Assembly (NCBI RefSeq): GCF_004698125.1
Contig: NZ_ML214297.1
Location: 1,364,001-1,428,000, forward strand
Length of the DNA stretch: 64,000 bases
Source: Halosimplex halophilum
Lineage (GTDB): Archaea > Halobacteriota > Halobacteria > Halobacteriales > Haloarculaceae
Direction: 5' to 3'
In this document: one piece after another, positions 1 through 64,000 of the stretch
Layout of the letters: each line of letters opens with the position of its first letter
How positions within the stretch are numbered: position 1 is the stretch's first letter
The notes under the pieces: model-generated
Databases searched by the model: none
Seen by the model: only the letters and a program-made list of their open reading frames with translations
What the model was told of the DNA's origin: nothing
Translations under genes and position numbers: made by a program

Positions 1-571
1 GTAGTTCTACAGAACACATCTCGCCAGAATACGCTCTACCCTTGATGTGTGCGCAAGATGAATACTCTTCGCCACAGATAGAACAGATCATACTACCAAC
101 GTCAAACGCGGGACTTACAAATTGGATAGACGGGAACAACAGGTGCTCGTAAGCATCGAGTCGGTCTAGAAACGGCTCAACATTCATTTTCTCAGCCACT
201 TGGTGTGCTCTTGCTGCAGCCTCTGCGGAGTTTCGTGATGCTAACAGGTGTTCCCACGCATCGTTAGGACGATTCTCCTTCAATGAAACAATCATTTCTA
301 ACTCTCCGATTAGAGCACCGACCATATATTCGATTGACAACAACAGATTAGCATCATTTGGATTGCCGTTCGAGGATAGCTCATTCTTTGTTTCTACTGT
401 ATACTCCTGAAGTTCATACAGCCGATCTATTGAGGCGTTTTGATGCTGTTTTGCACGAACAAAGTAACGAGCGGGCGTAATATCGTTAACAGTTTTAACA
501 AATCGGTGAACTAACTCTGGCCCTTTCAGGCTCCTTTGCGAGGTATTATGCAGATTCGGTTTCCTTGTCAT
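1..571 (-). CDS. Partial hypothetical protein with a Cys/His cluster
   Basis: Reading leftward from an ATG at 569-571, the frame stays open to the window edge (about 190 residues), so the C-terminus is missing. The first ~160 residues look mainly helical and acidic/polar, with no membrane segment and no domain I recognise. Close to the edge is a cluster spaced C-x2-C-x6-C-x-H-x10-C (starting CSICGEEY), which suggests a small zinc-binding fold. The start overlaps the 3' end of the upstream gene by 26 bp in another frame, so the two are probably cotranscribed and translationally coupled. The DNA is clearly A+T-richer than the rest of the window and uses codons such as AAT, TTA and AGA that its neighbours avoid, which fits recent acquisition. 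Function unknown. Confidence 0.7.
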   Translation of the reverse strand, partial: MTRKPNLHNTSQRSLKGPELVHRFVKTVNDITPARYFVRAKQHQNASIDRLYELQEYTVETKNELSSNGNPNDANLLLSIEYMVGALIGELEMIVSLKENRPNDAWEHLLASRNSAEAAARAHQVAEKMNVEPFLDRLDAYEHLLFPSIQFVSPAFDVGSMICSICGEEYSSCAHIKGRAYSGEMCSVEL

Positions 572-1091
572 CTGTGGCCTCCGCCTCGTCAGGATCAGAT
601 TCCATAAGTTCGTCGCGTTCGACTTCGAGCTTGTCAAGAACTTGTTCTAGTTTATCGGGCTCCCCTTCGTATTCTACCTGTTTACAAGTCCCATCTGGGT
701 GTTCCACGCTAAATTTGAATTTTATTGAAGAGTGACGTTGAGTTGAATAGTATGACTCAATAAGTCCAATAACAGTCAGGACACTGTCCCAGTTTTCAAC
801 TAGAAACTCGGCAGTGAAATGGATAATTGGGCCGATCGTCTCTGCTGACCAAGCATGGGTGACTGGACGTTCGTTTGACTCTGTGAGTTCATCCGGATCA
901 ACCCCTTCTTGCTCTAATAGCTTCTCTATAGTAAGCGCCTCTTGATTCATCTTCAGTTCATCCACATCGTCGGCTGAAAAATAGTTTCGAGGTAGAACTA
1001 CGAGAGATTCTGGGGATTCTAATCCAAGATGTTCAGCCTGGGAGCGCACACTACTGCTATTGCGAACAACGATATCTGGATCGTTTTCCAT
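546..1091 (-). CDS. Hypothetical acidic protein, accessory region
   Basis: A 181-residue protein I do not recognise. Residues ~1-85 are acidic and mixed, with a VVLPRNYF stretch near residue 31. Residues ~85-110 form a hydrophobic/amphipathic helix that could be a weak membrane or packing segment. Residues ~120-150 read as two beta strands followed by a helix (FKFSVEHPDG, then QVEYEG, then KLEQVLDKLE), and the C-terminus is a charged Glu/Asp tail. The layout helix, then strand-strand-helix, superficially recalls small effector-associated adaptor domains, but that is only a shape argument. It is the first gene of a leftward pair that overlaps the zinc-cluster gene. A+T-rich codon use again suggests transfer. 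Confidence 0.75.
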   Translation of the reverse strand: MENDPDIVVRNSSSVRSQAEHLGLESPESLVVLPRNYFSADDVDELKMNQEALTIEKLLEQEGVDPDELTESNERPVTHAWSAETIGPIIHFTAEFLVENWDSVLTVIGLIESYYSTQRHSSIKFKFSVEHPDGTCKQVEYEGEPDKLEQVLDKLEVERDELMESDPDEAEATDDKETESA

Positions 1092-1199
1092 TTGGTCTCA
1101 CATCCACTATGTGATCAAGTACTATTGAGTTTGTGCTGCCACTCTCGTCAAAACATCGATTGACTAATACTTCTCCACTGAGCCAATAGTGTAGATGAG

Positions 1200-1463
1200 T
1201 CAGGTCTCATCCAAACGAAGATCATCGGTCTCAAGTTCACCTGACAGATACCTTCGGCCCTTCTCGGAGATACAGTAATAACTGCCGTCGTCCACTTCAA
1301 CAAGGTCAGATTCTGCTAGTTTGGCAAGTCGTTGAGACACCCACGAACGTGAGTAATCAAGATTTCTCGAAATCACAACAGGTGAGAGTTCTAACCCGGA
1401 TTCATCTAAGAGTTCGAGAATCCGGTCATCGGTCTGATTCATCCAGTCCACCCGCGGACGCAT
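1200..1463 (-). CDS. Winged-helix repressor, haloviral PhiH1-like type
   Basis: An 87-residue protein beginning MRPRVDWM. It has the compact winged-helix layout common in haloarchaeal viruses and integrated elements: helix 1 (DDRILELLDES), a helix-turn-helix at about residues 28-52 with recognition helix SRSWVSQRLAKL, then the wing around DDGSYYCISEKGRRYL. It probably binds DNA as a dimer and represses element genes. It sits between the unknown leftward pair and the rightward integrase operon, where a switch regulator would be expected. The 1464-1876 intergenic stretch beside it holds several inverted repeats that are candidate operators. Intermediate base composition supports membership of the element. 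Family assignment is from sequence pattern; target genes are inferred. Confidence 0.85.
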   Translation of the reverse strand: MRPRVDWMNQTDDRILELLDESGLELSPVVISRNLDYSRSWVSQRLAKLAESDLVEVDDGSYYCISEKGRRYLSGELETDDLRLDET

Positions 1464-1876
1464 GGTCCGCGAATCGATTGACTCTGGTTAACGGTTTTTG
1501 ATACGTTGTCAGTAGATACCATATCCGTTATCTACAGTCAACGAAATCGTTGAGTAAATTTAAGTGAGGTTGGTCCAACAGTCGGGCCAAGAGCGTCACA
1601 CCGGGCTGGCGGGCCGGAGGTCCTGCGAGAAAGAGTCGGTAGCCGACGACCCTACCCGTCGGCCGGGGTGTCGCTCTCGCGAGCGAACACATGACCACGA
1701 GAGATGCACGCCGCCGTAAGTCAGGTGGCACGACGAACCGCCCGCTACCCCGTTTTACTTTCACCGGTGAAATCCGCGATTTTGCCGGGACGGGGGCTGA
1801 ATCGCTTTACTTTCACTTTCACCACGCGCGTCTGGATTACCCCTTTTACGTCCCCGACATTCAGTCACGCCCGGCT
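1464..1876. promoter_or_regulatory. Divergent control region of the integrated element
   Basis: This 413-bp gap between the winged-helix gene and the integrase operon contains no convincing gene. Three dyads are visible. GTAGATA (1512-1518) pairs with TATCTAC (1529-1535). TCAACGA (1538-1544) pairs with TCGTTGA (1547-1553). TTTCACCGGTGAAA (1759-1772) is a perfect 14-bp palindrome. TTTACTTTCAC occurs twice, at 1754-1764 and 1806-1816. A TATA-like TTTTAC at 1844-1849 lies 28 bp before the ATG at 1877, suggesting a leaderless transcript of the integrase operon. The left dyads lie 50-90 bp upstream of the repressor start, so they could serve autoregulation. Operator function is inferred. Confidence 0.55.
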
Positions 1877-2143
1877 ATGTCGGAAAACGAGAAGGAAGTC
1901 GTCCAGATCGAGGACCGCCACGACCGGTGGCGGTTCACCTGTCCCCGCGGGCACCGTTCCTGGGAGCCCACGAACCACCACTTCTGGTGTTCGAAGTGCG
2001 CCAGCGCCGAGGGCGTCGATGGCGTCTTCGACGAGCTGCGCGACAAGCGGAACGATGACCTACTCCGGCGTGACGAGGTGCGCCTGCTGACGCCCGCCGG
2101 ACCCTACGACCGTGATCTCGACTATCGGGAGGGGTCGGCGTGA
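1877..2143 (+). CDS. Small Cys/His zinc-binding protein of integrase operon
   Basis: An 88-residue protein starting MSENEKEV. The frame extends upstream, but the ATG at 1877 is preferred because it follows a TATA-like TTTTAC by 28 bp and the upstream extension has a non-coding look. Residues ~20-45 contain CPRGHRSWEP and WCSKC, giving a C-x3-H plus C-x2-C arrangement typical of a zinc ribbon. The last four bases of the gene (GTGA) overlap the start of the next one, so it is the first gene of a three-gene operon ending in the integrase. It may assist recombination or regulate it; I know of no demonstrated function. Confidence 0.7.
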   Translation: MSENEKEVVQIEDRHDRWRFTCPRGHRSWEPTNHHFWCSKCASAEGVDGVFDELRDKRNDDLLRRDEVRLLTPAGPYDRDLDYREGSA

Positions 2144-2430
2144 CGCGCGAGTTTGTCGTCTCCGACGAGCGTCCATCGGTGAGCTACGGACCGACTCGGA
2201 ATCTGGACGAGTGGGTCCTGGCGGTCACCTGTGAAGATGAGCGCGTCGAGATCGTCCTCGACGAGCGAGCGATGTATGACCTGTGGGTGGAGGTTCGGGG
2301 TGTCCCCTGGCCGGACCCGCCGAAGAGTCCGAAAAACGAGCGTCTCGTCCGCCAGTTGGTCCACGCGGCCAACGGCGCCGATGAGGAGATGCTGCAGGAC
2401 GCGCTCGAAGCCCTGGGGGTGCGACGATGA
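2140..2430 (+). CDS. Hypothetical protein of integrase operon
   Basis: A 96-residue acidic protein with a GTG start that overlaps the preceding stop (GTGA). Its own stop overlaps the integrase ATG (ATGA). The N-terminal half reads as beta strands (EFVVSDERPSVSY, WVLAVTCEDERVEIVLDE). The C-terminal half is helical (ERLVRQLVHAANGADEEMLQDALEAL). No known domain or DNA-binding motif is obvious. Position in a tightly coupled operon directly before the integrase suggests a recombination accessory role such as a directionality or regulatory factor, but that is inference from context only. Confidence 0.7.
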   Translation: MTREFVVSDERPSVSYGPTRNLDEWVLAVTCEDERVEIVLDERAMYDLWVEVRGVPWPDPPKSPKNERLVRQLVHAANGADEEMLQDALEALGVRR

Positions 2431-3473
2431 GCGACGACGATCTCGTCTCTATCCCGCCCAAAGAGGCGGTCGAGCTTCATCTTGATAGCCTGGAGGATAC
2501 GGCCGCGGACTGGACTGAGAAGGGCCACCGGAGCCACCTCCGGGCGTGGGTGGAGTGGTGCCGCGAAGAGGGCGGCATCGACTCGATGGACGAGGTGACC
2601 GGCCGGGACATCTACGAGTTCCGGCGGTGGCGTCGTAACGGTGGCTACTCCCGCGGCGAAGACGAGTTGGCGGCCCGGACCGTCCACACGGCCCTGACGA
2701 CGATACGGTCGTTCCTGCGGACCTGTGCGTCAATCGAGGCCGTCCCGCAGGACCTGTACGAGAAGGTCCAGCTACCGACCCTGAGCCGGAACGAACAGGT
2801 GTCGGACTCGTGGCTCCCGCCGGAGCGCGTCCCGCCGATTCTCGACTACCTGAGCAGCTACGAGTACGCGAGTCGCGATCACGTCATCTGGGTCCTGGTG
2901 TGGCACACTGGCGCCCGACTCGGCGCGGTCCGCGCGCTCGACCTGGGCGACGTAGAGCTCGAAAGCGACGAGCCCGGGCTGCGGTACCGACACCGGCCAG
3001 AGACCGGAACCCCGCTCAAGAACGACGACCAGGGGGAGCGGTACAACCGTATCAGCCAGCGAGTCGCGCGAGTCCTACAGGATTACATCGATGGGCCGCG
3101 TGTGGAAGCGACCGACGAACACGGCCGGACGCCGCTCGTGACGACGAAGGCCGGCCGTCTGTCGGCGACATGTATCCGGAACGCGTTCTACCGCTGGACC
3201 CGGCCGTGCAAGATCGGCGAGGAGTGCCCGCACGACGAGGACCCGGATACCTGCGAGTACGCCCGTCACACCGGGATGAGTTCCTGCCCGTCCGCCCGCT
3301 CGACCCACGACGTGCGGAAGGGGCGGGTGACGAAGTACCGGAACGACGGCGTGCCGCGTGGCGTGGTCGCGGACCGTCTCGACTGTTCGGAAGAGATCCT
3401 CGACAAGCACTACGACCGAGCGAACGAGCGCGAGAAGGCAGACCGCCGATGGGAGTTCATCGACGATGAGTAA
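2427..3473 (+). CDS. Tyrosine recombinase/integrase (XerC/D-like)
   Basis: A 348-residue site-specific recombinase. Residues ~10-115 form the SAM-like core-binding domain. The catalytic domain follows, with candidate active residues Arg164 (in HTGARLGAV), Lys198, His294 and Arg297 (HDVR) and the nucleophile Tyr329 (DKHYDR). Residues ~261-287 hold an extra Cys/His insertion (CPHDEDP region) seen in haloarchaeal integrases. It is the last gene of a three-gene operon with 4-bp overlaps. It points toward high-G+C chromosomal DNA, so the attachment site is expected just to its right; no tRNA target is visible there. The enzyme presumably integrates and excises the element lying to its left. Confidence 0.93.
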   Translation: MSDDDLVSIPPKEAVELHLDSLEDTAADWTEKGHRSHLRAWVEWCREEGGIDSMDEVTGRDIYEFRRWRRNGGYSRGEDELAARTVHTALTTIRSFLRTCASIEAVPQDLYEKVQLPTLSRNEQVSDSWLPPERVPPILDYLSSYEYASRDHVIWVLVWHTGARLGAVRALDLGDVELESDEPGLRYRHRPETGTPLKNDDQGERYNRISQRVARVLQDYIDGPRVEATDEHGRTPLVTTKAGRLSATCIRNAFYRWTRPCKIGEECPHDEDPDTCEYARHTGMSSCPSARSTHDVRKGRVTKYRNDGVPRGVVADRLDCSEEILDKHYDRANEREKADRRWEFIDDE

Positions 3474-3583
3474 CACCCAACCTGAATCCACGAAAGTACC
3501 GAATATTGGGGCTGTGGGGGCCTGCAGCGCCCATCATTCTGCGTGACGGTAACATTCGTCGGACTGCGGTACGCCGCTCGTAG

Positions 3584-3923
3584 AGGAGTCCCCTCCTCGG
3601 TCGACCTGATTTCGTCGACTCCGTCGAGGCACAACTACTGACTCCGACGACCTCCGGGAACGGGGGACGATCGTCGAGGACGATGGGTTCGAGATCGCCG
3701 ATTGGACCTCCGATGCACGCCGGACCTATCTCAAGGGGCTCCCCGTCGAAGCGCACAGTGAGCTGACACCCTCCACCGTCTTCGAGCACTCGCCGCTGAG
3801 GACACCCCTGTTCGGCTGAACGAGGCCCGATCATCCATCGATGTCGCGAGTTCGTTGCTGGATCTCGCCGACCGGCTCGCGACGGAAACGAACGACGACA
3901 CCTACCGAGACCTCCCGAGATGA
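3584..3923 (+). pseudogene. Frame-broken gene remnant next to the integrase
   Basis: Three consecutive coding-like segments follow one another in three different forward frames. The first spans about 3584-3636 (PDFVDSVEAQLL), the second 3637-3797 (DDLRERGTIVEDDGFEIADW onward), and the third 3798-3923 (VRLNEARSSIDVASSLLDLA to a TGA at 3921). Together they read as the C-terminal ~110 residues of one acidic haloarchaeal protein interrupted by frameshifts and lacking a start. I cannot name the family. The stretch 3474-3583 between the integrase and this remnant shows nothing else and may contain the attachment site. The remnant could be a host gene damaged by integration or an older decayed gene. 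Confidence 0.4.
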
Positions 3924-4044
3924 GTCGACGCTAGTAGCTGTTTTTTAGGCTCGGGCGGCGGAGTGGTCGCGCCGTCCCGGCGCCGAAGGGGAACCATCGG
4001 CCGGATCGGCCACCTTTTTCGTCCGAGCGGCCCGGACTTCGGGT

Positions 4045-5037
4045 ATGGACACACGCGAGTTCGGCTCGACAGGCTGGGACGTGACGGAGATCGGCCTCGG
4101 GACCTGGAACGTCGGCCCGTCGTGGGGTGACGTGACCGACGAGCAGGCCAGGGAGGCCATCCGAACGGCGCTGGACGACGGCGTCAACTTCGTCGACACC
4201 GCCGAGGTGTACGGCCAGGGCCGCGCCGAGCGGCTCATCGGCGAGGTGCTCGACGAGCGCGACCCCGACCGGAAGATCTACGTCCCCACGAAGGCCGCGC
4301 CGGACGAGGACGGCGGCCACTCCGAGGAGGGCCTGCGCGCCTCCGTCGAGGGCTCGCTCGACCGGCTCGGCGTCGACTCGCTGGACCTGGTCCAGCTGCA
4401 CTGCCCGGAGACGGAGGCGTTCTACGACCCGGAGAACTTCCGGGTGCTGGAGGAACTCAAGGCGGAGGGGCTGATCGACCACGCCGGCGTCAGCGTCGAG
4501 AAGGTCGAGGAAGCCGACAAGGCCATCGAGCACGACGTCGTCGAGTCGGTGCAGATCATCTTCAACCCGCTGCGCCAGCGCCCGGCCGAGCGGTTCTTCG
4601 AGCGAGCGGCGAACGAGGACATCGGGATCATCGTCCGCGTCCCGCTGGCGTCGGGCCTGCTCGCGGACGCCTTCGAGGGTCCCGAGGACTTCGACGAGGG
4701 GGACCACCGGCGGACGGCCGCCGAGGAGGGCGTCGACGCCGGCGTCGGCCGCAAGGGCGGGGAGACGTTCGCGGGCGTCCCGTTCGAGGACGGCCTGGCC
4801 GCCGTCGACGACCTGCGGCCGTTCGTCCCCGGCGACGCGACGATGGCGCAGTTCACGCTCCGCTGGATCCTCGACCACGACGCCGTCTCGACGGTGATCC
4901 CGGGGTCGACGACGCCCGAGCACGTCGCCGAGAACGACGCCGCCGCCGAACTGGACCCACTCAGCCACCAGACACACGGCGCGGTCCGGGACATCTACGA
5001 CGAACACGTCCGCGACTACGTCCACCACCGCTGGTGA
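4045..5037 (+). CDS. Aldo/keto reductase family oxidoreductase
   Basis: A 330-residue NADPH-type aldo/keto reductase with a full-length TIM barrel. The catalytic tetrad is visible as Asp51 and Tyr56 (FVDTAEVYGQG), Lys83 (VPTKAAP) and His119 (LVQLHCPE). The C-terminal cofactor region is represented by TVIPGSTTPEHVAEN. The substrate cannot be predicted; such enzymes reduce aldehydes or ketones, or act on potassium-channel-like or sugar substrates. A CTTTTTCG box about 30 bp before the ATG suggests its own leaderless promoter. It is the first intact host gene to the right of the integrated element and stands alone on the plus strand. Confidence 0.93.
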   Translation: MDTREFGSTGWDVTEIGLGTWNVGPSWGDVTDEQAREAIRTALDDGVNFVDTAEVYGQGRAERLIGEVLDERDPDRKIYVPTKAAPDEDGGHSEEGLRASVEGSLDRLGVDSLDLVQLHCPETEAFYDPENFRVLEELKAEGLIDHAGVSVEKVEEADKAIEHDVVESVQIIFNPLRQRPAERFFERAANEDIGIIVRVPLASGLLADAFEGPEDFDEGDHRRTAAEEGVDAGVGRKGGETFAGVPFEDGLAAVDDLRPFVPGDATMAQFTLRWILDHDAVSTVIPGSTTPEHVAENDAAAELDPLSHQTHGAVRDIYDEHVRDYVHHRW

Positions 5038-5267
5038 CGGGTCGGCGAGTCCGGTGCAGACTGCCGTCCGAGCGGACCACTCCGAAATCTTCTTAGGGGT
5101 TCCCGTCGCCGTCGTCTCCCGTCGAGTGGGGAGCGCTCGGGAGCGCTCCGTGGGTGCGTTTCAGCCGGAGATCACGGCCGGCCAGTCGCAACGCTGTCGG
5201 CCGGATCTCCACCCGAAAACGGCGGGTTCGTCGCTCGTAGCCGTTCCGCCGCGCGCTCGACCGCCGC

Positions 5268-5353
5268 TCATACGGACTGCTGTAAGTCATTACCGCATCG
5301 AGCGCCCGCTGTGGGGCGGTCGTCGCGGCAAACAGTCACAGCAATCCGTATCA
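5268..5353. repeat. 86-bp palindromic intergenic element, copy 1
   Basis: An imperfect palindrome of exactly 86 bp. The left arm TCATACGGACTGCTGT pairs with the right arm ACAGCAATCCGTATCA, and inner arms CCGC/GCGG and CGCCC/GGGCG close the stem. The right end (TCA at 5351-5353) is the TGA stop codon of the leftward membrane-protein gene, so that transcript reads TGATACGGAT into the hairpin. The rest of the 5038-5350 gap shows no gene. A second 86-bp copy lies at 63357-63442. Likely a transcript 3'-end structure or a small palindromic mobile repeat. Confidence 0.75.
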
Positions 5354-6706
5354 GCCCGCGCTCGCGCCGCTCGTCCGTTCGCTCCCGTCGACGGACCCGG
5401 CGTCGTCGCCCAGGCCCCGACCCAGGAGATAGAGCGGGAACCCGAACGCGACGGTCGCGGCGGTCCACGGGACCGTGGTGAAGGCGGACAGCAGGACGCC
5501 CCATAGCGGTGACGCCGACGGCGCGTAGAGGACGGCGGCGCCGAACGGCGACGCCAGTAGCGCCACCGCGACGGGAGCGCTCACGGTCCGGTCCCGTTCG
5601 CGTGCGCGGCCGAGCGGGAACCAGAGCGCGGCGGGCACCGACAGCAGCGCGGTCTGGACGGCGACGAGGGAGACGGTACTCGCCGCGACGGCGACGAGCG
5701 TCGATGCGCCGAGGGTGTACGCGAGCGCGGCGCGCGCGGACGGGCGGTCCAGCGCTATCGCGCCCCCGGCGACGAGCGCGTACAGCGCGGCGAAGGTGGC
5801 GACGGTCTCGGCGACGGCGGCGTCGAGGAGCACGGGACCGGCCAGCGCCGCGCCGGCGAGTACCGCGACCGCGGCGCCGCCCCCCGCGATCCCCTTCCCG
5901 AGGGGCGACGGATCGACGGCGGGCAACTCGCCGCCCCAGCGCCGCAACGCCAGCAACAGGGAACCCAGCAGAACCGCGGGCGCGACGCCGAGCGCGAGCG
6001 CGCCCGGTTCGGCGAGTGAGACGCCGAAGGCGACGAACCCGGCGGTCGTCAGCGCCCGCGATCCGGGACCGTCCGTCGGGGCGAACGCCAGGCGGGTGTC
6101 GCTCCCCAGTCCCGGTTGCTCGTCGGTGGGACGCCAGACGGCCGCGCCGTCCTCGACGGTCGCGCCCGGGGGCGCGCGGCTCACGACAGTTCCGTTCGGC
6201 CCCTCGATCCGGAGCCGGTCGGCTTCGAGGGCCAGCCCGGCACGGCGAGCCCGCGGGTCGAGCAGGTCCACGAGGACGACCCCGCCGAGGCTCCGGTGGG
6301 CCACGCCGGGTTGGGTGAAGGTGACGACCAGCGTGTCGTTCGCGACTTCCGTATGGAGGTTCCGCGGGTCGTCGACGACGGAGCGGCGGTCGAGACTCGC
6401 GCGGACGACGCGCTCGCGGAGCGTCGCGTTCGCCGCGAGCCGGTCGGCCGCGCGGTCGTCGACCCGGACGCGGGCGTGCCAGCGTCCGCTCCCGTCCTCG
6501 CGGACGCTGATCGTCGCCGCGCCGTACTCGACGGTGAGCGGGACGCCCGCGTCCTCGGCGGCGTCGGCGAGGCCGTCCCCGCAGACGCCGCAGACCGCTT
6601 CCGGCGGCGGCGCCGCGGCGGCGGGTCCGACTGCGACCGCCGCGAGCGACGCACTGACCAGGAGGACGGCGACCGCACCGAGGAGGACGAAACGACGGGC
6701 TGTCAT
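5351..6706 (-). CDS. Secreted/membrane protein with multi-TM C-terminal half
   Basis: A 451-residue protein from the ATG at 6706. That start is chosen because it begins directly with a signal sequence (residues ~1-30, MTARRFVLLGAVAVLLV), whereas an upstream ATG would precede it with a polar stretch. A short CGVCG motif follows the signal at about residue 39. Residues ~50-215 form a soluble, presumably extracytoplasmic beta-rich domain. Residues ~220-430 contain roughly seven or eight hydrophobic helices. I do not recognise the family; it looks haloarchaea-specific. The stop codon is part of the palindromic element at 5268-5353. The upstream neighbour, a dehydrogenase, is on the same strand 60 bp away. 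Confidence 0.8.
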   Translation of the reverse strand: MTARRFVLLGAVAVLLVSASLAAVAVGPAAAAPPPEAVCGVCGDGLADAAEDAGVPLTVEYGAATISVREDGSGRWHARVRVDDRAADRLAANATLRERVVRASLDRRSVVDDPRNLHTEVANDTLVVTFTQPGVAHRSLGGVVLVDLLDPRARRAGLALEADRLRIEGPNGTVVSRAPPGATVEDGAAVWRPTDEQPGLGSDTRLAFAPTDGPGSRALTTAGFVAFGVSLAEPGALALGVAPAVLLGSLLLALRRWGGELPAVDPSPLGKGIAGGGAAVAVLAGAALAGPVLLDAAVAETVATFAALYALVAGGAIALDRPSARAALAYTLGASTLVAVAASTVSLVAVQTALLSVPAALWFPLGRARERDRTVSAPVAVALLASPFGAAVLYAPSASPLWGVLLSAFTTVPWTAATVAFGFPLYLLGRGLGDDAGSVDGSERTSGASAG

Positions 6707-6766
6707 CGTCTGCCCGCTCACTCGCCGGTCCCAAGTGGGTTCCGGAGGGTCAGCCGGTCGTTTCAC

Positions 6767-7627
6767 CTATTCGTACTCGTAGAAGCCCTTCCCGGTCTTC
6801 TTCCCGAGGTCGCCCGCCTCGACCTTGCGCTTGAGGAGGTAGGCGGGCTTGTAGCGGTCGCCCAGCTCCTCGTGGAGCGTCTCGGAGGCGTGGAGACACA
6901 CGTCGAGGCCGATGTGGTCGGCGAGTTCGAGCGGCCCCATCGGGACGTTCGTGCCGAGTTCCATCCCGCGGTCGATGTCCTCCCTGGCGGCGACGCCCTC
7001 GTCGTAGGCGCGGATCCCCTCGTTGATCCACGGCATCAGGATCCGGTTGGTCACGAACCCCGGCTTGTCGTCGGCCTCCCAGGTCTCCTTGCCGAGTGCC
7101 TCCGCGAACTCGTGGGCGAACTCCACGACCTCGGGGTCGGTCTTCTCGCCGACGACCACCTCGACGCCCTTCATCACCGGGACGGGGTTCATGAAGTGCA
7201 GCCCGACCACGTTCGCGGGCCGGTCGGTGGCGGCGGCGATGGTCGTGATCGAGAGCGTGCTCGTGTTCGTGGCCAGCACCACGTCGTCGTCGGTCGCGTC
7301 GTCGAGGTCGGCGAACACGTCGCGCTTGACGTCGATGTCCTCGACGACCGCCTCGACCACCAGGTCCGCGTCGGCGAGGTCGTCCATCTCCGTCGTCCCG
7401 GTCACCCGGTCGCGCATCGTCTCGGCTTCCGCTTCATCGATCGTCCCCTTCTCGACGAGGCGGTCGAGCCCCTCTGTCAGGTTCTCGATCCCCTGGTCGA
7501 CGAGGTCCTGCTCGATGTCCCTGAGGACGACCTCGTAGCTCGACTGGGTGGCGACCTGTGCGATCCCGCTGCCCATGGTGCCGGCGCCGACGACGCCGAC
7601 GGTGTCGACCGCATCGAGTCCGCGCAT
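6767..7627 (-). CDS. hbd: 3-hydroxyacyl-CoA dehydrogenase
   Basis: A 286-residue NAD-dependent 3-hydroxyacyl-CoA (or 3-hydroxybutyryl-CoA) dehydrogenase that oxidises the beta-hydroxyl of acyl-CoA in fatty acid degradation or C4 metabolism. The Rossmann motif GAGTMGSG is at residues 14-21. The catalytic His144 lies in VGLHFMNPVPVMKGVEVV, and the typical KKTGKGFYEYE ends the C-terminal helical domain. Length matches the monofunctional family, and there is no fused enoyl-CoA hydratase. It stands alone in a leftward orientation, and no other beta-oxidation gene is adjacent. The MaoC hydratase at 48792 and the acyl-CoA carboxylase at 12296 are separate loci in this window. Confidence 0.95.
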   Translation of the reverse strand: MRGLDAVDTVGVVGAGTMGSGIAQVATQSSYEVVLRDIEQDLVDQGIENLTEGLDRLVEKGTIDEAEAETMRDRVTGTTEMDDLADADLVVEAVVEDIDVKRDVFADLDDATDDDVVLATNTSTLSITTIAAATDRPANVVGLHFMNPVPVMKGVEVVVGEKTDPEVVEFAHEFAEALGKETWEADDKPGFVTNRILMPWINEGIRAYDEGVAAREDIDRGMELGTNVPMGPLELADHIGLDVCLHASETLHEELGDRYKPAYLLKRKVEAGDLGKKTGKGFYEYE

Positions 7628-7864
7628 ACCCCATCTGTGCCCGCCGCCGGCGTAAGCCTACTCCCGGTCGACGACCGGTTCCGTCGAACGCTCTCTCGCC
7701 CGGCGGCCGCGCTACGCGTCGAGTTGTGTTCGAGTACTTGCCACTTCATCCCGTCGCGCCTTCCGGATACTTCAACGCGACCGATTTCGGCCCTCCGAGC
7801 GCGTGTGAACGCCACGCACGCCCCAATCGTTTACTCGGCCGGTAGTAAATAGTGTCAGAAAGAA

Positions 7865-7873
7865 GATATATAC
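7865..7873 (+). promoter_or_regulatory. TATA box of the aldolase-FBPase operon
   Basis: GATATATAC lies 27 bp before the ATG at 7900, the expected distance for a leaderless haloarchaeal transcript. It decides the aldolase start: the frame is open further upstream, but any earlier start would lie on top of or before this box. Confidence 0.7.
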
Positions 7874-7899
7874 GTTCGGTCCGTGTACGCGTATCCGTA

Positions 7900-8706
7900 A
7901 TGCGACCCATCGCAGACGCTCCGGTCACGCGGGACGGGAAAGTACTCGTTTTGGCGTACGACCACGGTATCGAGCACGGGCCGGTCGACTTCGACCCCCA
8001 GCCCGAGAGCGCGGACCCGGAACACGTCTTCGATGTGGCCACACACCCAGCCGTCACCTCCCTGGCGGTCGGCAAGGGCGTCGCCGAGGCCTACTACCCC
8101 TCCTACGAGGACGACGTGTCGCTGCTCGCCAAGCTCAACGGCACGTCCAACCTCTGGATGGGCGAGCCCGACAGCGCCGTCAACTGCTCGGTGGAGTACG
8201 CCGCCGAGGAACTCGGTGCCGAGGCCATCGGATTCACCGTCTACCCCGGCGTCAACGGCGAGGTCGAGATGTTCGAGGAGTTCCGCGAGGTCCAGGAGCA
8301 GGCCCGGGAGTACGACCTCCCCGTCGTGATGTGGTCCTACGCCCGCGGCCAGGCCGTCAAGAACGATTCCAGTGAGGAGGTCGTCGCCTACGCCGCCCGC
8401 CTCGGGCTCGAACTCGGTGCGGACATCGCGAAGGTCAAGTATCCCGGCAGCGAGGAGGCCATGGAGACGGTCACCCGGATGGCCGGCCCGACGAAAGTGC
8501 TGATGTCCGGCGGTTCGAAGACCAGCGACCGCGAGTTCCTGGAGAGCGTCAAAGCCGTCATGGACGCCGGCGGCGCCGGCCTCGCCGTCGGCCGCAACGT
8601 CTGGCAGCGCGAGAACCCCCGGCGCATCCTCGACGCCCTCGAAGAGGTCATCTTCGAGGAGGCCTCCGTCGACGAGGCCCTCGACGCCGCGGCCCCCAAA
8701 CCATGA
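7900..8706 (+). CDS. Archaeal class I fructose-bisphosphate aldolase
   Basis: A 268-residue DhnA-type class I aldolase, interconverting fructose 1,6-bisphosphate with dihydroxyacetone phosphate and glyceraldehyde 3-phosphate. The N-terminal LAYDHGIEHGP motif and the Schiff-base lysine region GADIAKVKYPG (Lys178 by alignment to the paralogue at 56118) are present, followed by the phosphate-binding MSGGSK and AVGRNVWQ motifs. The ATG at 7900 is set by the TATA box. The stop overlaps the fructose-bisphosphatase start (ATGA), so the two consecutive gluconeogenic steps are translationally coupled. The same fold family includes ADH synthase, but the context with FBPase supports aldolase. Confidence 0.93.
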   Translation: MRPIADAPVTRDGKVLVLAYDHGIEHGPVDFDPQPESADPEHVFDVATHPAVTSLAVGKGVAEAYYPSYEDDVSLLAKLNGTSNLWMGEPDSAVNCSVEYAAEELGAEAIGFTVYPGVNGEVEMFEEFREVQEQAREYDLPVVMWSYARGQAVKNDSSEEVVAYAARLGLELGADIAKVKYPGSEEAMETVTRMAGPTKVLMSGGSKTSDREFLESVKAVMDAGGAGLAVGRNVWQRENPRRILDALEEVIFEEASVDEALDAAAPKP

Positions 8707-9629
8707 GCAAGCAGCTCCCACCGTCGGCCGACTGGGTCGGCCACCCCACCGTCGACGCCGTCTTCGACGTGGTCCGCGACACCGCCGCCGAGGTCCGCGC
8801 GGCGCTGCCCGAGCGCCGCGCGTACGTCGAGGGCCACAACCCGAGCGGCGAGAAGGTCCGCGCCGCCGACGAGTACGCCGACGAGCTGTTCGCCGAGCGG
8901 CTGCTCGCGCTCGACTCCGTCGCCAGCTACGCCTCCGAGGAGCGTCAGGCCGCACGCGAGGCCGACGACGGCGGCGAGTTCCACCTCGCGCTGGACCCGC
9001 TGGACGGCTCCTCGAACCTCACCTCGAACAACCCGATGGGCACCATCGTCAGCGTCTACGACGAGCCCGTCCCGACGACCGGCGACCGCCTCGTCGCCGC
9101 CGCGTTCGTCCTCTACGGCCCCAACACCACGATGGTCGTCTCCGACGGCGAGAGCGTCGACGAGTACCTGATCGAGGACGCTGCCGGCGGTGACGGCGAG
9201 GGCGACGGGGAGGCTGACGACGGTCGGAAACTCCTCCGCGAGGGGCTCACCCTGCCCGAGGACCCAACGGTCTACGCCTTCGGCGGCCGCCGGCCCGACT
9301 GGACCGACGACGTGACCGAGGCCGTCGAGGCGCTGGAGGACGACCGGCTGAAGCTGCGGTACGGCGGCGCGTTCATCGCCGACGTGATGCAGGTGCTCAC
9401 CCACGGCGGGATCTTCGCCTACCCCGAACTCGAAGACACGCCGGAGGGCAAGCTCCGCCACTGCTTCGAGTGCGCCCCGGTCGGCTTCGTCGTCGAGGCC
9501 GCCGGCGGCCGCGTCTCCGACGGCTACGGCGACCTCTTCGAAACCGATCCCGACCGGCTCCACGAGCGCAGCCCGGTGTATCTCGGGAACGCCGAACTCG
9601 TGGACCGAGTCGAGGCGACGCTGTCGTAA
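8703..9629 (+). CDS. fbp: Class I-type fructose-1,6-bisphosphatase
   Basis: A 308-residue phosphatase removing the C1 phosphate of fructose 1,6-bisphosphate in gluconeogenesis. The metal-binding motif DPLDGSSN is at residues 98-105. The sugar-binding segment includes LKLRYGGAFIADVMQVLTHG, and the C-terminal region carries EAAGGRVSDG. It overlaps the aldolase gene by 4 bp and must share its promoter. A short acidic insert (GGDGEGDGEADDG) near residues 161-173 is typical of haloarchaeal loop expansion. Inositol monophosphatase relatives share the fold, but the class I FBPase motif and the aldolase partner favour this call. Confidence 0.94.
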   Translation: MSKQLPPSADWVGHPTVDAVFDVVRDTAAEVRAALPERRAYVEGHNPSGEKVRAADEYADELFAERLLALDSVASYASEERQAAREADDGGEFHLALDPLDGSSNLTSNNPMGTIVSVYDEPVPTTGDRLVAAAFVLYGPNTTMVVSDGESVDEYLIEDAAGGDGEGDGEADDGRKLLREGLTLPEDPTVYAFGGRRPDWTDDVTEAVEALEDDRLKLRYGGAFIADVMQVLTHGGIFAYPELEDTPEGKLRHCFECAPVGFVVEAAGGRVSDGYGDLFETDPDRLHERSPVYLGNAELVDRVEATLS

Positions 9630-9640
9630 CGGCCGCTTTT

Positions 9641-12142
9641 TCACCCGTTCGCGCTCTCGCCGCCGCCGACCTTCCCGAGGACGAACCGCAGCAACACCAC
9701 GACCAGTCCCAGCCCCACCAGCCCGCCGAGCCCCATCCCGATGAGCCGCAGCGGGAGGACGGAGAAGACCGAGAGGACGGACAGCAGGCCGCCGCCCCCG
9801 CCGACGACGACGGGGCCCGCGCGGGTGCCGTTGACCATCACGGTGTGGTTGCCCTCGCTGGCGAACTGCGTGGTGAAGTTCACCCGCCGCTGCTCGCCGG
9901 CGGGCACGGCGACCGACTCCCTGGCGACGAACGAGACGTTCGTGTCGTGGAGCGTCTGGAGCCCGGCGGTGTAGGTGCCGTTCGCCTCGCCGCTGTTCGC
10001 GAGCGTGACGTTGACGGCGACGGACTCGTTGACCGCGACGGCGGTCCGGTTGACCGTGACGTTGCTGACGAAGATGGTCGCCTCGCCCGCGGGCTCGTCG
10101 TCCGGCGCCGTCCCGTTGCCGGGCGCTCCGTCGCCGCTCGTCCCGTTCGCGACGGTCCCGTTCCCGGCGCTGCCGTTCGCGACCGTCCCGTCGCCCGCCG
10201 TTCCGTTGCCGGCGGGTCCGTTCGTCCCGTTCGCCGCGGCCAGCGCGGGGTCGGTCGACAGCGAGAACACCGACAGCCCCGGCGAGTCGACGCGGTAGCG
10301 GACCCGGTCGTCGTCGCTCTCGACGACGCTGGTCCCGATAGCAGACCAGTTACCGCCCGAGAGCCGGTAGACGGTGAGGTTCGCGGGGTCGAGGCCGTGG
10401 GCGTCGAGGTACGGGCGGCGGACCGACAGGTCGTAGGTCACCCCGTCGACGGCGTCGGTGACGGAGTGCTGGACGGTGACGGTCGCGGCGGCCGTCGCGC
10501 CCGCGGGGCCGCTGAGAGCGGCGCCCGTCCGCTCGCGGGCGACGACCGTGGCCGTGAGGTTCGTGTCCGCGGCCGCGCCGATCCGCAGGCGCTCGACGGA
10601 GACGTTCGCCGTCGCGACGACCGGGCGCGACGCGTTGTCCGGGACCGCGACGGTCGTCCCCGCGGCGGCCCGGCGGACGGCGACCGACGCGCTGGCCGTG
10701 CCGGCGCGGCCGTCCCGCAGCGACTCGACGCTGACGCTCGGCCAGTCGGTCCCGCTGTCGTCGTCGCCCGCGTCGGCCTCGGTCTCGCCGACGAACGTCT
10801 CGCGGGCGGCCCCCGCGACGACGAACTCCTCCGTGTGTTCGACCCCCTTCGCGTCGGTCGCGCGGACGATCACCGTCGTACGGTCCGCGTCGATGGCGAC
10901 CTCGCGGTCGAACTCGACGCGCTGGCTGCGCGACCCCGAGTGGACGACCTGGTAGTCGACGGTCTCGCCGGTGGCCGCCGCGCGCGTCTCGACGACGAGG
11001 CGCTCGGTGACGCCCTCGAAGGCGGCACCGGCGAGGAACAGTCGCTCGTCGCCCAGCACGACCGTCCGGTCGCGGTCGACGGCGATCGTCGGCGCCACGT
11101 CGCGCTCGGACTGGGGGACCCGCTCTATCTCGACCGTCCGGGTCGTCGTCTTCCCCGACGCGTCGGTCGCCGAGACCGTCGCCTCGTAGGTGCCGGTGTA
11201 GAGGGTGTACAGCGACTCGTTGAACGACACCGAGAGCCGGTCGGGGTCGAGCGCCCGCGAGCGCTCGGCGGCGATCGTCTCCTCGCCGGTGACGTTGCCG
11301 TCGGGGCCGCGCAGCGTCAGGTTCGCCGACTTCACCCGCACGTCGTCGGTGACGGTCCCGGCGAGGTGGACCTTGTTGCGGGCCGTCTCGTTGGGGAACG
11401 GTTCGACCGAGATTGCCGGCGCGCGGCGGTCCTCGACGCTGATATCGAAGGCGTAGATCCGGACGTTGCCGAACTCGTCGGTGGCGGTGAGCCGGAACTC
11501 GTTGGTCGCGTTGCCGCTCTCGGCGTAGCCCAGCGGCATCTCCACGGAGAAGTTCTCGCCCACGTCCCGGAGCACGCGCGTCGAGCGCTGCCCGTCGAAG
11601 GTGCGGGTGATCTGCAGTTTCTCGACGCCGGAGGACTCGATGACGTTGCCGGCGATCGTGGCCCGCGAGCCGTTGGCGGTCCCGTCGCCGATGGACTTCC
11701 ACGGCGCCGTGTCGTAGGGGCTCGTCAGGTAGACGTGGGGCGCCTCGGCGTCTTTCCGGACCGTGAACGCGGTCGCGTTGACCGCGCCCGCGTCGTCGGT
11801 GACGATGACCCGCACCGAGTTCTCGCCGTTCGACAGCGTCGGCTCGACCGTCTCGCTGACGCTCGTCCCGTTGACCTCGATCGATTCGGCGAGCTCGCCG
11901 TTGACCCGGACGACGACCTCCGAGAGCTCGGTCCCGTCGACCGCGCGGTCGCCGACAGTTGCGTTGACCGTCATGTCCACGTCCGTCCCGGCCTCGTAGG
12001 TGTCCCCGTCGCCGATGTCGGTCGACCGGATCGTGATGTCGACCGCCGGCTTCGCGCTGTCGGCGCCCCCACCGGCGGCGACCGCCGGCGCCGCGACCGA
12101 CACGAGAACCAGCACCACCACGGAGAGCGACCGGAGACGCAT
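9641..12142 (-). CDS. Large secreted, membrane-anchored Ig-like surface protein
   Basis: An 833-residue export protein. Residues 1-22 are a signal peptide ending AVAAGG. Several Ig/cadherin-like beta domains follow, with repeated patterns of DDAGAVNATAFTV and TDASGKTTTRTVEI type (residues ~30-350), then a second beta-rich stretch (~350-560). Around residue 600-625 is a PGLSVFSL segment resembling PGF-pre-PGF domains. Residues ~635-675 are a low-complexity Gly-Asn-Gly-Thr linker dense in N-glycosylation sequons. A CARDB-like domain (~680-770) precedes a C-terminal membrane helix and a short charged tail. It probably stands on the S-layer or cell surface. Many NGT/NAT sequons suggest extensive N-glycosylation. 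Its specific partner or ligand is unknown. Confidence 0.82.
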   Translation of the reverse strand: MRLRSLSVVVLVLVSVAAPAVAAGGGADSAKPAVDITIRSTDIGDGDTYEAGTDVDMTVNATVGDRAVDGTELSEVVVRVNGELAESIEVNGTSVSETVEPTLSNGENSVRVIVTDDAGAVNATAFTVRKDAEAPHVYLTSPYDTAPWKSIGDGTANGSRATIAGNVIESSGVEKLQITRTFDGQRSTRVLRDVGENFSVEMPLGYAESGNATNEFRLTATDEFGNVRIYAFDISVEDRRAPAISVEPFPNETARNKVHLAGTVTDDVRVKSANLTLRGPDGNVTGEETIAAERSRALDPDRLSVSFNESLYTLYTGTYEATVSATDASGKTTTRTVEIERVPQSERDVAPTIAVDRDRTVVLGDERLFLAGAAFEGVTERLVVETRAAATGETVDYQVVHSGSRSQRVEFDREVAIDADRTTVIVRATDAKGVEHTEEFVVAGAARETFVGETEADAGDDDSGTDWPSVSVESLRDGRAGTASASVAVRRAAAGTTVAVPDNASRPVVATANVSVERLRIGAAADTNLTATVVARERTGAALSGPAGATAAATVTVQHSVTDAVDGVTYDLSVRRPYLDAHGLDPANLTVYRLSGGNWSAIGTSVVESDDDRVRYRVDSPGLSVFSLSTDPALAAANGTNGPAGNGTAGDGTVANGSAGNGTVANGTSGDGAPGNGTAPDDEPAGEATIFVSNVTVNRTAVAVNESVAVNVTLANSGEANGTYTAGLQTLHDTNVSFVARESVAVPAGEQRRVNFTTQFASEGNHTVMVNGTRAGPVVVGGGGGLLSVLSVFSVLPLRLIGMGLGGLVGLGLVVVLLRFVLGKVGGGESANG

Positions 12143-12295
12143 TGACGCGACCTTCGCCGTTCACCTACTTACCCGTTCGTCCGCGGGTATCAACTTTGAG
12201 ATCCGCCGCGAGGGGCTCCGCCGGCCTTCGAGCGGCGACGGCGTCGGCGCCGGGCGGGGCGGCATATTTTACCGCGGGCGTGCGAGGTGTGAGGT

Positions 12296-14170
12296 ATGCG
12301 AGTCCGAATCGCCCAGGACGCCACCGTCGAGGAGGCCGAAGCGATCGCCTCGGCGATCGAGCGGACGGTCCCGGGGGACGGCCGGGTGGAGGTGTACGTC
12401 GGCGACGCCGACGAGCCGGCCGTCGTCCACGAGTTCGAGGGGGAGTCGGCCGGGGCCCCGTCCGGCGGCGAGTCGGCGGGCGGGACTGCCGACGAGGCCC
12501 TCGGCCCGACCGCCCGCGAGCAGGCGCTGCGCGAGGAGATCGCGGACATCCGGCGGGGCGGCCCCGAGAAGTACCGCGAGCGGCTGGCCGAACAGGGGAA
12601 GCTGTTCGTCCGCGACCGGCTGGAGCTGTGGTTCGGCGACACCGACCCGGTGCCCGGCGAGGTCGACCCCGCGGAGCGCGACGCGACCGCCGACCCCTCG
12701 GGGCTGCGCTTCGAGGACGGCAAGTTCGCCAACTTCGACGCGTGGCACGCCGACTCGCCCGAGACCGGCGGTGACGGGAACGGCGAGGGCGACGGGAACG
12801 GCGGGAGCGACGGTGACCGGTTGCCCGCGGACGGTCTCATCACCGGCGCCGCGGCGTTCGCGGGGCGGGACGTGCACTTCATGGCCAACGACTTCACCGT
12901 GAAGGCGGGCTCGATGGCCGAACACGGCGTCGAGAAGTTCCTGCGGATGCAACAGCGGGCGCTGAAGACCGGCCGGCCGGTCCTCTACCTGATGGACTCC
13001 TCGGGCGGCCGGATCGACCAGCAGACCGGCTTCTTCGCCAACCGCGAGGGCATCGGCAAGTACTACTACAACCACTCGATGCTGTCGGGCCGCGTCCCGC
13101 AGGTCTGCGTCCTCTACGGTCCCTGCATCGCCGGCGCGGCCTACACCCCCGTCTTCGCCGACTTCACCGTCATGGTCCGGGACATGTCCGCGATGGCCAT
13201 CGCCAGCCCGCGGATGGTCGAGATGGTCACCGGCGAACAGATCGACCTCGACGAGCTGGGCGGCCCCGACGTACACACTCGCCACTCCGGGTCGGCGGAC
13301 CTCGTCGCCGAGGACGAACACCACGCCCGCGACCTGGTCGCCCAGCTGATATCCTACCTCCCGGACAACAGCGACGAGGACCCGCCGCGGACGGAGGGCC
13401 GCGCGCCCGCGAAGTCGCCCGGGGGCATCGACGGCGTCGTCCCGGAGGAACCGAACCGCGGCTACGACATGGAGCGGCTGATCGAGCGGGTCGTCGACGC
13501 CGACACCTTCTTCGAGCTCCAGCCGGAGTACGGCCCGGAGATACTCACGGGGTTCGCCCGGATCGACGGCCGACCGGTCGGCGTGGTCGCCAACCAGCCC
13601 GCCCAGCGCGCGGGGGCGATCTTCCCCGACGCCGCCCGCAAGGCCGCCGAGTTCGTCTGGAAGTGCGACGCCTTCGACGTTCCCCTCCTCTACCTCTGCG
13701 ATACCCCCGGGTTCATGGCCGGCTCGGACGTCGAGAAGGAGGGGATCCTCGAAGCGGGCAAGAAGATGATCTACGCCACCTCCGCCGCCACCGTCCCCAA
13801 ACAGTGCGTCGTCGTCCGGAAGGCCTACGGGGCGGGCATCTACGCGATGTCCGGTCCCGCCTACGACCCCGAGTCGACCATCGGGCTCCCGTCGGGCGAG
13901 ATCGCCATCATGGGCCCGGAGGCGGCGATCAACGCCGTCTACGCGAACAAGCTCGACGACATCGACGACCCGGAGGAGCGCGAGCGCCGCGAGCGGGAAC
14001 TCCGCGAGGCGTACCGCGAGGACATCGACGTCCACCGGATGGCCAGCGAGGTCGTCATCGATGAGATCGTCCCCCCGAGCGACCTGCGCGAGGAGCTGGC
14101 CGCCCGCTTCGCCTTCTACGAGTCCGTCGAGAAGGAGCGCCCGGACAAGAAACACGGGACGGTGCTGTAG
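12296..14170 (+). CDS. Acyl-CoA carboxylase carboxyltransferase (beta) subunit
   Basis: A 624-residue biotin-dependent carboxyltransferase of the propionyl/acetyl-CoA carboxylase beta family. It transfers carboxyl from carboxybiotin to an acyl-CoA such as propionyl-CoA. The crotonase-like two-lobe core is clear, with LMDSSGGRIDQQTGFF and PCIAGAAYTPVFADF in the N-lobe and YLCDTPGFMAGSDVEKEG and VVRKAYGAGIYAMSG in the C-lobe. It is longer than the usual ~515 residues. An extra N-terminal ~70 residues (VRIAQDATVEEAEAIASAIE, then VEVYVGDADEPA) form a small alpha/beta unit, and a Gly-rich acidic insert sits near residue 160. A CATATTTTACC box about 30 bp upstream fits a leaderless start. The biotin carboxylase partner is not nearby. 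Confidence 0.93.
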   Translation: MRVRIAQDATVEEAEAIASAIERTVPGDGRVEVYVGDADEPAVVHEFEGESAGAPSGGESAGGTADEALGPTAREQALREEIADIRRGGPEKYRERLAEQGKLFVRDRLELWFGDTDPVPGEVDPAERDATADPSGLRFEDGKFANFDAWHADSPETGGDGNGEGDGNGGSDGDRLPADGLITGAAAFAGRDVHFMANDFTVKAGSMAEHGVEKFLRMQQRALKTGRPVLYLMDSSGGRIDQQTGFFANREGIGKYYYNHSMLSGRVPQVCVLYGPCIAGAAYTPVFADFTVMVRDMSAMAIASPRMVEMVTGEQIDLDELGGPDVHTRHSGSADLVAEDEHHARDLVAQLISYLPDNSDEDPPRTEGRAPAKSPGGIDGVVPEEPNRGYDMERLIERVVDADTFFELQPEYGPEILTGFARIDGRPVGVVANQPAQRAGAIFPDAARKAAEFVWKCDAFDVPLLYLCDTPGFMAGSDVEKEGILEAGKKMIYATSAATVPKQCVVVRKAYGAGIYAMSGPAYDPESTIGLPSGEIAIMGPEAAINAVYANKLDDIDDPEERERRERELREAYREDIDVHRMASEVVIDEIVPPSDLREELAARFAFYESVEKERPDKKHGTVL

Positions 14171-14240
14171 GCGGTCGGCTGCTGAGACGGCGACGAGCGG
14201 CGGGGCGGCGACGAGCGGCAGGTACGGCCCCCGTCGCCCG

Positions 14241-14387
14241 TCAGTGACGAGCGCCGCGCCGGCGCTGTCGGTGCCCGCAGTGGTGACACTCGTAGAGCCG
14301 GCGCGGGGTCGCGGCGTCGTTCAGCGGGGTCCACTCGCGGTCGCGGCCGATGACCGGCCCGCGGACGCCGCAGTTGCGACAGCGCAT
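14241..14387 (-). CDS. 48-aa zinc-ribbon microprotein
   Basis: A very short gene (ATG at 14385-14387, TGA at 14241-14243) encoding 48 residues with two CxxC knuckles, CRNC near the N-terminus and CHHC near residue 34, spaced as a classical zinc ribbon. The tail is basic (RQRRRGARH), which could favour nucleic acid or acidic-protein contact. It starts 7 bp after the stop of another zinc-ribbon gene on the same strand, so the two are probably one transcript. The regular Cys spacing and operon position support a real gene despite the length. Confidence 0.65.
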   Translation of the reverse strand: MRCRNCGVRGPVIGRDREWTPLNDAATPRRLYECHHCGHRQRRRGARH

Positions 14388-14394
14388 CGGCACG

Positions 14395-14718
14395 TCAGGT
14401 GCCACCCCCGTCGCGTTCGTCGAGGCCGCGGGCCCGCCGGCGGACCCCGTCGACCACGGCGAGCGCGAGCGGCGGTCGGGTGGCGTCGGCGACGACCCGG
14501 CCGGTCATCGCGCGGTGGTGGCCGGCCGCCTTCAGGAGACAGCACAGCCCGACCGGCGCGCCGACGACCGTCAGCGTCAGGAGGACGCCGATCAGTCCCC
14601 AGGCGAACCGCCCGCGCCGGTTGCGCTCCGGGTCGGCGTCGTAGCCGCAGGCCCGACAGACCGTCGCCGCGGGGACCACCCGCCCGCAGTGGCGACAGCG
14701 GCCGAGTTCGCGGGTCAC
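14395..14718 (-). CDS. Zinc-ribbon membrane microprotein
   Basis: A 107-residue protein from a GTG at 14718. CRHC and CRAC (residues ~8-26) form a zinc ribbon, followed by a basic linker and one hydrophobic segment (FAWGLIGVLLTLTVVGAPVGLCCLL, residues ~38-62), then a cytoplasmic-type basic tail. The frame extends further upstream, but that part reads as non-coding Arg/Gly-rich sequence. The GTG overlaps the TGA of a 34-codon upstream frame starting at an ATG near 14820, which might be a leader peptide or chance. The next gene downstream is the 48-aa zinc ribbon. Function unknown. Confidence 0.65.
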   Translation of the reverse strand: MTRELGRCRHCGRVVPAATVCRACGYDADPERNRRGRFAWGLIGVLLTLTVVGAPVGLCCLLKAAGHHRAMTGRVVADATRPPLALAVVDGVRRRARGLDERDGGGT

Positions 14719-14962
14719 GTCGCGGTCACCTCCCGGCCGACGGCCGGCGGCTCTCCGGTCCGGTCCGTGCGCCGACACGCCCGCCCCGCCGGGGCGGTCG
14801 CGCGGTCGTGTGTGCGTGACATGGTGGGTTCCGAGACGCCGGAGGCGTCTACCCGACCGGAGGGCGGGGACCGTCAAGAAACGGCGACTCGGTCAACCCC
14901 GATTAAGCCGAGTTACCGACGATTTAGCGACTCACACCCCCTTTTTCCGGGCCGATCGGAGG

Positions 14963-15184
14963 TCAGTCGTCCGCGGGGTCGCCCAACAGCCCCAGGTCCT
15001 CGGCGACCAGGTCGCGGACCCGGTCGGCGAGCGCGGGGTCGACCTGCGCCACCTGCTCGCCGTCGTGGACACCCTCGTTGTGTCGCTCGACCGCGTCGGC
15101 CACGTCGTCGATCGGGACGGCCGTCTCCGTCCCGCACTCCGTGCACACCACCGGCACCGTCGGGTCGTCTGTCTCGTCTGCCAT
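14963..15184 (-). CDS. Small zinc-finger hypothetical protein
   Basis: A 73-residue acidic protein. VVCTEC near residues 12-17 and a downstream ERHNEGVH segment provide two Cys and two His with spacing compatible with a C2H2-like knuckle. The remainder is a helical acidic tail (VDPALADRVRDLVAEDLGLL). It is separated by about 240 bp from the zinc-ribbon pair to its left and is read in the same direction. No known role. Confidence 0.72.
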   Translation of the reverse strand: MADETDDPTVPVVCTECGTETAVPIDDVADAVERHNEGVHDGEQVAQVDPALADRVRDLVAEDLGLLGDPADD

Positions 15185-15427
15185 CGGTCTCGACCCGGTA
15201 TTGACCGCCCCCCGTCATACATCCCTCGGGTCGGACCGACGACCGGGCCCCCGCCCACGCCGCCCGCCGTGTCTGGAGGTGGGAACTCGGCGAGCGGTGC
15301 GGTCGGCGTGCGCTCCACGCCCGCCGACCGCGCCCCTACCCGCAACCGCAGCAGCTACCGCCCGTACTGATCGCTGCCGAGGCGACCGCCGCACCATTTT
15401 TACCGGCCGGCCGCGTCCGTTGCTCCC

Positions 15428-16489
15428 ATGTCACGTCGCCGCCGGCTGGTCGCGGGGTTCGCGGTCGCGCTCCTGGCCGTCGGCGGCTTCCTCTGGGCGG
15501 TCGGCCCGGAGGCCGTGTTCGCCGAACTGGCGTCGGCGGATCCGGCGGTGCTGTCGGTCGGCTTCCTCGGCGTCGTCGGGGCGCTGGCCGCCTGGAGCGA
15601 GGCGGTGCGGCGCCTGCTGGCGAGCACCGGTCACACCGTCCGTGGGCGGCGCTACCGCTCGGCGTACCTGAGCGGCGAGTTCCTCAAGCAGGTGCTGCCG
15701 ATGGGCCAGAGCGGCGGCCCGGTCCTCATGTCCTACACGGTCAGCCGCGAGACGGCGGCCCCCTACGAGTCGACGCTGGCCGCGGCGTCGGTGTTCGCCT
15801 TCCTCAACGTCGTCGCGTCGCTCGTGCTCGCGGTCGCCGGCCTGGCGCTTCTGGTCGCCACCCGGCGCGGTCCGAGCGGAACGCTGCTGCGCGACGTCCT
15901 CGTCGCGATGGTCGCCGTGACCGCCGTCGTCCTCGCGCTCACGTACCTCGCCGTGTACCGCCGGGCGATCCTCGAACGCACCGCGCTCCGGGTCGCCGCC
16001 GCCCTCCGCCGGACCGTCGGCCGGGTCTCCGCCCGGGCGGACGCGGCGCTGGCACCCGAACGCGTCGAAGACGCGGTCGGGCGGTTCGCCGGCGCGGTCG
16101 GCGACCTGGCGGGCGACCGACGGCGGGTCGGGACCGCCGTCGCGCTCGCCGTCGTCGGCTGGCTCTGCTTCCTCCTCCCGCTGTACACCAGCTTCCTGGC
16201 CATCGGCGAGCCGGTGCCCTACGCGCTGGTCGTGTTCGTCGTCCCCGTCGTCACGCTGCTGAACGTCGTGCCGCTGCCCGGCGGCCTCGGCGGGTTCGAA
16301 GTGGCGCTGGCGGGCGTGACCGCCGCGCTCGCCCCCGTCGACCTGCCGACGGCGACCGCCGCCGTCTTCCTCTTCCGGCTGTCGAACTACTGGTTCATCG
16401 TCCTGCTGGGCGGGCTGGCCGCCGCGTCGCTGTCGGTCCGGGTGTCGGACCCGCCGCCGGTCGTCCCGCCGGACGACGAGCGCGCCTGA
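15428..16489 (+). CDS. UPF0104 / LPG-synthase-TM-type membrane protein
   Basis: A 353-residue integral membrane protein with about eight hydrophobic helices. It carries hallmarks of the UPF0104 (lysylphosphatidylglycerol synthase transmembrane) family: GEFLKQVLPMGQSGGPVLM near residue 80 and PLPGGLGGFEVALAGV near residue 280. Members are thought to move or modify lipid-linked substrates. The same fold forms the C-terminal half of the AglD protein at 34965. A CATTTTTACCGG box about 30 bp before the ATG suggests a leaderless single-gene transcript. Its substrate is unknown; a role in lipid or polyprenyl-lipid handling is inferred. Confidence 0.85.
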   Translation: MSRRRRLVAGFAVALLAVGGFLWAVGPEAVFAELASADPAVLSVGFLGVVGALAAWSEAVRRLLASTGHTVRGRRYRSAYLSGEFLKQVLPMGQSGGPVLMSYTVSRETAAPYESTLAAASVFAFLNVVASLVLAVAGLALLVATRRGPSGTLLRDVLVAMVAVTAVVLALTYLAVYRRAILERTALRVAAALRRTVGRVSARADAALAPERVEDAVGRFAGAVGDLAGDRRRVGTAVALAVVGWLCFLLPLYTSFLAIGEPVPYALVVFVVPVVTLLNVVPLPGGLGGFEVALAGVTAALAPVDLPTATAAVFLFRLSNYWFIVLLGGLAAASLSVRVSDPPPVVPPDDERA

Positions 16490-16549
16490 GCCGCGGCGAG
16501 GAGGACGACCGGCGGCGGGAGCGACCGATGATAGAGGGACGACCGGCGG

Positions 16550-17047
16550 TCAGGCGACCATGAGGTAGACGAGCGCGGAGGCGATGAGCAGTTTCTTCGT
16601 GACGATGACGCCGAGGACGACCGACCGGGCGGTGAGGTCGTCGACCCAGTCGGTGAGCCGGCGGTAGGCGCTGTCGGCGAGCGACGGGCTTCGCTGGGCG
16701 GCCCCGCCGGCACCCCCCGGCCCCCCGCCGGGGAGCGCCGCTGCCGGCACCCAGCCGTCCTCCAGGTAGACGACGGGGATGGTCTCGCCCTCGAGGTGGA
16801 ACAGCTGGTCGTACCCGTAGCCCGCGTCCGCCGCGACGGCCTTCAGTTCCATCACGTCCCGGGCGTCGTCGAGGTCGTAGCCGACCGACTCGGAGTCGGC
16901 CGTCCACTCGAAGCCGAGGGTGAGCCGGGCCGTGTCCTCGCCGACGGCAACGTCGGTGACCGTCGCCCGCTCGCGGTTCCCGGTGAGCTCCCGTTCGCTC
17001 CGCCGGAGCCGCTCGTACTCGTCGTCTGTGTACTCGCGGAGGGCCAT
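16550..17047 (-). CDS. Hypothetical tail-anchored protein
   Basis: A 165-residue protein from the ATG at 17047 (MALREYTDDEYERL). The longer upstream frame crosses a CCCCGCCGT repeat belonging to the neighbour and is rejected. Residues 1-20 form an acidic helix, ~25-110 an alpha/beta domain, and ~111-130 a Gly/Pro/Ala-rich linker. A hydrophobic C-terminal helix (SVVLGVIVTKKLLIASALVYLMVA) suggests tail anchoring in the membrane. I do not recognise the fold. It is followed on the same strand by nothing nearby and preceded by the HNH-like gene 44 bp upstream, so a two-gene transcript is possible. Confidence 0.75.
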   Translation of the reverse strand: MALREYTDDEYERLRRSERELTGNRERATVTDVAVGEDTARLTLGFEWTADSESVGYDLDDARDVMELKAVAADAGYGYDQLFHLEGETIPVVYLEDGWVPAAALPGGGPGGAGGAAQRSPSLADSAYRRLTDWVDDLTARSVVLGVIVTKKLLIASALVYLMVA

Positions 17048-17091
17048 CCGTACCGGTACTGACAGCGACACGAAAATAAGGCCATCGGGTG

Positions 17092-17721
17092 TCAGCCGCC
17101 GGACTGGTCCGGGCGGTCGTCCCCGCCGTCCCCGCCGTCCCCGCCGTCCCCGCCGTCCCCGTCGTCTCCGCCGGTGTCGAACCGCTCGGCGGCCGACTGG
17201 AAGCCCAGCTCGGCCTGCTCCCGAGAGCGGCGCCCCTCGCGCTCGGCGATGGCCTCGGGGTCGGGGTTGGCGTCGTCGCCGACGCTCGCCCACGAGTCGT
17301 GGACCTTCGCGTGACACCACCGGCAGAGGAAGACCGTGATCTCGTGGCTCGTCTCCCCCTCACCCGTCCGCGAGTCGTCGGCGTACGACAGGTGGTGTTC
17401 CTCCAGCAGCGGCCGCTCGTCGTCGTGGGCCATCCGGTGTTCTTCGAGCCCGCAGCGCTCACACTCCCGGTCGCGGTTGCGGCACCGGAAGTGCGGGCAG
17501 TCGGCCCACTCCCACGGGCCGGTCAGCCCCTCCTCGTCGAGGTCGCCCACCACTGGACAGCGGAAGTCCTCACGGCTGCGCGCGTCCGCGAACTCGGGGT
17601 CGCGGTCGCCCTGTTCGACGGCGAACCGGCAGCGGCCCTCGTCGGTGCAGTGGTCGCAGCGGTCGACGTGGGCGTAGGGGTCCGCCACGCCGACCGACGT
17701 GCCCGAGGGCGTCTTCTCCAT
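17092..17721 (-). CDS. HNH-endonuclease-like Cys/His-rich protein
   Basis: A 209-residue protein rich in Cys/His clusters. It starts at the ATG at 17721, which lies about 25 bp from a CTCTAACGG box. The N-terminal part has CDHCTDEGRC, the middle CPHFRCRN and CERCGLEEHRMAHDD, and then an HNH-like core EEHHLSY with CRWCHAKVHDSW around residues 150-165. This suggests zinc binding and possible nuclease ancestry, but I cannot confirm a complete catalytic HNH triad. The C-terminal ~30 residues are Asp/Gly repeats encoded by tandem CCCCGCCGT units and are probably disordered. It appears to be a haloarchaeal conserved protein without assigned function. Confidence 0.78.
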   Translation of the reverse strand: MEKTPSGTSVGVADPYAHVDRCDHCTDEGRCRFAVEQGDRDPEFADARSREDFRCPVVGDLDEEGLTGPWEWADCPHFRCRNRDRECERCGLEEHRMAHDDERPLLEEHHLSYADDSRTGEGETSHEITVFLCRWCHAKVHDSWASVGDDANPDPEAIAEREGRRSREQAELGFQSAAERFDTGGDDGDGGDGGDGGDGGDDRPDQSGG

Positions 17722-17817
17722 GCACCCGGCCACGGCCGCGATCCGTTAGAGCGTTTCGAGGGCGACCCGGTCGCGACCCCCGGAAGACTTGTACCGGTGT
17801 CCCCGCAATCGCCGGCC

Positions 17818-18774
17818 ATGGATCCGCGCAGTGTCGCTCTCTGTCTCGTCGTCCTCGTCGCGGTCGCCGGCTGTCTGGGCGGTCCCACCGCGACCCCGGG
17901 GCCGACGGCGACCGACGCGCCGACGCCCTCGCCGACGCCGACCGAGATCGTCGCGTCGCCGACCGCGACGGCGTCCGGCGGGACCGCCACGCCGACGACC
18001 GACCGCGGGACGCCGACGCCGGCGACGGCGGCCGGGACCGTGACCGTCGAGTACGTCGTTCGCGCCGGCGACCTCCCCGACGAGGTGGTCGCGGCGAACG
18101 CCACCCTCGCCGTCGCGTTCGCCGACACGCACGTCTACAACTGCGACGGCATCTCCCCCTCGGCGGCGTCGGGGTCGTTCTCCACGCCGACGCAGACGCC
18201 CGACCTGGACCGGGACCTGGACTGTCTCCGGTACGGGGGGATGCAGGTCGACCTCGCGGACCTGAACGGGTCCCGCTCGCTGGGCGCGTACACCGTCCCG
18301 GCGGCGGCCGTCTCGGAGTACGCCCTGGTCGTCCGCGACCTGACCCTGACGCTGGAGAACGGGACCGTCGTCGAGGACGTGTACGCCGGGGAGTTCCGGG
18401 CCCACACGGCCAGGGACGCGCGGGACGGGACGGTCGGCGCCGAGATCGACATCGACCGGCGAGCCGCGGACGCCACGCCACGACCGAACCGCGGCGCCCA
18501 CGCCGACAGCCCCTACGAGACCGGGTCGAGCGAGTTCTCCCCGGAAGCCGGCGAGCCGCCGGTCCGCTACCGGCTCGCGACCGGCGGGAGCGTCGCGGAC
18601 GGCGAACTAACCGTCAGCGTGACCCGCGACGGCGCGCCGGCGAACGTGACGCTGGCGATCGTCGGCGCGGCCGAGTCCCGGTACCGCACCGGCGCCGACG
18701 GGCTCGTCGCCCTCGACATCACGAGCCCGGAGATCGTGGAGATCGAGGCGACGGTCGACGACCGGGAGCCGTGA
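17818..18774 (+). CDS. Secreted lipoprotein
   Basis: A 318-residue haloarchaeal lipoprotein. The signal peptide ends in the lipobox VAVAGC at residues ~14-19, followed by a long Pro/Thr/Ala-rich linker (residues ~22-80) typical of haloarchaeal lipoproteins tethered outside the membrane. Residues ~80-220 form one domain with a paired-Cys possibility (YNCDG and LDCLRY). A second beta-sandwich-like domain (~225-315) ends near IEIEATVDDREP and resembles a small carboxypeptidase-regulatory-like fold. The ATG at 17818 is chosen because the lipobox directly follows. Ligand and role are unknown. It lies upstream of the chemotaxis transducer in the same direction but with a separate promoter region. 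Confidence 0.82.
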   Translation: MDPRSVALCLVVLVAVAGCLGGPTATPGPTATDAPTPSPTPTEIVASPTATASGGTATPTTDRGTPTPATAAGTVTVEYVVRAGDLPDEVVAANATLAVAFADTHVYNCDGISPSAASGSFSTPTQTPDLDRDLDCLRYGGMQVDLADLNGSRSLGAYTVPAAAVSEYALVVRDLTLTLENGTVVEDVYAGEFRAHTARDARDGTVGAEIDIDRRAADATPRPNRGAHADSPYETGSSEFSPEAGEPPVRYRLATGGSVADGELTVSVTRDGAPANVTLAIVGAAESRYRTGADGLVALDITSPEIVEIEATVDDREP

Positions 18775-18857
18775 GCGTGCGAGCGGCCACCCCGCGTCTT
18801 CTCAGCTATTGAAATACAGTTCCCGATTTTATGGGGCCCGTCGTCGACCGACTGACC

Positions 18858-20582
18858 ATGTACGATCGCCCCGTGAAGTGGTACAAGCGATTCATACGGC
18901 GGTGGATGACTGCGATGGGGCTCGACCAGTCCGTCGAGCGGACGGTCGTCGGGGCTGCGGGAATTCAGTTCCTGATATCGGTCGGACAGGCGGTCCTGCC
19001 GTTCGTGACGGCCGGCGTCGCGCGGGTGGCACTGGGCGCGGTCCTGTTCGTCGCGGCGGCGCTCGCCCTGGTCAACACGGTCTGGATCACCCGCGAGGAC
19101 GTGGTCGTCCCGATCCAGCGGCTGGAGGCGGCGGCCGACCGGATCGCCGCGGGCGAGGTCGACGTGGCCGTGCCGGCCAGCGACGACCCCTCGGAGGTGG
19201 GGAGCCTGACGCGGTCGTTCGCGGAGATGAGTTCCCACATCGAACTCGTCGCCGCGCAAGCGGACGCGCTGGCCGACCAGGAGTTCGACGCGCCCGTCCT
19301 CGACGAGCGGGTGCCGGGCGCGTTCGGCGAGTCGCTGTCGCGGATGGCCGACAACCTGCGGGAGCACACGGCGGAACTGGAGTCGATGACCGCCGACCTC
19401 GAACGGCGCTCGGCGCGGCTGGAGTCGCTGGTCGAGGCGTTCGCCGGTGCGGCCGACCGCGCCGCCGACGGCGACCTGACCGCGCGGCTCGACGCCGGCG
19501 ACATCGCCGGCGACGACGACCAGTACCGGGAGATCTGCGAGAACTACAACCGCCTGGTCGAGACGCTCGGCGCGACCGTCGGCGACGTGCGCGCGTTCGC
19601 CGACGAGGTGTCGGCGGCCAGCGACGACGTGGCCGCGAGCATGGACGAGCTCGACCGGACGAGCGACGAGGTCGCCGAGTCGGTCCAGGGGATCTCCGAG
19701 GGCGCGACCCGCCAGAGCGAGCAGGTCCGGGCGGCCGCCGAGCAGTTGAACGACCTCTCGGCGACCGTCCAGCAGATCGCGGCCTCGGCCGACGAGGTGG
19801 CCGACACCGCGGGGACCGCCGCCGAGCGCGGCCGCTCCGGGCGCGACGCCGCGGCCGAGGCCGTCGACGCGCTCGACGACCTGGAGGACCGGATGGAGCG
19901 GACCGCCGACGCCGTCGAGGGGCTGGCCGACCGCATGACCGAGATCGACGAGATCGTCTCGTTCATCGACGGCATCGCAGAGCAGACGAATATGCTGGCG
20001 CTGAACGCCTCGATCGAGGCCGCCCGCGCCGGGGCCGGCGACGGGAGCGGCGACGGGTTCGCGGTCGTCGCCGACGAGGTGAAGGGCCTCGCCGGGGAGA
20101 CCCGCGACGCGGCCGAGGAGGTGGGCGACCTCGTCGCAGAGCTCCAGCGCGAGTCCGCCGAGGCGGCCGCGACGGTCAGGGAGATGCACGCCCAGGTCGG
20201 CGACAGCGTCGCCACGATCGAGGGCGCGCTGGGCGACTTCGAGGACATCGTCGCCGACGTGGGCGAACTCGACGAGAGCGTCGGCGAGATCAGCGCGGCG
20301 ACCGACGAGCAGGCCGAGACCACCCAGGACGTGGTCGCCGTCGTCGACGAGGTGGCGGGTATCAGCGAGGAGACCCGCGACGAGGCGGAGTCGGTCGCCG
20401 CGGCCGCCGAACAGCAGACCGCCTCGGTCTCGACGGTGACCGCGGACGTGCAGTCGGTCGCCGACCGCGCCGACGACCTCCGGGCCGCCCTCGACCGCTT
20501 CCGCCTGCCCGACGGCGCGGGCGACGGGAGCGGGGCGCTGGCGGGCGGCAGGGCGGCCCCCACTGCGGCGACCGACGACTGA
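18858..20582 (+). CDS. Membrane methyl-accepting chemotaxis transducer (Htr)
   Basis: A 574-residue transducer. The ATG at 18858 is preferred over 18831 because a TATA-like GATTTTATG sits just where a leaderless promoter for 18858 would be. Two adjacent membrane helices (residues ~28-75) are separated by only a few residues, so there is no extracellular sensor domain. A HAMP region follows (~75-130), then a second HAMP-like/linker segment, then the long coiled-coil signalling domain. The tip reads [11 protein letters not shown] then an unusually long Gly/Asp loop before [12 protein letters not shown]. It should feed CheA/CheW kinase signalling, sensing the membrane state or a partner protein. 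No che genes are in the window. Confidence 0.92.
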
Positions 20583-20620
20583 GGGCAACGGTTTTGTCCC
20601 GTTCTCCCCAGGATGGTGCC

Positions 20621-20974
20621 ATGCGCCTCGTCCACGAGCCGGCCGACGGCGACCCGCGCACGCTCGCGACGGACGCCGAGCTCGCGGACTCGCTGCTCGC
20701 GAAGGTCAAGGGGCTGATGGGCAAGTCGTCGCTGCCCGAGGGCTACGCGCTCGTCTTCGACTTCGGCCGGACCGGCTACCGCGACGTGCACATGCTGTTC
20801 GTCCGCACGCCGCTGGACGTGGTCTGGCTCCGCGACGACGAGGTGGTGCAGGTGAAGACGCTGGCCCCGTGGCGCGGCACGGGCGTCGCGAAGGCCGACC
20901 GGTTCGTCGAACTCCCGGGCGGCGCCGCCGACGGCGTCGAACCCGGGGACCGGGTTTTCCTCGACGACGAGTGA
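20621..20974 (+). CDS. DUF192 family protein
   Basis: A 117-residue DUF192 protein with the family pattern LADSLLAKVKGLMGKSSLPEGYALVFDF near the N-terminus and MLFVRTPLDVVWL in the middle, ending RFVELPGGAADGVEPGDRV. The fold is a small beta barrel of unknown biochemical role. Many bacterial relatives are secreted, but this one has no signal peptide. GGTTTTGTCCCG about 30 bp upstream is a likely promoter element and occurs also before the SDR gene at 59467. The last codons and stop lie in a 47-bp unit that is duplicated just downstream. Confidence 0.9.
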   Translation: MRLVHEPADGDPRTLATDAELADSLLAKVKGLMGKSSLPEGYALVFDFGRTGYRDVHMLFVRTPLDVVWLRDDEVVQVKTLAPWRGTGVAKADRFVELPGGAADGVEPGDRVFLDDE

Positions 20975-21047
20975 CCGGCCGCGCGACGGCGGGTGACCGG
21001 GTCTCCCTCGACGACAAGTGACCGGCCCCTCGACGGCGGATGACCGG
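20948..21047. repeat. 47-bp tandem duplication over a gene 3' end
   Basis: Unit 20948-20994 (starting GACCGGGTTTTCCTCGACGA), containing the last codons and stop of the DUF192 gene, is repeated at 20995-21041 with 41 of 47 bases identical. A third copy begins (GACCGGT) at 21042 where the convergent gene ends. Confidence 0.85.
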
Positions 21048-21287
21048 TCAGACCAGGTCGGGCGTCCGTTCCATGTCGTGGAGGCCGTAGACGGCCACGA
21101 CGACCGCGGCGAGGCCGAAGAACACCACGTAGCCGTCCGGCGTGATCGACGGGTTCCTGACCGTGTACCACACCATCAGCGCCGAGACGGTGGCGATCGC
21201 CCAGAGGTGCCACCGGGCGAGCGCGTCCCCGACGATACCTGGCGAGTCGTCCTGCGCGTCGTCCGGATCGGTGCGCAAGTCGACCAT
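21048..21287 (-). CDS. Small two-helix membrane protein
   Basis: A 79-residue protein from the ATG at 21287, with an acidic N-terminus followed by two hydrophobic helices (LWAIATVSALMVWYTV and GYVVFFGLAAVVVAVYGL) joined by a short NPSITPD turn and a short C-terminal tail. The longer upstream frame is rejected because it crosses the promoter of the convergent synthase region and lacks coding character. Function unknown. It ends right at the tandem duplication of the convergent DUF192 gene. Confidence 0.75.
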   Translation of the reverse strand: MVDLRTDPDDAQDDSPGIVGDALARWHLWAIATVSALMVWYTVRNPSITPDGYVVFFGLAAVVVAVYGLHDMERTPDLV

Positions 21288-21401
21288 GGGACACCGGAAG
21301 TGTTGGACGGCCACTCTGGTAAATGACGGGTCGGTCGGCAGGTGCCGCCGGGAGCGGTTCGCGGCGCCGGCGTCCGTACCGTTCGACGCCGAACCCGACG
21401 G

Positions 21402-21409
21402 TTTAATTA
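21402..21409 (+). promoter_or_regulatory. TATA box for upstream ORF and synthase gene
   Basis: TTTAATTA lies 28-35 bp before the ATG at 21437, the normal spacing for a leaderless start at that ATG. The synthase ATG at 21507 is 70 bp further, so the transcript would begin at the short ORF rather than at the synthase. Confidence 0.6.
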
Positions 21410-21436
21410 GGGCGGCTCGCTTCACCTGCAGGTACG

Positions 21437-21514
21437 ATGTCGGACTATACCGACACGGAGGATAGAGGAAGTCGCCTCACGGCGGCTGGCCGCGAAATTC
21501 TCCGTCATGTGTGA
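21437..21514 (+). CDS. Upstream short ORF (25 aa) overlapping the synthase start
   Basis: A 25-codon ORF starting MSDYTDTEDRG and ending TGA at 21512-21514. Its stop lies 8 bases inside the synthase gene, in the sequence ATGTGTGA. The TATA box at 21402-21409 places the transcript start almost at its ATG, so ribosomes would translate it first and could reach the synthase only by reinitiation or by an internal start. The peptide has no run of Leu, Ile or Val codons like a bacterial attenuator leader. A regulatory role is inferred; conservation is unknown. Confidence 0.45.
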   Translation: MSDYTDTEDRGSRLTAAGREILRHV

Positions 21515-23072
21515 CGGCTCCGGTGAGCGCGAAGGGACCACGCTGTTCGGCGACCATCCCGAGACGACTCACCTCTCCGACGTAGGAGACGTACAGTTTC
21601 TCGACACGACGCTGCGCGACGGGGAACAAGCCCCGGGTGTCTCGCTGACGCCCGACGAGAAGGCCCGGATCGCCCGCGCCCTGGACCGCGCGAACGTCGG
21701 GTTCATCGAGGCCGGCAGCGCCTGTACCGGCCCCGGCGAGCGGGAGACCATCTCCCGCGTCGCCGAGCTGGACCTGTCGGCGACGGTCACGAGCTTCTGT
21801 CGCGGCATCCAGCGTGACATCGACCTCGCCCTGGAGTGTGACGTGGACGGGATCAACCTCGTCGTCCCGGCGAGCGACCGCCACGTCACCGAGAAGGTGG
21901 GGACGACCCACGAGGACAACGTCCGCGACACCGTCGAACTCGTCGAGTACGCCAAGGACCAGGGCCTGTGGGTCGAGGTCATCGGCGAGGACGGCTCCCG
22001 CGCGGACCTGGACTACCTCGAAGAACTGCTCGGGTCCGCGCTGGAGGCGGGCGCCGACCGCATCTGCTGGGCCGACACCGTCGGTCACGCGACCCCCGAC
22101 GGCGCGCTCGAAGCGGTCTCCCGCCTCTCGGACCTGGGTCCGGTGAGCACCCACACCCACGACGACCTGGGGATGGCCGTGATGAACGCCCTGACCTCGA
22201 TCGCCGCTGGCGCCGACGTGGTCCACGGGACCGTCAACGGCATCGGCGAACGGGCGGGCAACGTCGCCATCGAGGAGGTGGCGATCGCCCTCTCGCACGG
22301 CTACGGCGTCGAGACGCTCGAACTCACGGAGGTCTACGACCTGGCCGAACTCGTCGCCAACGCGACGGGCATCCCGCTGCCGCCGAACAAGGCGGTCGTC
22401 GGCCAGAACACCTTCACCCACGAGTCGGGCATCCACACCGACGGCACGCTCAAAGACGAGGCGATGTACGAACCGTACCCGCCGGAGAAGGTGGGCCGCG
22501 AGCGTCGCCTCGCGCTCGGCAAACACGCCGGCCGCGCCGGCGTGAAGGCCGCCCTCGACGAGAAGGACTTCGAGGTGACCGACGAGGAACTGGGCGAGAT
22601 CGTCGCCCGCGTCAAGGAGATCGGCGACCGCGGCAAGCGCGTCACCGACGCCGACCTCCTCACGATCGCCGAGGACGTGACCGACAGCGAACACGACCGC
22701 CGCGTCGAGATCACCGAGCTCACGACCGTCGCCGGCGGGTCGACGCCGACGGCCACGGTCACCCTCGTCGTCGACGGCGAGGAGCGCACCGAGGCCGAGA
22801 TCGGCTCCGGCCCCGTGGACGCCGCGATCAACGCCGTCCAGTCGGCGCTGGGCCGCTCGTTCGACACCCACCTCGAATCCTACCACGTCGACGCCATCAC
22901 CGGCGGCACCGACGCCATCGTCACTGTCGAGGTGGAGATGTCCCGCGGCGACGACTTCGTGACGGTGACCGCCAGCGACTCCGATATCACCCGCGCCTCG
23001 GTCGAGGCGATGGTCGACGCCATCGACCGCCTCGTCGCCACCAGCGACGACCGCGTGATCGCCGACGATTAG
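21507..23072 (+). CDS. (R)-citramalate synthase / 2-isopropylmalate synthase
   Basis: A 521-residue HMGL-type acyltransferase that condenses acetyl-CoA with pyruvate (citramalate, for isoleucine) or 2-oxoisovalerate (isopropylmalate, for leucine). The barrel begins with FLDTTLRDGEQAPGVSL, the metal site is STHTHDDLGMA, and NQNTFTHESGIHTDG-type sequence follows. Residues ~390-515 form the LeuA regulatory dimer domain, so feedback control by leucine or isoleucine is likely. Sequence alone does not settle the substrate. No other branched-chain gene is adjacent. It is preceded by a short upstream ORF and followed by a strong hairpin series. The start overlaps the upstream ORF and no better start exists. 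Confidence 0.9.
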   Translation: MCDGSGEREGTTLFGDHPETTHLSDVGDVQFLDTTLRDGEQAPGVSLTPDEKARIARALDRANVGFIEAGSACTGPGERETISRVAELDLSATVTSFCRGIQRDIDLALECDVDGINLVVPASDRHVTEKVGTTHEDNVRDTVELVEYAKDQGLWVEVIGEDGSRADLDYLEELLGSALEAGADRICWADTVGHATPDGALEAVSRLSDLGPVSTHTHDDLGMAVMNALTSIAAGADVVHGTVNGIGERAGNVAIEEVAIALSHGYGVETLELTEVYDLAELVANATGIPLPPNKAVVGQNTFTHESGIHTDGTLKDEAMYEPYPPEKVGRERRLALGKHAGRAGVKAALDEKDFEVTDEELGEIVARVKEIGDRGKRVTDADLLTIAEDVTDSEHDRRVEITELTTVAGGSTPTATVTLVVDGEERTEAEIGSGPVDAAINAVQSALGRSFDTHLESYHVDAITGGTDAIVTVEVEMSRGDDFVTVTASDSDITRASVEAMVDAIDRLVATSDDRVIADD

Positions 23073-23080
23073 AGCCCACC

Positions 23081-23216
23081 TTTTCCGACGGAGAGTTCCT
23101 CGCGCGCCGGAGGCGCGCTGCGGGAATCCTCCGCCGGAAAAACTCGGGGAAAAAGAGCCGGACGACTCGCTCACTTCGTTCGCTCGCGTCCGGTGAACCG
23201 GCGCGAAGCGCCGGAT
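23081..23216 (+). terminator. Three successive hairpins after the synthase gene
   Basis: Hairpin 1 (23081-23141) is a ~60-nt stem whose arms begin TTTTCCGACGGAG and end CTCCGCCGGAAAA, with a GCGCGCC-GGA-GGCGCGC tip. Hairpin 2 uses CCGGACG/CGTCCGG around a CGCTCACTTCGTTCGCTC core. Hairpin 3 is CCGGCGC-GAA-GCGCCGG. They begin 8 bp after the stop codon, so a role in transcript 3'-end formation is likely. The rest of the 23073-23267 gap shows no gene. Confidence 0.55.
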
Positions 23217-23267
23217 GCTAACCGCAAAACTGCGACCGCACGCCGGTCGACGCCCGTTTCCTCACGC

Positions 23268-23471
23268 TCACGCCGACAGCCAGGCGTAGGTCTGGACGGC
23301 GCCGAAGAGGACGGCGAGGACGCCGTTCTCGACGAGCATCGGCTGGTTCCCCTCGAGCATCGTCCGCGAGACGAGCGTCAGGACGCCGAACAGCGTCGCG
23401 AGCGCGAGGTTGTACTTCGCGAGCACCACCCAGGTCTCCTGGTCGAGGTCGACGAGGCCGTCCGATCCCAT
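23268..23471 (-). CDS. Small membrane protein
   Basis: A 67-residue protein with an acidic N-terminus (MGSDGLVDLDQETW) and two hydrophobic segments (residues ~15-35 and ~48-66). A short polar loop with Arg and Met separates them. It is read leftward just downstream of the DUF151 gene on the same strand, 33 bp away, so cotranscription is plausible. No motif suggests a function. Confidence 0.72.
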   Translation of the reverse strand: MGSDGLVDLDQETWVVLAKYNLALATLFGVLTLVSRTMLEGNQPMLVENGVLAVLFGAVQTYAWLSA

Positions 23472-23504
23472 ACCCCAGTTCGGGGTTCGAGACGGAAAAC
23501 CCCC

Positions 23505-24038
23505 TCAGAACGGGTCGTCGCCGCCGAAGTCGGGGTCGTCGTCCTCGTCGAAGTCGAACCCCTCCTCGTCGAAGTCGTGCTCGCGGCGGGCCTCCTCCTC
23601 GTCGACGAAGCCGAGTTCGTCGGGGTCGCGGCCGGCCTCGTCGATCACCTCGTCGGAGACGATGATCGGGCAGTCGACCCGCAGGGCGAGCGCGATGCCG
23701 TCGCTGGGACGGGCGTCGAACACCATCTCCGAGCGCTCCTCGTCGGTGTACTGCTCGGTGTCGATCTTCGCGTAGAAGGTGCCGTCGGCCAGGTCGTCGA
23801 TGCGGACGCGGTCGATGGCGGCGCCGAACTCGGCGACCATATCGACGAACAGATCGTGGGTGAGCGGCCGCTCGAAGGGCGTGCCGTCCAGGGCGTGTTG
23901 CATCGACTGGGCCTGGTCGGCGCTGACGAAGATGGGGACCAGCTGTTCGCGGACGCGCAGGAGGACGACCGGGTGGCCGGGCCCCTCGTCACCGACGCCG
24001 ACGCCGACGCCCTCGACCGTGGCCTCGTGTGTTGCCAT
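23505..24038 (-). CDS. Bifunctional nuclease (DUF151) family protein
   Basis: A 177-residue protein from the ATG at 24038 (MATHEATVEGVGVG). The DUF151/BFN core is visible: VLLRVREQLVPIFVSADQAQSM, TFYAKIDTEQYTDE, and VFDARPSDGIALALRVDCPIIVSDEVIDEAG. Members are described as bifunctional DNase/RNase or as small regulators in plants and bacteria; activity in haloarchaea is not established here. The C-terminal 30 residues are an Asp/Glu/Phe tail, probably disordered. The upstream frame to 24212 is rejected because it crosses the divergent promoter of the DUF4129 operon. Confidence 0.88.
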   Translation of the reverse strand: MATHEATVEGVGVGVGDEGPGHPVVLLRVREQLVPIFVSADQAQSMQHALDGTPFERPLTHDLFVDMVAEFGAAIDRVRIDDLADGTFYAKIDTEQYTDEERSEMVFDARPSDGIALALRVDCPIIVSDEVIDEAGRDPDELGFVDEEEARREHDFDEEGFDFDEDDDPDFGGDDPF

Positions 24039-24211
24039 GTCACAGCGTTGGAGCGCGACCATCAAAAAGGACCGTGCGGGCGCCCGCCGGGTCCCGACAG
24101 TGGCCCGGTCGGGACGGCGGCCGGGTCGCCGACGGCGCCCCGTCCCCTGCGCTCGCGCGACCGACGGACGGGACGGGAACCTTAAGTCCCCGCTGACTGA
24201 TTGGTCAGGCA

Positions 24212-25315
24212 ATGGCAGACCGGCTCGCCGCGGCCGCGGTGGTGGTGTTGTGTGTGGTCGCGCTGGCGCTGACGGCGTCGACGCTCTCGGCCACGTCGAG
24301 CAACCAGCGCGGCGCTGGCGAGGGCGAATCGGTGGGAGTCGCCGACGACCCCCTGGGCCAGCAGACGCCGACCAACGGGAGCGCGCCCGAGGCCCCCGGA
24401 CTCCCCGGCGACTGGGTGGCGATCCTGATCGCGGCGGCGGTCGTCCTGGCGGTCCCGGGGGCGCTGTTGATGGGGTACGACCGGGCGCTCGCGGTCGTCG
24501 CCGCCGTGGTGCTGTTCGTCGGACTGATAGGGGTGTACATGCTGTTCTCGGGGACGCTCGACCCCCCGTCGGTCGGACAGGACCTCCCGAACGTGACGGG
24601 CGACCCGCTCGGCGGGGGCGGCGACAGGGGCAGCGTCGACGAGAGCGCGGCGGACAACGAGCGCGACCTGCCCACGCTGGTAACGTTCGGCGCCGTCGGG
24701 TTCGCGCTGCTGGCCGCGCTGGGCGTGATCTACTACGCCAGCGCCAGCGTCGACGCGTCGGTCGACCCGTCGCCGCCGGCCGAACCCGACGCGCCCGACC
24801 GGGAGGCGGTCGGCGCCGCGGCGGCCCGCGCGGCCGAGCGCATCGACGACCACACCGGGGACGCCGAGAACGCCGTCTACGAGGCCTGGGCCGAGATGAC
24901 GACGGCGCTCGACGTGCCCGACCCCGCGACGAGCACGCCCGGCGAGTTCGCCGACGCCGCGGCCGCGGCCGGGATGGACGAGGGTCGCGTCGCCGAGCTG
25001 ACCGACCTCTTCGAGCGGGTGCGCTACGGGTCCGAGCCCGTCACAGCCGACCACGAACGCCGGGCCGTCGAGACCCTGCGGGCGATCCAGGCCGCCCACG
25101 AGGGCGTCGACGCCGACTCGGTCGCCGCGGCCGCCGACGGCGGGTCGGCGGGCGACAATCCCGACGACGACGCCGCCGACACCGCCGCGGACGCGACCGC
25201 CGAGGACGCGACCGACACCGACGAGGACGCGACCGGTGACGGGGGAGTCGAATCCGACGAGGACGCGAGCGACGCCGACGGGGACGCGGCCGACGGTCCG
25301 GGTGGTCGGTCGTGA
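24212..25315 (+). CDS. DUF4129-domain membrane protein
   Basis: A 367-residue membrane protein with an N-terminal signal/anchor helix (residues ~4-26), two more helices (~68-110) and another at ~150-172. A cytoplasmic DUF4129 domain (residues ~195-300, with NAVYEAWAEMTTALDVP and TPGEFADAAAAAGMD) follows, then a ~60-residue Asp/Ala-rich tail. In many prokaryotes DUF4129 proteins sit with DUF58, transglutaminase-like and MoxR genes in a putative cell-envelope or protein-processing module. CCTTAAGTCC about 30 bp upstream is a likely TATA element, and a CTGAC/GTCAG dyad lies over the predicted start site. Its stop overlaps the next gene (GTGA). Confidence 0.85.
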   Translation: MADRLAAAAVVVLCVVALALTASTLSATSSNQRGAGEGESVGVADDPLGQQTPTNGSAPEAPGLPGDWVAILIAAAVVLAVPGALLMGYDRALAVVAAVVLFVGLIGVYMLFSGTLDPPSVGQDLPNVTGDPLGGGGDRGSVDESAADNERDLPTLVTFGAVGFALLAALGVIYYASASVDASVDPSPPAEPDAPDREAVGAAAARAAERIDDHTGDAENAVYEAWAEMTTALDVPDPATSTPGEFADAAAAAGMDEGRVAELTDLFERVRYGSEPVTADHERRAVETLRAIQAAHEGVDADSVAAAADGGSAGDNPDDDAADTAADATAEDATDTDEDATGDGGVESDEDASDADGDAADGPGGRS

Positions 25316-27375
25316 GCCAGGACGACGTGGACCGCGACCCCGGGAGCGTCACCGACCAGCGACTCCAGCAGGGCCAGGCGATGCGGGAGGCGATGGAGGC
25401 CGTCGACACGGGCGTCACCGGCGACATCGACTTCGTCGCGCCGTCGGTGCGCGACAACCCCGCCAGGATCGGCCTGGGGCTGGTCGTCGTCCTCGCGGGG
25501 CTCGCGGCGGTCGTCGGCGTCGACGCGGTCCCCGACCTCCCGTTCGGGAACGGGGTCGTGGCCGGGATCTCCATCTCGGCGATCCTCACCGGGGCGCTCG
25601 TGCTGGTCCGGCGGACGTTCACCGACTACGAGACCGCGACGACGGCCGACGTGGAGTACCGCGAGTCCGTCACCGTCCCCGGGGCGGACTTCGACGACGC
25701 GCTCGCCGGGGCGATCCACGGGACGAGCCGGCGACGGGTGGACGCCCGCCGGGACGCGACCGACCGGCTCCGGCGGGCCGCCCTCGCCATCTACGCCCAG
25801 GCCGAGCGGATCCCCGAGGCCGAGGCCCGCGAGGCCGTCGCCGCGGGGACGTGGACCGACGACCCCGTCGCCGCCGAGTTCCTCTCGGCGGAGTCGTCGG
25901 TCGCCACGACAGGCGACCAGGTCCGGTCGCTGGTCGGCCGCCGCCCGAAGCTCGCGACCGGCGCCGACCGCGTGCTGGTCGAGCTCGCCGCGCTCGCGCC
26001 CGGCGTCGACGCCGCCGACTGGGGGAGCGAGGCATCGACCGACGCCGACCGCCCCGCGACGGTCCGGACCACCGACCGGCGGCGCCGGCAGGTCGACCGG
26101 CGGACGAACCGCTGGACCGGGCTGACGGGGCTGGGTCTGCTCGCCGTCGGCGTCGGCATCTGGGCCGGCCACTCGGCCGTGCCGCCGTCGCTGATGGTCG
26201 CCGCCGCGACCGTCGTCGGCGCCGCCGGCTACGTCTACCTCTCCTCGCCGCCCCCCGTCGAGCTGGCCGTCGAGCGCGAGCTCTCGACGACCGACCCCGC
26301 GCCCGGCGAGGAAGTCACCGTGACCGTCCGCGTCACCAACGAGAGCGACGACCTGCTGCCGGACCTGCGGCTCGTCGACGGCATCCCGCCGGCAGTCCGC
26401 GTCGTCGACGGCTCCCCCCGGTTCGCAACCGCCCTGCGGGCCGGCGAGACGGTCGCGTTCTCCTACACCGTCGAGGCGGTGCGGGGCGACCACCCGTTCG
26501 ACCCCGTCCAGGTGATCCTCCGCGATTTCAGCGGCGCCCTGGAGCGCGAGCGGCACGTCCAGAGCGACGACGGGACGACCCTCTCGACCGCGCTGGAGCT
26601 GAGCGCCGACGAGGAGGTCCCCGTCCACCCGCAGACCGCCCGGCGGGTCGGCCGCGTCGTCACCGACACCGGCGGCAGCGGCGTCGAACTCCACTCCGTC
26701 CGGGAGTACCAGCGCGGGGACCCCCTCTCGCGGATCGACTGGAACCGCGTCGCCCGGACCGGCGAGTTCGCCACCCTCCTCTTCCGCGAGGAGCACGCCG
26801 CGACGGTGGTCGTCCTCGTCGACGCCCGCGCCGAGGCGTACGTCGCCCCGCGGGTCGACGCCCCCTCCGCCGTCGACCACGGGATCGCGGCCGCCGACGT
26901 GGTCGTCGCCTCGCTCATCGGCGCCGGCGACTCCGTGGGCCTGGCGGCCCTCTCGCCGGAGCGGTGCTGGCTCGAACCCCGCGGCGGCGCCACGCAGGCC
27001 GCCCGCGCCCGGAGCCTGCTCGAACGCCACCCGGCCTTCGACGGCAACCGACCGGAGGGCGCCTTCTACGGCGAGTTCGCCGAGCGCCGGCTCCGGCGGG
27101 AGCTCCCCAGCGACGCCCAGCTCGTGCTCTGCTCGCCGCTCTGCGACGACGACGCCGTCGACATCGTCCGCCAGCTGCACGCCCGGGGGTTCCCGGTGAC
27201 GGTCCTCAGCCCGGACGTGACCGCCAGCGGCTCGACCGGCCAGCGGCTTGCGACCGTCGAGCGGGCGATGCGGATCTCCCGGCTGCGCCGCGTCGGCGTC
27301 CGCGTCGTCGACTGGGACCCGGCGAACCCGCTGGAGACGGCCATCGACGCCGCCCAACGGCGGTGGTCGGCGTGA
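25312..27375 (+). CDS. DUF58 protein with extra N-terminal membrane region
   Basis: A 687-residue protein starting at GTG (GTGA overlap with the preceding stop). Residues ~1-250 contain two membrane helices (~51-71 and ~83-100) and a soluble helical region. Residues ~265-310 carry a second pair of membrane helices, followed by a beta-sandwich (~315-430). The DUF58 signature SVREYQRGDPLSRIDW is at residues ~462-477, and a von Willebrand-A-like domain begins VVVLVDARAEAY. The N-terminal 250 residues look like a separate membrane protein fused in front of a standard DUF58 protein. It is the middle gene of a three-gene operon. Role inferred: part of a MoxR/DUF58-type module, although no MoxR ATPase gene is adjacent. 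Confidence 0.87.
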   Translation: MSQDDVDRDPGSVTDQRLQQGQAMREAMEAVDTGVTGDIDFVAPSVRDNPARIGLGLVVVLAGLAAVVGVDAVPDLPFGNGVVAGISISAILTGALVLVRRTFTDYETATTADVEYRESVTVPGADFDDALAGAIHGTSRRRVDARRDATDRLRRAALAIYAQAERIPEAEAREAVAAGTWTDDPVAAEFLSAESSVATTGDQVRSLVGRRPKLATGADRVLVELAALAPGVDAADWGSEASTDADRPATVRTTDRRRRQVDRRTNRWTGLTGLGLLAVGVGIWAGHSAVPPSLMVAAATVVGAAGYVYLSSPPPVELAVERELSTTDPAPGEEVTVTVRVTNESDDLLPDLRLVDGIPPAVRVVDGSPRFATALRAGETVAFSYTVEAVRGDHPFDPVQVILRDFSGALERERHVQSDDGTTLSTALELSADEEVPVHPQTARRVGRVVTDTGGSGVELHSVREYQRGDPLSRIDWNRVARTGEFATLLFREEHAATVVVLVDARAEAYVAPRVDAPSAVDHGIAAADVVVASLIGAGDSVGLAALSPERCWLEPRGGATQAARARSLLERHPAFDGNRPEGAFYGEFAERRLRRELPSDAQLVLCSPLCDDDAVDIVRQLHARGFPVTVLSPDVTASGSTGQRLATVERAMRISRLRRVGVRVVDWDPANPLETAIDAAQRRWSA

Positions 27376-27863
27376 GCGTCGTCCGCCGCCCCGCCCGCGA
27401 GTCGGTGTGGATCGCCCTCGCGCCGGGGGTCGTCGCCGTCCTCGGCCTCGCGGTCAACCTCGGATCGTTCGTCGCCGCCGCGGCCGGCCTCGCCGTCGTC
27501 GGCTTCGGGACCGACCGGGCCTCGCGGACGCTCGTGACCGTCGGGAGCGGCCTGATCTTCGCCGGCGTCCTCGCCGCCGGCGCCCGCGGCGCGCCGCCGG
27601 CCGTCCTGCTGCTCGTCACCGCCGCGACGGTCGTCACCTGGACCACCGCCGAGCACGTCGTCGGCCTCGCCGAACACCTCGGGCGCGACGCCCCCGTCCA
27701 GCGGTCGGTGCTCGTCCACCTCGGCGGCGCGACGCTCACTACGCTGGTGGCCGGCGGGATCGCTCTGGGCGTCTTCCTGCTGTCGACCGGCACGCTCACG
27801 GCCGGGACGCTGGTCTTCCTGCTGGTCGGCAGCGCGCTGTTGCTGTACGCGCTGGAGCCCTGA
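27372..27863 (+). CDS. Four-to-five-helix membrane protein of DUF58 operon
   Basis: A 163-residue protein beginning at a GTG that overlaps the DUF58 stop (GTGA). It is almost entirely hydrophobic, with about five helices (residues ~12-35, ~38-75, ~77-95, ~112-132 and ~136-158) and a short charged loop (EHLGRDAPVQRS). Tight coupling to DUF58 suggests it is a membrane partner of that module. No catalytic motif is visible. The equivalent position in haloarchaeal DUF4129/DUF58 clusters is usually occupied by a similar small membrane protein (from memory, not checked). Confidence 0.78.
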   Translation: MSVVRRPARESVWIALAPGVVAVLGLAVNLGSFVAAAAGLAVVGFGTDRASRTLVTVGSGLIFAGVLAAGARGAPPAVLLLVTAATVVTWTTAEHVVGLAEHLGRDAPVQRSVLVHLGGATLTTLVAGGIALGVFLLSTGTLTAGTLVFLLVGSALLLYALEP

Positions 27864-28234
27864 CGGGAACCGGCTGCCCCCGGACCGGCCGCCCCGGGGC
27901 CGACCGGTCCCGGTCCGAGCGATCCCGACTGACGCCTTCGAACTGACCGATCCCGACTCCCGACGGCGTCGATCCGGACGGGCGTTCACTCCACGGGCCC
28001 CGACCGGGGACGACCACAAGACATATTCCTTCGGTCCGAGGAATCCGGGGTACGTCGGTGGACAGCGGGTAGGGGTACTCGCGCATTCTGTCCACCGGAA
28101 CCCGACCGGGCCAGCGGCGGCTGTCGTTCGAGAGTACAGCGGCTCGCGACCGTCGCTCCGGGACCGGTCCGACCGCGACGACCGATAGCGCCGCTTCCGC
28201 CACGTTCAAATCGGACGGGGGCGAGCGTGGATAC
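27864..28234. other. Intergenic region with two strong hairpins (candidate RNA)
   Basis: No gene is visible in this 371-bp gap. At 28024-28043 ATTCCT/AGGAAT forms a hairpin. At 28057-28096 GGTGGACAG (28057-28065) pairs perfectly with CTGTCCACC (28088-28096). Inside that stem CGGGTA pairs with TACTCG around a GGGG loop, giving about 15 base pairs in 40 nt. A weak TATA-like ACATATTCC at 28021 precedes the larger hairpin. It could be a terminator for the DUF58 operon or a small structured RNA. GTTCAAATC near 28206 sits about 30 bp before the next ATG and is a likely promoter element. Confidence 0.5.
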
Positions 28235-29410
28235 ATGACACGGCAAGTGTGGCTGAAGGCCGACGACGAGGTCGGCGACTGGGAGGCGCGCAAGCGCCGG
28301 ATCACGGCGGGGCTGGAGGCGGGAGTCGACTGGGTCCTCGTCGACGAGTCCGACGTGGCCCGGGTCCGCGACCTGGGCGCCGTCAACGTCGCGGCGTTCA
28401 CCAACGGCGACGTGCACGTCATGGACGCCGAGGCCGACGAGGCGGACGAACCGGACGCCGCCGTCGTCGGCAAGGACGGCGAGGGCGACGGCTCGATGGA
28501 GATCCCCGGCGACCTCTCCGGGTCGGCGGATCTCTCGGTGCTGCGCCAGGACGGCAAGGCGACCGCGGGCTACGTCCGCATCTTCGACGAGCGCTACGAG
28601 GAGTTCGCCGAGGAGGTCGCCACGGCGGCCGACTACACCATCGTCGTCGGCGAGGACTGGCAGATCATCCCCCTCGAAAATCTCATCGCGCGCATCGGCG
28701 ACGAGACGAACCTCGTCGCGGGCGTCACCACCGCCGAGGAGGCCCGCACCGCCTACGAGACCCTGGAGATCGGCGCCGACTCGGTCCTGCTGGACACCGA
28801 CGACCCCGACGAGATCCGCGAGACCGTCGAGGTCCGCGACGAGATGCGCCGCGAGCAGCTGGAGCTCACGACGGCGACGGTCACCGAGATCGAACAGACG
28901 GGGTCCGCGGACCGGGTCTGCATCGACACCGGCAATCTCATGGACCACGACGAGGGGATGCTCGTCGGCTCGATGAGCCGCGGGCTCTTCTTCGTCCACG
29001 CCGAGACCGCCGAGTCGCCGTACGTCGCCTCGCGACCCTTCCGCGTCAACGCCGGCGCGGTCCACGCCTACGTCCGCACGCCCGACGGCGGCACGAAGTA
29101 CCTCTCGGAACTGCGCAGCGGCGACGAGGTGCAGGTCGTCGACACCGAGGGCCACACCCGCGAGGCCATCGTCGGCCGCGTCAAGATCGAGAAGCGACCG
29201 ATGTTCCGGGTCGGCGCCGAGGTCGAGACCGACGAGGGCGTCGACCGCATCGAGACGCTGCTGCAGAACGCCGAGACGATCAAGGTCGCCACCGCCGGCG
29301 GCCGCAAGGCGGTCACCGACCTGGAGGAGGGCGACGAGGTGCGCGTCTACTACGGCGACAAGGCGCGCCACTTCGGCGAGGCCATCGAGGAGAGCATCAT
29401 CGAGAAGTGA
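28235..29410 (+). CDS. 3-dehydroquinate synthase II (AroB-prime type)
   Basis: A 391-residue archaeal 3-dehydroquinate synthase II. It oxidatively deaminates and cyclises 2-amino-3,7-dideoxy-D-threo-hept-6-ulosonate to 3-dehydroquinate, bypassing DAHP and the bacterial AroB. Typical motifs include VWLKADDEVGDWEARK, the conserved GEDWQIIPLENLIA, and GSMSRGLFFVHAET followed by YVASRPFRVNAGAVHAYV. Its substrate-forming partner, ADH synthase, is encoded at 56118, and the next enzyme (AroD) at 31043. It is preceded by the hairpin-containing gap and followed 46 bp later by a glycosyltransferase gene in the same direction, probably unrelated. Confidence 0.95.
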   Translation: MTRQVWLKADDEVGDWEARKRRITAGLEAGVDWVLVDESDVARVRDLGAVNVAAFTNGDVHVMDAEADEADEPDAAVVGKDGEGDGSMEIPGDLSGSADLSVLRQDGKATAGYVRIFDERYEEFAEEVATAADYTIVVGEDWQIIPLENLIARIGDETNLVAGVTTAEEARTAYETLEIGADSVLLDTDDPDEIRETVEVRDEMRREQLELTTATVTEIEQTGSADRVCIDTGNLMDHDEGMLVGSMSRGLFFVHAETAESPYVASRPFRVNAGAVHAYVRTPDGGTKYLSELRSGDEVQVVDTEGHTREAIVGRVKIEKRPMFRVGAEVETDEGVDRIETLLQNAETIKVATAGGRKAVTDLEEGDEVRVYYGDKARHFGEAIEESIIEK

Positions 29411-29456
29411 GGCGGTCGCCGGCGGCCCCGTCGACCGCACGGCAGGGTACCACAGT

Positions 29457-30497
29457 ATGAGAGTCAGCCACTACTTCGAGGGCGAGGGCGTCGTCACCGG
29501 CGGGTTCGCCCAGTCGGTCAACAACCAGCGGGCGGTCCTCGACGACCGCGGGATCGACTACACCACCGAACCGACCCTCGATTGTGACCTCCTGCACCTC
29601 AACAACGCCGGGCCGCGCTCGATCTACTACGCCAAGCGGGCCCGCCGCCGGGGGATCCCCGTGCTCTTCCACACGCACAACACGGCCGCGGACTTCCGGA
29701 ACAGCTTCGTCTTCTCGAACGCGCTCGCCCGCCCCCTCAAACCGTTTCTCGCCTACGCGTACGACCAGGCCGACCACCTGGTCTGCCCCTCCGAACACAA
29801 CCAGGAGGTGATCGCCGGGTACACGGACACGCCCTCGACGGTCATCTCCAACGGGTTCGACGCCGAGCGGTTCGCCGGCTGGGACGACCCCGACCTGCGC
29901 GCCGAGTATCTCGACCGCTACGACCTGGAGCCGCCGGTCGTGTTCATGTTCGGCCACGTCATCAAGCGCAAGGGGCTGGACACGTTCGTCGAGGTCGCCC
30001 GCCGGCTCCCGGAGTACGACTTCGCCTGGTTCGGCTACCTCAACCCGACGGGGGGGACGCTCGACAGGTTCCTCCAGCCCCGCGAGACGCGCAAACTCGT
30101 CGAGAACTCGCCGGACAACTGCACGTTCACCGGGTACATCGAGGACCCGCGCGGGGCGCCCGCGGCGGGCGACGTGTTCTTCTGGCCCTCGCGCAACGAG
30201 AACGAGGGGATGGCGCTGCTGGAGGCGATGCACTGCGGGAAGCCGCCGGTCGTCCGGTCGATCCCCACCTACGAGTGGCTCGAAGACGGCGAGGACTGCC
30301 GCAAGGCCGAGACGGTCGGCGAGTTCGTCGACGCCATCACTGAACTGTGCGAGGACGACGCGGAGCGCGAGCGGATCGGCGACAGCGCCGCCGAGACGAC
30401 CGAGCGGTTCACGCTGGACGCCGTCGGCGACGAACTCGTCCGGCTGTACGACGAGCTCGTCAGCGGCACCACGAACGAGCGGACGCCGACGGGGTGA
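29457..30497 (+). CDS. GT4-type glycosyltransferase
   Basis: A 346-residue GT-B glycosyltransferase. The N-terminal acceptor domain starts MRVSHYFEGEGVVTGGFAQSV. The C-terminal donor domain carries VVFMFGHVIKRKGLDTFVE and the EX7E-type motif ENEGMALLE (Glu248 to Glu256) followed by MHCGKPPVV. It would transfer a sugar from a nucleotide donor to a lipid, glycan or small molecule. No signal or membrane segment is present. It stands alone, not within a glycan cluster, so substrate and product cannot be inferred. Relation to the AglD gene 5 kb away is only positional. Confidence 0.9.
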   Translation: MRVSHYFEGEGVVTGGFAQSVNNQRAVLDDRGIDYTTEPTLDCDLLHLNNAGPRSIYYAKRARRRGIPVLFHTHNTAADFRNSFVFSNALARPLKPFLAYAYDQADHLVCPSEHNQEVIAGYTDTPSTVISNGFDAERFAGWDDPDLRAEYLDRYDLEPPVVFMFGHVIKRKGLDTFVEVARRLPEYDFAWFGYLNPTGGTLDRFLQPRETRKLVENSPDNCTFTGYIEDPRGAPAAGDVFFWPSRNENEGMALLEAMHCGKPPVVRSIPTYEWLEDGEDCRKAETVGEFVDAITELCEDDAERERIGDSAAETTERFTLDAVGDELVRLYDELVSGTTNERTPTG

Positions 30498-30552
30498 GCC
30501 CGGGTGCGGGCCCGGCGGTCAGCGGGCGCTCCGTCAGGTACCGGGGCCGCGC

Positions 30553-30984
30553 TCAGGCGCCCGCGCCGGGGTCGTCGGCGGTCTCCTCGGACTCGGGGTC
30601 CAGCCGCTCGGTACACCAGTGGCAGAACTCCAGGTCGGGGTCGACGTCGCGGCCGCAGTTGGGACAGGTCGTGCCCTCCTGGACCTCGGTCTCGGTGTTC
30701 TGCTGTTTGGCCATCCAGTAGGCGTCGGCCATGCTGAAGACGGTGATGGCGGCCAGCGCCAGCGCCGCCCCGGGCGTGACGTTCTCAGCCGCGGCGACCA
30801 GCTCCGACCAGCCGAACGTCTCGGGGACGGCGTCGGGCGGCATCAGCAGGGTGAAGCTCGTCACGTTGAGGAAGAACCAGACGAGCGCGCGGAGCCACTC
30901 GCGCAGGTAGACGTGCCCGAGGCCGGGATAGAGGAAGGCGAGCACGACAGCCAGCAACGGCCGCTTTCGGTTCCGTGTACTCAC
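30553..30984 (-). CDS. Membrane protein with C-terminal zinc ribbon
   Basis: A 143-residue protein from a GTG at 30984 (a CTTAACAACG box lies ~33 bp upstream). The N-terminal 35 residues, KRPLLAVVLAFLYPGLGHVYLREW, resemble the TM2/YozV-like small membrane proteins that carry PGLGH followed by a basic loop. Two further hydrophobic segments lie at ~33-50 and ~70-90. The C-terminal 45 residues form a zinc ribbon (CPNC and CHWC). Function unknown. Topology suggests the ribbon is cytoplasmic. Confidence 0.82.
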   Translation of the reverse strand: MSTRNRKRPLLAVVLAFLYPGLGHVYLREWLRALVWFFLNVTSFTLLMPPDAVPETFGWSELVAAAENVTPGAALALAAITVFSMADAYWMAKQQNTETEVQEGTTCPNCGRDVDPDLEFCHWCTERLDPESEETADDPGAGA

Positions 30985-31042
30985 TGTTAGTTGTGCGGTG
31001 TCGGGCGTCCCGCGTTGTTAAGGTTCCGACTCCGGGAATCCG

Positions 31043-31726
31043 TCACGGGCCCGCGAGCCGCTCGACGAGCCCCGAGAGCGTCGCCAGGTCGTACTGGCCG
31101 GGGGCGGTCGCGTCGGCGGGGTCGACCGGCGCGTAGCCGATCCGCGAGCCGTACAGCGGCGCGACCGCCCGCGAGTGGCGGCCGGCCTCGCCCATCGCCA
31201 TCGTCGCCACCGTCTCGCCGGCGGTTGTCGCCGCCCAGGTCGCGCCCAGCAGGTCCAGCACGTCGCCGGCCCCCTCGGCGGTCACCGCCAGCTTCGCCAC
31301 GTCGCCCCAGCGGCTCGCCTCGGCGAGCGTCTCCCGGAGGGCGTCGCGGTGGGGCGTCCCCTCGAAGTCGTGCGTCGAGACGATCACCGCCGCCCCGTGG
31401 TCGCGGGCGTGGTCGACCACGCCGGCGGCGTCACCCTCTTCCAGCGCGGCGAGTTCCACGTCGACGGCGCCGACCGCCTCGTGCTCGGCGGCGACTTCGA
31501 GCGCGTCGATCCGGGCCTCGTCGTCGGGCGCTTCGCCGCCCTCCCACTCCGGGCGGTTGGTCGCGATCAGCGGCAGTTCGCCGTCGTAGGCCGCCAGCGA
31601 ATCGAGCGGGTCGCTCGCGAAGTCCATGCGGAACTCGACGGCGTCCGCGTGCTCGCGCGCGGCGGGCTCGTCCGACAGGTCCGCCGTCGCGGCCGCGAGG
31701 ACGAACGACGAGAAGTCGATGTGCAT
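31043..31726 (-). CDS. aroD: 3-dehydroquinate dehydratase, type I
   Basis: A 227-residue class I dehydroquinase that dehydrates 3-dehydroquinate to 3-dehydroshikimate through a Schiff base. Catalytic candidates are His119 (VIVSTHDFEGTP) and Lys145 (DVAKLAV). The C-terminal AGRHSRAVAPLYGSRIGYAPV loop closes the active site. It is slightly shorter than bacterial AroD but complete. It follows the shikimate-pathway order with the dehydroquinate synthase II gene 1.6 kb away, although on the opposite strand with two unrelated genes between. Single-gene transcription is likely. Confidence 0.95.
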   Translation of the reverse strand: MHIDFSSFVLAAATADLSDEPAAREHADAVEFRMDFASDPLDSLAAYDGELPLIATNRPEWEGGEAPDDEARIDALEVAAEHEAVGAVDVELAALEEGDAAGVVDHARDHGAAVIVSTHDFEGTPHRDALRETLAEASRWGDVAKLAVTAEGAGDVLDLLGATWAATTAGETVATMAMGEAGRHSRAVAPLYGSRIGYAPVDPADATAPGQYDLATLSGLVERLAGP

Positions 31727-31839
31727 ACCGGTTCTACCGCGAGGACCGGAAAAAATCGACCGGATCGGGCGTCGCGCGGGTCGGCGGCCCGGGATCGGCC
31801 GCCCGGCGCCGGTCCGTTCGGCGCCGGTCCGTCCGCCCG

Positions 31840-32748
31840 CTACCGCTGGAGGTCGTCGATGAGGTTCTGGATCTCGTTGATCTGGGCCGTCTGCTCCTCG
31901 TTGGCGGCGGCGATGCGCTCGATCTCGCCGGCGACCTCCTCGGCGCTCTCGGCGGTGGAGTCGACCATCGAGGCGACCTCCTCGGTGGAGGCGGCCTGCT
32001 CGTCGGTGGCGCTGGCGACCTCCTGGGCGCCCTGGGCGGCCTCCTCGACGGCGGCGTCGATCTCCCGGAGCACGTCGACGGTGTCGTCGACCTGCTCGAT
32101 GCCCTCCTCGACCTGCTCGTTGGCGTGCTCGATGCTCTCGACGGTGCTCTCGGTGTCGCTCTTGATGTTCGAGACGAGCTGCTCGATCTCCGTGGCGTTC
32201 TGCTGGGACTCCTCGGCGAGGCTCTTGACCTCGTCGGCGACGACGGCGAACCCCTCGCCGGCCTCGCCGGCGCGGGCGGCCTCGATGGAGGCGTTCAGCG
32301 CGAGCATGTTCGTCTGGTCGGCGATGTCGTTGATCACCTCGACGATCTCGTCGATCTCGTCGATGCGGTCGCGCAGTTGCTCGACGTCGTCGGAGACCTC
32401 GGTGTTGGCCTCGTCGACGGACTCCATGGCGTCGATGGCGTCGTCGGCCAGTTCGCGGCCGTCGTCGGCCAGGTCGCGGGCCTCGGTGCTGACCTGCCGG
32501 ACCTGGCTCGCGCTGGAGGCGACCTCCTCGACGGTCGCGCTGAGGTTGGACACCTCGCCGGCGACCTCGCGCATGTTCTCGGACTGTTCGTTGGCGAGGT
32601 CGCTGATCTGCTGGGAGCTCTGGGAGACGCTCTCGGAGGCCCGCAACAGCTCGTCGATAGCGGTCCCCAGTTCGTCGACTGTCATGTCCCCTGCCTCGGA
32701 GCGGGCGTCGAGTGCCTCGGTGCCGAGGTCACCGGAATCGGAAGCCAT
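31840..32748 (-). CDS. Soluble minimal chemotaxis-type transducer
   Basis: A 302-residue protein with no membrane segment, no HAMP and no recognisable sensor domain. After ~25 N-terminal residues it is a continuous coiled coil with the MCP signalling tip [21 protein letters not shown] followed by [14 protein letters not shown], and Glu/Gln-rich methylation-like helices on both sides. It should bind CheA/CheW in the cytoplasm, but the input must come from a partner protein or from array incorporation. It lies 187 bp from the TFB gene in the same direction. An alternative is a cytoskeletal or scaffolding coiled coil, but the intact tip argues for signalling. Confidence 0.9.
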
Positions 32749-32935
32749 ACGCAGATCCGTGTGAGCGTCCGAATTAAACGTGCCCCCGCGGTTATCAGGC
32801 CTGATTCTCGATCGCGGCGTGGGCGGCCACAGTCGGGGCCCTCGGTGGGGGCTGCGAGAACGGATCCACCCGGAGGCGGGTCGCGGGGCGGTCCGCGGCG
32901 GCTGACGGCCGCCCGAGGGCGGCGACGCCGGCCAG

Positions 32936-33904
32936 TCAGACCGCGGGGAGGCCCTGCTCGGCCTCGAGCAGTTCGTGGTACCGGTTCCGGATGGTCACCT
33001 CGGAGATGTCGGCGACCTCGGAGACGGCGGCCTGGGTCGTCTTCTCGTTCGTGAGCAGGGCGGCGGCGTACACCGCGGCGGCCGCGAGGCCCACGGGGGA
33101 CTTCCCGGAGTGGACGCCCTGTTCCTTGGCGTTCTGGAGGAGCTTGCGCGCGCGGTGCTCGGCCTCGTCGGACAGTTCCAGCGAGGAGGCGAAGCGGGGC
33201 ACGTAGCTCTCGGGGTCGGCGGGCTGGACCTCCAGGCCGAGTTCGCGGATGACGTAGCGGTAGGTGCGGGCGATCTCGGACTTCTCGACGCGGGAGACCT
33301 CGTTGATCTCGTCGAGGCTGCGCGGGACGCCGGCCTGCCGCGCGGCGGCGTAGACGGCCGCCGTCGAGACGCCCTCGATGGAGCGGCCCGGCAGGAGATT
33401 CTCGTCGAGCGCGCGGCGGTAGATGACCGACGCGGTCTCCCGGACGTTCTCGGGCAGTCCGAGCGCCGAGGCCATGCGGTCGATCTCGCCGAGCGCCTGC
33501 TTGAGGTTGCGCTCCTTGGAGTCCCGAGTCCTGAATCGCTCGTTCCACTTGCGCAGGCGCTGCATCTTCTGGCGCTGGTTCGACGACAGCGAGTTGCCGT
33601 AGGCGTCCTGGTCGCGCCAGTCGATGTTCGTCGAGAGGCCCTTGTCGTGCATCATGTTCGTCGTCGGCGCGCCGACGCGGGACTTCTCGTCTTTCTCCTT
33701 GGAGTCGAACGCGCGCCACTCGGGCCCGCGGTCGATCTCGTCGGTCTCGACGACCAGGCCGCAGCTCTCGCAGACCGTCTCGCCGCGCTCGTCGTCTACC
33801 ACGAGCTGGCCGGAACACTCCGGGCAGGACTCGCCGGTCCGCTCGTCGTTCGTCTCGGTCTCCTGTGCGTCTGTTCGCTGGGTTCTGAGTCTGGAGTCGC
33901 TCAT
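32936..33904 (-). CDS. tfb: Transcription initiation factor IIB (TFB)
   Basis: A 322-residue archaeal TFB. The N-terminal zinc ribbon uses Cys27, Cys30, Cys45 and Cys48 (CPEC and CESC). The B-finger/linker includes [21 protein letters not shown], and two cyclin-type repeats (~120-205 and ~215-315) bind TBP-DNA and the BRE. The ATG at 33904 gives a 5' leader of roughly 55 nt from the TATA box at 33985-33992, rather than a leaderless start. Haloarchaea carry many TFB paralogues, so which one this is cannot be said. It is divergently transcribed from the DUF84 gene. Confidence 0.95.
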
Positions 33905-33984
33905 TGCTGGGGGCGTGTCGATCCGGGCAGCAAGGCCGCGAGAATCCCGGACGTTCGGTGGTGGAACAACCATGCGGAGAAAGT

Positions 33985-34093
33985 TTTATAAATCTTTCGC
34001 TACTGAAATGTGTCGTTCGCGAAAACGGCCGTCAGACGGTATTTCGACCGGTGTGTGAACGACTTCCACACGTTACCAACGCGCATTTATAAA
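33985..34093. promoter_or_regulatory. Divergent TATA boxes of tfb and DUF84 genes
   Basis: TTTATAAA at 33985-33992 serves the leftward tfb gene (start 33904). A second TTTATAAA at 34086-34093 serves the rightward gene starting at 34149. Both boxes are perfect palindromes and the surrounding bases are A+T-rich compared with the flanks. Distances imply leaders of about 55 nt and 30 nt, so neither transcript is leaderless. Confidence 0.75.
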
Positions 34094-34148
34094 CCTGTAT
34101 TCGGCGTGAACCGAAACGCGCAAGCGGACCGTCGGGCAGGATCGAGAT

Positions 34149-34673
34149 ATGACACGCGTCGCGGTCGGCAGCGAGAACCCGGTGAAGGTCGGGGCGACCG
34201 AGCGAGTGGCGGGCGAGGTGTTCGAGGAGGTCGACGTGGCGGCCGTCGCCGTCGACTCCGGCGTGGCCGAGCAACCCCGAGGCCGAACCGAGACGGTGAC
34301 CGGCGCGGAGAACCGCGCGGCGCGCGCGCTGGAGGCCGACCCGGAGGCCGACTACGGCGTCGGGATCGAGGGCGGCGTCGCGGAGCTAGCCGAGCGACCC
34401 GGCCTCTATCTGGTCATGTGGGCCGCGGTCTCGGACGGCGACGCCCTCGAACGCGGCGGCGGCCCCGCGCTGCGGCTCCCCGACGCCATCGCCGAGCGCG
34501 TCCGCTCGGGGGAGGAACTCGGCCCGGTGCTCGACGACCTGCTCGACACGGAAGGACTGAGCGAACGGGCCGGCGCGGCGGGCGTGCTCACGGGCGAGGC
34601 CATCGACCGCGAGTCGGCGCTGGCCCACGCGGTCGCGGGCGCGTTCGGGCCGTTCGCGACCGACCTGTACTGA
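34149..34673 (+). CDS. DUF84 / inosine-xanthosine triphosphatase family protein
   Basis: A 174-residue protein of the YjjX/DUF84 family, which hydrolyses non-canonical purine triphosphates (ITP, XTP) to protect nucleic acid synthesis. Recognisable features are VAVGSENPVKVGATERV at the N-terminus, DSGVAEQPRGRTET near residue 38, and YGVGIEGGV, with the C-terminal ALAHAVAGAFGPFATDLY. It is transcribed from its own TATAAA-type promoter divergently from tfb. Substrate preference is inferred from the family. Confidence 0.9.
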   Translation: MTRVAVGSENPVKVGATERVAGEVFEEVDVAAVAVDSGVAEQPRGRTETVTGAENRAARALEADPEADYGVGIEGGVAELAERPGLYLVMWAAVSDGDALERGGGPALRLPDAIAERVRSGEELGPVLDDLLDTEGLSERAGAAGVLTGEAIDRESALAHAVAGAFGPFATDLY

Positions 34674-34740
34674 GGGCGCCGGTTCCCGCCCGGGGTGGTG
34701 ACTCCCCAAGGCCCTTCGCCGCGCCGCCCGTGGGTTCCGT

Positions 34741-34947
34741 ATGGACGTCGATCACCCGCTCAGAGTCGCGTTCCGGTACGTGTCCATCACCCTGCTGGTG
34801 CTGATCGGGGCCGTCCTCTTCCTGTTCCCCGAGCCGTTTACGTCCGTGCTCGGGTTCGCCCTGATCGCCGTCGCGTTCGTGTGGCTCGGCTGGGCGCGTT
34901 CCCGCGAGACGGCCGCCGAGCCCGGCGACGCCGAGGCGCAGACTTGA
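34741..34947 (+). CDS. Small two-helix membrane protein
   Basis: A 68-residue protein with two hydrophobic helices (residues ~12-31 and ~34-50, around FPEPFTSVLG) and an acidic C-terminal tail. It is 67 bp downstream of the DUF84 gene in the same direction. No motif beyond the hydrophobic pair is visible, and function is unknown. Confidence 0.75.
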   Translation: MDVDHPLRVAFRYVSITLLVLIGAVLFLFPEPFTSVLGFALIAVAFVWLGWARSRETAAEPGDAEAQT

Positions 34948-34964
34948 CACGGGGGCTCGCCCGC

Positions 34965-36821
34965 TCAGTCCTCGGTCGCCGCGGCGGCCTCGACCTCGCC
35001 CGCCTCGCGGCTCTCCTCGACGGCGGTGGTCAGCGAGACGTTCAGCCAGGCCATCGAGACGAGGCCGCCGAGGATCGTGACGGCGTTCTTGACGACGTGG
35101 TCGACGATGGAGATGGCGAAGGCGACGGGCGCGGCCACGTTCGTCAGCCCGAAGACGATGAGCGTGAACGCCCCCTCGTAGAGGCCGATCCCCCCGGGCG
35201 AGAGGGGGAGGACCTTCGCGAGGTTGCCGACGCTGACGGCGAAGAAGGCGGTGGCGACCAGGGCGGGGGACAGCGACGTGGCCTCGCCCGGGAACGCCGC
35301 GAAGACGACCAGCGCCGTCAGCACGTCGACGACCCAGATGACGAGGCTGCCGACGCCGACCCGCAGGAAGGCGCCGCGGTCGCTGACCACGGCCTGCACG
35401 TCGCCGACGAACTGCTCGATGACGCCGGCGACGTAGTCGGCGTAGGAGTCGCTGCTGACCGCCGTGACCGCCCGGTGGACGTACTCGCCCTCCAGGCGGG
35501 CGCTGACCAGGATGGCCGTCACCGCGAGGACCGCGGCGGCGCCGACGGCCGCGGCGACCCGGAGGGCGGTCCGGGCGGCCGCGCCGGGGTCGATGGTCTC
35601 GCCGCCGACCGTGACCGGCGGGACCTCCGCCGCGATAGCCGCGACGATCTGGTCGGTCCCACCGGTCAGGACCAGGCCGACGAGGACGCTCCCGCCGAGG
35701 ACCGTGATCGCGAGCAGGTCGAACACCCGTTCGATGGCCAGCGACGCGAACCCGCTGGGGTAGGGCACGTCCCGCCTCGCCTTCACGACGTAGGCGCGGA
35801 CGCCGTCGCCCAGCCGCGCCGGGAAGACGAGGTTGCCCGTCTGGCTGATGAAGATCGCGCCCGTCATGAACCACGTGTCGCTGGGGTAGCCCAGCCGGTC
35901 GAGGATGTCCCGGTAGCGCAGCCCCCGCAGCGGCCACGACAGCAGGTAGACGACGCCCGAGGCGAGGACCCACCGCGGGTCCGCGCCGCTCATCGCGTCG
36001 ACGACCGCCCCCAGGTCGAAGACGACGCTCACCGCGACCACCAGCGCGAGCATCACCAGCACGGACCCCGCGGCCATGCTCACCCGCCGTGAGATCCGCG
36101 GGCTCACCGACAGCTGCCACCACGTCCGGAGGATCTGGCTGCCCATGCCGAACACGTCCCGGACGAGGTCGACCTTCGTGTCGCCCTTGGGCTCCCAGTC
36201 GACGGGGAACTCCCTGACCCCGTACCCGCGCCGCTGGGCCAGCACCAGTACCTCGGTGTCCCAGAACCAGTGTTCGTCCTCCACCTCGCTCCGCAACGCG
36301 TCGAAGGTCTCCCGCGAGATCGCCTTGAACCCGCACTGGTGGTCCTGCAGGTCCGACCGGAGGAACAGGCGGACGAGCGTGTTGTACCCGAGGCTGGAGA
36401 CGGCCCGCTTGGTCGGGCGGTCGGCCTGGTTCTCGGGCATCCACCGCGAGCCGGTCGCCACGTCGTACTCCCCGGAGCGGACGCTCTCGACCAGCTCCTC
36501 CAGGTGTTTCATGTCCGTCGCGAGGTCCGTGTCGAAGTAGACCAGCGTCTTGCCGTCGGCCCGCTCGAAGGCGTACTCCAGCGCGCCGCCCCGGCCGAGG
36601 CGCTCGTCGCTGTGGATGTGTCGGACCCGGTCGTCCTCGTCCGCCATCCGCGAGGCGATCTGGGGCGTGCGGTCGTCGCAGCCGTCCTCGGCGACGATCA
36701 CCTCGAAGGTACCGGCGGGGAGAAACGAGGCGAGCGTCTCCAGCGTGACCTCCACCGTCCGCTCGATGGTGGCCTCCTCGTTGTAGGCCGGGAGGACGAC
36801 GCTCACCTCGACGTCACTCAT
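34965..36821 (-). CDS. aglD: AglD: GT2 glycosyltransferase fused to UPF0104 membrane domain
   Basis: A 618-residue protein closely matching haloarchaeal AglD (Haloferax AglD takes part in adding the final mannose in S-layer N-glycosylation). Residues ~1-230 form a GT2 domain: VVLPAYNEEATIE, VIVAEDGCDDRT, and the DXD motif DTD at 97-99, plus QCGFKAISRETFDAL. Residues ~240-595 contain multiple membrane helices of the UPF0104 type with GNLVFPARLGDGVRAYVVK and PLSPGGIGLYEGAF motifs. The enzyme is presumed to charge dolichol phosphate with a sugar at the membrane. No other agl genes are adjacent. The substrate is inferred from the family. Confidence 0.92.
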   Translation of the reverse strand: MSDVEVSVVLPAYNEEATIERTVEVTLETLASFLPAGTFEVIVAEDGCDDRTPQIASRMADEDDRVRHIHSDERLGRGGALEYAFERADGKTLVYFDTDLATDMKHLEELVESVRSGEYDVATGSRWMPENQADRPTKRAVSSLGYNTLVRLFLRSDLQDHQCGFKAISRETFDALRSEVEDEHWFWDTEVLVLAQRRGYGVREFPVDWEPKGDTKVDLVRDVFGMGSQILRTWWQLSVSPRISRRVSMAAGSVLVMLALVVAVSVVFDLGAVVDAMSGADPRWVLASGVVYLLSWPLRGLRYRDILDRLGYPSDTWFMTGAIFISQTGNLVFPARLGDGVRAYVVKARRDVPYPSGFASLAIERVFDLLAITVLGGSVLVGLVLTGGTDQIVAAIAAEVPPVTVGGETIDPGAAARTALRVAAAVGAAAVLAVTAILVSARLEGEYVHRAVTAVSSDSYADYVAGVIEQFVGDVQAVVSDRGAFLRVGVGSLVIWVVDVLTALVVFAAFPGEATSLSPALVATAFFAVSVGNLAKVLPLSPGGIGLYEGAFTLIVFGLTNVAAPVAFAISIVDHVVKNAVTILGGLVSMAWLNVSLTTAVEESREAGEVEAAAATED

Positions 36822-36957
36822 TGGTGCAGCTACCGACGGGGACGGGCAAGAACCTTCTGTTCGCGGGTGCAGGCAGCGGCTGACGCCCGGAGGTCGCCGA
36901 CGGACCCGGCGGCCGACGACCGGGCTCGGTCACCGGCGGGCGCGCGGGTTCCCGCTG

Positions 36958-38754
36958 TCAGTCGTCCGCTTCGGGTGTCTCCGTCCAGTCCGCGGTTCCG
37001 ACCCGTCCCTCGCGGTCGCCGAGCCCGGGCACCGGCGCCGGTGGTTCGCCGTCGACCGTCGCGAACCGTCCGAGGTCGATGTCGGCCTCGACGGCGTCAA
37101 GCGAGTCGTAGGGCCGGTTCACGACCACGTCGCCCGCGGTCGACCGCCCGATCCCCGGGACCGCCGTCAGCTCGTCCATCGAGGCCGCGTTCAGGTCGAG
37201 CGGGTAGGGGACGCCGGTCACCGAGCGGTAGCCGTGGTCGGTGACCGCCACGTCGACCGTCCGCCCGAGCTCCCGTTCGCCGGGGATCGCCACCAGCAGC
37301 GCGTAGGTGCCGAGTTGCCGACCGAACGTCTTGCCGTCCTGGTGGTACTCCAGGTGCACGTCGGGCAGCACCGTCCCGGGCGGCGCGACCCGCCGGAGCA
37401 TCGCGTTGTCGATCTCCTCGCGGACCTCGCGCTTGTACCGCTTGAACTGCTGTTTGTGGTCGCGGGCGATCTCCGCGCCCGTCTCGCTCATTTCCGTCCC
37501 CTCGAAGGCCATCACCTGCCGGATGTTGATACGGCGGACCATCAGCCCCTCGTCCAGCAGGTCCCGGAGGAACCGCTTGTTGTGCTCGAACGTCTCCGAG
37601 CGCTCGCCCTCCAGGCCGTGGACGAGGTTGATCCCCGGCAGGAGCTTCGGCAGGCGCCGCGAGGCGTCGGCCCCGAAGTTCGGCGCCGACTCGCGGTCGC
37701 CGCCCGGCCGCCAGCCCGCCTCCTCGTTGACGACGCGGACCGCTTCGAGACACTCCTCCGCGGATACGAGCAGGTTGTTCTCCTCCTGGACCACCGGGTC
37801 GGCCGACTCCAGGCCGAACGCGGCGGTGTCGCCGGGCGTGTTGTGCTCGGCGATGATCCGGATCCCCTCCCGCGATTTCTCGGGGTAGTCCGTGATCGTC
37901 ACCGGGTTCATGTTGTCGAGGTGCAGCGTCCGCAGGTCGGGCGCGACCTCGCGGATCCCGCCGTAGAGGTCCCGGAGCGCGTCGGGGTTGGGCGCCTCGC
38001 CGTCGCCGCCGAAGGCGAGGATGTCGGCCTGGCGGCCCAGCCGGAAGTCCCGGACGCCGTGGTCCGAGAGGGCGTCGACCTCGTCGACGACGGAGTCGGC
38101 GGTGCGGAACGCGGGGTCGCCGTACAGCGGCTCCGTGCAAAAGGAACACCGGTAGGCACAGCCACGGGAGGTCTCCAGCTCGGCGATGAGGTAGTCGGGG
38201 TGGTTGGGGTGTTGCTCGACGACGAACGCGCCCTCGCGGGCCCACCGGCGGATCTCCTCGTTGTCCCGCATCCGGTCGGAGAACCCCTCCAGCCCCTCGC
38301 GGACCAGGTCGTGGGCGGCGGCCTCCACGTCGCCCTTCGCGACGAAGTCGTAGTCGAGGTCGTCGCGTTCGGTCTCCTCGGCGCCCTTGTTCTCCTCGCC
38401 GACGCCGAAGCGGATGGGGCCGCCCAGCAGGGTCGTCCCGTCGGCCTCCCAGGTGAGTCGCCGGACCTCGTCGGGTTCGGCGGGGGTACCGCCGACGTAC
38501 TTGCCGGGGACGGTCATGCCGCCGACGTAGATCATGAGGTCGGCGTCGGCCACGTCGGCCCAGCGGCCGTTGTCGTCGCGCAGGTCGTCGATGGTGTGGT
38601 ACGTGATTTGCTCGCGCGGCACGCCGGCGTCGACGAGCGCCCCCGCGGTGTAGCGCGGGTACGTCGAGATATAGGGCGGCACGCCGAAGTGCGCCGGCTC
38701 GTCGACGTACCCGTCGACGATGGTCACGGAGAGCGTCGCGGGGTCGGTGGTCAT
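36958..38754 (-). CDS. Radical SAM protein with B12-binding-like and HhH domains
   Basis: A 598-residue protein from the ATG at 38754, set by the TATA box at 38780-38785. Residues ~8-150 resemble the N-terminal Rossmann-like region of B12-dependent-type radical SAM proteins (TIVDGYVDEPAHFGVPPYIS). The [4Fe-4S] motif is C199-x3-C203-x2-C206 (CAYRCSFC). The core continues to residue ~480 (NPVTITDYPEK, HNTPGDTAAFGLESADP). A C-terminal helix-hairpin-helix DNA-binding-like motif (LNAASMDELTAVPGIGRSTAGDV) follows at ~520-560. Such proteins carry out radical chemistry of unknown substrate; the HhH suggests action on, or contact with, nucleic acid. Single gene. Confidence 0.9.
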   Translation of the reverse strand: MTTDPATLSVTIVDGYVDEPAHFGVPPYISTYPRYTAGALVDAGVPREQITYHTIDDLRDDNGRWADVADADLMIYVGGMTVPGKYVGGTPAEPDEVRRLTWEADGTTLLGGPIRFGVGEENKGAEETERDDLDYDFVAKGDVEAAAHDLVREGLEGFSDRMRDNEEIRRWAREGAFVVEQHPNHPDYLIAELETSRGCAYRCSFCTEPLYGDPAFRTADSVVDEVDALSDHGVRDFRLGRQADILAFGGDGEAPNPDALRDLYGGIREVAPDLRTLHLDNMNPVTITDYPEKSREGIRIIAEHNTPGDTAAFGLESADPVVQEENNLLVSAEECLEAVRVVNEEAGWRPGGDRESAPNFGADASRRLPKLLPGINLVHGLEGERSETFEHNKRFLRDLLDEGLMVRRINIRQVMAFEGTEMSETGAEIARDHKQQFKRYKREVREEIDNAMLRRVAPPGTVLPDVHLEYHQDGKTFGRQLGTYALLVAIPGERELGRTVDVAVTDHGYRSVTGVPYPLDLNAASMDELTAVPGIGRSTAGDVVVNRPYDSLDAVEADIDLGRFATVDGEPPAPVPGLGDREGRVGTADWTETPEADD

Positions 38755-38779
38755 CGCCAGTCCGTACCCGCTCGACGCG

Positions 38780-38785
38780 TATAAA
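38780..38785 (-). promoter_or_regulatory. TATA box of the radical SAM gene
   Basis: TATAAA on the top strand at 38780-38785 (TTTATA in the leftward sense) lies 26-31 bp before the start at 38754, the standard leaderless distance, and separates the gene from the AI-2E permease gene stop. Confidence 0.7.
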
Positions 38786-38801
38786 GTGTCTTCTCCCGGG
38801 C

Positions 38802-39911
38802 TCACCCGGGGTCGGCGTCCGGGTCGTCCGAGTCGGAGTCGGGCTCGGGGTCGACGGGCGCTGGTTCGGCCGGGGCCTCGGGCGCGGTCCCGGTGCGCTC
38901 CCGGGCGAAGGCGTCGAGGGTGAGCTTCGCGCCGCCCAGGACCACGGGACCGACGAACAGGCCGACCGCGCCGAAGACGACGAGCCCGCCGAAGATGCCG
39001 ACGATGACGATGGCGGAGTTGAACGCGGCGGTCTGGCCGATCAGCGCCGGCCGCAGGTACGAGTCCGAGAAGGTGACGAACAGGCCGTAGACGGCCAGCG
39101 CCGCGCCGGCGGTGGGCCGGCCGGTGGCCGCGAGGTAGACCGACGCGGGGATCCAGACGCCGAACGCGCCCACCAGCGGGAGCAGCGTCAGCACGAACGT
39201 CGCCACGGTGAGAAAGACGATAGCCGGGACGCCCGCGACGAGCAGGCCGACGCCCAGCATCACCGCCTGGATGGCCGCGACGGCGACGTTGCCGACCACC
39301 GACGCCCACATCAGGTCGTCCAGTCCCGCGCGCAGTTCCGCCAGGGTGTCGTCCTCGACGGGCAACACCCACTCGATCCACGCGAGCAGCCCCTCGCCGT
39401 CCCGGAGCAACGCGAACAGCACGAATAGCGTGATGGTCAGCCCGATGAACAGTCCCGGGAGGCTCCCGACGAGGTCGACCGCGCCCGTCGTGACCTGCCG
39501 GATGGCCGCCGCGATGCGCCCCTGGTTGGCCTCGTAGACGGCGACGAGGTCGACGGCGAGGCCGTTGTCGGCCAGGATCCGTTCGACCATCGCGAGGTCG
39601 ATGTCGCCCTGTCTGATGGCGGCGACGACCTCGAACGACTGCCGGACGGCGAGCGACAGCACCCAGACCAGCGGGAGCAACACGACCAGCAGCGTCGCGA
39701 TGACGACGCCGAGCGCCGCGAACGTCGGCCGGACGAACCGCTCGGCCCGGCGCTGGATCGGGTAGAGGATGTACGCGAGGACGACGCCGAACAGCACGAA
39801 CTGGAGGTACGGGACGAGCACGAACAGGGCGAGGAGCGCGCTCGCCAGCGCGAGGGCGGTCAGTCCCCGCTGCTCGGTGACCCATCCCGACCGCTCGGAA
39901 TCGACTGGCAT
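38802..39911 (-). CDS. AI-2E family (UPF0118) permease
   Basis: A 369-residue membrane protein with about eight helices and the family core VGALVLPLVGAFGVWIPASVYL-like segment (here FVLTLLPLVGAFGVWIPASV near 235-255) and VGPVVLGGAKLTL near the end. UPF0118 proteins include exporters of autoinducer-2 in bacteria and Na+(Li+)/H+ antiporters in others; the cargo here is unknown. The C-terminal 40 residues are a disordered Pro/Asp/Glu tail. It starts 26 bp downstream of the ABC exporter stop on the same strand, so the two probably share a transcript. Confidence 0.9.
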   Translation of the reverse strand: MPVDSERSGWVTEQRGLTALALASALLALFVLVPYLQFVLFGVVLAYILYPIQRRAERFVRPTFAALGVVIATLLVVLLPLVWVLSLAVRQSFEVVAAIRQGDIDLAMVERILADNGLAVDLVAVYEANQGRIAAAIRQVTTGAVDLVGSLPGLFIGLTITLFVLFALLRDGEGLLAWIEWVLPVEDDTLAELRAGLDDLMWASVVGNVAVAAIQAVMLGVGLLVAGVPAIVFLTVATFVLTLLPLVGAFGVWIPASVYLAATGRPTAGAALAVYGLFVTFSDSYLRPALIGQTAAFNSAIVIVGIFGGLVVFGAVGLFVGPVVLGGAKLTLDAFARERTGTAPEAPAEPAPVDPEPDSDSDDPDADPG

Positions 39912-39937
39912 GGCCCCCGGTTCAACGGCCCGACAGA

Positions 39938-41854
39938 TTAGTCCGTTGATGGGACCCCCCGGTCGTCGGCGCTGACGGCGCCCTCGTCGGCCTGGGCGTG
40001 CCAGAGGTCGGCGTAGTCGCCGCGCTCGGCGAGCAGTTCGTCGTGGGTGCCCCGCTCGACGACACGCCCGTCGTCCATCACGACGATGCGGTCGGCGTCG
40101 CGGATGGTCGAGAGGCGGTGGGCGATGACGAAGGCGGTCCGGTCCTCGACGAGGCGGTCGAGGCTCTCCTGGATGCGCTCCTCGGTCTCGGTGTCGACGT
40201 CGCTGGTCGCCTCGTCGAAGATGATGACCTCCGGGTCGTTCAGCAGGGCGCGGGCGATGGCGACCCGCTGGCGCTGGCCGCCCGAGAGCTTGATCCCCCG
40301 CTCGCCGATCTGGGTGTCGTACCCCTCCGGCAGGTCCGTGATGAACTCGTGAGCCTCGGCCGCGCGGGCGGCCTCGCGGACCCGCTCGCGGGCCGACTCG
40401 TCGCCGGCCGCCTCGCCGTCGAGGGTCTCGCGGTCGCCGTAGGCGACGTTCTCGGCGACGGTGCCCGAGAAGAGGTACGGCTGCTGTTCGACGACGGCGA
40501 CGTGGTCGCGCAGCGCCTGCAGGCCGTACTCCCGCACGTCCCGGCCGTCCACGCGGACGACCCCCTCGTCGGGGTCGTGGAACCGCGGGACGAGCTTCAG
40601 CAGCGTCGACTTGCCGGCGCCCGTCGGGCCGGCGAGCCCGACCGTGTCCCCCGCGTCGATGTCGAGGTCCACGTCGCGGACGACCGGCTCCTCGTCGTAG
40701 GCGAAGGTCACGTCGTCGAACTCGACCGCGCCGTCGACCGAGTCGGGGACGTACGGGTCCTCCGGGTCCGTCACCGTCGGTTCCTGGCCGAGGAGACCGA
40801 ACACGCGCTCGGCGCTGGACTTGGCGAGCTGGTACTTGTTGGCCGATTTGCCGACGCGGCGCATCGGGGAGTAGAGCCGCCGCAGGTAGAGGAAGAAGAC
40901 GGCGACGGCTCCGGCCGAGAGCGCACCGGGGCGGTCGACGATGATGTCGCTGCCGGCGACGAACAGGGCGACGACGAAGACGACGCCGGTGACGAGTCGG
41001 AGCGCCGCGAAAAAGCCCCGCCGGATGCGCAGGGCGTCGACCTTCTCGTCGTGATAGGTCTCGCTCTGGGCGGCGACGCGGTCGTGTTCGAACTCGTAGC
41101 GGTCGAAGGCCTTGATCACCGCGGCGCCGCTCAGGTTGTTCTCGAGTCGAGTGTTGAGTCGGGCGACCGTCTCGCGGATCGACTTGTATCGGGGTTCGAT
41201 CCGGCTGAGGAAGACGTAGCTCGCGACGCCGATGACCGGGACCGGCGCGAGCGCGATCAGCGCGAGCTTCTGCGAGTAGTAGAAGTAGAGGACGAACGAG
41301 ATCCCGCCGACGGTGGCGGCCACGCGAATCATCTGCCGGAACTCCGTGTTGAGGAACGCCTCCAGCCGGTTGATGTCGCTGTTGAGGATGGACATCATCC
41401 CGCCGGTCTGGTGGTCGGCGAAGAAGCCCATCGAGAGGTGTTGCAGGTGGTCGTACGTGTCGTTACGCAGGTCGCGCTGAACTTTCTGCGCCGTGGACTG
41501 GAGGAGGTACCTCGAGACGAATCGGAACACCGACCGGACCAGATAGGCGAGCGCCGCGATGACGACCAGCCGCTGGAGCAGGGCCATCCGCGCGGCTTCG
41601 CCCTCGATGGTTCCGCCGGGGAGTAACCCGACCGTCGTCAGGAGGCCGGGATCGCCGGAGCCGCGGATGACGCGGTCGATGGCAGCCCCGACGACGATCG
41701 GCGGGACGAGCCGCGCGAACCGCGTCAGAAAGGAGGCGAGGACGCCGGCGGTCAGCCGGACCCAGTACGGCTTCGCGTACCCCAGCAGCTGCCACATCGG
41801 GTTCCCGTCGAGGTTCTCCCTGACCCCCTCGAACCCCCCGTGTTCGTCGCTCAT
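39938..41854 (-). CDS. ABC exporter, fused permease and ATPase
   Basis: A 638-residue type IV (MsbA/MDR-like) half-transporter. Six membrane helices span residues ~30-330. The ATPase has Walker A GPTGAGKST at 409-417, the signature LSGGQRQR near 535 and Walker B VIIFDEATSD, plus the switch AHRLSTI. It would act as a homodimer exporting lipids, drugs or peptides. GGATATTTCAG about 30 bp upstream is the likely promoter for it and the downstream UPF0118 permease gene. No cargo gene or peptide is visible nearby. Confidence 0.93.
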   Translation of the reverse strand: MSDEHGGFEGVRENLDGNPMWQLLGYAKPYWVRLTAGVLASFLTRFARLVPPIVVGAAIDRVIRGSGDPGLLTTVGLLPGGTIEGEAARMALLQRLVVIAALAYLVRSVFRFVSRYLLQSTAQKVQRDLRNDTYDHLQHLSMGFFADHQTGGMMSILNSDINRLEAFLNTEFRQMIRVAATVGGISFVLYFYYSQKLALIALAPVPVIGVASYVFLSRIEPRYKSIRETVARLNTRLENNLSGAAVIKAFDRYEFEHDRVAAQSETYHDEKVDALRIRRGFFAALRLVTGVVFVVALFVAGSDIIVDRPGALSAGAVAVFFLYLRRLYSPMRRVGKSANKYQLAKSSAERVFGLLGQEPTVTDPEDPYVPDSVDGAVEFDDVTFAYDEEPVVRDVDLDIDAGDTVGLAGPTGAGKSTLLKLVPRFHDPDEGVVRVDGRDVREYGLQALRDHVAVVEQQPYLFSGTVAENVAYGDRETLDGEAAGDESARERVREAARAAEAHEFITDLPEGYDTQIGERGIKLSGGQRQRVAIARALLNDPEVIIFDEATSDVDTETEERIQESLDRLVEDRTAFVIAHRLSTIRDADRIVVMDDGRVVERGTHDELLAERGDYADLWHAQADEGAVSADDRGVPSTD

Positions 41855-42023
41855 GCGAGCGAGTACGGCTCCGGACTGAAATATCCCGGGCTTGCAGTCA
41901 GCGGCGCCGGTTCGGGCGCTTCTGTGCGGCCCGTCCGCCGGACCGGGACAGACGCCCGGCTTCGATTATCGCCGGCGAAAATCCGGGAGTCAGCTATAAC
42001 ACCACGGTCGGCGACGCTCCGGT

Positions 42024-43439
42024 ATGATGGATACGTCGTCGATCGACGTGCTGCTCGTCGACGACAGCGGCTTCTTCCGCACGATCGTCTCCGACCGGCT
42101 GGGGGAGGCGGCGGACATCTCCGTGTGGAAGGCCGAGGACGCCGAGGAGGCCCTGGAGACCCTCGACGAGCGGTCGGTCGACTGCGTCGTCAGCGACTTC
42201 GAGATGCCCGGACTGAACGGGCTGGAACTGTACGAGCGCGTCGACGAGGAGTACGGCCTCCCCTTCATCCTCCTGACCGGACAGGGCGACGAGCGGACGG
42301 CCAGCCGGGCGATCGGCGCGGGCGTCGACGACTACCTCCGGAAGGACGACATCGCCGAGGAGGGGCAGCTGCAGCTGCTGGCCAACCGCATCGAGAACGT
42401 CGTCGCACAGCGCCGGGCCAACGAGAAGTACGAGCTGCTGGTCAACAACACGCCCGACGAGATCACGCAGGTCGCCGTCGACGGGACGATCACGGCCGCC
42501 AACGAGGCGGCCGCCCGCTCGTTCGACACCACCCGCTCGGAGCTGACCGGGACGCACCTCTCGGACGTGCTGCCGACGGAGACGGCCGCCGGCCGCATCG
42601 AACACGGGCGGCGGGCGCTCACCGCGGGGTCGGCCGTCACCTTCCAGGACAGCTTCGGCGTCCGGCACTTCCACAACGTCGCCGCGCCGGTCAGCGTCGG
42701 CAGCGAGGCCGACTCCTTCCAGCTCATCACCCGCGATATCACCGAGCAGAAGCGCCGCGAGCGCGAGCTGGAGACCCGAACGGAGGAACTGGCGGTCATC
42801 AACCGGCTGGTCCGCCACGACATCAACAACGACATCCAGCTGCTGCTGGCCTGGGCCGACGGGATCGACCAGTACGTCGACGACGGGGACGGCCGGGAGT
42901 ACGTCGAGCGGATCCAGGGGACCTGCGACCACATCGACGAGCTGACGACGATCGCCCGCGACTTCGTCGACAGTATCGGCGGCGACGGCGAGTTCACGCT
43001 GACCGGCGTCGACCTCGGACAGATCCTCGAAGACGAGATCGAGAAGGCCGACCGCCGCCACGACGACCTGACCGTCTCGGTCGACGGCGAGGTCCCCCGC
43101 GTCTCGGTCCGGGCCAACGAGTTGCTCTCGTCGGTGTTCGGCAACCTGCTGAGCAACGCCGCCCGCCACAACGACGGCGCCGACCCCCGGGTCAGCGTCG
43201 GCGTCGAGGAGTCGGCGACCGTGGTCACCGTCCGCGTGGCCGACAACGGCCCGGGCATCCCCGACTCGCAGAAAGACGCCGTCTTCGGGAAAGGGGAGAT
43301 GGGGCCGGAGAGCCCCGGCACCGGCATCGGGCTCTACCTGGCGCACACGCTCGTCGACCAGTACGGCGGCGAGATCGAGGTGGACGACAACGATCCGACG
43401 GGGTCGGTGTTCACCGTCACGCTGCCGAAACACGCCTGA
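42024..43439 (+). CDS. Response regulator-PAS-histidine kinase hybrid
   Basis: A 471-residue cytoplasmic signalling protein. The receiver domain (1-125) has the acidic pair Asp13/Asp14 and phosphoacceptor Asp58 (VVSDFEMPG) and Lys107. A PAS domain follows (~130-240), then a linker coiled coil and the kinase with H-box His265 (VRHDINND), N-box NLLSNAARH, and G-boxes VADNGPGIP and GTGIGLYL. Two starts (42024, 42027) are equivalent. CTATAAC at ~41994-42000 indicates a leaderless transcript. With no membrane segment, input comes through phosphorylation or PAS ligand. No cognate regulator is next to it; the orphan response regulator at 47722 is a possible partner. Confidence 0.93.
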   Translation: MMDTSSIDVLLVDDSGFFRTIVSDRLGEAADISVWKAEDAEEALETLDERSVDCVVSDFEMPGLNGLELYERVDEEYGLPFILLTGQGDERTASRAIGAGVDDYLRKDDIAEEGQLQLLANRIENVVAQRRANEKYELLVNNTPDEITQVAVDGTITAANEAAARSFDTTRSELTGTHLSDVLPTETAAGRIEHGRRALTAGSAVTFQDSFGVRHFHNVAAPVSVGSEADSFQLITRDITEQKRRERELETRTEELAVINRLVRHDINNDIQLLLAWADGIDQYVDDGDGREYVERIQGTCDHIDELTTIARDFVDSIGGDGEFTLTGVDLGQILEDEIEKADRRHDDLTVSVDGEVPRVSVRANELLSSVFGNLLSNAARHNDGADPRVSVGVEESATVVTVRVADNGPGIPDSQKDAVFGKGEMGPESPGTGIGLYLAHTLVDQYGGEIEVDDNDPTGSVFTVTLPKHA

Positions 43440-43472
43440 GGAAGGGCCGCCGCCGGTCGGCGTGTCGGCGGG

Positions 43473-44255
43473 CTAGACGTAGATGTGGCCCTCCTCGCGG
43501 GGGCCGTGGCGGGGCGGGTCGGCGCCGACACGGCCGGCCGAGACGGCCGCGGCGAGGCTGTCGAGCGCGTCGTGGCTCGACTCGTAGGTGTCGCGGAACG
43601 CGCCGATGTCGACGCTGCAGGCCTCGATGCCTTCGAGGTTGGTCGCGCGGCGCTGGCGGTGGTCGCCCTTGTACCCCTCGCGGTAGAGTCCGAGCCAGCC
43701 GAAGGTGGCCGCGGGGTACACCTCGACGACGCGGGTGGCCGCCGGCCCCGACTGCATCGGCAGGACGGCGGCGTCGGGGTCGTCGGCCAGCCCCGCGAGG
43801 ACGTTGCGGACCCCGTGGAAGGTCTGGTACTGGACGATGGAGTCGTAGGGACACAGCGCCGCGCGCCGGAGGTCCGTCTCCCGGCGCAGTTGCGCGGTGC
43901 CGTCGCCCGTGTAGGCCCGGGCGGTCGACCGGCAGGTCGAGGCGAAGCTGTCGGGATCGCCCGGCCCGTCGCCGGTCAGCCACGCGACCAGGCCGCGCCA
44001 GGTGCCGCCGCAGTGTTCGTCGAGCAGTGCCTGCGGGAGACTGAAGGGGAAATCGAGCCCGACGACCGAGAACTCGGTCGCCCGCTCGCGGAGGCCGGCG
44101 TGGGCGCGCTCGCGGTCAACCCCCCACTCGTCGGCCGCGCTGTAGCAGTCCTCGACGACCAGTCCCTCCCCCGTCGACCGCGCCTCCGTCAGCCACAGCG
44201 AGCGCCCCGCGTCGCCCGCCCCGCTGAAATCGACGCCCAGGACACGCGAACCCAT
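43473..44255 (-). CDS. DUF429 family protein
   Basis: A 260-residue protein with the RNase H-like DUF429 pattern: an N-terminal GVDFSGAGDAG, then VGLDFPFSLPQALL, VVEVYPAATFGWLGLY and a C-terminal HDALDSLAAAVSA. Acidic residues in GVDFSG and GLDFPF are likely metal ligands of a nuclease-type fold. The function is not established. TTCATATCGAAAG about 25 bp upstream is the likely promoter. It ends 33 bp from the convergent hybrid kinase gene. Confidence 0.88.
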   Translation of the reverse strand: MGSRVLGVDFSGAGDAGRSLWLTEARSTGEGLVVEDCYSAADEWGVDRERAHAGLRERATEFSVVGLDFPFSLPQALLDEHCGGTWRGLVAWLTGDGPGDPDSFASTCRSTARAYTGDGTAQLRRETDLRRAALCPYDSIVQYQTFHGVRNVLAGLADDPDAAVLPMQSGPAATRVVEVYPAATFGWLGLYREGYKGDHRQRRATNLEGIEACSVDIGAFRDTYESSHDALDSLAAAVSAGRVGADPPRHGPREEGHIYV

Positions 44256-44362
44256 ACCACCCGACTCTCACTCTTTCGATATGAAGGTTCGGCTTCCCGG
44301 AACCGCCGTTCCACGACCCGGTGGTCGAAAACAGTATCCGTCGGCCGTCCGAACCCGCGGGT

Positions 44363-44521
44363 ATGCCACCGACGAAGGAAGTCAAGTGCACGGACGAGGA
44401 CTGCTTCCTCGACATGTTCGAGAACCACTACACCTACGACGTGCCCGACGACCACGGCGTCTCCGACCTGTCCTGTCCGGTCTGCGGCGGCACCGACTGC
44501 CTCGAAGAGATCGAGCTGTAG
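44363..44521 (+). CDS. 52-aa zinc-ribbon protein
   Basis: A 52-residue protein starting MPPTKEVKCTDEDCFLDMFE and ending CPVCGGTDCLEEIEL. The two Cys pairs (CTDEDC and CPVC-x3-DC) fit a zinc ribbon. The acidic mid-section HYTYDVPDD is typical of a conserved haloarchaeal family of unknown function. The start is chosen because the upstream part of the frame is Arg/Pro-rich and overlaps the promoter of the DUF429 gene. It stands between that gene and the Hsp20 gene. Confidence 0.85.
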   Translation: MPPTKEVKCTDEDCFLDMFENHYTYDVPDDHGVSDLSCPVCGGTDCLEEIEL

Positions 44522-44614
44522 CGGCCCGCGGGCGTCCGCGGGTCGGCGCCGACCTCCTTCTGTCCCGACGCCGCGGGCACAATCCTGAAGGCCGTACCGC
44601 CCCAACCGGCGGGT

Positions 44615-45142
44615 ATGAACACGCTGCGTGACATCGGCGAGTCGCTGGGCAACACCGTGCTGGAGAACGTCGGGCGGGCGATGGGCCGCGCCCAGGAGCG
44701 GACGCCGCTGCCGGTCGACCTGCTGGAGAGCGACGACGCCTACCTCGCGGTGTTCGACGCGCCGGGCGCCCAGACCTCGGACGTGCAGGTGCAGTTCGAC
44801 TCGGGGCTCGTGGAGGTCCGCATCGACCGGTTCCGCGGGTTCCACGAGGGCTTCGAGATGCGCTACCCCGGCCGCGGGCTGGCGCTGGACGGCCACGTCG
44901 AACTCCCCGCCGAGGCCCGCGTCGACGCCGACGAGGCCACCGCGACGCTGCGGGAGAACGGCACGCTCGAAGTGCGTATCCCGAAGGCCGAACCCGTCGA
45001 TCCCGACACCGACGAGGCGCTGGAGGCCGACGAGGTCACCGAGGTCGACGACGAGGCCGACGCCGACGAACTGGACGCCGGGGCGGAAGCCACCGAGGAC
45101 GACGACACCGGCGACGCCGACGACAGCGACGACGAACAGTAA
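44615..45142 (+). CDS. Hsp20/alpha-crystallin family protein
   Basis: A 175-residue small heat shock protein. Residues ~1-30 are a helical N-terminus, ~30-120 the alpha-crystallin beta-sandwich (LLESDDAYLAVFDAPGA, VQFDSGLVEVRID, VELPAEARVDADEATATLRENGTLEVRIPK), and ~120-175 a long Asp/Glu-rich tail unusual in bacterial homologues but common in haloarchaea. It would bind unfolding proteins as an oligomer. The IXI-type C-terminal motif is represented by VRIPK. Standalone gene. Confidence 0.88.
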   Translation: MNTLRDIGESLGNTVLENVGRAMGRAQERTPLPVDLLESDDAYLAVFDAPGAQTSDVQVQFDSGLVEVRIDRFRGFHEGFEMRYPGRGLALDGHVELPAEARVDADEATATLRENGTLEVRIPKAEPVDPDTDEALEADEVTEVDDEADADELDAGAEATEDDDTGDADDSDDEQ

Positions 45143-45185
45143 CGACGCGCTTTCGCCGCGGTGCGGTCCAGTCGCGGTCCCCTCC

Positions 45186-46328
45186 TCACTCGTCGACGGT
45201 CATCCCCTCGACCACGTCGAAGTCCTCGTCGCCGTCGAAGCGGTTCGGGTCGAAGGGAGCGATACCGTCGCCGCCGAGGATCTGGTCGGCGACTCGCTCG
45301 CCCAGCGCCGGCGCGCGCATGAACCCGTGGCCGTGCCAGCCGGTGGCGACGTACAGGTCCTCGCGGATCTCGCCCAGCAGCGGGTCCCGGTCGGGCGTCG
45401 CGGTGCAGAGCCCGGCCCACGACCGGCGAACGGCGAGGTCGTCGGTGGTGACGGGGCCGACCCCGTCGCGACAGACCTCGCCCAGCCAGTCGAGCGACGC
45501 CCGCTCGAAGTCGGGGTCCGCGGACTCGTCGTAGTCGTCGGGGTCGAACTCCCGTTCCTGGGTGCCGTCGCCGACGAGCAGGCCGCCCTCGCGGGGTCGG
45601 GCGTAGCGGCCCGCCGTCGCGTCGTAGCAGGTCGGCACCCGCTCGCTCCCGTCGCCGGGGTCGGTCACGAGCGCCTGCACGCGGTAGGGTTTCATCGGGA
45701 TCGGCGCGTCGACCCCGGCGAGCAGGCGCTTCGTGTGGGCGCCCGCGGCGACGAGGACGGCGTCGAACCGCTCGGTCCCGGCGGGCGTCTCGACGGCCGT
45801 CCCGTCGTCGGCGAGTCGGGCGGGGCTCCCCGTCCGGAGGTCGGCGCCGGCCGACACCGCGCGCTCGCCCATCGCGGCGACGTACGCGGCGGGGTCGAGG
45901 TAGCCGGCGTCGCGCGCGAGGGCGGCGGCGGCCACGTCGACGCCGGCGAGCATGGGGAACCGGTCGGCGAACTCGTCGGGATCCAGCGTCTCCACGTCGC
46001 GGCCGTTGGCGCCCATCCGCCGGGCGCTCTCGCGGACGGCGTCGGCGTGGCGGTCGTCGCCCGCGCGGGCGAACCAGACGTACGGGTGTTCGACGAACTC
46101 GATGGTGCCCTCGGCGTCCAGCTCCCGGAAGCGCTCGACCGCGCGGGCGGCGACGGCGGCGTCGGTGTCCCCCGCGAACGCGTCGTAGGCGATGCCGGCC
46201 GCGCGGCCGGAGGCGCCGCTACCGAGGTCGTCGCGCTCGAAGAGGACGGCCTCGGCGCCGCGGGCGGCCAGGTCGCGGGCGGCGGTGACGCCGAGCGCGC
46301 CGCCGCCGACGACAGCGACGCGGGTCAC
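45186..46328 (-). CDS. FAD-dependent DAO-type oxidoreductase
   Basis: A 380-residue FAD enzyme of the D-amino acid oxidase/sarcosine oxidase superfamily. The dinucleotide motif GGGALGVTAARDLAARG (residues ~8-24) and the GSGASGRAAG motif around residue 36-45 bind FAD. Sequence near the C-terminus, YVATGWHGHGFMRAPALGERVAD, completes the FAD site. Substrate (an amine, glycine, proline or hydroxy acid) cannot be predicted. It is coupled to the upstream hypothetical gene by a 4-bp overlap (ATGA at 46325-46328), so the two act in one transcript. Confidence 0.92.
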   Translation of the reverse strand: MTRVAVVGGGALGVTAARDLAARGAEAVLFERDDLGSGASGRAAGIAYDAFAGDTDAAVAARAVERFRELDAEGTIEFVEHPYVWFARAGDDRHADAVRESARRMGANGRDVETLDPDEFADRFPMLAGVDVAAAALARDAGYLDPAAYVAAMGERAVSAGADLRTGSPARLADDGTAVETPAGTERFDAVLVAAGAHTKRLLAGVDAPIPMKPYRVQALVTDPGDGSERVPTCYDATAGRYARPREGGLLVGDGTQEREFDPDDYDESADPDFERASLDWLGEVCRDGVGPVTTDDLAVRRSWAGLCTATPDRDPLLGEIREDLYVATGWHGHGFMRAPALGERVADQILGGDGIAPFDPNRFDGDEDFDVVEGMTVDE

Positions 46329-47101
46329 AGGAACGGGTCGAGCCCGCGGGCGGGGTAGCCGACGATCCGGTCGGCGCCCGCGTCGCGGAGTTCGTCGACC
46401 CGGTCGGCCACCGTCTCGACGCCGCCGACGAGGCCGTAGTCGCGGACGGCCTGCGAGAGCACCTCGCGGGCGCGTCCCCCGGCGGTGGCGTCAGTCGGCG
46501 CGCCGTCGGGCAGCGCCGAGCGGACGGGGCCGCGGCGGGCGGCGTAGGCGCCCAGCGCGTCGAGGACGGCGTCCTCCTCGTCGGTCAGGACGGTCGGCGC
46601 GTAGAGCGCGACTTCTCCCTCGTAGCCCGCCTGCCGGAGCGCGCGGAGGCGGCGGTCCGTACCGGGTCCGAGGAGTTCGAACTGCGTGCCGCCGACGGCG
46701 AGGGCGATCCGCTCGATCCCCTCGGTCCCGACCCAGGGGTCCCGCGCGCGGGCCGCGGCCTCGCGGAGGCGGGGCGCGACCGCCCGCTCGCGTTCGGCGT
46801 CGGTGAGGTAGGCGGGGTGGCCGGCGACGAGCACCCGCCGGACCGACTCGGGCAGCGACTCGGCGAGGTCCCGGTCGCCGAGGGGGTCGAAGCCGTCGGC
46901 GCGGACGGGCGTCGTGACCCGGACTTCCTTCCCGTCGGCGAGCGCGGCGAGCGTCTCCGGCGACGGCAGGTGCTCGCGGCCCTCGTAGTCGACCGCGAGC
47001 GCCTCCACGGCGAGGTCGCGGGCCCGCTCGACCTCGACCTCGGCGGGTTTGATCGCGGCCGCGTCGATCCCTGCCTGCGCCAGCGTCGCGCCCTGGAGCA
47101 T
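46325..47101 (-). CDS. Hypothetical protein with luciferase-like C-terminus
   Basis: A 258-residue protein. It is mostly alpha/beta, and its last ~40 residues (LVGGVETVADRVDELRDAGADRIVGYPARGLD) resemble the C-terminal segment of bacterial luciferase-like (F420/FMN) monooxygenases. The N-terminal half lacks the standard barrel start, so it may be a divergent relative. GAGCTTTTCCCC about 30 bp upstream is a likely promoter for this gene and the coupled FAD enzyme. Coupling to a flavoenzyme suggests a shared pathway, perhaps supplying or using a flavin-related cofactor. Function unknown. Confidence 0.75.
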   Translation of the reverse strand: MLQGATLAQAGIDAAAIKPAEVEVERARDLAVEALAVDYEGREHLPSPETLAALADGKEVRVTTPVRADGFDPLGDRDLAESLPESVRRVLVAGHPAYLTDAERERAVAPRLREAAARARDPWVGTEGIERIALAVGGTQFELLGPGTDRRLRALRQAGYEGEVALYAPTVLTDEEDAVLDALGAYAARRGPVRSALPDGAPTDATAGGRAREVLSQAVRDYGLVGGVETVADRVDELRDAGADRIVGYPARGLDPFL

Positions 47102-47198
47102 CCTGTCGGGGCCTATCGACCGGCGGGGAAAAGCTCTATCGCTTGGCGACGCGGCCCGGGTCGTTTATGCGACGGGCCCGCGAACCGACGGGGTAGCA

Positions 47199-47672
47199 AT
47201 GCTCACAGCGGGGTCCGCCGCGCCCGATTTCATCCTGCCCGGCACCGACGGCGAGGTCGTCCGCGAGTACATGCTCGCCGAGCACACCCGGGACGGGCCG
47301 GTCGTCCTGGCGTTCTACCTGTTCGACTTCAACGAGGCCTGTACCGAGTTGCTGCGCGCGCTCCGGGACGACGACGGCGTCGGCGGCCGCGACGGCGTGA
47401 CCGTCCTCGGGGTCTCCCGCGACAGCGCGTTCAGCCACCGGGCGCTCGCCCGCGAGCACGACCTCCCGTTCCCGCTGCTGTCCGACAGCGACGGGGCCGT
47501 GGCCGAGCGCTACGGCGTCCGGCTCGACGAGCTCGCGGGCCACCGCGACGTGTGCAACCGCGCGGTGTTCGTGGTCGACACCGCCACGACGGTCCGCTAC
47601 GCCTGGGCCGCCGACGACCCCGAGGGCCGGCCCGACCTGGACGAGGTCCGGGCGGCGCTGGACGACCTGTAG
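47199..47672 (+). CDS. Peroxiredoxin (AhpC/TSA-like) family protein
   Basis: A 157-residue thioredoxin-fold peroxiredoxin. The ATG at 47199 is supported by TTTATGC 30 bp upstream and by the standard N-terminus AGSAAPDFILPGTDGE. The candidate peroxidatic Cys48 is in FDFNEACTELL, replacing the usual FTPVC, and Cys120 (HRDVCNRAVFVVD) could be a resolving Cys. It would reduce hydroperoxides with a thioredoxin-type donor. It is somewhat divergent around the active site, so activity should be considered probable rather than certain. Single gene between convergent partners. Confidence 0.88.
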   Translation: MLTAGSAAPDFILPGTDGEVVREYMLAEHTRDGPVVLAFYLFDFNEACTELLRALRDDDGVGGRDGVTVLGVSRDSAFSHRALAREHDLPFPLLSDSDGAVAERYGVRLDELAGHRDVCNRAVFVVDTATTVRYAWAADDPEGRPDLDEVRAALDDL

Positions 47673-47721
47673 GCAGCCGCCTCCCCGGCGGGGATACCAC
47701 GGTCGCGGCCGACCCGGACGC

Positions 47722-48312
47722 TCAGTCGTTGCGGCCGATGTCGCGGAAGGTGTCGACGATCTCCTCGAAGTCGGGGTGGCTCTCCTGGAGTTCCCGGCCC
47801 AGCCGCTCGGCCTCGCGCTTGCGGCGCTCGTACTCGTCGCTGTCGGCCAGCTCCGCCGGTGTCAGCTCCGATTCGAGCACCTCGAGCTTCGAGACGGTCG
47901 AGAAGAACTCCTCGAGTTTCGGGTCGCCCGACTGCCGGCCGTCGAGCTGCTGGTCGAGCGTCGACAGCAGCGCCTCGGTCTCGATGGGCTTGGCGAGGTA
48001 GTCGTCGAAGTCCATCTCCAGGATGTTCAGGTCGGGGTCGACGGCGGTCGTCATCACGACGACGCAGTCGTAGCCCCGCTCGCGGATCTCCGCGAGCACC
48101 TCGTCGCCGTGGACCTCCGGCATCCGCCGGTCGAGCAGGACCGCGTCGACGTCCTCGTCTATCGACTCCAGGGCCTCCCGCCCCCCGTAGGCGACCCGCG
48201 TCTCGTAGCGGTCGCGGACCTTCAGCGCGAGCACGTCCGCTACCTCGGACTCGTCGTCCACGACGAGGACAGTCGGTCGGCCGTGGTCGCTCGATGACAC
48301 TGCTCTACTCAC
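47722..48312 (-). CDS. Response regulator with HalX output domain
   Basis: A 196-residue orphan response regulator from a GTG at 48312. The receiver domain (residues ~10-125) shows the acidic pair, the phosphoacceptor Asp61 (VLLDRRMPE) and Lys near YLAKPI. The C-terminal ~60 residues are the helical HalX domain found only in haloarchaea (KLEVLESELTPAELADSDEYERRKREAERL), thought to mediate output by protein contacts. No kinase is adjacent; the hybrid kinase at 42024 is a candidate partner. The gene is divergent from the PhiH1-type HTH gene and they share an intergenic region with an operator-like palindrome. Confidence 0.9.
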   Translation of the reverse strand: MSRAVSSSDHGRPTVLVVDDESEVADVLALKVRDRYETRVAYGGREALESIDEDVDAVLLDRRMPEVHGDEVLAEIRERGYDCVVVMTTAVDPDLNILEMDFDDYLAKPIETEALLSTLDQQLDGRQSGDPKLEEFFSTVSKLEVLESELTPAELADSDEYERRKREAERLGRELQESHPDFEEIVDTFRDIGRND

Positions 48313-48420
48313 GCTCGGGACCCCGCGGGTTTCACTCTGTTGGCCCGAGTACCACGTCTCGATCTCCCGGACCGGACCCTCTCGCTTTCGGACCACCGAC
48401 CGGCTCCCGCGGCCGACAAC

Positions 48421-48449
48421 GTTATATGTGAACACGTACCATGGTACGT
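48421..48449 (+). promoter_or_regulatory. TATA box plus 16-bp operator palindrome
   Basis: GTTATATG at 48421-48428 is followed by ACGTACCATGGTACGT (48434-48449), a perfect 16-bp palindrome overlapping the expected transcription start of the winged-helix gene at 48461. A repressor bound here would block initiation. The same region faces the divergent response-regulator gene. Confidence 0.7.
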
Positions 48450-48460
48450 CGGGGATACCG

Positions 48461-48736
48461 ATGTCACAGCACCCAGACTGGTTCCGCAGTGCGGACGCAG
48501 CGATACTCGACCACCTCTCCGATGAGCGGCCGACGTACGCGCCGCTCGTCGCGAACCGTCTGGGGATGCCGACGGACTACGCCCGCGAGCGGATCGACCG
48601 GCTGGTCGAGCGCGGGCTGGTCGAGCCGGTGACCGCGGAGACCGTCTACCGGATCACCGAGCGCGGCGAGCGGCGGCTGGCCGCCTACACCGAACAGGAG
48701 GGCGCGCCCGAGCCCGGCCTCGTCGCCGGCAACTGA
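48461..48736 (+). CDS. PhiH1-like winged-helix repressor
   Basis: A 91-residue protein starting MSQHPDWFRSADAAILDHLS. It has the compact winged-helix fold seen in haloviral PhiH1-type repressors and many haloarchaeal regulators: helix 1 at ~10-20, an HTH at ~26-45 (YAPLVANRLGMPTDYARERI) and a wing ending with the YRITERGERRLAAY motif, plus a short tail. The 16-bp palindrome over its own start site suggests autorepression. It may also control the divergent response regulator. It is similar in type to the element-encoded repressor at 1200, but its base composition is host-like. Confidence 0.88.
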   Translation: MSQHPDWFRSADAAILDHLSDERPTYAPLVANRLGMPTDYARERIDRLVERGLVEPVTAETVYRITERGERRLAAYTEQEGAPEPGLVAGN

Positions 48737-48791
48737 GCGGCGCTCCCGCCGGCGCGGGCCGGCGGCGCTTCTCCGTGTCGCCCGCCGCGAG

Positions 48792-49229
48792 TCACCGCTT
48801 CTCCCGCCGCTCGTAGAGGACGAGCCCGACCATCGAGAGGGCCTCCTCGCCGTCGGCCTCGGTCGTGACCCGGACCGAGACGAGGCCCGATTCGTCGTCC
48901 CACTCGTCCTTGTCGACGATCTCGGTCCGCACCGTGAGTTCGTCGCCGGGCCTGACCGGGCGGCGCCACCGGAGTTCGTCGACGCCGAGCGCGCCCCGGG
49001 TCGCGCCGTCGGAGAGGTGGCCGTCGACGAGCAGCCGCATCGTCGCGGCGGCGGTGTGCCAGCCGCTGGCGACCAGGCCGCCGAACGGCGAGTCGGCGGC
49101 CGCCTCGGGGTCGGTGTGGAACGGCTGGGGGTCGTACCGTTCCGCGAACTCCGTGATCTCCGCCGCGGTCACCTCGTAGCTGCCGTGTTCGCCGGTGTCG
49201 CCGACGGTCAGGTCCTCGAAGTACTCCAT
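48792..49229 (-). CDS. MaoC-type (R)-hydratase domain protein
   Basis: A 145-residue hot-dog fold protein: MEYFEDLTVGDTGEHGSYEVT at the N-terminus and the hydratase motif DPQPFHTDPEAAADSPFGGLVASG at ~32-55, with His in FHTD and Asp in YDPQ as candidate catalytic residues. It would hydrate enoyl-CoA or act on a related thioester. GGCTTTTCAGCC about 27 bp upstream is the likely promoter. Its neighbours give no pathway, so the substrate is open. Longer upstream frames are rejected as non-coding. Confidence 0.88.
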   Translation of the reverse strand: MEYFEDLTVGDTGEHGSYEVTAAEITEFAERYDPQPFHTDPEAAADSPFGGLVASGWHTAAATMRLLVDGHLSDGATRGALGVDELRWRRPVRPGDELTVRTEIVDKDEWDDESGLVSVRVTTEADGEEALSMVGLVLYERREKR

Positions 49230-49404
49230 CGGCCGGGCGTACGCGCGGCCGGCTGAAAAGCCCTCCAGCCGGACCCCCCAGTCGAACGGGGAGCTATCGG
49301 GGGAACGATGTCGGTCGAAGAACGGAGGGCGTCGCGAGCGGTCGGAGTCGACCGCGGTGAGTGGGCGATGGGTCGGTCGCAGTGAGTCGGCGGCGAGGCG
49401 TCCG

Positions 49405-50184
49405 TCAGGGCGAGACGGCGGCCGTCCCGTCGTCGGCGGTGGCGTTCCCGTTCCCGGAGTCGCCCGCGCCGTTCTCGTCGAGCCAGGTCTGGAACTCCTC
49501 CTGGGTGCGCACCTCGATGGTGCCGAGCATCTGGGAGTGGCCGACGCCGCAGTACTCGGCGCAGTAGAGCTGGTGTTCACCCGTGTCGGTCGCCTCGGTG
49601 ACGATGTAGTTCGACTGGCCGGGGAACGCGTCCTGTTTCAGTCCCATCGAGGGGGCGTGGAACGCGTGCAGCCAGTCCGACGACGTGATGTTCAGCCGCA
49701 CCGGCCGGTCGGTCGGCAGGACCAGCGTGTTTGCGTTCGTGACGCCCGACTCGGCGTACTCGAACTGCCAGTTGTACTTCTGGGCGGTCACCTGCACTTC
49801 GAGCGCCTCCTCACCACCCTCGGTCAGGGAGTCCACGTCGGTGTCGGGCGTGGCGGTGACGAACGGGTCGGCCAGCACCTGGTAGGAGGCGACGCCGACG
49901 AACAGCAGGATGATGGCCGTGGCGACGGTCCAGGTGATCTCCAGCCGGCGGTTCTCCTTGGTCGGGAGCGGCGACTCGTTGTTCCTGAACTTCCAGACGG
50001 TGTAGAAGAGGATCGCCTCCACGAGGATGGTGATCGGGACGGCGATGTACATGAGCTGGTTGTTCAGGTTCCAGATGAGCCGCTCGGTGGTCGTGTCGGC
50101 CGACTGGGCGGCGGCGGGCTCGACCGCTACCGCCGCCAGGGCGGCCGCGAACAGCGTCAGGAGTGCGACGCGCTTACCCTTCAT
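49405..50184 (-). CDS. coxB: Cytochrome c oxidase subunit II
   Basis: A 259-residue subunit with an N-terminal signal/anchor and two transmembrane helices (~8-26, ~42-66 and ~86-104, so the first may be cleaved). The cupredoxin domain has the CuA ligands His173 (DWLHAFHAPS), Cys208, Cys212, His216 and Met219 (CAEYCGVGHSQM), with Glu210 in the loop. It takes electrons from a halocyanin or cytochrome donor to the heme-copper subunit I, which is not in the window. CGTTAATATGCGG about 30 bp upstream is the promoter. The divergent neighbour encodes heme o/a synthesis for the same oxidase. Confidence 0.95.
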   Translation of the reverse strand: MKGKRVALLTLFAAALAAVAVEPAAAQSADTTTERLIWNLNNQLMYIAVPITILVEAILFYTVWKFRNNESPLPTKENRRLEITWTVATAIILLFVGVASYQVLADPFVTATPDTDVDSLTEGGEEALEVQVTAQKYNWQFEYAESGVTNANTLVLPTDRPVRLNITSSDWLHAFHAPSMGLKQDAFPGQSNYIVTEATDTGEHQLYCAEYCGVGHSQMLGTIEVRTQEEFQTWLDENGAGDSGNGNATADDGTAAVSP

Positions 50185-50363
50185 TGATCTCGGCTTGGGA
50201 TTGTCCGCATATTAACGTGCTGAATCCGGCGCGGTGTCCGACGTTGCCCGGACGACGTACCTGGGCCTTTCCCCGAACGTATGCGGCCGCCTCGGGCGGT
50301 CCCGGTCGCGAAGCGCGAACACTAAGTGCGAACGCCCCAAAGTCGGGGCAACAGCGGACTCTC

Positions 50364-51803
50364 ATGTTCGGACGCGCCTCCCGACCGTCGTTCCCGAGCC
50401 TGCTCGCAGCGACGGCGATGGGCGTCTACCTGCTCGTCGCCGCGGGTGCCACGGCGGCGGTCGCCGACGCCGCCCGCGCGTGTACGTCGTGGCCGGTCTG
50501 TCGCGGCCCGGTCACGCTCGCCGACCCCGCGCTGCTGGTCGCCTGGGGGCACCGCGTCGTGGCCCTGCTCGTCGGCGTCCTCGCCGTCGCCGCCGCCGTC
50601 GCCGCCGTCCGCGACCGCGCCGCGATCCGCGGGCGCGTGCTCGCCGCGCTCGCGCTCGCCCTGGTCCTGTTCCCGGTCCAGGTCGCCATCGGCGCCCTCG
50701 TCGTCACGACCGGCCCGACCGCCGCGCTGACCGGCGCCCACCTCGCCGTCGGGATGGTCCTGTTCACCGCGCTCGTGGTCGCGCTCGCGTGGGAACTCGA
50801 ACCCGAGACCCCCGACGCGCCCGAGGAGGGATGGGCCGTCGAACCCGGCGTCGACGACGCCGCGGACGGCGCCGAACCCGACGGGGACGCGCCCGCGCCC
50901 ACCACCGCGCCCGCGGACCTGCCGCTGCGGACGCGGGTCACGGCGACCGCGGCGGCGTACTTCCGGCTCACGAAACCGCGGCTGATGTGGCTGCTCTGTC
51001 TCGTCGCCGCCGCCGGGATGGCGCTGGCCGCCACGGGGCCGCCCGACCTGACCGTGCGGACGATCGTCCTCACCCTCGGCGGGGGCGTCCTCGCCATCGG
51101 CGCCTCGGGCACGTTCAACCACGTCCTCGAACGCGAGAAGGACAAGAAGATGGACCGCACGTCCGACCGACCCATCGCGACCCACCAGATCCCGGTCCGC
51201 CGGGCGGTCGCGTTCGGCCTGACGCTCGCCGCGGCCTCGCTGGCCGTGTTCGCCCAGCTGAACCCCCTCGCGGCCGCGCTCGGCCTGTCGGCGATCCTCT
51301 TCTACAGCGTCGTCTACACGCTCGTCCTCAAGCCCAACACCGTCCAGAACACGGTCATCGGCGGGTTCGCCGGCGCGCTCCCGGCGCTGATCGGCTGGGC
51401 GGCCGTCACCGGCGAGGTCGGCCTCCCCGGCGCGGCGCTGGCGGGGGTCATCTTCCTGTGGACGCCCGCGCACTTCTACAACCTCGCGCTGGCGTACAAG
51501 GACGACTACGCGAAGGGCGGGTTCCCGATGATGCCCGTCGTCCGCGGCGAGGCCGCGACCCGCAAGCACATCCTCTACTACCTGGCGGCGACGCTGGTCG
51601 CCGCGGTCGCGCTCGCGGAGCTGGCCGCGCTCGGGTGGGTGTACGCGGCGACGACCTGCGTCTTCGGCGGCGTCTTCCTCTGGGCGGTCCTCCGGCTGCA
51701 CCGCGAGCGCACCGAGTCGGCGGCGTTCCGCGCGTTCCACGCCTCCAACGCCTACCTCGGGGCGCTGCTGGTCGCCATCGTCGTCGACGCCCTGGCGGTC
51801 TGA
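50364..51803 (+). CDS. ctaB: Fused half-CtaA and heme O synthase (CtaB)
   Basis: A 479-residue membrane protein joining two heme-synthesis activities. Residues ~1-145 contain four helices of a half-length CtaA/Cox15-type heme A synthase: CTSWPVC-type sequence near residue 38-44, and two candidate heme-ligand His in AWGHRVVALL and LTGAHLAVGM. A Pro/Asp-rich linker (~146-180) leads to the UbiA-type heme O synthase CtaB with the prenyl-diphosphate motifs HVLEREKDKKMDRTSDR and YKDDYAKGGFPMMP. The product would farnesylate heme B and oxidise heme O to heme A for the oxidase encoded divergently by coxB. The next gene begins 3 bp downstream. Confidence 0.9.
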   Translation: MFGRASRPSFPSLLAATAMGVYLLVAAGATAAVADAARACTSWPVCRGPVTLADPALLVAWGHRVVALLVGVLAVAAAVAAVRDRAAIRGRVLAALALALVLFPVQVAIGALVVTTGPTAALTGAHLAVGMVLFTALVVALAWELEPETPDAPEEGWAVEPGVDDAADGAEPDGDAPAPTTAPADLPLRTRVTATAAAYFRLTKPRLMWLLCLVAAAGMALAATGPPDLTVRTIVLTLGGGVLAIGASGTFNHVLEREKDKKMDRTSDRPIATHQIPVRRAVAFGLTLAAASLAVFAQLNPLAAALGLSAILFYSVVYTLVLKPNTVQNTVIGGFAGALPALIGWAAVTGEVGLPGAALAGVIFLWTPAHFYNLALAYKDDYAKGGFPMMPVVRGEAATRKHILYYLAATLVAAVALAELAALGWVYAATTCVFGGVFLWAVLRLHRERTESAAFRAFHASNAYLGALLVAIVVDALAV

Positions 51804-51806
51804 CCC

Positions 51807-52487
51807 ATGGCTACCGTCGATACTACTTCCCTGGCCGACCGCTTCCGTCCCCGCCGCGCGACGCTGCTGTGGGGCGCCCTGCTCGTCAACACCGAACTGC
51901 TCCTCCTGCTGGCCTACGCGGCGCTCGGGTCGGCCGACCTGCTCTCGGCGCGGGGGCTGCGCCTGTGGGTCTACCCGTTCGTCTGGATCAACGCCTCGAT
52001 ATGGGCGGTCGCGCGGACGGACATCGCGTCCGCGTCCCGGCGCAACCGCGCCGTCGCCGCCGCACTCGCCGTCGGCTACTTCGGCGTCCTCGCCTACACC
52101 GGCGGGCTGGTCGGCCCCGGCCACGGGTCGCTCGGCCTCGGCGTCGCGCTGACGAGTCTCCCGCCGGGCTGGGCGCCGGCCGTCACCTACAACGGGATGG
52201 GCGTCTCGCTGGTGCTGATCCCCTACAAGGTGGTCGGCTACCTCACGCTCGCCTACCTCGTGTACGCCACCGTCCTCGACGCCGCCGGCTCGGCGGTGAC
52301 CGGCGTGCTGGGGCTGCTGTCCTGCGTCTCCTGTAGCTGGCCGGTGCTCGCGTCGATCGCGACGGGCGTGGTCGGCAGCGGCTCCGGCATCGCCGCCGCG
52401 GTCTCGGCGGGCTCGTACGGCATCTCCACCGTCGTCTTCGTCGCCACCGTGGCGCTGCTGGTCTGGCGCCCCTTCGGTGGTGACTGA
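51807..52487 (+). CDS. Membrane protein following ctaB
   Basis: A 226-residue protein with six or more hydrophobic helices. It starts 3 bp after the ctaB stop, so it is almost certainly in the same transcript. A CVSCSWPVLASIATG segment near residue 172-186 has two Cys and a conserved-looking Ser/Trp/Pro motif that could bind copper or heme. The context suggests a role in cytochrome oxidase assembly. The family is haloarchaeal and not further named here. Confidence 0.85.
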   Translation: MATVDTTSLADRFRPRRATLLWGALLVNTELLLLLAYAALGSADLLSARGLRLWVYPFVWINASIWAVARTDIASASRRNRAVAAALAVGYFGVLAYTGGLVGPGHGSLGLGVALTSLPPGWAPAVTYNGMGVSLVLIPYKVVGYLTLAYLVYATVLDAAGSAVTGVLGLLSCVSCSWPVLASIATGVVGSGSGIAAAVSAGSYGISTVVFVATVALLVWRPFGGD

Positions 52488-52584
52488 GCGACTTCGATCG
52501 GGTCTCGTGTGGCTGTTTCGGCCAGTTCTTGCCGATCTGGTTCGGGAGGACCGGTGACTGTGACCGTACTCGACGGTGAGCGGT

Positions 52585-52777
52585 GAAAGCCCTCGACAGG
52601 CTCGCTCTGGATCGAATCGACTACCTGGGACAGCAAGCGATGAGAGCCCCCGCCGCGCTCGCTCAGAGTTGGATCGACTGCACTCGACAGCGAGTGCTGA
52701 AAGCCCTCGCCGCGCACGCTCAGAGTTGGATCGACTGCACTCGACAGCGAGTGCTGAAAGCCCTCGCCGCGCTCGCG
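52585..52777. repeat. 57-bp tandem repeats
   Basis: Units begin GAAAGCCCTCG or a variant at 52585, 52642, 52699 and 52756, exactly 57 bp apart. The third and fourth starts and the two inner units are nearly identical (GGATCGACTGCACTCGACAG core); the first is diverged and the last truncated after about 20 bp. 57 bp is 19 codons, which keeps frames open on both strands. Confidence 0.9.
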
Positions 52778-52941
52778 GTCGCTGAGCGGGATATCCGCGC
52801 TCTCGGCACCGCCCGCGCGGATAGTGCCCGCTCAGGCGACTATCGGCGCGAGCGCGCCTCGCCCTTTCAGTCCACCAGGAACCGCAACCGCACGACACAG
52901 CAACCGCACAGCACCGCAGACGGCCACGAGCCTCCCCAGCC

Positions 52942-52967
52942 GATTCGCGACACACGAGTCGCGAATC
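52942..52967. other. Perfect 10-bp stem hairpin
   Basis: GATTCGCGAC (52942-52951) and GTCGCGAATC (52958-52967) are exact reverse complements separated by 6 bp. It may mark transcript ends or be a protein site in the region between the ctaB and trp transcripts. Confidence 0.55.
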
Positions 52968-53079
52968 CCTCGCGCGGCTACCGTCGCGCGCATGAACGCG
53001 CGCTCCAGCGCGCGCCAACCGCACCGCAGCCGCTACACCTCCACCGCCTCGAACACCGCCGTCGTCCCCGTGACGCAAA

Positions 53080-53110
53080 CCTTATGTACAACTCTGTCCG
53101 TTAGTGGACA
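53080..53110 (+). promoter_or_regulatory. trpCBA promoter with candidate operator
   Basis: A TATA-like CCTTATGTAC (about 53080-53089) lies ~27-34 bp before the trpC ATG at 53114, giving a leaderless transcript. Within it is TGTACA (53085-53090). TGTCC (53095-53099) and GGACA (53106-53110) form a dyad over the predicted start site, suitable for a tryptophan-responsive repressor. Regulator identity is unknown. Confidence 0.6.
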
Positions 53111-53113
53111 TCA

Positions 53114-53956
53114 ATGAGTACTGATGATGGGATCGCACCGAAGGTGCGGTCGATACTCGACGCGGCCCGCGAGCGCGCGGCGGCGCGGGAGGGCGCGGAC
53201 GGCGAGCGGGTCGAGGTGGACGCCCGGTCGCTGCCGGCGGCGCTCGAACGGGCCGAGGCCGACGGGCGCGTCCCGCTGGTCGCGGAGGTCAAGCCGACGA
53301 GCCCGACGACCGACGGCGAGCGGACCGACGACCCGGTCGAGCTGGCCGAGTCGATGGTCGCGGGCGGCGCGGCGGCGCTGTCGGTGCTGACCGAGCCCGA
53401 GCACTTCGGGGGGTCGACCGACGCGCTCGAACGGGTCCGCGCGGCGGTGGACGTGCCGGTCCTGCGGAAGGACTTCGTCGTCCGCGAGGCACAGCTCGAC
53501 GCCGTCGAGGCGGACGTGGTCCTGCTGATCGTCCGCTTCCTCGACGAGGAGGGGACCGACGACCTGGCGGACCTGCTGGCCGCGGCGCGCGAGCGGGGTT
53601 TCCAGGTGCTCGTCGAGACACACACCGCCGCGGAGGTCGAGCGAGCCCTCGAAGCGGGCGCGGAGATCATCGGCGTGAACAACCGCGACCTCGCGAAGCT
53701 GGAGGTCGACCTGGCGACGTTCGAGGCAGTCGCGCCCGAGGTGCCGGAAAACGTCACCCTCATTGCGGAGAGCGGCATAGCGACGACGAACGACGCGGTT
53801 CGGATGCGCGAGGCGGGCGCCGACGCCCTGCTGGTGGGGTCGGCGATCATGGACGCCGCGGGCGGTAGCGACGTGGCGGCCAACACCCGGCGCCTCGCGG
53901 CGGCGGGATCGGACACGACCGCGGAGAATCAGGCGGAGGCGGACACACAATCATGA
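53114..53956 (+). CDS. trpC: Indole-3-glycerol-phosphate synthase
   Basis: A 280-residue TIM-barrel enzyme closing the indole ring from carboxyphenylaminodeoxyribulose phosphate. Motifs: [12 protein letters not shown] with Lys60, VLRKDFVV with Lys119, [16 protein letters not shown], and [29 protein letters not shown]. It is monofunctional, with no fused TrpF. It is first in the trpC-trpB-trpA operon, overlapping trpB by 4 bp (ATGA). The N-terminal 30 residues and C-terminal 20 residues are Ala/Glu/Asp extensions. Leaderless promoter upstream. Confidence 0.96.
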
Positions 53957-55209
53957 GCACAGACGAGACGTTCGGCGAGTACGGCGGACAGTTCGTGCCG
54001 GAGTCGCTGATGCCGGCCATCGAAGAGCTCACCGAGGCCTACGAGCGGTACGTCCTCGACAACGAGGACGGGTTCATGGACGAGTTCCGGCGGCGACTCG
54101 CCGACTTCGGCGGGCGGCCGCTGCCGCTCCAGCACGCGGAGTCGCTGTCGGACCGCTACGACACCGAGGTCTACCTCAAGCGCGAGGACCTGCTCCACGG
54201 CGGCGCGCACAAGCTCAACAACGCCCTCGGGCAGGTGCTGCTTGCGAAGTACATGGGCAAAGAGCGGATCATCGCCGAGACGGGCGCCGGCCAGCACGGG
54301 ACGGCGACGGCGATGGCCGCCGCGCACCTCGACATGCCCTGCGAGATCTACATGGGCGAGACGGACATCCGGCGCCAGCGCCCCAACGTCTTCCGGATGA
54401 AGATCAACGGCGCCGAGGTCAACCCCGTCACGACCGGCCGCGGGACGCTGAAGGAGGCCATCTCGGAGACGATGCGCGACTGGGCGACCACCGTCGAGAC
54501 GACCCACTACGTCATCGGGAGCGTGGTCGGCCCCGCCCCGTTCCCGGCGATGGTCCGGGACTTCCAGGCGGTCATCTCCGAGGAGGCCCGCGAACAGGTC
54601 CAGGAGAAGGCCGGCCGACTGCCCGATTCGGTCCTGGCCTGCGCCGGCGGCGGGTCGAACACGATGGGCACGTTCCACCACTTCGTCGACGACGAGGACG
54701 TGGGCCTCTACGCAGTCGAGGCCGGCGGGTCCTCCCTGGAGGTAGACGAGGCGGAGGGGGTCGCGCCCAACTCGGCGTCGCTGTCGACCGGCGACGAGGG
54801 CGTCCTCCACGGCGCGCGCACGAAACTCCTGCAGGACTCCCACGGGCAGATCATGGAGTCCCACTCGGTGTCGGCCGGGCTGGACTACGCCGGCGTCGGC
54901 CCCGAGCTGGCCCACCTCGTCGACGAGGACCGGGTCGACGCGGTCAACGTCGACGACGACAGCGCGCTGGAGGCGTTCCACCGGCTCTCGCAGGACGAGG
55001 GCGTCATCCCGGCGCTGGAGACGGCCCACGCGTTCGGCTACCTGAAGGAACACCACGACGAACTCGGCGACCTCGTGATCGTCAACGTCTCCGGCCGCGG
55101 CGACAAGGACCTGGAGACCGTGCTGGAGGAGACCGAGAAGCGCGACCTCGACGTGGCGCCGGACATGTCGGTGCTGCGCGACGCCGCGGGCAGCGGGGGT
55201 GACCTCTGA
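53953..55209 (+). CDS. trpB: Tryptophan synthase beta subunit
   Basis: A 418-residue PLP enzyme joining indole and serine. The PLP lysine is Lys87 in [14 protein letters not shown]. The phosphate-cradle motif [10 protein letters not shown] and the activator loop [10 protein letters not shown] are intact, as is the C-terminal [15 protein letters not shown]. It belongs to the TrpB1 (alpha-dependent) type. Coupled to trpC by ATGA and to trpA by a 1-bp stop/start overlap (TGATG), supporting an alpha-beta complex. Confidence 0.97.
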
Positions 55210-56057
55210 TGGGACTCGAACGCGTCTTCGCCGACGAGCCCGCGTTCGTCCCCTACGTCGCCGCGGGCGACCCCACCTACGAGGAGTCGCTGGAGTACGT
55301 CGAGGCCTTAGAGCGGGGCGGCGCCGACGTAATCGAACTCGGCCTGCCGTTCTCCGAGCCCATCGCGGAGGGGTCGACCATCCAGGAGGCCGTCGTCCGC
55401 TCGCTGGAGGGCGGGATGACCCCCGACCGGTACTTCGAGTTCGTCGAGGATCTGGACGTGGACGTGCCGCTGGTCTGCATGACCTACTACAACCTCATCG
55501 CCCAGTACACTCACCCCGAGACCGGGGAGACGGGGCCGCGGGCGTTCGCCCGGCGGGCCAGCGAGGTCGGCATCGAGGGGTTCGTCGTCGTCGACCTGCC
55601 CGCCGAGGAAGCGGGGCCGCTCCGGGAGGCCTGCGACGAGTTCGGCCAGGACCTCGTGTTCATCATCGCGCCGACGACGAAAGGCGAGCGCCTGGAGCGG
55701 ATGCGCGAGCACGTCTCGGGGTACGTCTACGTGCAGGCGCGGCTGGGCGTGACCGGCGCCCGCGACGACGTGTCGGATCAGACCGAAGAGTCGCTGGCCC
55801 GCGTCGACGACTGGGCGGTTCCCAAGGCCGTCGGGTTCGGCATCAAGACCGGCGAGCACGCCGAGCGCATCGTCGCCGCGGGCGCCGACGGGGTCATCGT
55901 CGGCTCCGCCTTGGTCGACATCGTCGCCGACGGCGCCGACCCCGACGTGGACCAGCCGTTCCCCGAGACCGTCCAGCGGCTCGAATCGAAGGCCCGCGAA
56001 CTCAAGGAGGGCGCGCTGGCCGGCGCCGAGCGGGCCGCCGCCGAACGGTCCGACTGA
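55209..56057 (+). CDS. trpA: Tryptophan synthase alpha subunit
   Basis: A 282-residue TIM-barrel enzyme cleaving indole-3-glycerol phosphate. The catalytic segment reads [19 protein letters not shown]: Glu43 corresponds to the bacterial catalytic Glu49, but the residue equivalent to catalytic Asp60 is Glu54, and the Asp56 equivalent is also Glu (Glu50). Other motifs: [36 protein letters not shown] and GFGIKTGEH. It ends the trp operon, with 60 bp to the next gene. The double Asp-to-Glu change may be a haloarchaeal norm. Confidence 0.96.
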
Positions 56058-56117
56058 CTCGCAGTACCGTCCGCAACCGGAACGCACATAACCGTACTTG
56101 CCACACCCTCACACAAC

Positions 56118-56924
56118 ATGACCGCAGGGAAAGACGCGCGCCTCGCCCGCATCGGGACAGCGGGCCGGCACCTGATCGTCCCGATGGACCACGGGATCAC
56201 ACTGGGGGCCGTCAAGGGCCTCGTCGACATCGAATCGACCGTCGACGCCGTCACGCGCGGCGGCGCAGACGCCGTGCTCACCCAGCGCGGCGTCGCCGAC
56301 CGCGTCCACCCGAACACCAACGACGCGGGCTACATCGTCCACCTCAACGGCTCGACCAGCATCGGCCCCGACGAGAGCGACAAGCGACCGACCGGCACCG
56401 TCGAGGACGCCATCCGCGCGGGCGCCGACGCCGTCTCCTTCCACATCAACGTCGGCAGCGAGCACGAACCGGACCAGATCTCGGAGCTCGCCGAGGTCAC
56501 CAGCGAGGCCGAGCGCTACGGCCTGCCCACGCTCGCGATGGCCTACGCCCGCGGCCACGACGTGCGCGACGACGACCCCGAGCTGTTCGCCGAGGATCTG
56601 GGCCACGCCGTCCGCCTCGCGGAAGAACTGGGCGCCGACGTGGTCAAGACCGCCTACAGCGGCTCCGCCGAGACGTTCGGTCGCGTCGTCGAGTCGACCG
56701 CCCTCCCGGTCGTCATCGCCGGCGGCTCGAAGGGCACCGACCGCGAGACCCTCTCGATGGTCCGCGGCGCCGTCGACGCCGGCGCGGACGGCGTCTCGAT
56801 GGGCCGGTCGATCTTCCAGCACGACGACCCCGAGGCCATCACCCGCGCCGTCGCGGCCGTCCTCCACGACGACGCCGGCGCCGAGGAGGCCGCCGAACGG
56901 GCCGGCCTCCCCGTCGAGGCCTGA
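56118..56924 (+). CDS. ADH synthase (AroA-prime), archaeal aromatic pathway
   Basis: A 268-residue DhnA-type aldolase that forms 2-amino-3,7-dideoxy-D-threo-hept-6-ulosonate (ADH), the precursor used by 3-dehydroquinate synthase II. Motifs: VPMDHGITLG, the Schiff-base lysine Lys177 in GADVVKTAYSG, VIAGGSKGTDRETL and GVSMGRSIFQ. It is a paralogue of the class I FBA at 7900 (same motif positions), but its trp-adjacent location and VKTAYSG sequence favour ADH synthase. It follows trpA by 60 bp. A CATAACCG element near 56083-56090 may give it its own promoter. Confidence 0.93.
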   Translation: MTAGKDARLARIGTAGRHLIVPMDHGITLGAVKGLVDIESTVDAVTRGGADAVLTQRGVADRVHPNTNDAGYIVHLNGSTSIGPDESDKRPTGTVEDAIRAGADAVSFHINVGSEHEPDQISELAEVTSEAERYGLPTLAMAYARGHDVRDDDPELFAEDLGHAVRLAEELGADVVKTAYSGSAETFGRVVESTALPVVIAGGSKGTDRETLSMVRGAVDAGADGVSMGRSIFQHDDPEAITRAVAAVLHDDAGAEEAAERAGLPVEA

Positions 56925-56960
56925 CGCAGACGACGGTTTCGACCTCGACTCGCCGTTCTC

Positions 56961-57551
56961 TCACAGTCGCTCGACGACGACCAGCACCGCGAGGACGAAC
57001 AGGCCGCCCGCGAGGAAGGCGCCGGCGGCGACCAGCGGGTCGGTCCCGGCGCCGGTCGGTCCCACGGGCGGCCCGCTCATGTTTGTCGTCGCGTTAACCG
57101 TCGGCTCGGTCCCCTCGCGACCGCCCACTGCGAGCGCGACGGCGACGGCGCCGACGGCCAGCGCGCCCGCGGCGCCGACCAGCCGCTCCAGCAGCCGGCG
57201 CAGCGACGACTTCGGGTCCTCGCCCGCAAATAGCACCAGCGACTCGTCGGCGGGCGCGTAGACCGTCATCTCCGACCCGCTCTCTGAGTACCAGGTGTCG
57301 ACGCCCTCGACGAGGTCCGCGGCTTCGAGTTTCGTCAGGTGGTACTGGACGTTCTGGACGCTGGTGTCGACCGCCTCGGCGAGCTCGGAGGCCGGCCGGG
57401 GTTCGTCGTGCAGTTCGAGCAGCAGCGAGCGGGCCGTCTCCGACCCCAGGGCGTCGAACACCTCGTCGGCGTCGGCCTCGGCGAGGTTCACCAGCTTCGG
57501 CTCCCGGTCGTCCACGTCGGGCTCGGACCGCAGCGGGAAGATGCTCCTCAC
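56961..57551 (-). CDS. Membrane-anchored ArsR-type winged-helix regulator
   Basis: A 196-residue protein from a GTG at 57551 (alternative starts lie at later residues). Residues ~25-105 form a winged helix: DEVFDALGSETARSLLLELHDEPRPASELAEAVDTSVQNVQYHL. They are followed by a beta wing (YSESGSEMTVYAPADESLVLF). Two C-terminal hydrophobic helices (~125-145 and ~170-192) anchor it in the membrane, with a Gly/Pro loop between. It belongs to the haloarchaeal membrane-bound HTH group. GCGTATCGTGAAC about 27 bp upstream is the likely promoter. Targets unknown. Confidence 0.87.
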   Translation of the reverse strand: MRSIFPLRSEPDVDDREPKLVNLAEADADEVFDALGSETARSLLLELHDEPRPASELAEAVDTSVQNVQYHLTKLEAADLVEGVDTWYSESGSEMTVYAPADESLVLFAGEDPKSSLRRLLERLVGAAGALAVGAVAVALAVGGREGTEPTVNATTNMSGPPVGPTGAGTDPLVAAGAFLAGGLFVLAVLVVVERL

Positions 57552-57677
57552 GGCTCGACTCCCCTCGCGTTCACGATACGCGGGCCGACGGCGCCCGCCA
57601 CCTTGAACGTGCCCACCGCGTAAATCGCCGTTTTAGTTCACCGGACGTTGAGGTACTCCCCGGCCGTCGGACCGGCC

Positions 57678-58343
57678 ATGCGCGACGGAACCCGCACGGT
57701 CGCGGCGGTCGCACTGCTCGCAGGAGCGTCGCTCGCCGGCTGTCTCGGGACAGGTTCGGTCCCCGAGGGGCTGGCCTCCGGGACCGCCGTGGCCAACTCG
57801 GGAAGCGACGCGACAGCGGCGACCGCCGGCGGGACCGCGGCGGCGTCCGCTGAGACACCGACGCCGTCCGTCGGAACCCCGCCGGACTGTTCGGGAGGCG
57901 AAACCGCGCCCCGGATCGGGTCGAGCGGCGGTCTCCCAGCGGGGGCGGACGGCTTCGACCTGACCGCGAGCGAGCGGGTCGTCGAGCGCGGCGACGCCGT
58001 CGAGTTCGAACTGACGAACGTCGCGGACGGGGAACGGTCGACCGGCACCCGCCACCGCTACGCGCTCCAGCGGCTGGACGGCGAGGCGTGGCGGACGGTC
58101 ACGCGGTTCCCCGCGGGTCGCGGCGGGTTCAACGCCACCGCTCACGTCCACGACCCCGGCGAGGGCTTCGAGTGGTCGTTCCGCGCGAGCGCCGCGGGCT
58201 TCTCGGCCGGGAAGTTCGTCGTCTGCGAGGCGCTCCCGGCGGGCGAGTACCGCTTCGTCTACGACGGGCCGCCGGCGCTCGCGGTCCGGTTCGAACTGGT
58301 CGGCGCGGGCGACGGAACCCCGGTTTCAGAGCACGTCCGGTAG
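57678..58343 (+). CDS. Secreted lipoprotein
   Basis: A 221-residue lipoprotein with lipobox ASLAGC at residues ~16-21 and a Thr/Ala/Ser-rich linker (~25-75). A compact C-terminal domain (~85-215) contains CSGGET and VVCEAL Cys residues that could form a disulfide. The domain reads FDLTASERVVERGDAVEFELTNVADGE, then ALQRLDGEAWRTV, consistent with a beta-sandwich similar to bacterial immunoglobulin-like lipoprotein domains (a DUF of the VCBS/repeat type is possible). CCGTTTTAGTTC lies ~45 bp upstream. Its 3' end overlaps the convergent HAD gene by 18 bp. Confidence 0.82.
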   Translation: MRDGTRTVAAVALLAGASLAGCLGTGSVPEGLASGTAVANSGSDATAATAGGTAAASAETPTPSVGTPPDCSGGETAPRIGSSGGLPAGADGFDLTASERVVERGDAVEFELTNVADGERSTGTRHRYALQRLDGEAWRTVTRFPAGRGGFNATAHVHDPGEGFEWSFRASAAGFSAGKFVVCEALPAGEYRFVYDGPPALAVRFELVGAGDGTPVSEHVR

Positions 58344-59015
58344 CTCGGCCATCCCGTCCAGCCGGTGGGTCGGCGCGGGGTCGGGATCGGCGGGCGGCGC
58401 GGCGTCGTGGCGGACCAGCGGCACCCACGCCGAGTGCAGTCCCGCCGCGTGCGCGCCGACCACGTCCGCGCCGTGGCTGTCGCCGACGTAGAGGGTTCGA
58501 CCGGCCGGGGCGTCGAGGTCGGCCAGCACTCGCTCGAACGGTTCGGTGTCGGGTTTCGGCTCCACCCCGTTCGCGGGGTCGCAGAAGACGGTCGCGTCGA
58601 AGGCGTCGGCGACCCCCAGCCGCTCCAGCTTCGCGGTCTGGGTCGCCTCGCCGCCGTTCGTCACGAGGCCGACCTCGTGGCGCTCCCGAACGTGGTCGAG
58701 CGCCTCGCGGGCTCCCTCGCGGAAGCTCACGGCGGTCTCGTCGACCACCTCGACGGTCGCCTCGGCCAGTTCGGGGGCGTGGGCCCGGTCGGCGCCCACG
58801 TCGGCGCAGACCGCCCGGTAGAGGTGCTCGTAGAACTCCCGGTCGGAGTGGGCGGTCGGCAGGTCCGTCGCGTCGACGGCGCGCACGTCGGCGGGCGAGA
58901 ACAGGGGGTCGAGGCCGACGCGGTCGAAGACGGCGGCGTGGATCTCGGCGTCGGACTGCTCGGCGACGCAGAGCGTGCTGTCGAGGTCGAAACAGACGGC
59001 GTCGAACTCGCCCAT
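58326..59015 (-). CDS. HAD-superfamily hydrolase
   Basis: A 229-residue HAD phosphatase. The nucleophile motif CFDLDSTLC has Asp10/Asp12, motif II is in GLVTNGG, and motifs III/IV are KPDTEPF and YVGDSHGADVVGA. The cap domain lies between residues ~20 and ~95. It would dephosphorylate a sugar phosphate or similar; the substrate is not predictable. The start at 59015 is the first in-frame ATG next to the nucleophile motif. Its last 18 bp overlap the convergent lipoprotein gene. Confidence 0.9.
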   Translation of the reverse strand: MGEFDAVCFDLDSTLCVAEQSDAEIHAAVFDRVGLDPLFSPADVRAVDATDLPTAHSDREFYEHLYRAVCADVGADRAHAPELAEATVEVVDETAVSFREGAREALDHVRERHEVGLVTNGGEATQTAKLERLGVADAFDATVFCDPANGVEPKPDTEPFERVLADLDAPAGRTLYVGDSHGADVVGAHAAGLHSAWVPLVRHDAAPPADPDPAPTHRLDGMAELPDVL

Positions 59016-59131
59016 GCGGTCGAGCGTCCGGGCGAGCGCGCCTAAGCGTTTCGGCCGCGTGGGGCCGGCTAGCACGGGCGAGAGCGGGCGACGGCCGCGG
59101 GCGGGGGTCGACCGCGGTCGCGGCGCGGTCC

Positions 59132-59317
59132 CTAGCTCCCGTGGAACTCCTCCAGGATCTCGAAGTCGCGGGCGGTCTTGGTGAACTCCGAGAGGGGGCG
59201 CCGTTCCTCGCAGTCCTTGCACCCGAACTCCGCGTCCGGTTCGGGGAGGTCGGCGGGGTTGGCTTCCCACTGTTCGCCGCATTCGGGACACTGGAGCTGG
59301 ATCCAGGCCTCCTGCAT
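59132..59317 (-). CDS. 61-aa zinc-ribbon protein
   Basis: A 61-residue protein MQEAWIQLQCPECGEQWEAN with CPEC and CKDC making a zinc ribbon, followed by a helical acidic tail (LSEFTKTARDFEILEEFHG). The first half resembles small haloarchaeal DUF-type ribbons. CTCTTTCGGG about 30 bp upstream may be its promoter. Function unknown. Confidence 0.85.
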   Translation of the reverse strand: MQEAWIQLQCPECGEQWEANPADLPEPDAEFGCKDCEERRPLSEFTKTARDFEILEEFHGS

Positions 59318-59466
59318 ACTCGTCCGTGGGAGCGCGTCCCGAAAGAGCCTTGTGGCGATTCCCGAAGGACAGGCGGGTCGGACCCGCCGGGACCCCGAGG
59401 ACCGCGAGGCGACCCCGCGAGCGGGCCGCCGGTGGGGTTTTGTCCCGCTCGGCCGACAGCTCGACC

Positions 59467-60261
59467 ATGGGAACCGCGACCTTCGACTTCAGCGACGAGG
59501 TGGTCATCGTCACCGGCGGCAGCTCCGGCATCGGCCGCGCCACGGCCCTGGACTTCGCCGAGGCTGGCGCGACCGTGGTCGTCGCCGACGTGCGCCGCGA
59601 GCCCAAGGACCTCGACGCCGAGACGCCGACCGACGAACGCATCGAGGCGTCGGGCGGCGACGCCGAGTTCGTCGAGACGGACGTGAGCGACCGGAACGAG
59701 GTCGAGAGCGTCGTCGCGGCGGTCCGCGAACTCGGCGGCGTCGACGTGATGGTCAACAACGCCGGGCTGTTCCGCGGCGGGTCGGTCACCGACCTCGACG
59801 CCGCCGACCTCGACGCCATGTTCGGGGTCAACGTCCGCGGCGTCTTCCTCGGCACGCAGGTCGCCGCCCGCGACATGATCGAGCGCGACGAGCCCGGTGC
59901 CGTCGTCAACACCGCCTCGATCAGCTCCTCGCTCGCCCAGCACGGCCAGGTGGGCTACGACGCGACCAAGGGCGCCGTGCGGATGCTCACCCGCGGCGCC
60001 GCCCTCGACCTGGCCGAGTCGGGGATCCGGGTCAACGCCGTCGCGCCGGGCCAGATCGCCACCGAGTTCCTCGAAGGGTGGACCGAGGAGGCCAAGCAGT
60101 CGGCCGGCGGCGGCGAGGACGGCTTCCTCAAGGACATCCCGATGGGGCGCGCGGGCGTCCCGGCGGACGTGGCCCCGGCCATCTGTTACCTCGCCAGCGA
60201 CGCCGCCGGCTACACGACCGGCGAACTCCTCCACGTCGACGGCGGGTGGCAGGTCTGCTGA
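59467..60261 (+). CDS. Short-chain dehydrogenase/reductase
   Basis: A 264-residue classical SDR. Cofactor motif TGGSSGIG at 16-23, NNAG at 97-100, catalytic Ser ~152, Tyr164 and Lys168 (YDATK). The VADVRRE segment after the second strand suggests NADH/NADPH choice by Asp41. Substrate unknown. The start is preceded by GGTTTTGTCCCG about 30 bp upstream, the same element as before the DUF192 gene. Confidence 0.94.
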   Translation: MGTATFDFSDEVVIVTGGSSGIGRATALDFAEAGATVVVADVRREPKDLDAETPTDERIEASGGDAEFVETDVSDRNEVESVVAAVRELGGVDVMVNNAGLFRGGSVTDLDAADLDAMFGVNVRGVFLGTQVAARDMIERDEPGAVVNTASISSSLAQHGQVGYDATKGAVRMLTRGAALDLAESGIRVNAVAPGQIATEFLEGWTEEAKQSAGGGEDGFLKDIPMGRAGVPADVAPAICYLASDAAGYTTGELLHVDGGWQVC

Positions 60262-60511
60262 CTGCTTGCGCGGTCCCCCGGGGGCCGTGCCACCCCCGAC
60301 GAGCAGCCGGACGAGCGCGCGCGGCCCGTGGACAGAGGGGTCTACCGCCGGTTCCGGTCGCTCCCCCGGATCGCCGATCTAATCCCTCTGAAACCGGGTT
60401 CTGACCGGGAACAAACCGAGACAAACCGGCTCAAAACCGGCCAAATCCGGGGCGAGCGCTTGCCCCCTTCAAGGGGTCCGCCGTCCACGGAGCGAGTGGA
60501 CGCAGATAGAA

Positions 60512-60979
60512 ATGAAACTCAAACTCGCCGCAGTGTTCGCGAGCGTCCTGCTGGTCGCGACCGGCGCAGCCGTGGCGATGCCGGGCAACGCACCCGACCA
60601 CGCGCAGGACGGGACCGCACAGGCAGACGACCACGCACAGGACGACGCGGACGAGGCAGCCGAGAACGGGTCCGCGGCCGACGACGCGAACGACTCCGAG
60701 GCGGACGAGAACGACTCCGACGCTCGCCGCGGGCCGCCCTCGAACGTGCCCGCCGCGGGCGCGGCCGACGCCGCCAGCGGGAGCCAGGGACCGCCCGTCG
60801 ACGTGCCCGCGCAGGTGCCCGACTTCGTGAGCGACATCCACGAGACGGTCGGGAGCGTCGCCGGCGGCGCCGTCGACGGCGCCCAGTCGCTCGGCGAGCG
60901 GATCAGCGACCTGACGCCGGACGACGACGCCGACGAGCCGGCCGAGACGGGCAACGCGACCGCCACGCCCGCGCCGTAA
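60512..60979 (+). CDS. Secreted acidic low-complexity protein
   Basis: A 155-residue protein with a signal peptide (MKLKLAAVFASVLLVATGAAVAM) and a highly acidic, Ala/Asp/Asn-rich mature part with several NGS/NDS sequons and a PPSNVPAAG region. There is no Cys, and no recognisable domain. It may be a surface or cell-wall filler protein or a matrix component; the composition is typical of haloarchaeal secreted repeats. It lies in a region with no close neighbours on its strand. Confidence 0.72.
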   Translation: MKLKLAAVFASVLLVATGAAVAMPGNAPDHAQDGTAQADDHAQDDADEAAENGSAADDANDSEADENDSDARRGPPSNVPAAGAADAASGSQGPPVDVPAQVPDFVSDIHETVGSVAGGAVDGAQSLGERISDLTPDDDADEPAETGNATATPAP

Positions 60980-61192
60980 GGATTCCCGCTGACGCGGCCC
61001 AGTCACACGCTCCACCCACGGTCACACCCATCCGAAGTCACACGCTCCACCTGTAGCCGCACACCCCACCGCAGTCACACGCTCCGTGCGGTCCCCATCG
61101 TTCCCCCGGCGCGTCGGACCGTTCCCGCCCGTCGCGCCGTCGCGCACGCGCTGTTTTCGGACGACCGTCGGTCGTCGAGCGGCGGCGCCGGG

Positions 61193-61516
61193 TCAGAAGA
61201 AACTGCCGAGGACGGCCATGTAGAGGATGACGGTCGCGGCGTAGGTGACGCCCAGCGCGACGACAGCCTTGGCGTGGAACAGCCAGAGGTCGTCGCGCTC
61301 GGTCTCCAGCGCGGCCTCGTAGCGCTCGCGCTCGGCCGGCGTCGGGTCGTGGCGCTCGCCGACGTGGAGGTCGCGGGCGTGTTCGCTCCGGAACGGACAG
61401 CCACAGTGCGAACACGTCGCGGCGGGCTCCTCGTCGGCGGGGACCGCGGTGTCGCGACTCGGCCGGAGCGCGGGCGCGCGGTCGGCGTGCGGTGGAGCGG
61501 CGGTGTCGTCGGGCAT
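61193..61516 (-). CDS. C2H2-type zinc finger protein with C-terminal membrane helix
   Basis: A 107-residue protein. CSHCGCPF and HVGERH near residues ~37-57 form a C2H2 zinc finger. A helical linker leads to a C-terminal membrane helix (AKAVVALGVTYAATVILYMAVLGSFF). It starts 2 bp after the stop of the 488-residue membrane gene, so the two are one operon. The zinc finger is presumably cytoplasmic. Function unknown. Confidence 0.82.
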   Translation of the reverse strand: MPDDTAAPPHADRAPALRPSRDTAVPADEEPAATCSHCGCPFRSEHARDLHVGERHDPTPAERERYEAALETERDDLWLFHAKAVVALGVTYAATVILYMAVLGSFF

Positions 61517-61518
61517 GG

Positions 61519-62985
61519 TCAGACGTACGGCGGCGGCGCGTACGGTTGCGTGATCACCCATAGGGAGGTCATCGTGTAAAAGACCATCACCACTACGGAG
61601 GGATACTGGCTCCGGATGGCGGCCAGAACACCTGGAAACAGTTCGAACGCCAGCGAATGGGCGACCCAGATGGCCAGGACGTGCCCGCCGAGGACGAACA
61701 GGAGTTTCGCGGACGCGAACCAGCCCGGCAGGACGAGCGCTATCGGCGTGGCCGGCGGCGCGAACGGGCTCGCGGCGACCGCGGCGAGCGCGGGCGCGAG
61801 CCCGAGGAAGTAGCCCAGGAAGTGCGCGAGGTGGTAGCCGGCGGCGATGGGCAGCAGGGCGGGCGCGAACCACCGCTCGATGGCCCGCGCGGTGACGTAG
61901 GTGTCGGCGCTCGTCCGCACTCGCCGCGCGGCCAGCCGGTAGACGCCGAGGAACAGGCCGAACCCGGCCAGCAGGACCGCGGCGTAGACGGCGAGACCCG
62001 GGACGCCGAGGGCGACGACGGGCTCGACGGCCGCCGCCCAGGCCGGCGTCGCGACGAGGCCGTCGTAGGTCGTCACCCACAGCAGGGCGACGACGAAGGC
62101 GACCTCGCCGGGCCGGTCCGGGAGGGGATCCTCCGTCAGCGCCGTCCCGGGCAACCGGACGGCGAGCGAGCCGTCGGCGTCGCGCTGGAGCGGTGCGACG
62201 CGTCCGTACGCGGCGAAGACACTACTGATCGGGTCGACGCGGTCGAACCACGACTCACCGACGAGCAGCGACCCGGCGACGGTCGCCAGCGTGTACGCCA
62301 CCACGACGCCCGCGAGCAGTCGCGAGTTCTCGCCGACCGGGCTGACGACCTCCAGCCAGACCAGCGCGAGTAGCCCGCCGACCGCCGGCCAGCGGCCCCA
62401 CGAGGCCGGGAGCGAGACGCCGCCGACGACGGAGCCGTCGGTATCGTCTCCCTCGTCGGCGTCACCGCCGCGCTCGTCGGGGCTGGCGCGGACCCACCGG
62501 GCCGCCGCGAGCGGCGCGCGCCAGGGGTTCAGCGCGGGCCAGGTGTTCCCGACGAGGTAGGTCGTCGCCGTGTAGCCCGCCCACCAGCCGACCCACACCA
62601 CGAGGAGCGCGAAGTTCCGGACGCCCTCGCGCGGGCCGACGAACCCGGTCGCCACCACCAGGAGGAGCACGCCCACCGAGAGCGCGCGGGCGAACGGGAC
62701 GACCGTCCGACGGATCCGGGCGGGCGCCGGGAGGGCGAGACGCCACCAGTTCACCCCGCGCATCGCGTCGTGGTCCGTGAGCAGCGTCGTGAACAGGAAG
62801 GAGCCACCGACGACGACACCGCCCGTGAGAATGGTCAGCCACGTCGGCACCGTCGCCGAGGCGACCGACCCGCCCAGCGACCCCGAGTGGGCGGCCGCGC
62901 GCCCGGCGACGGCCGCGAGCGCGAGCGCGGCCGCGACGAACTGCCCGAGCCGTCGCCCGCGCCGACCCGGTCCGGTCCCCGTCAT
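61519..62985 (-). CDS. Multi-helix membrane protein (ALNPWR-type family)
   Basis: A 488-residue protein with a signal-like start and about twelve hydrophobic helices. A GNTWPALNPWRAPLAAARW segment near residue 145-163 and a HLAHFLGYFLG segment near 395 stand out. Similar ALNPWR-containing membrane proteins occur widely in actinobacteria (annotated by old, misleading names) and haloarchaea; activity unproven. His in AAHSG and GYHLAHF could be cofactor ligands. It is the first gene of an operon with the zinc-finger membrane protein. The start at 62985 was chosen because upstream residues are Arg/Gly-rich and non-coding. Confidence 0.78.
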   Translation of the reverse strand: MTGTGPGRRGRRLGQFVAAALALAAVAGRAAAHSGSLGGSVASATVPTWLTILTGGVVVGGSFLFTTLLTDHDAMRGVNWWRLALPAPARIRRTVVPFARALSVGVLLLVVATGFVGPREGVRNFALLVVWVGWWAGYTATTYLVGNTWPALNPWRAPLAAARWVRASPDERGGDADEGDDTDGSVVGGVSLPASWGRWPAVGGLLALVWLEVVSPVGENSRLLAGVVVAYTLATVAGSLLVGESWFDRVDPISSVFAAYGRVAPLQRDADGSLAVRLPGTALTEDPLPDRPGEVAFVVALLWVTTYDGLVATPAWAAAVEPVVALGVPGLAVYAAVLLAGFGLFLGVYRLAARRVRTSADTYVTARAIERWFAPALLPIAAGYHLAHFLGYFLGLAPALAAVAASPFAPPATPIALVLPGWFASAKLLFVLGGHVLAIWVAHSLAFELFPGVLAAIRSQYPSVVVMVFYTMTSLWVITQPYAPPPYV

Positions 62986-63110
62986 GCGTTGGCCACCCTT
63001 CCGACCGGAGCCTGTTAACTGCTCGCTCGTCCCGCCGGTTCGTCCCGCCGGACGGACGCCGCCGCGCGCGAGAGCGCGTCGCTTTTTGCGGTGGGTACCC
63101 AAGGCCGGGT

Positions 63111-63359
63111 ATGGCCGAGACCGACGAGGGGGGGTACAACCGGAAGCGGGCGGCGCTGGCGGTGTTGCCCTTCCTCCTGCTCGGGGTGGCGGACGTGCTC
63201 CTCCTGCTGGGGTGGGGGATCAACCCGCTGTGGGGCTTCATGATCCTCCCGCCCATCCTCTTCATGAGCGCGCTCGCCTGGATCGCCTTCCGCTCGGGCT
63301 TCGTCGGGGACCGCGTGGTCGACGACGACCCCGCGGTCGCCGAGGTCGACCACGACTGA
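63111..63359 (+). CDS. Small two-helix membrane protein
   Basis: An 82-residue protein with a polar N-terminus (AETDEGGYNRKRAAL) and two hydrophobic helices (AVLPFLLLGVADVLLLLGW and MILPPILFMSALAWIAF). A short acidic C-terminal tail ends at a TGA that is also the start of the 86-bp palindromic element. GCTTTTTGCG about 30 bp upstream is the likely promoter. Function unknown. Confidence 0.82.
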   Translation: MAETDEGGYNRKRAALAVLPFLLLGVADVLLLLGWGINPLWGFMILPPILFMSALAWIAFRSGFVGDRVVDDDPAVAEVDHD

Positions 63360-63442
63360 TACGGATGATTGCAAGACAGTCCGGGATCGACCGCACGACC
63401 GCGTGCGGTCGACCCGGTAAACGCTTGCAATCATCCGTATGA
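63357..63442. repeat. 86-bp palindromic intergenic element, copy 2
   Basis: An 86-bp palindrome with nearly perfect arms: TGATACGGATGATTGCAAG (63357-63375) and CTTGCAATCATCCGTAT (63424-63440), and an inner TCGACCGCACG/CGTGCGGTCGA stem. The first TGA is the stop of the preceding gene, exactly as in copy 1 (5268-5353). The two copies have equal length and about 65% ungapped identity. 63443-63637 beyond it shows nothing else of note. Confidence 0.85.
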
Positions 63443-63637
63443 CGCCGGCCGGATTCGCCGAGCAGTGGCTTCGTGTCGAGCGACGGCGTCGTGAGCAGCA
63501 CTACATGGCGTAGCCCCACGGCGTCGCGAGCGGCATTCGTGGATAGTCGGACAGCGATTCCACTGGCAAGCGTCGCCACTGGGCGAGCCAGCGTCGTCAC
63601 TACCGGAGCGAGCGTCGCCGGCCGAGGACCGGCCGGG

Positions 63638-63907
63638 TTACGCGAACAGGTCGTCGACGGCGCCGCGCGCGGCCAGGGCGGCGTCGTCGGCGACGCGGTC
63701 GGGGTCGCCCGCGGCGTCGGGCGCGTTGAGGTACACGTCGACCTCCAGGACCCCGTCCTCGAAGGTGACGGTCACGTCGAGGTCGTCGACCGCCGACCGG
63801 TCGAACCGCGAGAAGACGACGGTTTCGGCGGCCTCGGCCGCGGTCTGGACGACCTCCTCGTCCGTCGGGTCGGCGTCCCCGTCGGCCGCCGCGTCGTCGG
63901 TCGGCAT
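63638..63907 (-). CDS. DUF3194 family protein
   Basis: An 89-residue acidic protein with the DUF3194 pattern (EEVVQTAAEAAETVVFSRFDRSAVDDLDVTV, then VEVDVYLN). It begins on the base next to the prefoldin beta stop codon, as in other archaea where the two genes are adjacent. It is thought to pair with KEOPS/prefoldin-associated genes, but its role is unresolved. Confidence 0.85.
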   Translation of the reverse strand: MPTDDAAADGDADPTDEEVVQTAAEAAETVVFSRFDRSAVDDLDVTVTFEDGVLEVDVYLNAPDAAGDPDRVADDAALAARGAVDDLFA

Positions 63908-64000
63908 CTACGCGCCGCCGGCACCCGGGCCGCCCATGCCGCCCGGACCGCCCGCGCCGCCGCCCTGGAGCATGTTCTGGAGTTCGGTCTGGAGCTCCTC
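63908..64000 (-). CDS. pfdB: Prefoldin beta subunit, C-terminal fragment
   Basis: Only the last 30 residues are inside the window, ending at the TAG at 63908-63910. They read EELQTELQNMLQGGG followed by a Gly/Met/Pro tail, matching the C-terminus of haloarchaeal prefoldin beta, a co-chaperone with prefoldin alpha that delivers unfolded protein to the thermosome. The gene starts outside the window to the right. Adjacent to DUF3194, as usual in archaea. Confidence 0.8.
   Translation of the reverse strand, partial: EELQTELQNMLQGGGAGGPGGMGGPGAGGA

Follow-up and report, generated by a model that had tools for sequence, protein, structure and literature searches.

A conserved element spanning the TATA box of a small haloarchaeal winged-helix gene, a candidate autorepressor operator

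Background

Lrs14, LrpA and MDR1 are small archaeal DNA-binding proteins whose sites lie over or just behind their own TATA boxes and which act by promoter occlusion, the commonest mechanism described among characterised archaeal regulators (PMC5569661). The same would be expected at the locus described here, although its protein belongs to a different lineage and its site is a different, haloarchaeal one. Two regulators of Haloferax volcanii also bear comparison. OxsR is, like our protein, a single-domain haloarchaeal winged-helix regulator, and a position of its motif downstream of the BRE/TATA region goes with repression; it differs in being a TrmB-family protein with a CG-rich motif and many targets (PMC9426492). 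CsmR has a site adjoining the TATA box, as here, but its motif, TATCA(N4)TGATA, with 65 peaks, differs from the element at 48418-48443 that we describe (PMC13286277). Among the open-licence papers searched, no title or opening of an abstract describes this element or an operator of this winged-helix protein, so that, as far as open papers go, the element is probably new in detail and ordinary in kind.

The locus lies in a 64-kb stretch of Halosimplex DNA, the whole of which we call the window. We think it probable, at roughly six chances in ten, that positions 48421 to 48449 serve a small winged-helix protein of MarR fold as its autoregulatory operator-promoter, with the protein binding over its own TATA box.

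The winged-helix protein

The gene (48461-48736, plus strand) encodes P0001, the 91-residue winged-helix protein that is our candidate autorepressor. Its AlphaFold2 model (mean pLDDT 87.3, pTM 0.82) has the winged helix-turn-helix fold, with predicted helices at residues 10-21, 27-34 and 38-50, strands at 54-56 and 62-65, and a C-terminal helix at 67-80. The top matches in structure comparison are MarR proteins, E. coli MarR among them (Z 12.7, rmsd 2.1, 80 aligned), and Foldseek gives a best E of 1.0e-3. The Sulfolobus proteins BldR (3f3x; VIA-align Z 11.5, rmsd 2.1, 80 aligned) and ST1710 (2gxg; Z 11.3, rmsd 2.1, 80 aligned) share the MarR-type fold, but they have 139-140 residues against 91, and the likeness concerns the fold. 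A MarR-type winged helix can thus be predicted with confidence. At the level of sequence, the best of 19 Pfam matches is DUF2250 (PF10007), at 23.3 bits just under its cut-off of 24.4 (E 7e-05), MarR_2 reaches 20.7 bits, under its curated cut-off of 27, and a sequence search of solved structures returned nothing better than E 0.2.

The original prediction called this gene PhiH1-like, which is a loose description. The phiH1 repressor RepR (MK002701, 34161-34430, minus strand) is also a small winged-helix protein, and a distant relative, 33% identical to P0001 over 81 residues; within the window, to which this comparison extends, it is closer to the product of 1227-1463 on the minus strand (43% over 86 residues; 57.8 bits, against 28.5 for P0001). 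P0001 is therefore not the protein of this neighbourhood that is most similar to RepR, and the gene at 1227-1463, the second small winged-helix gene of the window, is, judged by similarity, its real PhiH1-repressor-like gene. P0001 matches a PHROG family of transcriptional regulators at 5.7e-14, 11 phage records match it weakly (best E 1e-2), and of three annotated plasmid relatives one carries the label DUF2250 and the others are called hypothetical. The setting of the gene itself is chromosomal, with genes for a redoxin, a HalX regulator and cytochrome oxidase nearby.

Orthologues were found in 44 of 146 genomes of the family (E<=1e-8) and, in a sample of 392 genomes from the order, in 46 (E<=1e-12). 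One close orthologue (at least 76% identity) is present in each of the eight Halosimplex genomes, that of the window among them; the named relatives, 77-81% identical, come from three Halosimplex species and from a Halobacteriales MAG assigned to Halosimplex in the genome collection.

A conserved element over the TATA box

An operator-like element lies over the promoter of P0001 and is conserved together with the gene. It emerged from an ungapped alignment of 68 orthologue promoters (67 distinct, L011 and L089 being one locus), occupies 48418-48443 on the plus strand, and reads approximately AnTGTTATRTGnTAnCA-N5-CA. With positions 484xx given by their last two digits, the conserved letters are A18, T20, G21, TTAT at 22-25, R26, T27, G28, T or G at 30, A31, C33, A34, C40 and A41. 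The element includes the conserved TATA box TTATAT (48422-48427, plus strand), identified by resemblance, and extends 14-16 bases downstream of it. Scored leave-one-out, 55 of the 68 promoters (the locus L011/L089 counted twice) reach at least 20 bits, and the loci with good sites span five family groups (f1, f5, f12, f14 and f17).

The element can be recovered across lineages, with the qualification that the register of the alignment was seeded from the window and that only the weights of the matrices were held out in the cross-family tests. A matrix built from 21 sites of the same family outside Halosimplex, scanned over both strands of the 64 kb, gives 31.4 bits at 48417, against 7.3 for the runner-up; among 28 loci from other families it reaches at least 17 bits in 24, falling short in L085, L097, L100 and L105. 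Conversely, when the matrix is built on 26 sites from other families, the window's site scores 19.4 bits and the next best place 2.0, and the site ranks first in all eight Halosimplex loci.

Such an element might also be read as a core promoter of an unusual kind (BRE, TATA box and initiator) without a dedicated regulator. The TATA box does lie inside it, at a fixed spacing from the presumed transcription start, but the constraint reaches well downstream of the TATA box (A31, C33, C40 and A41), and no other place in the 64 kb comes near the full score. There is also the behaviour of the 13 loci in which the full element scores below 20 bits. When the 15 positions 48428-48442 are used alone, with the TATA letters omitted, they still come out among the top two places of the locus in 10 of these 13, a support that is smaller in independent terms since L044-L046 are closely related to one another and the loci L111 and L112 are short. 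The downstream part thus persists in several loci that lack the TATA letters, which suggests a protein site and not a core promoter alone, and we consider the core-promoter reading very improbable. In L052, L085 and L097 a good match to the element was not found, and in L021, L022 and L053 an AT-rich stretch, possibly a TATA box, can be seen by eye 3' of the element.

A point against a protein site is that the downstream half, taken alone in the window, scores 17.6 bits at the site but also 14.7, 14.7 and 13.4 bits at 680, 34072 and 47192. The match at 34072-34086 is just upstream of a TTTATAAA stretch that precedes the gene at 34149, and that at 47192-47206 covers the beginning of the redoxin gene, at about 47199.

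The element has a dyad, in which the arms TG-N5-TGnT and AnCA-N5-CA (48420-48441) meet at 48430.5, and this centre is the most symmetric one both outside Halosimplex (0.53) and inside it (0.52). In 42 non-redundant promoters from outside the genus, the pair G28-C33 is kept in all 42, G21-C40 in 41, T20-A41 in 34, 30-31 in 34 and T27-A34 in 30. In the eight Halosimplex promoters, pairs 28-33, 29-32 and 21-40 are complete in 8/8 and 27-34 in 6/8, while the outer pair 20-41 is kept in 3/8 and the central pair 30-31 in none. Since 42 of 2000 column shuffles reach the observed value, the dyad is modest, and likely real rather than certain. An alternative dyad noticed by eye in L042 and L043, TATGTG-N9-CACATA (centre 48433), is weaker over all loci (0.41 vs 0.53) and was set aside.

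Occurrence of the element in other genomes

The whole-genome searches used patterns taken from these very promoters, so the counts that follow bear on the restriction of the element, not on its discovery. The pattern GTTATRYGNNANCANNNCNCAT has 13 matches in the 146 family genomes, 11 of them directly upstream of an orthologue, with no match for the control. Allowing at most two mismatches, GTTATRTGNGAACANNNNNCATG has eight matches in the eight Halosimplex genomes (one for the control), seven at the winged-helix gene and the remaining one at a membrane-protein gene; the genome G001 has no match at this threshold. In 392 genomes of the order, TGTTATRTGNTANCANNNNNCA has 26 matches (one for the control), half of them upstream of orthologues; the 13 found elsewhere precede other genes or no clear gene, and none of them precedes a recognisable orthologue. 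By these sequence counts, the element is nearly restricted to the winged-helix gene.

The 13 matches elsewhere would suit a scenario in which another regulator binds the element and the winged-helix gene is merely one of its targets, the more so as the binding of P0001 to the element is itself something we infer. What speaks against this scenario is that the element stays with the winged-helix gene while the neighbouring genes change, and the simplest reason for this would be that the gene brings its own binder. We therefore regard control by another regulator as improbable, and keep P0001 as the candidate binder.

The window's genome holds one second site, at C2:619994 (L069 1501-1522, G000), upstream of the gene for a predicted membrane protein, P0003, which may be PsiE-like. 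We did not retain this gene as a target, since it recurs in three further Halosimplex genomes (G001, G002 and G007), none of which shows, by eye, the full element. Near the equivalent place at the membrane-protein gene, L120 and L121 have other short inverted repeats. Three of the 13 matches elsewhere come from genomes of one family group (L141, L142 and L143, at about 1501-1522), where TGTTATATGSTANCANATGTCA lies over the start of one and the same small gene (71 codons), which may also use a site of this kind.

The palindrome

The original prediction placed the operator in a perfect 16-bp palindrome, ACGTACCATGGTACGT, described as following the TATA box and lying over the start site. The palindrome is indeed there, at 48434-48449 (centre 48441.5), after TTATAT and 5' of the winged-helix ATG (48461), but the start codon lies outside it: the palindrome stops 11 bases short of the ATG and just upstream of the presumed transcription start. 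Far from being common elsewhere, it occurs once in the 64-kb window and once in the 4.47-Mb genome, which holds no copy with one or two mismatches, the nearest places having three. It overlaps the conserved element by its left part only, the two centres being at 48441.5 and 48430.5.

Could the palindrome itself be the operator, at least in Halosimplex? It is perfect, single-copy and situated between TATA box and transcription start, and a 27-bp stretch from TATA box to start would be expected to contain about 0.002 such palindromes, before allowing for the many promoters of the window. Its placement is thus less ordinary than the number of such palindromes, since the window has seven perfect palindromes of at least 16 bp, against a mean of 5.3 and a maximum of 10 in 60 dinucleotide-Markov simulations, which is not above chance. 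Three further observations were counted in its favour: the genus consensus at the palindrome, GTACCATGGTAC; a paired change in G007 (T37 to C and A46 to G) by which one of the core pairs, and with it the symmetry, is preserved in a site where another core pair is broken; and the rank of the palindrome centre, second in symmetry in the eight Halosimplex promoters (0.50, against 0.52 at 48430.5). Against this, the full palindrome is perfect in one of the eight Halosimplex genomes, the window's own, and its 12-bp core in two; the remaining six promoters keep 5, 5, 5, 5, 3 and 2 of the six core pairs, the aligned element varies most in the left arm, at 48437-48439, and the 42 non-redundant promoters from other genera show no symmetry at the palindrome centre.

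Because it is not kept across orthologue promoters, we have rejected the palindrome as the main reading, and an operator confined to it appears unlikely, if less so than the other alternatives considered above. We see it as a Halosimplex-specific overlay on the downstream edge of the element, which may be an extra contact or an accident. The prediction of an autoregulatory operator survives in part: the stretch 48421-48449 holds a strong candidate for one, and the part that evolution has kept is 48418-48443, not the palindrome. Attention accordingly shifts from a striking local palindrome to an evolutionarily kept element.

A possible autoregulatory switch

In 17 of the 55 aligned loci, the first ATG follows the base equivalent to G48421 by 30-31 bases. 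This is the spacing of leaderless haloarchaeal genes, and would put the transcription start of the winged-helix gene in the window at about 48450 (48449-48452, plus strand), with a leader of about 10 bases. In the mechanism that we favour, a dimer of the winged-helix protein would bind the element at 48418-48443, TATA box included, and would keep TBP and TFB off the protein's own promoter; when the protein is scarce, or is released by some signal, transcription would proceed from about 48450. Repression by occlusion, as described in PMC5569661, agrees with a site placed over the TATA box.

A broader idea, which we put forward tentatively and hold to be somewhat less probable than its opposite, is that of an undescribed autoregulatory switch present throughout the Halobacteriales, in which a small MarR-fold family would have a dedicated operator, TG-N5-TGnTAnCA-N5-CA, with the TATA box in its left half, such that repressor and TBP would compete for the same bases, and in which some genera would have the operator separated from the TATA box. 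If this is true, these genera offer a natural series of promoter-operator arrangements, and the loci with the operator apart from the TATA box could show how operator position sets archaeal regulation. In any case, the element is a testable candidate operator for a widespread, uncharacterised family of haloarchaeal proteins.

The divergent HalX gene

The palindrome had also been proposed to repress the divergent response-regulator gene, which encodes receiver and HalX domains (47722-48312, minus strand, with a GTG at 48312 as the presumed start). The comparison of loci does not favour this. Among 48 orthologue loci with flanks of about 1.5 kb, HalX is found in 10, namely the eight Halosimplex loci, G014 and G023; in G033 a redoxin gene like that of the window adjoins the winged-helix gene, HalX was not found, and the element is kept. 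The HalX gene starts about 120 bp away and adjoins a conserved block of its own (48320-48347, minus strand), presumably its promoter region, and the Halosimplex intergenic region consists of this block, a variable and gapped middle and then the element, with no element seen that the two genes would share. With HalX a neighbour in so few loci, at this distance and with its own block, joint repression is unsupported; HalX would be a neighbour outside the proposed circuit, though control at a distance is conceivable. In G001, a MAG, the HalX-side block is partly deleted, and the HalX homologue matches in two pieces only (L016), so that the gene may be broken or misassembled there.
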